Shown here: positions 1 through 22,098 of the stretch, piece by piece
Position numbering within the stretch: position 1 is the stretch's first letter
Layout: every line of letters begins with the position of its first letter
IMG/VR virus record: IMGVR_UViG_3300025168_000760
Coordinates: 1 to 22,098 of that record
Length of the DNA: 22,098 bases
Strand: one strand, 5' to 3'
Source of the DNA: a virus
Made by a program: the position numbers and the translations under genes
The notes under the pieces: generated by a model
Databases searched by the model: none
What the model was told of the DNA's origin: nothing
The model's input: the letters and a program-made list of their open reading frames with translations, nothing else

Positions 1-14
1 TTTACATCGGGCAT
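1..14 (-). CDS. start of a further leftward gene (partial)
   Basis: On the minus strand the stop of the amidotransferase gene (TAA at 16-14) overlaps an ATG at 14-12 as TAATG. The codons after it read M-P-D-V and then leave the window. The same one-base overlap joins most genes of this genome, so I infer a coupled downstream gene. Only four codons are visible and no function can be given. Confidence 0.4.
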
Positions 15-1072
15 TAGAAGTTCTCGCTAATCTGTTGTTTAAAAAGCTCAGCTTGACTAGTGTCATCGTAGTCGGAATACAAGTAATATGTCTCTATCTG
101 AGGCCATAACTCGTAAGGTATTTCACTTTCCAATAACCACGTACCATCTTCTTGTATGTAATACCAAGAGCTTGTGTCATCTATGAAAGCCCACTTTATA
201 GAGTGTGCTCTCTCTGATTCAGGCCACAAGTCAGACATTGTATAATCTGAGTCTCTGTAGTATCCTACCTCATCTGCGTAATCTTCAGGGCTTAGCTCGT
301 AAACTGACGTACCATAATTAGTATATGACACGTATTGAGTAGAGACATAATCATATTTTGTCTTTACTACATTTGTAGCTTTGCTATCAAAGTTTCTTAC
401 GTCAAATGAATATAGAGTGTTCGTGTTTAATGAATATATACTTACATCTAATCCCTGAGAGTTAAACGCCTTTTCTAAGAATTCTAGCTCAGAAGCATAA
501 AACAAAGTTTTAGCCTCTGCCCAGTATCCTACGTATAAAGGACGATTAGTCTCACGAGATAAATGTAATTTGGACAAGTTATCTTTAACAAAAGAGATAG
601 CAAAATCGCCGTCAATATGCTTAACTGCTTCTTGAATAGTATTACTATTGTCAATAGATTTAAATATCAGTTCGCTGTCTACTTGACAGGAGGTATTTAA
701 TATCTTTTCCAATTCTCTCACATTATTCAAGCAACCGTTATGAGCACCAATAGTTTTACCAACACGAAAAGGGTGAGCATTATCTTCTGTAACCTCGCCC
801 ATTGTAGCAAACCTCGTATGTCCTAGATATATCGTATTCTGTGATATGTCACGCATACTGAGATTAAACTCCTTTGTATTGACAAACTTTGATGACGGCA
901 GTAATGATTTATAGACTATTGAAGATTGAGGCCCAATGACAGCCAAGCCTGAAGAATGAGAGCCACGGACTTCACTTGCTATTGCAAGATATCTCATGAC
1001 GTTCATCGTCTTCTTAAGCTTTGCAGTCTGAGTAGGCTCAATGCTTCTAGCCATACCATAAATACCACACAT
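14..1072 (-). CDS. stand-alone class II glutamine amidotransferase (Ntn hydrolase)
   Basis: This 352-residue protein begins Met-Cys-Gly-Ile, placing Cys2 as the N-terminal nucleophile exposed after Met removal, as in GlmS, PurF and AsnB glutaminase domains. Other class II motifs follow in order: GHTRFATMG, NAHPF, AHNG and VDSEL (glutamine binding), then GDFAISF. The domain covers about residues 1-215; the remaining 135 or so residues are rich in Tyr, Ser and Asp and match nothing I recognise. No synthetase, isomerase or phosphoribosyltransferase partner domain is fused, so the acceptor of the released ammonia is unknown. Such stand-alone domains occur in large marine phages and may serve nucleotide, base or surface-sugar modification; that is inference. 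AAGGAG lies just upstream of the start. The gene is preceded by a structured leader (1097-1169) and overlaps the next leftward gene by one base. Confidence 0.85.
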   Translation of the reverse strand: MCGIYGMARSIEPTQTAKLKKTMNVMRYLAIASEVRGSHSSGLAVIGPQSSIVYKSLLPSSKFVNTKEFNLSMRDISQNTIYLGHTRFATMGEVTEDNAHPFRVGKTIGAHNGCLNNVRELEKILNTSCQVDSELIFKSIDNSNTIQEAVKHIDGDFAISFVKDNLSKLHLSRETNRPLYVGYWAEAKTLFYASELEFLEKAFNSQGLDVSIYSLNTNTLYSFDVRNFDSKATNVVKTKYDYVSTQYVSYTNYGTSVYELSPEDYADEVGYYRDSDYTMSDLWPESERAHSIKWAFIDDTSSWYYIQEDGTWLLESEIPYELWPQIETYYLYSDYDDTSQAELFKQQISENF

Positions 1073-1096
1073 AATTTGCTCCTTTTTATTAATTAA

Positions 1097-1169
1097 CTTA
1101 CTGACACGAGAGAAAAAAACTATTGGAAAAGCTCTCGTGTTTCGGGCTTATGCCCATCGTCAGAGTAAG
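1097..1169 (-). promoter_or_regulatory. structured leader upstream of the amidotransferase gene
   Basis: The 98-nt gap between the 78-codon gene and the amidotransferase can fold into a three-way-junction-like shape. CTTACT at 1097-1102 can pair with AGTAAG at 1164-1169. Inside it are ACACGAGAG (1104-1112) pairing perfectly with CTCTCGTGT (1132-1140), and a small GGGC-TTAT-GCCC hairpin (1144-1155). As minus-strand RNA it lies immediately 5' of the ribosome binding site. It could be a leader regulating the amidotransferase or a weak terminator for the upstream genes; no U-tract follows the stems, so I favour a leader. Confidence 0.4.
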
Positions 1170-1170
1170 A

Positions 1171-1407
1171 TTATTGTAGGCTATTCTTATACGCCCTCAC
1201 AACGCCTTTGAATAGCTTTTCATCTTCTTTGACATTATATAGAGTATAGTCTACTTGTGTTCTTATCTTAGTTTTCATTGACTTATCTACTCCGAGTTCA
1301 CGGAATAGCTCATAACTATCTTGCTTCACAGCAGTACATAGTTTGACTAGTTTGTCGTATTTATCCTCCAGCTTACGCTGTTTGAGTAGTATTTGTTTTT
1401 CTGTCAT
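1171..1407 (-). CDS. hypothetical protein, 78 residues
   Basis: A small, charged, mostly helical protein rich in Lys and Asp with no recognisable domain. The first 30 residues (KQILLKQRKLEDKYDKLVKL) have the heptad spacing of a coiled coil. Its start lies inside the end of the upstream gene on the same strand (35-nt overlap), so the two are probably cotranscribed. The ribosome binding site is a purine-rich but weak AGAAAG stretch. It belongs to the leftward cluster ending in the amidotransferase. Function unknown. Confidence 0.6.
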   Translation of the reverse strand: MTEKQILLKQRKLEDKYDKLVKLCTAVKQDSYELFRELGVDKSMKTKIRTQVDYTLYNVKEDEKLFKGVVRAYKNSLQ

Positions 1408-1849
1408 CTTCTTTCTCTTTCTTGTGTTGTTTAGTTTTATTTCTCTTATATCTCCATTGTCCCTTTGGTAGTTCTGCAGGTGTCATGGAATTCCTCTCTA
1501 ACTCGTCTATATGTAGAGAGTAATCTTTTACTATCTTAGCATTGATTAATGACGGCTTTCTTTGTAATGAGCCAATCATCTCAGGTATGAGCCTTTCATA
1601 CTTACACCTCATAAGATACTTACGTCTGTTCTGTGCTTGTCTTTCAAGCTTTTTAATATCTTTTTTATATTCCTCATTAAACCCTACTAGAGTGACGCAA
1701 TCACGTATATGAGCAAATTTCGCGGTTAATCGTTTACATGAGTTTACATGACGTGAGCCATGCTTACCTGTGTATACGTTCATCTTATCTGATGCCCTGC
1801 TATCTTGCCTACGCATAGGTGTTGTCTCGTCTGATTTGAAATCTGTCAT
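1373..1849 (-). CDS. hypothetical basic protein, 158 residues
   Basis: This protein is strongly basic, with Arg/Lys runs in the middle (KKLERQAQNRRKYLMRCKYE) and a Lys-rich C-terminus. That composition suggests nucleic-acid binding, but I see no named fold. It is followed by the overlapping 78-residue gene and preceded by a small CxxC protein on the same strand. CGT arginine codons are used alongside AGG and CGA here, whereas rightward genes mostly use AGA; this may mean a different history for the leftward block. A GAGAG stretch about 11 nt upstream could serve as the ribosome binding site. Confidence 0.6.
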   Translation of the reverse strand: MTDFKSDETTPMRRQDSRASDKMNVYTGKHGSRHVNSCKRLTAKFAHIRDCVTLVGFNEEYKKDIKKLERQAQNRRKYLMRCKYERLIPEMIGSLQRKPSLINAKIVKDYSLHIDELERNSMTPAELPKGQWRYKRNKTKQHKKEKEDDRKTNTTQTA

Positions 1850-1862
1850 AATAAATAATCTC

Positions 1863-2276
1863 TCAGTATGCCTGACGCTTGAGCTTAGAAAATCTTTTCT
1901 TCTGTCCTGACATTTTAATGAGGAATTCTTGTTTCATTTCCTCAGCTAATGCAGGGTTAGTGTCTATGCGTCTGTGTATTGAGTAATTACCTTGTAATGA
2001 CGCTATCTCAATTGCAGTATCTATCTTAGCGAACCTCACATGTTTCAATAGTCCGTCCCATGTCTGTGCTAATGTGTCGTATACTACGCTCAGTTCCTTA
2101 TCAGGGCAGAGTTTAGATATCATATCGCTTGTCATTATAAGCTCATACAAATTATCATCTCTTACACTTATGATTGCTGTCATATCAGACGGCATTTCCT
2201 CGATAGGTGTTTTAGTGACAACTGATTGCTTACATGTCGGGCAAGTATGTTTGTCAGTAATGTAATGTTGTGTCAT
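1863..2276 (-). CDS. hypothetical protein with N-terminal CxxC knuckle, 137 residues
   Basis: Residues 12-15 read C-P-T-C, a typical zinc-knuckle half-site, preceded by His at 4 and 10. Another Cys lies at 57, but no second CxxC pair is present, so zinc binding is only possible. The rest is a mixed alpha/beta sequence ending in a basic tail. It is the first gene of the leftward cluster, reading away from the divergent intergenic region, with GAGGG about 11 nt upstream of the ATG. I do not recognise the family. Confidence 0.6.
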   Translation of the reverse strand: MTQHYITDKHTCPTCKQSVVTKTPIEEMPSDMTAIISVRDDNLYELIMTSDMISKLCPDKELSVVYDTLAQTWDGLLKHVRFAKIDTAIEIASLQGNYSIHRRIDTNPALAEEMKQEFLIKMSGQKKRFSKLKRQAY

Positions 2277-2359
2277 AATATTAATATACCCTCAGTATAG
2301 TTGTTTAGTGTGAATATTTTTCATCTACTTAATTTACTAAATAATAGGGAATATACCTA

Positions 2360-2392
2360 CATGTTTGTATGAGCGTGCCATGTTTGTACGAG
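2360..2392. repeat. two tandem near-identical 14-mers, 19-bp period
   Basis: CATGTTTGTATGAG at 2360-2373 is followed by CATGTTTGTACGAG at 2379-2392, differing at one base in 14. The 19-bp spacing is close to two helical turns, so a DNA-binding protein could occupy both copies on the same face. The position in the divergent intergenic region suggests an operator or origin element. Confidence 0.55.
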
Positions 2393-2421
2393 GGCCCTTT
2401 GTCCTGCTGTGTTAATGGGGG

Positions 2422-2508
2422 TTTGCTGAGGCAGGAGCGAACGGAGTGGTGTAGATTTGCGGAGCTTAGCAACACGGAGTGAGCGTCTAGCTATCCTGCC
2501 TCAGCAAA
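2422..2508. repeat. perfect 15-bp inverted repeat with 57-nt loop
   Basis: TTTGCTGAGGCAGGA at 2422-2436 is the exact reverse complement of TCCTGCCTCAGCAAA at 2494-2508. The enclosed 57 nt is relatively GC-rich and contains two CGGAGTG copies and a possible inner stem (TTGC with GCAA). No T-tract follows on either strand, so it is not an ordinary terminator. It may be a structured RNA or a replication or regulatory element. Confidence 0.6.
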
Positions 2509-2540
2509 AATAGCTCATTATCCTGCCCTGTTATCCTGCC
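2492..2540. repeat. three TATCCTGCC direct repeats
   Basis: TATCCTGCC occurs at 2492-2500, 2519-2527 and 2532-2540. The first copy overlaps the right arm of the 15-bp inverted repeat. The spacings are irregular (27 and 13 bp). They could be protein-binding sites at the divergent promoter; this is inference from position only. Confidence 0.45.
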
Positions 2541-2717
2541 CAGCCCAACCAATTTTTAATTATACATAATCAGGTGTCTTACTGTTGAACAAGTATTTTA
2601 AATATGTTTAGGAGGGTAACGTATTTAGAGCTATATTCTTATATGACAACAAATAACAACGGAACAAAATACTTTGGCGAAACCACCGCCGATTTTAAGA
2701 AAGGAGAAAATGATACA

Positions 2718-3152
2718 ATGTCGGAAAAGAAAAAAACGATTGCTTTACAAAAGCAAAGTTATAATTCTCAACGTGCTACGGCTGTTAAGTTTGACGAAGC
2801 AAGAGCAAACAAAAACACGCCAACTGAGGTACTAGCAATCCTACCAGAAATAAGCGAAGAATATAAATCGCATACTGAGGAGTTTGATGCTACATACCAC
2901 GAGAAACACGCGAGAAGTCAAGGAAAAGCTTTTTTGAGAACTGAGGTTAAAAACTCGGATAATCTTTATAAATATGCTGAAAAGCTTAATAAGGAAATTG
3001 CTCAAAGAGGGTTAAAAGATACTGACGGATTTGTCAAGGTGTTTTATATTACTACACCTAAGTTGGTTAGTGTAAGTCAAGAGTATAAAGACTTATTTCC
3101 TAAATCTGTTATAACTCAGCAAAACAAACTAAACAAAACCGAAAAGGTTTAA
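2718..3152 (+). CDS. hypothetical protein, 144 residues
   Basis: A hydrophilic, Lys/Glu-rich protein with no recognised domain; the middle (residues 45-95) looks helical. I chose ATG 2718 because AAGGAG at 2701-2706 sits 11 nt upstream. In-frame ATGs at 2643 and 2604 would add 25 or 38 residues but lack a well-placed ribosome binding site. The gene stands alone between the divergent intergenic region and the long non-coding region. A structured RNA follows directly, so the latter may be its 3' untranslated region. Confidence 0.65.
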   Translation: MSEKKKTIALQKQSYNSQRATAVKFDEARANKNTPTEVLAILPEISEEYKSHTEEFDATYHEKHARSQGKAFLRTEVKNSDNLYKYAEKLNKEIAQRGLKDTDGFVKVFYITTPKLVSVSQEYKDLFPKSVITQQNKLNKTEKV

Positions 3153-3168
3153 TTAGTTAAATTGGTTG

Positions 3169-3192
3169 TGTGGGGTAGGTTGTCGCCTCACA
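3169..3192 (+). ncRNA. small hairpin 5' of the long rod
   Basis: TGTGGGG at 3169-3175 pairs with CCTCACA at 3186-3192; the one non-Watson-Crick position is a G-U pair in plus-strand RNA. Part of the left arm (TTGTGTGG, 3166-3173) also matches CCACACAA (3222-3229) in the long rod, so the two folds could be mutually exclusive. Confidence 0.45.
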
Positions 3193-3216
3193 TTGTACCA
3201 ATATCACGCGTAAAAC

Positions 3217-3391
3217 CTCAGCCACACAAATAACGATGAGCCACGGAGTATCGGGGGTATAACTCTGAGCTGTCCCTTGACTCACTTTTATGTTCTGCGG
3301 CAGCAGGTTATAAAATGTGTCAATGGGCTAGAAGCTCTTAGAGTTATGTACCCGTGATACTCTGTGGTTCAAGGTTATTTGTGTGGCTGAG
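3217..3391 (+). ncRNA. 175-nt rod-like structured RNA candidate
   Basis: Positions 3217-3234 pair perfectly with 3374-3391 (18 bp). After a symmetric 2x2 loop, 3237-3252 pair with 3356-3371 (14 Watson-Crick and two G-U). Next, 3253-3269 pair with 3337-3353 (13 Watson-Crick, three G-U, one G-A). After an internal loop the fold continues with CCC/GGG and TTGAC/GTCAA (3274-3281 with 3319-3327), then TTTTAT/ATAAAA (3286-3291 with 3310-3315). It ends in CTGC-GGCA-GCAG (3295-3306). Five of six imperfect positions in the second and third helices are G-U when read as plus-strand RNA and would be A-C mismatches in minus-strand RNA, which points to selection on a plus-strand transcript. I match it to no known RNA family. 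The length resembles 6S-type rods, but I see no basis to call it one. Confidence 0.7.
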
Positions 3392-3451
3392 CGTAGCGAA
3401 GCCTAACTAAAAAACCAAATTTTCAACCAAATACTTGAATTTCTAATTAGG

Positions 3452-3471
3452 AAAAGGGGCACGCCTCTTTT
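3452..3471 (+). terminator. compact intrinsic terminator
   Basis: AAAAGGGG (3452-3459), loop CACG, then CCTCTTTT (3464-3471) form an 8-bp stem with one G-U pair on the plus strand, flanked by A- and T-tracts. It would end a transcript carrying the upstream gene and the structured RNA. The A-tract on the other side could let it act on minus-strand transcription as well. Confidence 0.65.
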
Positions 3472-3603
3472 ATATGAAAAGAAGCGGACACAAAATCGTG
3501 TAATTTTTTGAGTTTTGTAACTTTTTCAACGTTTTGGCTAATTATTCCCTAAGGTTGGTTAAATTTCGGGGTTTGAAATAAAAAATTTTCGGATTTAGAG
3601 CCC

Positions 3604-3620
3604 CTCTGAGTTACTCAGAG
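3604..3620. repeat. perfect 7-bp palindromic hairpin
   Basis: CTCTGAG (3604-3610), loop TTA, CTCAGAG (3614-3620). No T-tract follows directly. It may be an operator or a small RNA hairpin next to the second palindrome at 3629-3659. Confidence 0.5.
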
Positions 3621-3628
3621 TACATATT

Positions 3629-3659
3629 TAATATAATGTTTGTAAAAGCCATTATATTA
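3629..3659. repeat. perfect 10-bp AT-rich inverted repeat
   Basis: TAATATAATG (3629-3638) is the exact reverse complement of CATTATATTA (3650-3659), separated by 11 nt. The purely AT composition makes it easy to open. It sits 9 nt after the CTCTGAG hairpin. Confidence 0.5.
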
Positions 3660-3781
3660 CTCTATTCTTTCTCTAGTTTCCGTGCTTCGCACTCCAAAAA
3701 ATAAGAAATCGACTTGATTGCTGTCAAATGTTATTTTAAGTTATTGAAATATAATTGTTAAATATTTTATATAAATAAGTG

Positions 3782-3809
3782 TTGACACAGGTAGAATAAT
3801 ACTACTAAT
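3782..3809 (+). promoter_or_regulatory. candidate sigma70-type promoter
   Basis: TTGACA (3782-3787) is a perfect -35 consensus; ACTAAT (3804-3809) after a 16-bp spacer is a weak -10 (4/6). It would drive the rightward run of genes starting at 3846. A GGGAGA ribosome binding site follows at 3833-3838. Confidence 0.35.
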
Positions 3810-3845
3810 TTGGCTTGTATTTAATTAAAATAGGGAGAAAATACA

Positions 3846-4151
3846 ATGGATAAATTAGGCAATATAGAGTTAGGTGGTCACGAATATAGTGTAATCATAC
3901 AAGAACTTATTTCACCGAATCCTGGTACAGATTTATATGGAAGACATGAAATAACACAGAATCAAATTCTTATCAACGAAGTGTTAACCTTAGATAGAGC
4001 TAAGGAAACGCTTATTCACGAGGTTTTACACGGTATCTTAGTCAATTCAGGACAAGAACACCCTGAAAACATTATCGACGCATTAGCAAACGGATTGTTC
4101 CAATTAGGTATAGGAGATGTATTATGGAAAAAAGTACAGAAAAAATCCTAG
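3846..4151 (+). CDS. small HExxH metallopeptidase-like protein
   Basis: This 101-residue protein carries a zinc-peptidase motif, LIHEVLHGIL, with His58, Glu59 and His62. A likely third-ligand region follows at residues 71-74 (E-H-P-E). The layout fits the ImmA/IrrE- or SprT-like 'tLlHEllHai' family common in phages. The first 50 residues would form the beta strands that precede the active-site helix. Most members are of similar size and unknown substrate; some cleave phage or host regulators, but nothing here tells which. GGGAGA lies 7 nt upstream of the ATG. It is the first gene of the rightward run, directly after the long non-coding region and the candidate promoter, so it is probably expressed early. 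Confidence 0.75.
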   Translation: MDKLGNIELGGHEYSVIIQELISPNPGTDLYGRHEITQNQILINEVLTLDRAKETLIHEVLHGILVNSGQEHPENIIDALANGLFQLGIGDVLWKKVQKKS

Positions 4152-4282
4152 AAGCAAAGAAAAATAAGGATTATAAGCTAGTTCAGCAATTACAGCAAGA
4201 ATTAGATATACTTAGAAAATTAGAAGATAAACCTGATATGGAGGACTTTCCAAAACATGGAACAAAAAACAACAACAGCTGA
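4124..4282 (+). CDS. small coiled-coil-like peptide, 52 residues
   Basis: A short gene overlapping the metallopeptidase gene by 28 nt and the next gene by 26 nt, in other frames. It is supported by AGGAG at 4112-4116, seven bases before its ATG, and by the fact that it fills the only gap between two real genes. The product is Lys/Glu/Gln-rich; residues 5-36 have heptad-like Leu/Ile spacing (LVQQLQQELDILRKLE), so a helical coiled coil is likely. I recognise no family. Confidence 0.55.
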   Translation: MEKSTEKILEAKKNKDYKLVQQLQQELDILRKLEDKPDMEDFPKHGTKNNNS

Positions 4283-4616
4283 AGATACAGTATTACATAT
4301 AAAAGACAACTTTCCTGAAACAGAGCACGAGTTTCAAAAGATACTTAATACTATGTATATGACATTTTGTAAAAAACAATTTGACTACGGACCTGGCAAT
4401 ATTGCTATGGGAACTCAATTAAAATCGGAGGAAGAAGTCAATATAGCCCTATTAGGTATTATAGTAAGGCTAAACGATAAGATAAACCGACTAGTTAACC
4501 TTTCAACTAAACATAACTTCAAAGCTCAAAATGAGCCTATAGAAGATGCATTTTTAGATACTGCTGTATATGCAGTGATGGCGTTAATAGTTAAAAACCA
4601 GAAATGGGGTAAATAA
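4257..4616 (+). CDS. DUF1599/MazG-like nucleotide-modification-associated protein
   Basis: 119 residues matching the pattern of nucleotide modification associated domain 1 (DUF1599). The central F-C-K-K-x-x-D-Y-G-P-G-N motif (residues 37-48) is followed by an I-x-V-R-x-x-D-K-x-x-R-L helix (69-79). The C-terminal helix has the E-D-A-F-L-D-T-A-V-Y-A signature (96-106). The helices with acidic and Arg/Lys pairs resemble the MazG-like all-alpha NTP pyrophosphohydrolase fold, and family members are often found near genes for modified nucleotides in phages. The actual substrate is unknown. GGAGG lies 12 nt upstream of the ATG. The stop overlaps the next start as TAATG. Confidence 0.75.
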   Translation: MEQKTTTAEDTVLHIKDNFPETEHEFQKILNTMYMTFCKKQFDYGPGNIAMGTQLKSEEEVNIALLGIIVRLNDKINRLVNLSTKHNFKAQNEPIEDAFLDTAVYAVMALIVKNQKWGK

Positions 4617-4741
4617 TGGCTAAAGCTAAAAAAACAACCTCAAAAAGAGGGCGTAAGAAAAAAGCGTTAACTTTTTGGGATAAAGTAGCAAGAGGAGTAG
4701 AAAGAGTATTTTCTACTGCGTTTCCAAAGAGAGCAAAATAA
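4616..4741 (+). CDS. small basic protein, 41 residues
   Basis: This short gene exactly bridges its neighbours with TAATG overlaps on both sides, which is strong evidence that it is real. The N-terminal 17 residues (MAKAKKTTSKRGRKKKA) are almost all Lys/Arg. The rest (LTFWDKVARGVERVFSTAFP) looks like an amphipathic helix. It could bind nucleic acid or a membrane surface. It is one of several tiny lysine-rich proteins in this genome. Confidence 0.65.
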   Translation: MAKAKKTTSKRGRKKKALTFWDKVARGVERVFSTAFPKRAK

Positions 4742-5469
4742 TGGCTGGAATAAAATGGACAGATGAAGAAATAGTAATTATTACTCAATATACTAGAACA
4801 ATTAAATCTGCATTCGAACTATATCAAGAAATACGTAAAGCCGGATATAATAGAACGTATAAGGCTGTAACTAAGAAAATAGAAACAATGGGATTTAGAA
4901 AACCTTCTAGATTTAATTCTGGACATGAGATTACTATTGGATACCTAGACATTGAAGCTACGGGATTTAATGCTAATATTGATGTAATGTTATCTTGGTG
5001 TTTAAAAGGAAGAGATAATAGGAAAGTAGGAGGAGCTTGTATAACCAGAGAAGAGCTAATGTCTGAAAACCAAGATGCAAGAATAGTTGAATTGCTAGTA
5101 GAGGAAATGAATAAGTATGACGTAGTAGTTACTTACTATGGAACTAGGTTCGATATTCCTTTTATTAGGACTAGAGCCTTGTATCACGGAACTTACTTTC
5201 CAATGCATAGACAAAAATCACACAAGGACCTATACTATACAGTAAAGTCTAAGTTAAAACTGCATAGGTCTTCATTGGCAGCAGCAACAGAGTTTTTTGG
5301 AATAAATGGTAAAACGAGAGTAAAACCAGAATATTGGCAAAAAGCAAGATTCGGTGACCCTAAGTCACTGAAGTATGTTTACGAGCACAATGTTTCCGAT
5401 GTAGTGATTTTAGAAAAGCTTCATAAGAAGATAGAAGAATACGGTGCACCTACCGTTAACCCAATATAG
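4741..5469 (+). CDS. Myb/SANT-like domain fused to RNase H-fold (DEDD) 3'-5' exonuclease
   Basis: Residues 1-55 resemble a homeodomain/Myb-like unit (W6-TDEE start, then RTYKAVTKKIETMG, like RTxxAVxxK-xxxG), suggesting DNA binding. Residues 64-235 match the RNase_H_2 (YprB-like, DnaQ superfamily) exonuclease pattern: D70-I-E72 in YLDIEATG, D138 in YYGTRFDIPF, and D220 in EHNVSDVVILEKL. These give the four acidic residues for two-metal catalysis. The protein probably trims or degrades DNA or RNA ends during replication, recombination or host takeover. It is coupled to the upstream small basic gene by TAATG and lies four genes before TerL, so a role in end processing before packaging is possible but unproven. 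Confidence 0.8.
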   Translation: MAGIKWTDEEIVIITQYTRTIKSAFELYQEIRKAGYNRTYKAVTKKIETMGFRKPSRFNSGHEITIGYLDIEATGFNANIDVMLSWCLKGRDNRKVGGACITREELMSENQDARIVELLVEEMNKYDVVVTYYGTRFDIPFIRTRALYHGTYFPMHRQKSHKDLYYTVKSKLKLHRSSLAAATEFFGINGKTRVKPEYWQKARFGDPKSLKYVYEHNVSDVVILEKLHKKIEEYGAPTVNPI

Positions 5470-5477
5470 GAGAGAAA

Positions 5478-5714
5478 ATGAGTGAAGATAAAAAACTTAA
5501 ACTTGTATTAGATGATAAAGAATACGAATTTGAGATAGAAGACCTTTCGCAAGAAGGTCAAGCTCAGTATACTAGAGCGAATCAATTAGCTGGAGAACTA
5601 ATGAGATTGGACCAACAATCTAACGAATTAAGATTTCTTGCTAATAATTATATTCGTTTTGTTACTGATGAACTAGATAAGGATAAATCTGTTGACGACA
5701 AGAGTAAAAAATAG
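5478..5714 (+). CDS. DUF6447-like small protein
   Basis: 78 acidic residues. The pattern is a short beta hairpin (KLVLDDKEYEFEIEDLS) followed by a long helix with a regular Leu/Ala spacing (EGQAQYTRANQLAGELMRLD and onward). This fits the phage family 'IDGKEYDLDSLS-EAKxQLxSLQ...RLQAQLA', which I recall as DUF6447; it is of unknown function and often lies near packaging genes in marine phages. AGGAGAGAAA precedes the ATG, giving a strong ribosome binding site. The acidic tail and the helix suggest an oligomer or a binding partner. Confidence 0.6.
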   Translation: MSEDKKLKLVLDDKEYEFEIEDLSQEGQAQYTRANQLAGELMRLDQQSNELRFLANNYIRFVTDELDKDKSVDDKSKK

Positions 5715-5723
5715 TTACATTAT

Positions 5724-6485
5724 ATGAAAACTCGTGTTGTTAAAGATATAACGCACTATCTATATGAAAATGTTGCTGAGTTCAGAAGCCACAATGATTC
5801 GGTTGGTTTGGCTTCTGACTGGCGGCACTCTTCTCTTGGAGACTGGATTATTACAGATGACGGTCAAGTATGTCAAGTTTTGCATTTAGGCGTACTTAAG
5901 AAGAACGATAGAAAGAAAGAAACTACATTTATTAGAACTATAATAGGTTCTTTTGTATGTAGTCCTTCTGTTAAGATTGAAGGCGAAATGAAAACAAATA
6001 TGCATACTTTCGCAACAAAGGGAGAATCTTCAGAACAAAGAAGAAAAAAAAGAGAAAACGCAAATACTAAAGAATTTTTGTTTGCTCAATATGTAGCAAA
6101 AGGAGATGACGTTGTTAAAGCATATATAAACGCATTTCCAACTAATAATGAGAAATATGCAAAGCAGCAAGCTAAAATGCTGTTAAAAACTAATAGGGTG
6201 AAGACATTGATTAGAGAAGAAGTAGATAAACATTTAAATGAAGCAGAAATTACTCCAAAGTATTTATTGGAGGAAATGAGAAATATTATAGATAAATCAG
6301 AATCTAGTGACAGAGATAAACTATCTGCACTAAATACGTTAATTAAAATCACGGGAATGATGGATACTGAAAAAACAACAGAATCGGTGACATTGTTTCA
6401 AGGATTTTCAAAGGAGCAGCTAGATGCAATTCAAGAATCGAAATACGAAAAACTATCGGAAAGTACGAAAACTTCTGAGAAGTAA
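5724..6485 (+). CDS. terminase small subunit with extra N-terminal domain
   Basis: Residues about 110-215 carry the small-terminase pattern. A helix-turn-helix region (TKEFLFAQYVAKGDDVVKAY) leads into INAFPTNNEKYAKQQAKMLL, V159-KTLIREEV and a helical bundle containing YLLEEMRNII. This subunit recognises the packaging site on concatemeric DNA and regulates TerL. The first 95 or so residues form a separate beta-rich segment (SLGDWIITDDGQVCQVLHLG, then TIIGSFVCSP) that I recall fused to TerS in other marine phages; its role is unknown. No clear ribosome binding site precedes ATG 5724. An in-frame Met90 (5991) follows an AAGGCG stretch and could start a short form. The zinc-finger gene begins inside its end, and TerL is three genes downstream. 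Confidence 0.75.
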   Translation: MKTRVVKDITHYLYENVAEFRSHNDSVGLASDWRHSSLGDWIITDDGQVCQVLHLGVLKKNDRKKETTFIRTIIGSFVCSPSVKIEGEMKTNMHTFATKGESSEQRRKKRENANTKEFLFAQYVAKGDDVVKAYINAFPTNNEKYAKQQAKMLLKTNRVKTLIREEVDKHLNEAEITPKYLLEEMRNIIDKSESSDRDKLSALNTLIKITGMMDTEKTTESVTLFQGFSKEQLDAIQESKYEKLSESTKTSEK

Positions 6486-6657
6486 TAAAGCCAGATGTGT
6501 AATATGTGATAGTAGAATAAGACTAACGGGTGTTATAATGATGGATTCAGTAAAAGACGATGTTACGGGAATTAAGTGCATAGAATGTATTTCTGTATAT
6601 GATTCTGACTTTGATATACAAAAAATTGGAATATCTTACAATTCAGGAGACGCATAA
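6424..6657 (+). CDS. small zinc-finger-like protein
   Basis: 77 residues with two CxxC pairs, Cys25/Cys28 (CVIC) and Cys52/Cys55 (CIEC), spaced as in a treble-clef or zinc-ribbon finger, after a basic N-terminus (KNRNTKNYRKVRKLLRSNKAR). Nucleic-acid binding is likely. The long overlap (62 nt) with TerS is supported by AAGGAG at 6411-6416, seven bases before ATG 6424. It is coupled to the next gene by TAATG. Position between the terminase subunits suggests a packaging accessory role, but that is inference. Confidence 0.65.
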   Translation: MQFKNRNTKNYRKVRKLLRSNKARCVICDSRIRLTGVIMMDSVKDDVTGIKCIECISVYDSDFDIQKIGISYNSGDA

Positions 6658-7055
6658 TGAGATTGGCTGTTTATGGTACACTAAGAAGAGGTGGAGATGA
6701 AATAGGTAAAGTAAGCGGATTTAGTTTAGTTTTTCCAGGAACTAATGCATTTCCAGCATTAATTAAAAATACTAATGGTTCTGGTGCTGTAGTTGAAATG
6801 TTAGAACCTTCTGCTGAAGAACTATCTTACTACGACCAATATGAAAACGTAGATGGAGGTCTTTATATAAGAACGACAGTAAACGTCGAATTAGAAAACG
6901 GTGAAACTGAAAAAGCGTGGGCTTATGTTGCTGGTCCTATGTTGTGGGAAAATTCGAAAACATTCACAGAGGTTCCTGACGGCGATTGGTTATCAGATAA
7001 AACATTAAGACTTCTAGATAGAGTTATTGAGCATGAGTACCAAGAAGTTAGATAA
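6657..7055 (+). CDS. gamma-glutamylcyclotransferase-like (AIG2/GGCT fold) protein
   Basis: 132 residues beginning MRLAVYGTLRRG, the characteristic YGTLR(K)G nucleotide-like loop of the GGCT/AIG2 superfamily. The DQYENVDGGLYIR segment matches the family's 'D-x-x-E-G...YxR' strand and contains Glu63, the likely general acid/base. Family enzymes cyclise gamma-glutamyl groups to release 5-oxoproline, or act on gamma-glutamylamines. The usual substrates are glutathione breakdown products or gamma-glutamylated compounds; the phage substrate is unknown. The phage also encodes a glutamine amidotransferase, but there is no direct link. The start is coupled to the zinc-finger gene (TAATG) and TerL begins inside its end. 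Confidence 0.75.
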   Translation: MRLAVYGTLRRGGDEIGKVSGFSLVFPGTNAFPALIKNTNGSGAVVEMLEPSAEELSYYDQYENVDGGLYIRTTVNVELENGETEKAWAYVAGPMLWENSKTFTEVPDGDWLSDKTLRLLDRVIEHEYQEVR

Positions 7056-8613
7056 TTTTAATATAATACCTCCAGACCTTTCTCAAAAAGAAAAAGCTTT
7101 AGAGTTAGCAAAAAAAGACATTATTACTTTTGGACAAATGTTTTTACCTGAAGATTTTATGAAGTCTAGTCCTGCTCCTTATCAGTATGAGTTAAGCGAC
7201 TTGTTGCTAGGAGACGAGAAAAGAGCTTGTATCATACTACCTCGTGGTCATGCAAAGTCAACCTTAGCAAAAACGGCGTTATTGTATCAATTATACTTCG
7301 CCCCTCCGGAAAAAAAACAATTTATTGCTTGGGTATCTGAAGAACAGTCTCAAGCTATAGACCATATCAAATATATTCAAAATCATATCGATGTTAATCC
7401 TGCTTTACAATATTATTTTGGCGACTTAAAAGGAAGTAAATGGACAGAGAAAGAATTTACTACTGCTAGAGGAGATAGGATTATTGCTAAAGGTACGAGT
7501 CAACGTTTACGTGGTCGTTCTCAATTAGGATTAAGATATACTAATATTATTTTAGATGACTTTGAATCAGAATTAAATACTAAAACACCAGATAGAAGAA
7601 GGGAAATTAAAGAATGGGTAATGTCTACGGTAGAGCCCGCATTAGAAAACTCAAAAGAACAAGAAGGGTCAATATGGCTTATTGGTACAATAGTCCACTA
7701 CGACTCTTTTCTTCAAGGCGTATATGACGGATACTTAGATGCGGAAAAAGATGGAAGAAAGTCTGCTTGGAATGTATTATATAAAAAAGCGATGGTAGAC
7801 GGAATTCCTTTGTGGCCTAACTATTTTACAAAGAAAAAATTAGATGATATTAAATCTAGGTTCTCAGAAATGGGATTAGTTCATAAATTTGCTCAAGAGT
7901 ACATGAATGAAGCTAGAGACGTAGAAACCGCAAAATTTAAAATAGATAGAATCAATAAGTACAGAGGTCATGTAGAAGAAAGAAACGGATTTAACTATAT
8001 GATGATTGACGAATCTGCTATACCTGTAAATATTTACATGGGAGTTGACCTGGCTTATGAAACAAATGCAAGAAGTGACTTTCAAGTAATAATGACCATA
8101 GGTATTGATAGTGATAGAAATATATATATTATAGATTATTATAGAGAACACTCTCCTTTATACGATATGCCTAAGACTATTATTGAATTAGCTAAAAAGT
8201 ATCACCCCGTTAGGAGAGTTAATGTAGAAAAAGTCGGGGCTCAAGGAATTATTAAAGACCACGTTAACAAGCTAGCTGGAAAAGATAGAAAATTAGCTCC
8301 AGGTCTTTCTCAGGGAATAAGACCTCCTGGAGGAATTAAAAAAGAAGATAGGTTGGAGGCGTTGTTATGCCCGATAGTAAATTCTAGAAAGCTATTTATT
8401 AAAAAAGAACACGAAGAAATAATAGATGAGATGTTTGAATTTCCGAAAGGAAGGAATGACGACCTTCTTGACGGACTTTGGTATGCTGTCACAACAGCAA
8501 AGCCTCCTAAAAGCTCTGCAATGGATAAAAACGTATTAGAAGATAGATTATCTGACAAACAAAACAATTTAGCCTCAAGAGCTATTAATTGGGTCACAGG
8601 ACAAAAAATATAA
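7033..8613 (+). CDS. terminase large subunit (ATPase and nuclease)
   Basis: 526 residues from ATG 7033 (a TTG at 7027 is an alternative). The ATPase half has a Walker A-type motif LPRGHAKSTL (Lys75) and a Walker B motif IILDDFE (Asp175-Asp176). The RNase H-like nuclease half has Asp339 in MGVDLAYE, Glu399 in RRVNVEKVG and Asp477/Asp480 in NDDLLDG. It translocates phage DNA into the prohead using ATP and cuts the concatemer. Length and motifs are normal for TerL. It begins inside the GGCT-like gene with no strong ribosome binding site, so translation is probably coupled. A 67-nt gap with a possible promoter separates it from the portal gene. Confidence 0.93.
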   Translation: MSTKKLDNFNIIPPDLSQKEKALELAKKDIITFGQMFLPEDFMKSSPAPYQYELSDLLLGDEKRACIILPRGHAKSTLAKTALLYQLYFAPPEKKQFIAWVSEEQSQAIDHIKYIQNHIDVNPALQYYFGDLKGSKWTEKEFTTARGDRIIAKGTSQRLRGRSQLGLRYTNIILDDFESELNTKTPDRRREIKEWVMSTVEPALENSKEQEGSIWLIGTIVHYDSFLQGVYDGYLDAEKDGRKSAWNVLYKKAMVDGIPLWPNYFTKKKLDDIKSRFSEMGLVHKFAQEYMNEARDVETAKFKIDRINKYRGHVEERNGFNYMMIDESAIPVNIYMGVDLAYETNARSDFQVIMTIGIDSDRNIYIIDYYREHSPLYDMPKTIIELAKKYHPVRRVNVEKVGAQGIIKDHVNKLAGKDRKLAPGLSQGIRPPGGIKKEDRLEALLCPIVNSRKLFIKKEHEEIIDEMFEFPKGRNDDLLDGLWYAVTTAKPPKSSAMDKNVLEDRLSDKQNNLASRAINWVTGQKI

Positions 8614-8621
8614 GAAATAAG

Positions 8622-8651
8622 TTGACTTAAGTCTCATATATATGGTATTTT
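8622..8651 (+). promoter_or_regulatory. possible promoter or operator before the portal gene
   Basis: TTGACT (8622-8627) with TATTTT (8646-8651) after an 18-bp spacer gives a weak sigma70-like promoter. A perfect 10-bp palindrome, GACTTAAGTC (8624-8633), overlaps the -35. The same GTTGAC start and a following GGGAGA ribosome binding site occur before the 3846 gene, so the two might share control. The evidence is thin. Confidence 0.25.
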
Positions 8652-8669
8652 TAGGATAAAATATATACT

Positions 8670-8676
8670 GGGAGAG
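8670..8676 (+). promoter_or_regulatory. ribosome binding site deciding the portal start
   Basis: GGGAGAG lies 4-10 bases before ATT 8681 (GGAG core 8671-8674, spacing 6). No other start-like codon with a ribosome binding site exists in this frame before 8981, so this site is the main evidence for the non-standard start. Confidence 0.6.
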
Positions 8677-8680
8677 AACT

Positions 8681-10651
8681 ATTAAAAAAGACAACAATCA
8701 AAGCAAGCCTCAGATAAGCAAAGACTTATTCAGAAGATGGCAAGATGCTAGAAGTACTTGGGACGTAGAAGCAAGAAATGCCGTTGATTTTACTTTAGGT
8801 AATCATTATACTGAAGAGGAATCTAGAGCCTTAGCATCTGTTGGACAAGCAGACTTTGTTATAGATAGAGTTTATGCTGCTGTAGATAAATTAAAATCCT
8901 TACTAACATCAAGACCTGCTAGATTTTTAGCTATTGGTAGAGAAGATTCTGATAGTAGGATTGCTAATGTTTGGAGTGGATTGCTTGAATATGTTTGGGA
9001 TATATCTAAAGGCGATACTGTATTTAAACAAGTTGTTCACGACTATGCAGTAACAGGTTTGGGGTATATGTACATTTATATAGACCCTGAAGATGATTTT
9101 GGTAGAGGTGAAGTGAAATATACTCACGTAGACCCTTTTAGAGTTTATGTAGACCCAGCTTCTAGAGATAGATACTTTAGAGATGCTGCTGGAATGATAT
9201 TGTCTACATTTCTTACTCAAGAACAATTATTAAATTTATATCCAAACTTAGAAGAAATTATTGATGATATAGAAGTTGGAAGTAATACTCTATATGGAGA
9301 AGATTATCCTTCTTCTAACTTAAAAAACACTGGACAAGTGTTTACTCCTGCAGAAGCAAAGAATTTAGATTACTATACAAATCAAAAATATCAAATTTTA
9401 GACAGGTTTTATAAAGTAAAGGTTCCTTTCTATAGAGTTTTTAGTAACGTAGATGGTACCGAGAAAGTTATTAGCCAAGAAGTATATGCAAACTTTTTAG
9501 AAGACGAAGAAGTTTTAGCGGCTTTAGAAAGCGGTCAATTAGAAGTAATTGAAATAATGCAAACAAGAATTGCTCAATGCACTAGCGTAGGAGACATTTT
9601 ATTATTTGAGCGTACTCTAGACACTGATATATATCCAATTGTTCCATTTACGAACATTTGGACAAGCACTCCCTATCCAAAATCAGATGTGAACAAAGTT
9701 AAAGACTCGCAGCGACTTTTAAATAAGTTGTTTTCTTTAACTTTGTCACACGCTCAGTCTGCAGCTGGATTAAAACTTTTAATTCCAGAAGGAAGTGTTG
9801 ATAGTGTTAGCCAGTTGGAAAAAGATTGGGCAAATCCAAATGCGGTTATTGAATACAACCCAGAATTTGGGGAACCTCACTATCCTCAACCAGCTCCTTT
9901 AACTAGTGAGTTTTATTATTTAATAGATAGAGTAGAAAAGTATATAGATTTAAACTTCGGTATTCCAGAACTGTTACAAGGATTTAAAGACGGTGCTGCT
10001 GAAAGCGTTAGAGGAACGATGCTTTTATCGGAAATGGGAGAATCAAGAGGAAAGTCTAAACTTAGAGATATAGAAGGAAGTCTATCTCAAGTTGGTAAAG
10101 TGGTTTACAACTTATCTAAATCACATTATACTTACCAGAAAAAATTTAGAATAGTACAACCTAATAACGATTTAACAGAATTTACTGTTAATAATAGAAT
10201 GTACGATGATAAGTCAAAAGAAATTTTGCAGATTCAGAACGATATATCTCTGGGTCAGCATGATATAAGAGTAATATCAGGTTCAACCTTACCAAGCAAT
10301 AAACAAGTAGAATATAATACTTATATTGAAGCGTATAAAATGGGACTGGTAGACGATGTCGAGGTTTTAAAGAAAACTGAAATCTTTGACAAAGAAGGTG
10401 TTCTTCAAAGAAAAGGACGTATGCAACAGATGCAACAATATATAGCCACACTTGAAAATCAAGTAAAAGAGCTCAAAGGTGACCTACAGACAGCAGATAG
10501 AGAAACTGTTTCAGCACGAAAACGTACAGAAACGGAAAAATTCAAATCAAGGTTGACTGAAGTTATCGAACAAGGAAAGAGCAAAGAAAAAGACAAGCTA
10601 TTAAAATTAAACGCAGCTATTGATTCTATGTCTAATGAAGAAGGACAATAA
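8681..10651 (+). CDS. portal protein, P22-like, with apparent ATT start
   Basis: The dodecameric portal sits at the unique capsid vertex, docks TerL and forms the DNA channel. The frame is open from the stop at 8657-8659 and reads continuously as portal-like sequence: DLFRRWQDARSTWDVEARNA, then FTLGNHYTEEE, the long wing and stem regions, and a Gln/Lys-rich helical C-terminus (residues about 570-656). There is no in-frame ATG, GTG or TTG before TTG 8981, which would delete 100 conserved-looking N-terminal residues. ATT 8681 lies six bases after GGAG (8671-8674), so I call it as the start (656 residues). An assembly or sequencing error turning ATG into ATT is the alternative. TerL precedes and the scaffold-like gene follows, the usual order. 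Confidence 0.85.
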   Translation: MKKDNNQSKPQISKDLFRRWQDARSTWDVEARNAVDFTLGNHYTEEESRALASVGQADFVIDRVYAAVDKLKSLLTSRPARFLAIGREDSDSRIANVWSGLLEYVWDISKGDTVFKQVVHDYAVTGLGYMYIYIDPEDDFGRGEVKYTHVDPFRVYVDPASRDRYFRDAAGMILSTFLTQEQLLNLYPNLEEIIDDIEVGSNTLYGEDYPSSNLKNTGQVFTPAEAKNLDYYTNQKYQILDRFYKVKVPFYRVFSNVDGTEKVISQEVYANFLEDEEVLAALESGQLEVIEIMQTRIAQCTSVGDILLFERTLDTDIYPIVPFTNIWTSTPYPKSDVNKVKDSQRLLNKLFSLTLSHAQSAAGLKLLIPEGSVDSVSQLEKDWANPNAVIEYNPEFGEPHYPQPAPLTSEFYYLIDRVEKYIDLNFGIPELLQGFKDGAAESVRGTMLLSEMGESRGKSKLRDIEGSLSQVGKVVYNLSKSHYTYQKKFRIVQPNNDLTEFTVNNRMYDDKSKEILQIQNDISLGQHDIRVISGSTLPSNKQVEYNTYIEAYKMGLVDDVEVLKKTEIFDKEGVLQRKGRMQQMQQYIATLENQVKELKGDLQTADRETVSARKRTETEKFKSRLTEVIEQGKSKEKDKLLKLNAAIDSMSNEEGQ

Positions 10652-10704
10652 AGCAAATCAATGTTGGTTATGCACTTAGGTGAAATCAGCAAAGGAGAAA
10701 AAAC

Positions 10705-11460
10705 ATGGCAAACGAACAAGAAAATAACCAGGTTGTCCAAGACGACCCAATAGTTGCAACAACGGTAGAGCAAGATGCTTTATCTTTAGAGCAACCTCAA
10801 GAAGAAGGTGTAGAAGCATCTACTTCTGTTGACTGGGAAGCAGAAACTAAAAAGTTTCAATCAATGTACGATAAGAAAACAGCAGACTTTGAAAACTTAA
10901 ACTCGGAATCACAAGAGCTTATTAGGTTAAAAAATCTGTTAGATTCTAGACCGGATGTTGTAGAAGCTATGGAATCTGCAATGCAAGGAAAATCTGAAAA
11001 GGTAAAAGAGAAGGACTTAGACCCTGAATCTTTTGACCCTTGGGACGCCTATTACAAGCCTGACTCTGCATCCTATAAAATGAGGGTGACGAGAGAAAAA
11101 GAGCTTGTACACCAAACAGTTGACCAAGAACTTGGTAAACTGCAAGAGGCAATGGCAGTAAATAATTTAAAAAATGAGTTACAGTCGAGACATAAACTCT
11201 CTCAACATGAAGCTGAAGAATTTTTAAATTTTGCTACTACTCCACGAGGAGACTTACCTTTAGATACTTTAATTAAAGTATGGAAAGAAAAAGACGGTGG
11301 AAAAGTACAGAATGTAAATAAGGAAGCAGTTGAAAAAGCTCAAAATATTCCTCAACCTGCAGGAGTTTTACAAGGAGGAGAACCTCCTAAGAAAAACGAC
11401 CAGGACCAAATGTGGGATAGAATTATGAATGCTGGGTCTCGTGGTAAAATAGCAAAGTAA
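10705..11460 (+). CDS. scaffolding-like protein
   Basis: 251 residues: an acidic, Gln/Glu-rich N-terminus, a helical coiled-coil stretch (WEAETKKFQSMYDKKTADFE), a charged middle and a C-terminus with Lys-rich patches. This composition and the location between portal and major capsid genes are typical of scaffolding proteins, which guide procapsid assembly and then leave the head. No protease motif is evident. A strong AAAGGAG lies before the ATG at 10705. Sequence alone does not prove the function; the call rests on synteny and composition. Confidence 0.7.
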   Translation: MANEQENNQVVQDDPIVATTVEQDALSLEQPQEEGVEASTSVDWEAETKKFQSMYDKKTADFENLNSESQELIRLKNLLDSRPDVVEAMESAMQGKSEKVKEKDLDPESFDPWDAYYKPDSASYKMRVTREKELVHQTVDQELGKLQEAMAVNNLKNELQSRHKLSQHEAEEFLNFATTPRGDLPLDTLIKVWKEKDGGKVQNVNKEAVEKAQNIPQPAGVLQGGEPPKKNDQDQMWDRIMNAGSRGKIAK

Positions 11461-11484
11461 ACATACATAAACTAGGAGATTAAA

Positions 11485-12855
11485 ATGGCTTTTAATCAAG
11501 GACAACTAAAAGCGTCTAGTATTACAGCCGCTGCTTCAAGTGCGGATTATGGGCAAGCCCCAGACCAAAGAAAATTGTATGACTTCTCTGATAGAGTTGC
11601 AGAACTTGCCCCAGAAGAGTCACCATTTTTCGTGTACTTGAACCAAGCAGCTAAAGTTGCTACAGATGATAACGTATTCCGTTTTCTTGAAAACAGAACA
11701 CAAATAAATCATACTGATAGAAGCTTTACACTAGCCGCTGATGTAAACGGTGGAAGTGCCGTTGCACAAGGTGAAGTTCATACTTTCTCAGTTGACAACG
11801 CAGCTGGTGCAGCAATTGGATTCCTTACAAAAGGAATGGTTTTTGCAGTATCAACAGTGGACGCAGCAACAGGGTATGCACAAACACTAGTAAGAGTTGA
11901 GTCAGGACCTTCAATAGGTTCAGCCGCTACTACCTTCCAAGGTAGAGTTATAGACACGTCTCAAACAGACACAACAGGACACGACATACTTTCTAATAAT
12001 GATGTAGCCCAAGTAATTGGAACTTCATTTGAGGAAGGAACTGCGTCGCCTGATACGTTTTCAGACACATTAGACGATGACTACGGTTATACTCAAATCT
12101 TTAAAACAGCATGTGAATTAACTAACACAGCAATCGCAACACGTCACCGTGGATATGCGAATGAGTTCGAAAGAATTTGGGCTCAAAAACTACGTGAACA
12201 TAAAATTGACATTGAAAGAGCTATGCTCTTCGGTCAAAAAGCTCGCGTAAACGGCGTTCAGTATACTGAAGGTCTAGTAGGAAATATCTTAAAAAATGTA
12301 GCTCCAGTATTGGATGACTCTGCATTATCTTATTCTTCAGGAAAAGGATATTACAGAAGTACAACACAAGCTGAGCTAACATACGATAGATTACTATCAG
12401 ACATGGAAGTTATATTTGACCCAGCAAGAGGCGGAGCAAGTGAAAAACTTGTTATGGCTTCTTTACCAGTAATTTCATTCTTTAACAAAATGGGCGACGG
12501 TGCGTTTATCGACGCATCTGTTGGACATGCAAATGCTCCTTACAGAGTAAACATGGATAATGTTGAAGGCAACTTTGGTCACAAATTGATGGAAATCAAT
12601 ACTGTGCACGGAAGTATGTTTCTGGTTAAACAACCACTCTTTAGAGGTGTTGCAAGTGGAATGATGCTTATGGCTGACATGAGTCAGTTAGCATACAGAC
12701 CATTAGTAGGTAATGGTATTAACCGTGATACTCAAATCATGACAAATGTACAAAGTGCAGATGAGGATTTAAGAAAAGACATGATTCTAACAGAAGCAGG
12801 TCTTGAAATCACTTTACCAGAATCACACGCTCTATATAACGTGGAGGGATTGTAA
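11485..12855 (+). CDS. major capsid protein, HK97 fold
   Basis: 456 residues. The N-terminus is followed by a motif typical of the SU10/DUF5309-like and N4-gp56-like capsid families: DFSDRVAELAPEESPFFVYL, later RFLENRTQ. In the middle is a long helix, RGYANEFERIWAQKLREHKIDIERAMLFG, which reads as the HK97-fold spine helix. The C-terminal region (KLVMASLPVISFFN onward, GMMLMADMSQLAYRPL) fits the A-domain. It forms the icosahedral shell. AGGAG lies upstream of the ATG. Codons here look more optimised than in neighbours, with more GCA, GGA and ACA/CGT usage, as expected for the most abundant phage protein. It is followed at once by a decoration-like gene. Confidence 0.87.
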   Translation: MAFNQGQLKASSITAAASSADYGQAPDQRKLYDFSDRVAELAPEESPFFVYLNQAAKVATDDNVFRFLENRTQINHTDRSFTLAADVNGGSAVAQGEVHTFSVDNAAGAAIGFLTKGMVFAVSTVDAATGYAQTLVRVESGPSIGSAATTFQGRVIDTSQTDTTGHDILSNNDVAQVIGTSFEEGTASPDTFSDTLDDDYGYTQIFKTACELTNTAIATRHRGYANEFERIWAQKLREHKIDIERAMLFGQKARVNGVQYTEGLVGNILKNVAPVLDDSALSYSSGKGYYRSTTQAELTYDRLLSDMEVIFDPARGGASEKLVMASLPVISFFNKMGDGAFIDASVGHANAPYRVNMDNVEGNFGHKLMEINTVHGSMFLVKQPLFRGVASGMMLMADMSQLAYRPLVGNGINRDTQIMTNVQSADEDLRKDMILTEAGLEITLPESHALYNVEGL

Positions 12856-12856
12856 G

Positions 12857-13297
12857 ATGAAAACAGGTTACTTAAATAGAAATAGTGGTAATGGTGGAAT
12901 GTTAATTCCAGTTGAACATTTAATTGGAGCTAAAACACTAAAAGCAGTAGAAGATAGCGGTAAAGTTTTTACCCTAGATGCAGCTGGCGGTGCTTACAGT
13001 GTTACCTTACCAACTGTTTTAGAAGCTGGTATTAATTACAAGTTAATCGTTGATGAAAACACGCCAACTGGAGCAATTACGATTGCTGCTGGTTCTGCAA
13101 TTTTATTCGGTAAAATAGCAGAGTCTGAAGTTGATACAAGTGACGACAACCCAGGTTCCTCTGGTGCTACAGGAGTTTCAAATTTAATTTTTGGAACATC
13201 TGCAGAACAGGGAGACTATGTTGAAATCGTTTGTGACGGAGTTAAATGGTATTTCTATGGAAATACTGCTAAAGACGGAGCAGTTACAACATCATAA
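12857..13297 (+). CDS. capsid decoration-like protein
   Basis: 146 residues from ATG 12857, with GGAGG at 12843-12847. An upstream in-frame ATG at 12803 lies inside the capsid gene and lacks a ribosome binding site. The sequence is Gly/Ala/Thr-rich and beta-strand-rich, with repeated short strands (FTLDAAGGAYSVTLP, AITIAAGSAILFG, DYVEIVCDGVKWYFYG). That fits a compact beta-sandwich. The place immediately after the major capsid gene suggests a head decoration protein or head fibre. I do not recognise a family. Confidence 0.6.
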   Translation: MKTGYLNRNSGNGGMLIPVEHLIGAKTLKAVEDSGKVFTLDAAGGAYSVTLPTVLEAGINYKLIVDENTPTGAITIAAGSAILFGKIAESEVDTSDDNPGSSGATGVSNLIFGTSAEQGDYVEIVCDGVKWYFYGNTAKDGAVTTS

Positions 13298-13305
13298 ATA
13301 GTTAT

Positions 13306-13345
13306 TAGGTACTATGGAGTGGGTTTATTCCCACTCCGAAACCTA
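13306..13345 (+). terminator. strong hairpin after the capsid genes
   Basis: GGAGTGGG (13316-13323), loop TTTATT, CCCACTCC (13330-13337) form a perfect 8-bp GC-rich stem. An outer TAGGT/ACCTA helix (13306-13310 with 13341-13345) extends it. The following sequence is AT-rich but has no clean U-tract (TTTT only at 13353), so it may be a leaky terminator or an mRNA-stabilising 3' structure that raises capsid expression. Confidence 0.6.
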
Positions 13346-13376
13346 TAAAGAATTTTAAAACTAATAGGAGAAAGAA

Positions 13377-13568
13377 ATGGCAAATTATAGTGCAGCAGAA
13401 GTAAAAGTTATTATAAATGATATTAGTGTAAATGCTAGTAGCGTTGATGGTTCGTTAGCAAAAGAAGTTAAAACTTTTGTAGCTACATTAACAGATAATA
13501 CAATTATTTCAATAAACACAGTAAAACTAGATAGCTCAAGAGTTGCTTATATAGTTACTTATATGTAA
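13377..13568 (+). CDS. hypothetical protein, 63 residues
   Basis: A small, mostly beta-strand protein (VKVIINDISV, TFVATLTDNTIISI, VAYIVTYM) without a recognised motif. AGGAGAAAG precedes the ATG, so it is well supported as translated. It begins the gene run after the capsid hairpin and ends one base before the next gene. Its place between head and connector genes suggests a virion role, which is inference. Confidence 0.6.
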   Translation: MANYSAAEVKVIINDISVNASSVDGSLAKEVKTFVATLTDNTIISINTVKLDSSRVAYIVTYM

Positions 13569-13569
13569 C

Positions 13570-13818
13570 ATGAGTAAGTGTCAACATTGTAACGAACCTA
13601 ATCCTGATGGGATGTTTAACTGTACCTCTTGCGGTCAAAGAGCTTCAGCACCTAAATGGAATACCAACTTTGTTGTTAGGGAAAATAATCCTTATGCAAC
13701 AGCTATTAGGAAAGACCAAATGGAAATAAGAACAATGTCCCAGGAAGAAGGCTTTAAAAAGCTAAGAGAAGGGGCTTCGAAAGTCTCTAAAAAGGGACCA
13801 ACGACAAGGATAATGTAA
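13570..13818 (+). CDS. small zinc-ribbon protein
   Basis: 82 residues. The N-terminus has two CxxC pairs, C4-x-x-C7 and C18-x-x-C21, in the CQHCNEPNPDGMFNCTSCG pattern of a zinc ribbon. The rest is polar and basic, without a fold I recognise. It could bind nucleic acid, or be a structural minor virion component given its place among head and tail genes. It follows the previous stop with one base between and is coupled to the tiny poly-Lys gene by TAATG. Confidence 0.65.
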   Translation: MSKCQHCNEPNPDGMFNCTSCGQRASAPKWNTNFVVRENNPYATAIRKDQMEIRTMSQEEGFKKLREGASKVSKKGPTTRIM

Positions 13819-13865
13819 TGTACGGTAAAAAGAAAAAGAAAAAGAAAAAGTCTAAAAGATATTAA
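13818..13865 (+). CDS. 15-residue poly-lysine peptide
   Basis: A very short gene, MYGKKKKKKKKSKRY, joined to both neighbours by TAATG overlaps. Its DNA has four tandem AAAAAG units. The exact couplings on both sides are the reason to believe it is translated; length alone would not be enough. The peptide could bind DNA or RNA, or translation may matter only to carry ribosomes across the junction. Confidence 0.45.
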   Translation: MYGKKKKKKKKSKRY

Positions 13866-14044
13866 TGGCTAAGAACTTAAAAGGCGTAAGCTTAAATAAT
13901 TTAACTGCTGCTCAAAAAAGACAAATGAGCAAGCATAAAGTTCATCATTCAAAAGCACATTTAAAAAAAATGGCGGCTGCAATGAGAAAAGGTAAGTCTT
14001 TTAAACAGTCTCACAACGTTGCTATGAAAGCAGTAGGTAAATAG
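13865..14044 (+). CDS. small basic protein, 59 residues
   Basis: A Lys/His/Ala-rich protein: the N-terminus has LTAAQKRQMSKHKVHHSKAH, followed by LKKMAAAMRKGKSFKQSHNV. The LTxxQ-K-xMxKH...H-xxHxxxM-x-MRxGxSFxxAHxxA pattern is one I recall in tiny proteins of marine phages, of unknown function. It looks helical and strongly basic, suited to nucleic-acid binding. It is coupled to its neighbours by TAATG upstream and TAGTG downstream, which supports its reality. Confidence 0.6.
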   Translation: MAKNLKGVSLNNLTAAQKRQMSKHKVHHSKAHLKKMAAAMRKGKSFKQSHNVAMKAVGK

Positions 14045-14181
14045 TGAGAGGATTAGGACAACAGACTAGAAGAAGTAATGGAAAGAAAAAGACTAGACAG
14101 GGTATGAGCAAAAATACCAAGATGGGAAATAAAATGAGTACAAAGAATTATAAGAAACCATATAGAGGACAAGGAAGATAA
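14044..14181 (+). CDS. small basic protein, 45 residues, GTG start
   Basis: This gene starts at GTG 14044 (overlap TAGTG with the previous stop) and ends with TAATG into the adaptor gene. The product is Arg/Lys/Gly-rich (MRGLGQQTRRSNGKKKTRQG) with Tyr-Lys repeats near the end. It has no hydrophobic core, so it is probably a disordered nucleic-acid- or protein-binding peptide. Recognition rests on the exact overlaps. Confidence 0.5.
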   Translation: MRGLGQQTRRSNGKKKTRQGMSKNTKMGNKMSTKNYKKPYRGQGR

Positions 14182-15419
14182 TGGCTGATTTTAAAACAAG
14201 AATAAGTGACTTAACAGGGTTTGCGAGTACAGATGATGTTGCTTTAAGTGACTGGTTAAAGTCTGGTGCTCGTTCTGTATCTAATATTCTACCATTAAAC
14301 AAACTAGAAAGAGTTGGAAAAAATGAAAACTTTACAAACAATATTGACGTAGAAGGAAAAAAGATTTTAGCGGTAGTAAGAAAAGATGACAATCATGCTA
14401 GTAAAATTTACACTCCTTGTAGAACTTTACCTGCTTCTATGATGGGTAGAGTAAATGATACTAATTATATGGAAGCTGCTTCGGAAAGCGACCCAGCTTA
14501 TATTATTCACGGAGAAGTTTTAAATACGTATCCTGCAAGTAATGCAAGTAATGATAGTAGGATAGTTTCTATAGACTTATCTTTTTCAGCAGTTACTCAC
14601 GATGATTCTTCTATAGATAATTTTCCAGACGAAGCAGAAGAAGCTGTTGTATTATATGCTTCTAGAAATGCATTACAAAGATTAATGAATAATATGAACG
14701 GAATTAGTGCTTTAACTGTGAGCGTAAGTGCACCTAGTGCACCTAGTTTAGCAACAGTAAGTTATTCAGCTGCAACGAATGCAGATGCAAGTGCTAGTTC
14801 AGTTGGAGCTATAACGGTTGCATCGGTCGCAGACGTTGACCCAACAGGCTCAGTTCCTACTTATTCAAAACCAACTCAAACTTTTGACATAGGTCAATTT
14901 GAAACATTTTTAGAAACTAACGAAGACCCTGAATTAGCACAATTACAGTTAGGTAGACTTAATAACGAGCTCGGAGAATATCAAACAGATATACAAAATG
15001 AATTAAATGAGTTTAACAAAGAGAATGCAAGATATCAGGCAGAAATACAAGACCAGGTTACTAAACATAATACTGCTTTACAAAGAGCTATTACTCAAGC
15101 ACAATTAGATGCAGCAGATGCTCAGCAAGAAGCACAGCAAGCTACGCAAGTAAGTTTAGCTAATAAAGCTCAAGACCAAGTGTTAGCATTACAAAATGCA
15201 GCTCAAACTATGGGAGCAGCAGTACAAAACAATGACGATTTGTTGCAAAAATTTAACTCAGAGCTAGGAAAGTATCAAGCACAAGTATCTGATGAAATAC
15301 AAGAATTTAGTGCTAACTTACAAAAAGATACTGCAAAATACACTTGGTATACTCAACAATATCAAATGTTAGATGCTCAATATAAAGAACAAATACAAAC
15401 ACTACAAGGGGCATTATAA
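14181..15419 (+). CDS. head-tail adaptor-like protein with coiled-coil C-terminus
   Basis: 412 residues. The N-terminal half (about 1-175) has an adaptor-like pattern: helix LSDWLKSGARSVSNILP, strand KKILAVVRKDD, then SDPAYIIHGEVLNTYP and SIDNFPDEAEEAVVLYASR, comparable to connector proteins that bind below the portal. A Ser/Ala linker (about 176-240) leads to a Gln/Ala-rich coiled coil (245-412) with long heptad-like stretches (LQRAITQAQLDAADAQQEAQ). Such an extension could reach along the tail or into the head. The gene lies between the basic peptides and the apparent split connector, coupled by TAATG on both sides. Confidence 0.65.
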   Translation: MADFKTRISDLTGFASTDDVALSDWLKSGARSVSNILPLNKLERVGKNENFTNNIDVEGKKILAVVRKDDNHASKIYTPCRTLPASMMGRVNDTNYMEAASESDPAYIIHGEVLNTYPASNASNDSRIVSIDLSFSAVTHDDSSIDNFPDEAEEAVVLYASRNALQRLMNNMNGISALTVSVSAPSAPSLATVSYSAATNADASASSVGAITVASVADVDPTGSVPTYSKPTQTFDIGQFETFLETNEDPELAQLQLGRLNNELGEYQTDIQNELNEFNKENARYQAEIQDQVTKHNTALQRAITQAQLDAADAQQEAQQATQVSLANKAQDQVLALQNAAQTMGAAVQNNDDLLQKFNSELGKYQAQVSDEIQEFSANLQKDTAKYTWYTQQYQMLDAQYKEQIQTLQGAL

Positions 15420-15760
15420 TGGCTGCAATAGAATTTACAGGTAAAGAAATATATAGTAGAGTATTACAAGCAGTACCTGGAGTATCAGAAAACTATGTAA
15501 TAAATTTAATTAATGAAGCATTGATTGATATGGGTAGATATCCAAATCAAATAGAAAATGCCAAAACAGATTTAAAACATAATCAACTATGGTATGCTTT
15601 AGATGACGATGAAGGAATAACAGTTAATAAAGTTTTTAGATGTACAATTTTAAATTCAAGCGGAGAATACATTAAAATACCTAGACTGTCTAACGGAGAA
15701 ATAAAACAATTTTACAATGAAAGCAGTACGTCTTCTAATACTGCTTGGACGGAGGTATAA
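15419..15760 (+). CDS. connector-like protein, N-terminal part
   Basis: 113 residues. It opens with a helix (YVINLINEALIDMGRYP) like that of head-tail connector/adaptor proteins and continues with the strand NQLWYALDDDEGITVNKVF and IKIPRLSNGEIKQFY. In known adaptors this is followed by a region carrying 'W-I-x-G-D-R-I' and 'YYAEP', which here lies in the next gene. I infer that the two genes are halves of one connector fold. It ends TAA overlapping the next ATG (TAATG), in a different frame. GGAGG at 15751-15755 sits inside its last codons. Confidence 0.6.
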   Translation: MAAIEFTGKEIYSRVLQAVPGVSENYVINLINEALIDMGRYPNQIENAKTDLKHNQLWYALDDDEGITVNKVFRCTILNSSGEYIKIPRLSNGEIKQFYNESSTSSNTAWTEV

Positions 15761-16209
15761 TGGCAGCAGTAAGTAGTGAGTATAAAGACCCTAGCGATAA
15801 CTTTGTTTGGTGGATAGAAGGGGATAGGATAGCGGTTGCAACTTCAAAAGGGAATGCTGGAACTAGCGAAACCAATGAAGGTAAACTAAAACCAGTCCAA
15901 TTAGGTTCGGGGAATACAATTACTGACGGTGTTATTATTTCTTATTATGCAGAACCAGATAAACTTACAAGTATTACAGGAACAATAGATATTGACAATT
16001 CTTTACAGCCAGGTTTAATTGATTACGTAAAAGCAAAAGCATTAATGGATGCAGCTGCTTCTTCAACAGAACCAGCTTTAGCACAGATTAAAATGGCTTC
16101 AGCTCAACAATGTATGGCTAACTATAAAGAATGTGTTCGTAGGTACGGAATGAAGAAAACGGATAAGGTTGGAGGAACTAGAGGCGTAGTTCCTACTAGT
16201 TTAATATAA
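15760..16209 (+). CDS. connector-like protein, C-terminal part
   Basis: 149 residues from ATG 15760, four bases after GGAGG. A TTG at 15745 would extend it by five residues, but the ATG with TAATG coupling is the better start. It carries WWIEGDRIAVAT, VIISYYAEPDKLTSI and a helix LIDYVKAKALMDAA, typical of the second half of head-tail adaptors, followed by a helical region and a short tail. It seems to complete the previous protein. Whether both act as separate chains in the connector ring is not known. It is coupled to the next small gene by TAATG. Confidence 0.6.
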   Translation: MAAVSSEYKDPSDNFVWWIEGDRIAVATSKGNAGTSETNEGKLKPVQLGSGNTITDGVIISYYAEPDKLTSITGTIDIDNSLQPGLIDYVKAKALMDAAASSTEPALAQIKMASAQQCMANYKECVRRYGMKKTDKVGGTRGVVPTSLI

Positions 16210-16349
16210 TGTATAGAGGTCCTAATGGAGTTGGAAAAGGAGATAAACCTAGAGCTATAGGTATATCTCAAAAAGAATTTGCAAAACGTTGGGATGCAAT
16301 ATTTAACAAAAAAAAGAAAGAAGGAAAACAAAGTGGCAGAACTGAGTAA
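16209..16349 (+). CDS. small basic protein, 46 residues
   Basis: Starts with the TAATG overlap after the connector gene. The product is Gly/Lys-rich at the N-terminus (YRGPNGVGKGDKPRAIGIS), then has a short helix (KEFAKRWDAIF) and a Lys-rich tail. No family is recognised. Its end overlaps the next gene by 17 nt. The start overlap supports it as real. Confidence 0.5.
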   Translation: MYRGPNGVGKGDKPRAIGISQKEFAKRWDAIFNKKKKEGKQSGRTE

Positions 16350-16623
16350 AGACAGTAAATTTACATTTAGTATAGAAACTTTAATTACATTAGGAACAAC
16401 ATTAGTTATGATTGTTACGATGTGGTTTACTTTACAAGCGGACATACAAGAAGCAAAAGAATTACCTGAACCTCCGATAGGCAGAACTGAATACGACTTA
16501 AAGGACCAGATGATTAGAAACACAATCATTGAAACTGAAAAAGATGTACAGGAAATTAAAGAAGAACAAAAAGAAATGCGTACAGATGTTAAAAACATTG
16601 AGCGTATGTTAATGCAAAAGTGA
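16333..16623 (+). CDS. membrane-anchored coiled-coil protein, 96 residues
   Basis: I chose GTG 16333, preceded by AAGGA at 16321-16325; an in-frame TTG lies further upstream at 16279. The protein has a short N-terminus, one membrane segment (residues about 11-34, SIETLITLGTTLVMIVTMWF) and a charged helical tail with heptad spacing (DVQEIKEEQKEMRTDVKNIE). This arrangement fits an inner-membrane spanin or an accessory holin of phage lysis, but also other membrane-tethered phage proteins. A true 3TM holin is encoded at 18727. No lipobox is seen. Confidence 0.6.
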   Translation: MAELSKDSKFTFSIETLITLGTTLVMIVTMWFTLQADIQEAKELPEPPIGRTEYDLKDQMIRNTIIETEKDVQEIKEEQKEMRTDVKNIERMLMQK

Positions 16624-16632
16624 GGTACAGAG

Positions 16633-17034
16633 ATGAATTGGTTATCTGGTATTACATATTTGGTTGGTATCTGTTTATGGTTATCGCCTTTATATGCTCA
16701 AAGTAGTTTAAAAGATTTACAACAGATTCAATTATTAAGTCAAGACGAATGTATTATAGTTCAAGTAAATGCAGATTGGAACTTTAAAGCATCATTAGAT
16801 TTAAATGGTTTAAATAATTGCGTATGGTTTAACGCTAGTATAGATGATAAAAACTATGGTGCAATTATTGCAGATGAATGGAAAATAGTATCTGTTCCAA
16901 CAATAATTATGTTTGAATATGGTAAAGAAGTAAAAAGGTTTGAAGCTGGATTAAGTTTCAATTTAGATAAAAATAAAATCATCAAAGAAATTAAAGATGA
17001 AATTGATGAAATACAACTAAGGAAGTTTCAATGA
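16633..17034 (+). CDS. exported thioredoxin-fold protein lacking the CxxC site
   Basis: 133 residues with a signal peptide: hydrophobic segment about 5-20, then SPLYAQ with probable cleavage after Ala22, so Gln23 becomes the first mature residue. The mature part follows the thioredoxin order: strand IIVQVNADW (residues 41-49), strand VWFNASIDD, helix, then SVPTIIMFEYGKEVKRFEAG with the cis-proline (Pro89). The position of the catalytic WCxxC is occupied by DWNFKA, so redox catalysis is unlikely; the two Cys left in the mature protein, Cys40 and Cys63, could form a structural disulfide. It may act as a periplasmic chaperone or binding partner. It is coupled (ATGA overlap) to the outer-membrane-barrel gene, suggesting joint action at the envelope. 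Confidence 0.65.
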   Translation: MNWLSGITYLVGICLWLSPLYAQSSLKDLQQIQLLSQDECIIVQVNADWNFKASLDLNGLNNCVWFNASIDDKNYGAIIADEWKIVSVPTIIMFEYGKEVKRFEAGLSFNLDKNKIIKEIKDEIDEIQLRKFQ

Positions 17035-18122
17035 TATATTTAGCAAAATGGTTTAAACAATTATTTGGTTGCGTGTTATTAATTAGTACTTTAGCAGCAC
17101 AAGACTTTTTTAAGTTTAGCACTATATATGGTGCCTATAGCTTTAGCAGTCCTGTAACTAAGGAACTACAATATCAAGTATCTGGTGGACAACTACAAGA
17201 GTTACAAGAAGAACTAGACGACCACAGTATTATGACGTTTGGTATTAGAAAGTTAGCAAGATTTGGCTACGAAAATAAACCTGAAGTGTGGTATACTGGA
17301 GATGAAGCACCTATAAATGAAAGTGCTGCTATTGGTAACGTACCTACTGGTTGGGAGTATGTAATACAATATTCTGACCACAAAGAGTTTGAAGAAGAAT
17401 TTATTAATGAACAATATATGTTACGCTATATGGGAAAAAGTTTTTTGGTAAAAGCCAACTACGATTCAAGGGGCTTAGAAGACGTAGAGTTCGCAGCCTT
17501 AGATATGCGTTACAAAAAAGATATAGGTAATCTTGCGTTATCATTAGGAGTAGCCGGTAGAATGCACCCTGCATACCTAGACTTTAGACCTATTGATTTA
17601 TGGTGGGCTGAACAAGGTATTGACACAGATAACTTTACACCATTTTGGGATTTTGCTTATTTCTATGGCTATACAGATGAGTTTGTAGAGCAGTTTACAC
17701 AATATGGATATAGCTACTTTGATTTTAAGTGGTATAATGCAGAAGGCGAACTTGTAGCTAATACAGACGACCAATTTTATAAACAGGTATACGGAGAGCT
17801 GGTTAAACAATACAATGAAGAATATGCAAAAGAACTAGGATACCAAAATGAATTAAGTTTATCAGTAGGTGCAGACTATTATAAGTATACACCAAAGAAC
17901 TGGTTGCATGTATGGGTTACAACTTACCCAGTAACTAAAGGTATGTCTGACTATTCATTTAATTATGATGTAGTAGACAATGGCATGGATTATGACTTAG
18001 GTCTAGTTTATGGTTGGAAGTTAACTAAAAAGTTTGGAGTATTTTTAGAAGGTAGATTTTTGTCAATGTACGATGTACAATCTTATGAATCTAAGGTTGG
18101 ACTGAATTGGTTGATATACTAA
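17031..18122 (+). CDS. putative outer-membrane beta-barrel protein
   Basis: 363 residues: a signal peptide (FGCVLLISTLAAQ, likely cut after Ala23 before Gln24), then many aromatic-rich amphipathic strands (FSTIYGAYSFS, LALSLGVAGRM, ELSLSVGADYY, DLGLVYGWKL, FGVFLEGRFL). The C-terminal strand ends in Tyr (KVGLNWLIY), matching the terminal aromatic that the BAM complex reads. The middle has long acidic/aromatic loops (residues about 185-260). A phage protein in the host outer membrane could block adsorption of other phages (superinfection exclusion), aid release, or be a metabolic cargo; the sequence does not decide. It overlaps the thioredoxin-fold gene by four bases and is followed by a basic-protein gene with TAATG. 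Confidence 0.65.
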   Translation: MIYLAKWFKQLFGCVLLISTLAAQDFFKFSTIYGAYSFSSPVTKELQYQVSGGQLQELQEELDDHSIMTFGIRKLARFGYENKPEVWYTGDEAPINESAAIGNVPTGWEYVIQYSDHKEFEEEFINEQYMLRYMGKSFLVKANYDSRGLEDVEFAALDMRYKKDIGNLALSLGVAGRMHPAYLDFRPIDLWWAEQGIDTDNFTPFWDFAYFYGYTDEFVEQFTQYGYSYFDFKWYNAEGELVANTDDQFYKQVYGELVKQYNEEYAKELGYQNELSLSVGADYYKYTPKNWLHVWVTTYPVTKGMSDYSFNYDVVDNGMDYDLGLVYGWKLTKKFGVFLEGRFLSMYDVQSYESKVGLNWLIY

Positions 18123-18301
18123 TGGCTAAGAAAAAAATGAAGAAAAAAAAGAAAGGCTTGTATGCAAACATACATGCTAAGCGTAGAAGAATTAAAGCTG
18201 GTTCAGGGGAAAAAATGAGAAAGCCTGGTAGTAAAGGTGCTCCAACAAAAGCTAATTTTAAAAGAGCTAAAAAAACAGCTAAGAAAAGAAAGAAAAAATA
18301 G
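18122..18301 (+). CDS. small lysine-rich protein, GLYANIHAKR type
   Basis: 59 residues from ATG 18122 (TAATG with the barrel gene). The first 11 residues are nearly all Lys. They are followed by GLYANIHAKRRRIKAGSGEK and MRKPGSKGAPTKANF, a pattern I recall as recurring in marine phages and host metagenomes without known function. The end is again Lys-rich (AKKTAKKRKKK). It is extremely basic, so DNA/RNA binding is plausible. It overlaps the next gene as TAGTG. Confidence 0.65.
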   Translation: MAKKKMKKKKKGLYANIHAKRRRIKAGSGEKMRKPGSKGAPTKANFKRAKKTAKKRKKK

Positions 18302-18603
18302 TGGCTAGAAAAGCAAAAAAAGCTATACGTAAGACTACTAAAGGTAAAGGAGCTAATTACAGACCTACTAAAAAAGGTGCAGGTATGACGGCTAAAGGAG
18401 TTAAAGCTTATAGAAAAGCTAATCCTGGAAGTAAGCTAAAAACCGCTGTTACTGGTAAGGTTAAGAAAGGTAGCAAGGCAGCTAAGAGAAGAAAATCTTA
18501 TTGTGCAAGGTCTGCAGGTCAGCTTAGAAGAAGCTCTGCTAAAACCAGAAACGACCCAAATTCAAGAATTAGACAAGCACGTAGACGATGGAAATGTAGA
18601 TAA
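18301..18603 (+). CDS. DUF6321-like basic protein, GTG start
   Basis: 100 residues. The middle and end have the pattern GMTAKGVKAYRKANPGSKL, AVTGKVKKGSKAAKRRKSYC, and DPNSRIRQARRRWKCR. This matches a phage family I recall as DUF6321, with a conserved Cys near the KSFCAR segment and a C-terminal W-x-C. The two Cys may bind metal or form a disulfide. It is highly basic and often found near structural genes; function unknown. It starts at GTG 18301 with TAGTG coupling to the preceding gene, and AAGGAG for the next gene follows its stop. Confidence 0.7.
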   Translation: MARKAKKAIRKTTKGKGANYRPTKKGAGMTAKGVKAYRKANPGSKLKTAVTGKVKKGSKAAKRRKSYCARSAGQLRRSSAKTRNDPNSRIRQARRRWKCR

Positions 18604-18613
18604 AGGAGATAAT

Positions 18614-18727
18614 ATGGTAAATGTTATGATAGGTATTTTAATAGGAATGGCGGTACATTATACCGTTTGTAAATATAGTAGTTGCATAAATGGTTGTGAT
18701 TGTAATAAATGGAAAGGTTTAAGATAA
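18614..18727 (+). CDS. 37-residue membrane peptide with cysteine-rich tail
   Basis: ATG 18614 is preceded by AAGGAG at 18603-18608. An in-frame ATG further upstream (18503) lies within the DUF6321-like gene and lacks a ribosome binding site. The peptide has one membrane segment (VNVMIGILIGMAVHYTV) followed by KYSSCINGCDC with four cysteines in the whole tail region, then NKWKGLR. It directly precedes the holin gene (TAATG), so an antiholin, pinholin or lysis-timing role is possible. No homologue comes to mind. Confidence 0.55.
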   Translation: MVNVMIGILIGMAVHYTVCKYSSCINGCDCNKWKGLR

Positions 18728-19098
18728 TGCCTAAGTTAGATATGATAGGAAATATTATTGATAAAGTAGCTGGTCATGTAGACAAGTTTACTTTAGACAA
18801 AGAAGAAAAAGCACAATTAATCATGGAGATTAATAAAGCACAAATAGAAGTCAATAAAATAGAAGCAGGCTCTTCTAGTTTATTTAAAGGTGGATGGAGA
18901 CCTTTTGTTGGATGGACTTGCGGGTTTGCTTTATGTTATCATTTTGTATTACAACCTATGCTAGCTTTTCTTTTAAATGTTTGGGGATACGATGTTTTAC
19001 TACCAGATTTTGACATGACAACTTTAACTACAGTTTTAATGGGTATGTTAGGTCTTGGTGGGATGCGTAGCTTTGAAAAAGTTAAAAGGTCAGCATAA
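18727..19098 (+). CDS. holin, GTA-type 3TM family
   Basis: 123 residues from ATG 18727 (coupled TAATG; an in-frame ATG at 18709 is the alternative). A helical N-terminus (IDKVAGHVDKFTLDKEEKAQ) leads to the W-R-P motif (GGWRPFVGWTCGF) typical of the GTA_holin_3TM family. Two clear membrane segments follow (VGWTCGFALCYHFVLQPMLA and TLTTVLMGMLGLGGM), with a third hydrophobic stretch between them (LAFLLNVWGYDVLL). It forms inner-membrane lesions that release the lysin. No endolysin gene is seen in this window, so that is probably elsewhere. Confidence 0.75.
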   Translation: MPKLDMIGNIIDKVAGHVDKFTLDKEEKAQLIMEINKAQIEVNKIEAGSSSLFKGGWRPFVGWTCGFALCYHFVLQPMLAFLLNVWGYDVLLPDFDMTTLTTVLMGMLGLGGMRSFEKVKRSA

Positions 19099-21515
19099 TG
19101 CCTAAACAGATGTTTACACTAAACAATTTTAGTGGAGGGCTTAATACTAAGTCATCTACAAGAGATATCAATCAAGACCAAGTTTCTAAAGCAGAAAATG
19201 TAGTTATTTCTAATCCTGGTTTAATTGTTTCCAGTTCTGTTTCAACAGATAAGTCTGCTACAAATATATCTAAAGTAAGCACATCTAATTATGGAAACGG
19301 TGCTTTTATATTTAATAGTGAATATGATATAAGCGACGACGATACAACAACTCAAGTAGCTAAACAAATTATTGCATATCCAGATGGTGCTAATTTAGAA
19401 TTTTATCACAGAGGATTTAATACAACTGGAAACTTTTTAGACGCAGCAGGAAGTAATGACTTTGCTATGACTAGCGGCTCATTGTTTGAACCTGTTTATT
19501 ATTTTGTAGATGGTAGGCTTTATGTTTCAGATAAGGATAACGTAGATAGCGACATAACTAAAGCTCCTCAAGTATTAGAAGTAATAAATACAAAAAGATT
19601 TAATGCTGATATATTAGAATGGGAATCTGGAGATGCAGCAGTTACGGAACCTACAGATGCAGTATTTGCTCAAATTAAAACAGATGCTTCCGCACCTACT
19701 AACGCCACAATTGATGATGCTGGAGATTTTTCAATTACATTATCAACTCACCCTTCTTACGATAATACTGCAACTACAAACGGAGGTACTTTAACTGCAG
19801 ATGTAGGTATAAAAGATACTATAATACATGTTACTGATTCAGACCATGCAGATTTTGTAATAGGCAATGTATTCTTATTAAACGATGAACCAATGCAATT
19901 ACTATCTGCAGATTCAACAGCAAACACTCTTAACGTTCTAAGAAACGCATATGGAGATGCTCCTCCTGGAGGAATGGGAGTTCAGGGTATGGAACACAAA
20001 ACTGGAGACATATTTAAAGGGTTCCAAGTTAGTTCTGGAGAGCAGTTAGATGATGTTATTATTTCAGGTGGATGGCCTTCAGGTCAATATGAATTTACTT
20101 ATTCATTTGTTAATTATTCTGGAGATGAAAGTCTTATGAACGTTAACCCTCAAGCAACAACAGCACTAATGTCTACAGGAGAATATTTTTCCGATGTTAG
20201 AGTTGTAGTTAATGTAGAGAGTGCTTTTAGGAAAAGAGAAAAAGGATTTAGAATATATACAAGATTAAAAGGAAGCAATGATAGGTATGGTTTGTTTTTA
20301 GATTGTGATTATGAAAAAGGCGTAAGACCTAATATGTTTGAAGACTATGTATCTTGGACAGCTGGCAGTGGAGATAGTTACGGAGGAGGAGACCAAGAAT
20401 TTTTTGAAATAGCAGCAGCTGACGCTTTAACTATTGCTAATCCTTCTTTAGATACCTATGAATCAATTAATGGATATTCAGAAGACGAAGAGTCTATTTC
20501 TTTTGGAACGAAAGGTGGTTATAAAGCAGCTACAGTTTGTTCTAGAAGAGCTTGGGTAGCAAACGTAAAAAGAGATTCGGTAGTATATAATGATAGAATT
20601 TATTATACTCCTGTTAATAGGTTTGCAACATTTCCAGAAAGTTTTTATTTAGATATTGGAGTAAATGACGGTGACTCTTTTACTGCATTACATAGTATAG
20701 GAAATAGATTATTAGCTTTTAAACAAAAAAAATTATATGTTATTAATGTTTCATCTAGTGCTGACGCAGGTTGGTATCTTGAAGCGGAGTACGAAGGTGT
20801 TGGTTGTAGAACCCAAGAATCAGTTACTAAGACTCCGTTTGGAATATGTTGGGTTAATGACGACGGCGTTTATCTTTACGAAGGAGAAGGTACTCCTCAA
20901 GAATTAACAGTATTTTTAGATGATGCTATTTGGAGAACAAGTGCAGGGACTAGGCCCACTATAGGATTTAATAACAAGTATAAACAATTATGCGTAGTAC
21001 AAGACACTACTCAAACTAACGATATACTAATATTTGATTTTACTTCAAAATCGTGGTCTACTACAAAATCGATGTTAAACGGTATGTCTAATTTTGTTCA
21101 AACTTCTGACGGATTATATTTTATAGAATATGCTAGTAGTGGAAACAATAAAACAGTAAAGCTTCTTAGTGGAGACACGGGAACAAAACAAATAAAATTA
21201 CAAACAAAAGATATAGATTTTGGTAGTCCAGGAAAAGTTAAAAAAGTATATAAGGTATATATTACAGCAAAAGATGATGGAGGTTCTAGTGCAGATGGAA
21301 ATACTTTAACATTAAAATACGCACTAAACGGTAATACTACTTTTGGTAATGCTTCAACAGCTACACCAAACTCTTCTACTTTTACAACATTAGTTTACAC
21401 TTTAAATGTAGATTGTGAATCTATTGCATTCGAGCTTACAGATGAGGACGGAGAAGCAATTACTATAAATGATATAACTGTTGAATATAGAGCTAAATAC
21501 AAGAGAGCTTCATAA
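19098..21515 (+). CDS. tail nozzle-like structural protein
   Basis: 805 residues. The N-terminus FTLNNFSGGLNTKSSTRDIN followed by DQVSKAENVVISNPGLIVSS is the typical 'FxGGLNTKxSPxDIxxNQxxxAxNV' start of nozzle/tail-tubular-type proteins that close podovirus tails and carry the fibres. The rest is beta-rich with Gly/Asp/Thr-rich segments, e.g. SIGNRLLAFKQKKLYVINVS, GICWVNDDGVYLYEG and DIDFGSPGKVKKVYKVYITA, reminiscent of beta-propeller blades and a C-terminal beta domain. It follows the holin (TAATG) and is coupled to the tail fibre (TAATG). No tape measure exists nearby, supporting a short-tailed virion. Confidence 0.7.
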   Translation: MPKQMFTLNNFSGGLNTKSSTRDINQDQVSKAENVVISNPGLIVSSSVSTDKSATNISKVSTSNYGNGAFIFNSEYDISDDDTTTQVAKQIIAYPDGANLEFYHRGFNTTGNFLDAAGSNDFAMTSGSLFEPVYYFVDGRLYVSDKDNVDSDITKAPQVLEVINTKRFNADILEWESGDAAVTEPTDAVFAQIKTDASAPTNATIDDAGDFSITLSTHPSYDNTATTNGGTLTADVGIKDTIIHVTDSDHADFVIGNVFLLNDEPMQLLSADSTANTLNVLRNAYGDAPPGGMGVQGMEHKTGDIFKGFQVSSGEQLDDVIISGGWPSGQYEFTYSFVNYSGDESLMNVNPQATTALMSTGEYFSDVRVVVNVESAFRKREKGFRIYTRLKGSNDRYGLFLDCDYEKGVRPNMFEDYVSWTAGSGDSYGGGDQEFFEIAAADALTIANPSLDTYESINGYSEDEESISFGTKGGYKAATVCSRRAWVANVKRDSVVYNDRIYYTPVNRFATFPESFYLDIGVNDGDSFTALHSIGNRLLAFKQKKLYVINVSSSADAGWYLEAEYEGVGCRTQESVTKTPFGICWVNDDGVYLYEGEGTPQELTVFLDDAIWRTSAGTRPTIGFNNKYKQLCVVQDTTQTNDILIFDFTSKSWSTTKSMLNGMSNFVQTSDGLYFIEYASSGNNKTVKLLSGDTGTKQIKLQTKDIDFGSPGKVKKVYKVYITAKDDGGSSADGNTLTLKYALNGNTTFGNASTATPNSSTFTTLVYTLNVDCESIAFELTDEDGEAITINDITVEYRAKYKRAS

Positions 21516-22098
21516 TGCCTAATTCAGGCAAACATAATGTCAATAACATTGACTCATTCTTTAAGACGAGACCGTCTCATACAAATTTAAGAGAAGGAGA
21601 AAATGTTTCTTTTCTAGAAAAAGGAGTATTAGTAAAACTAGAAAAAAGAAATGGAATAGTTTATGAATCTAGATATGTTGAAGCAAATAAAAAATCTTTA
21701 ATAAATAATGTTGGAGTAGAAGCTAGTGCTACTATTATAAGCTCTTCCGGTGGAGGAACTGGAGATATTACATCTATATCAGCAGGAACTGGGTTAAGCG
21801 GTGGTGGAACTACTGGAGCAATATCTTTAAATATAGACTCTACTGTCACTACTCTTACAGGAACACAGACCCTTACAAACAAAACTTTAACAGCACCTAC
21901 CTTAACTACGCCAGCATTAGGAACACCAGCAAGTGGTGTGATGACGAATGTAACAGGTACTGCTGCAAATCTAACAACTGGAAAAGTAACAGTAACAGAT
22001 AGTACAGCTAATACAAATTTTCCTGTTATATTTCATGATGAGTCTAATGCTTTATTAGATGATACTAGTGCATTAACCTACAATCCAAGCTCTGGTAC
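21515..22098 (+). CDS. tail fibre/appendage protein (partial, 5' part)
   Basis: The gene starts at ATG 21515 with TAATG coupling and runs off the window after 194 codons. The N-terminal 70 residues are polar and probably attach to the tail. Next come Gly/Ser/Thr-rich segments: ITSISAGTGLSGGGTTGAIS and then TLTNKTLTAPTLTTPALGTP followed by ASGVMTNVTGTA. This is the repetitive trimeric-fibre shaft pattern common in many phage tail fibres. The receptor-binding C-terminal domain is missing from the window. Confidence 0.75.
   Translation, partial: MPNSGKHNVNNIDSFFKTRPSHTNLREGENVSFLEKGVLVKLEKRNGIVYESRYVEANKKSLINNVGVEASATIISSSGGGTGDITSISAGTGLSGGGTTGAISLNIDSTVTTLTGTQTLTNKTLTAPTLTTPALGTPASGVMTNVTGTAANLTTGKVTVTDSTANTNFPVIFHDESNALLDDTSALTYNPSSG

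Follow-up and report, generated by a model that had tools for sequence, protein, structure and literature searches.

A rod-like plus-strand RNA family behind a small orphan gene of uncultured tailed phages, possibly one part of a protein-RNA cassette

A 175-nt, nearly perfect hairpin behind a small gene of an uncultured phage raises the question of whether it is a functional RNA and, if so, whether it belongs with the protein encoded directly ahead of it. We analysed positions 1–22,098 of the IMG/VR virus record IMGVR_UViG_3300025168_000760 (virus DNA, one strand); this whole stretch of 22,098 nt is called the window below. The record is a 22-kb fragment of a tailed phage whose portal is P22-like and whose major capsid protein is SU10-like, and deposited phages are only distant relatives. 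Genes run leftwards over 14–2276 and rightwards from 2604 onward, and the hairpin is found between the first rightward gene and a small metallopeptidase-like gene at 3846. The minus-strand gene at 14–1072 is glutamine amidotransferase-like (PHROG 4736, E 2×10−43), and several relatives have an ORF similar to it in size and place. For comparison, 80 relatives were fetched by the exonuclease protein (4741–5469) and 80 by the terminase.

Folded as plus-strand RNA, positions 3217–3391 formed a single rod (−109.9 kcal/mol), far more stable than dinucleotide shuffles (mean −46.8; z=−15.4); the minus strand reached −89.6 kcal/mol. No ORF of at least 60 aa was found over these positions. The claim of an earlier note on this DNA, a rod-like structured RNA in a gene-free region, was thus borne out. 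Its helix layout comes close to the helices and loops of the MFE structure (Table 1), but the pairing register is partly different. Two of the G-U pairs it listed (3240–3368 and 3245–3363) are present in the MFE structure, whereas at 3257–3349, 3258–3348 and 3267–3339 the bases are G and T but the MFE register differs. The MFE structure contains seven G-U pairs (3240–3368, 3245–3363, 3253–3355, 3260–3348, 3273–3327, 3292–3309 and 3294–3307) and no A-C mismatches. A smaller hairpin, TTGGTTGTGTGGGG...CCTCACATTGTACCAA (3160–3200), lies between the stop codon and the rod in the window only.

Table 1. Coordinates of the rod, its parts and associated features (window positions unless a locus is named).
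Feature	Position	Strand	Remarks
Rod-like RNA	3217–3391	+	175 nt, 75 pairs; supported by fold z, five homologues, covariation and 23:0 G-U:A-C
Basal helix, 5' arm	3217–3234	+	pairs with 3374–3391; sequence free, pairing kept in all homologues
Basal helix, 3' arm	3374–3391	+	pairs with 3217–3234
Helix	3217–3234/3374–3391		18 perfect pairs, then 2×2 loop; MFE
Helix	3237–3253/3355–3371		17 pairs; MFE; then G.G mismatch 3254.3354
Helix	3255–3261/3347–3353		7 pairs; MFE
Helix	3262–3266/3340–3344		5 pairs; MFE
Helix	3267–3271/3333–3337		5 pairs; MFE
Helix	3272–3275/3325–3328		4 pairs; MFE
Helix	3277–3281/3319–3323		5 pairs; MFE
Helix	3283–3284/3316–3317		2 pairs; MFE
Helix	3286–3292/3309–3315		7 pairs; MFE
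Helix	3294–3298/3303–3307		5 pairs, GGCA tip; MFE
Invariant CGGGGG	3252–3257	+	5' side of internal motif; G.U pair 3253–3355 next to G.G 3254.3354
CYCGUG	3351–3356	+	3' side of the internal G.U/G.G motif
Apical module, 5' strand GUCCCUUGAC	3272–3281	+	conserved
Apical module, 3' strand UGUCANNGGGYU	3318–3330	+	conserved; then variable bulge of 3–5 nt
Apical stem with GGYA tetraloop (3299–3302)	3294–3307	+	closing pair covaries C-G/U-A
Aligned core	3246–3362	+	all six members; used for covariance model R1
Partner gene, 144-aa orphan protein	2718–3152	+	ATG at 2718; longest ORF from 2604; stop-to-rod gap 64 nt
A7 gene, example	L042:4053–4388		small orphan protein family
A8 gene, example	L055:2512–2877		small orphan protein family
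Three-stem RNA	L055:2885–3007, L049:3908–4030, L150:3460–3583, about 20 others		no Rfam match in loci searched

The first homologue, in locus L042, is equal to the window rod in length and stability and lies at the same place; the basal helices of the two are almost unrelated in sequence, and the apical words are the same. A scan with L042's own exonuclease yielded four more rods (L213, L215, L216 and L217), giving a set of six records in four lineages with the window included. All six are found at the same place, are 175–182 nt long with 70–75 pairs, and have plus-strand folding energies of −101 to −114 kcal/mol and minus-strand energies of −73 to −90 kcal/mol. Identity in a sequence alignment is ~44–66% between lineages; within lineages it is 85% (L042/L216) and 96% (L213/L217). 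This degree of divergence, with the rod and its key motifs kept, indicates a real RNA family. The last viral pattern scan gave nine hits, of which three (L271, L273 and L275) were not rods.

Covariation in homologues had been set beforehand as a test of the RNA claim. In a MAFFT alignment read with the named structure, both sides had changed at 21 of 45 core pairs; shuffles averaged 9.9 and none of 500 reached 21. When the partner was slid by one column, the paired cells were halved. The MAFFT alignment was not fitted to the structure, but the structure was taken from one of its rows. Realignment with a covariance model gave 25 pairs with both-side changes (39 cells) and a score of 0.567, where shuffles scored 0.225 and slid pairings no more than 0.17; the realigned set leans toward the model by construction. 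The test was thus met by strong compensatory change over six loci.

We counted G-U pairs and A-C mismatches over the four lineages in a strand-symmetric alignment of the arms and found a ratio of 23:0 (binomial P about 10−7). Common descent accounts for a few of the 23 G-U pairs, and the true P is larger for that reason. The ratio points to a plus-strand RNA and not to a DNA palindrome. Covariance model R1 scored 92–120 bits on the plus strand and no more than 18 on the minus strand, the window rod being one of the sequences from which R1 was built. The criteria of R1 are CGGGGG/CYCGUG with the G.G mismatch, the CCCUUGAC/GUCANNGGG helix, the GGYA tip and at least 70 pairs, and the window meets them all. 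The G-U pair beside the G.G mismatch is invariant in all six members. The strand bias and the R1 scores support the view, put forward beforehand, that selection acted on a plus-strand RNA, and the bias and the invariant pair likewise argue against a recent DNA inverted duplication. We conclude that the rod is, close to certainly, a structured plus-strand RNA under selection.

A feature of the DNA itself, such as a cruciform, a MITE-like element or an insertion-type inverted repeat, would be in keeping with the strong inverted repeat and with the good folding of both strands. However, 23 G-U pairs to no A-C mismatch is not equal decay, the G-U pair beside the G.G mismatch does not vary, and the rod occurs as one copy per record, at the same place in all members. 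We give a DNA-level explanation next to no credence; the strand asymmetry effectively refutes it.

Computation shows that the rod is conserved at three spots: the internal G.U/G.G motif, the apical helix (CCCUUGAC facing GUCANNGGG, with a variable bulge of 3–5 nt behind it) and the GGYA tip. The basal 15–18 bp are always paired and free in sequence, that is, only double-strandedness is needed there.

We then compared the rod with known RNAs and elements. At the family gathering threshold of Rfam 15, neither the window nor loci L042, L213, L215, L216 and L217 gave a match, which agrees with the earlier note, whose author recognized no known family. At permissive settings, Rfam yielded nothing but plant miRNA models with long hairpins, whose scores fell well short of threshold (31 bits versus 245 and 30 versus 140). 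BLAST of the rod region against phages gave chance hits only, and no description of the rod family was found in the literature on phage structured RNAs, open-licence papers only. A pattern scan of bacterial genomes returned attC-like hairpins and GC-rich chance matches, all ruled out by fold. The chance finds included repeated integron attC-like hairpins in L099, L108 and L114 (Gammaproteobacteria MAG 8_bin.20). An integron attC site was rejected for the rod itself: its ends (CTCAGCC/GGCTGAG) lack the RYYYAAC/GTTRRRY core sites, and the attC-like elements of the scan share only a chance pattern with it. The rod is not an intrinsic terminator either, as no T-tract directly follows the stem in the window (3' flank CGTAGCGAAGCC) or in the other rods.

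Bacterial 6S RNA is a rod-like RNA with a large single-stranded central bulge between two duplexes. The phage RNA is similarly rod-like and about 180 nt long, but none of the six rods has a large central bubble, and no bulge or mismatch exceeds about 5 nt a side. Promoter mimicry of the 6S kind, considered from UUGAC, was rejected, there being no bubble and no conserved −10-like part. The RNase III sites in T7 early mRNA are hairpins between early phage genes; compared with the rod, they are much shorter and lack conserved apical motifs. With its fold and motifs absent from Rfam and from the papers searched, the rod is a previously undescribed RNA family.

In five of the six loci, the rod begins 8–13 nt after the stop codon of a 112–116 aa protein of one family, termed A7. 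The 144-aa protein of the window matched the A7 profile over its full length with E 6×10−4, but at a probability of only 29%; from this sequence match it may be a distant A7 relative. We consider a functional link between the rod and the gene ahead of it likely. Another 23 distinct relatives carry a different, three-stem RNA with CGGGGGUUAGAGCNNGAC, about 10 nt after a gene of another small protein family, A8. Its CGGGGGUUAGAGCNNGAC...GUCNNGCUCUA hairpin is very conserved, with two covarying pairs, and a pseudoknot (AUCGU/ACGAU) is possible but kept only in part, with 85% of cells paired and few changes on both sides. The three-stem RNA is a second undescribed structured RNA.

In a cross-table, rods occurred with A7 (5/6) and three-stem RNAs with A8 (23/23) without any crossing, and every A7 or A8 protein met in the searched loci had its RNA. 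Because A7 and A8 were themselves defined from these loci, part of the concordance follows by construction; weight attaches only to the absence of crossing and of proteins lacking their RNA. AlphaFold models of A7 and A8 both have the order E-H-H-E-H-H in the first 70 residues. The rod-linked A7 model is of low confidence (pLDDT 72, pTM 0.41; A8, pLDDT 85), and a fold library search gave no known fold for A7 or A8. The rod-linked protein had no significant Pfam or PHROG match, and profile comparison did not link A7 with A8 (probability 0.6%).

We hypothesize that the rod is part of a phage protein-RNA cassette in which the RNA acts with or on the partner protein; this is an inference made without expression or binding data, and we hold it at somewhat less than even chances. 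Gene and rod RNA would be transcribed together as one two-component cassette, and the RNA might be cut out or kept as the mRNA tail. The partner protein could bind the rod via the conserved motifs, either forming an RNP or being restrained by the RNA. The hypothesis rests on six homologues at one locus with a gap of 8–64 nt, on the absence of crossing between A7 and A8, on a fold beyond shuffles with covariation, strand bias and the invariant G-U pair by G.G, and on the end-to-end A7 match of the window protein and the shared E-H-H-E-H-H order. Our reservations come from the weak link of the window protein, the low-confidence A7 model, the missing link between A7 and A8 and the small number of records (six, from four lineages).

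Both parts are exchanged between sister phages, which suggests that the cassette serves host takeover or anti-defence and not a housekeeping step. More speculatively, the locus may hold an interchangeable cassette of a small early protein and its cognate RNA, with structurally unrelated RNA partners in sister phages, and thus a new two-component RNP class in phage-host conflict. In the exonuclease tree, rods need two label changes, but a single rod clade was not rejected (p-AU 0.42), which leaves no ground for asserting horizontal transfer. For a phage RNA, it is unusual to see such strong covariation in a near-perfect rod of 175 nt. The same syntenic place carries two structured RNAs that are unrelated to each other, and each has a small protein family of its own. 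With two RNA/protein types at one place, the partnership is directly testable by co-expressing the 112–144 aa protein and the 175-nt RNA; if an RNP forms, it would be a new kind of phage protein-RNA module.

By analogy, the nearest known layout would be that of the type III toxin-antitoxin/AbiF-RCd22 kind (RF03085 abiF motif; PMC12373285), likewise a locus of protein gene and structured ncRNA in phages, where RNA and protein are meant for each other, as we infer for the rod. In those systems the RNA lies ahead of the gene and contains short motifs that recur; AbiF itself belongs to the Abi_2/HEPN RNases (PMC12373285). In contrast, the rod lies behind its gene as a single 175-nt structure without repeats or an Rfam match, and its partner protein belongs to no significant Pfam or PHROG family. 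Since position, repeats and protein family all differ, we did not file the rod there.

A long near-perfect duplex is a typical RNase III substrate. The rod could accordingly be a cis-acting 3' UTR element without trans function, an RNase III site and 3' exonuclease barrier that sets how much of the upstream early protein is present, perhaps under autoregulation by the protein itself. Consistent with this are the short gap of 8–13 nt between stop codon and rod in five of the six loci, a duplex length suited to RNase III, and the presence of another structured RNA and a terminator at this place in sister phages (in the three-stem loci read through, a terminator-like hairpin follows the RNA). A plain stability or cleavage hairpin, however, would need neither the invariant apical helix, GGYA tip and G.U/G.G motif nor 75 pairs. 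We infer that cis action is unlikely and rank it second, after the protein-RNA cassette. If the function were cis-acting processing, the rod would be less new, a novel form of a known kind of element.

Adenovirus VA RNA is about 160 nt long, with a long duplex stem and a conserved apical part. The rod resembles it in size, long duplex and conserved apical part, possibly a functional analogy only: VA RNA comes from a eukaryotic virus and another polymerase, no homology has been shown, and the rod has no central domain. A free trans-acting RNA of this sort, unrelated to the upstream protein, might target the host as a decoy for, or inhibitor of, its RNA polymerase, a dsRNA-binding nuclease or a defence sensor. 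A stable, highly double-stranded molecule with a sequence-free basal helix and conserved recognition spots would suit that role, and quite different structured RNAs at the locus in sister phages are as expected in an arms race. Host defence is known to sense structured phage RNAs (PMC10686824). The nearest phage RNA known to be host-sensed is the cabRNA of staphylococcal phages, which like the rod is phage-made, duplex-rich and structured; cabRNA, however, originates in coding sequence, the terS-terL genes, and is not homologous in sequence from one phage to another (PMC10686824), whereas the rod lies between genes, has conserved motifs and covaries strongly. A host-directed RNA leaves the linkage to one protein family unexplained and its target is not known; we rank it third and find it rather improbable.

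In the window, an AT-rich block (3405–3515, about 105 nt) conserved in about 50 relatives starts some 14 nt downstream of the rod, and in every rod locus it follows the rod closely. The terminator that the earlier note had placed 60 nt after the rod did not hold up: the candidate AAAAGGGG-CACG-CCTCTTTT (about 3452–3471) is weak, was not called by the terminator scan, and lies within this block, where it is not kept as a hairpin with a T-tail. Within and just after the block, the density of DnaA-box-like sites is 14 times that elsewhere in the loci (1.46 versus 0.10 per kb), and we regard the block as a candidate replication origin. An early-promoter transcript running through the rod into the block might then be an origin primer or regulator, as the closeness of the two in all rod loci and the density of DnaA-box-like sites would allow. 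The three-stem RNA, however, is separated from the block by some 700 nt or more that include a terminator and ORFs on the opposite strand. Closeness of RNA and block is thus not conserved, and we see only a slim chance of a replication element.

At the same locus, further structured variants behind their own genes seem to be present in L012 (about 3826–4000) and, following the first rightward gene, in L009 and L053; L012 also has G5 runs next to a hairpin. Several other relatives have only a plain terminator-like hairpin at this locus.
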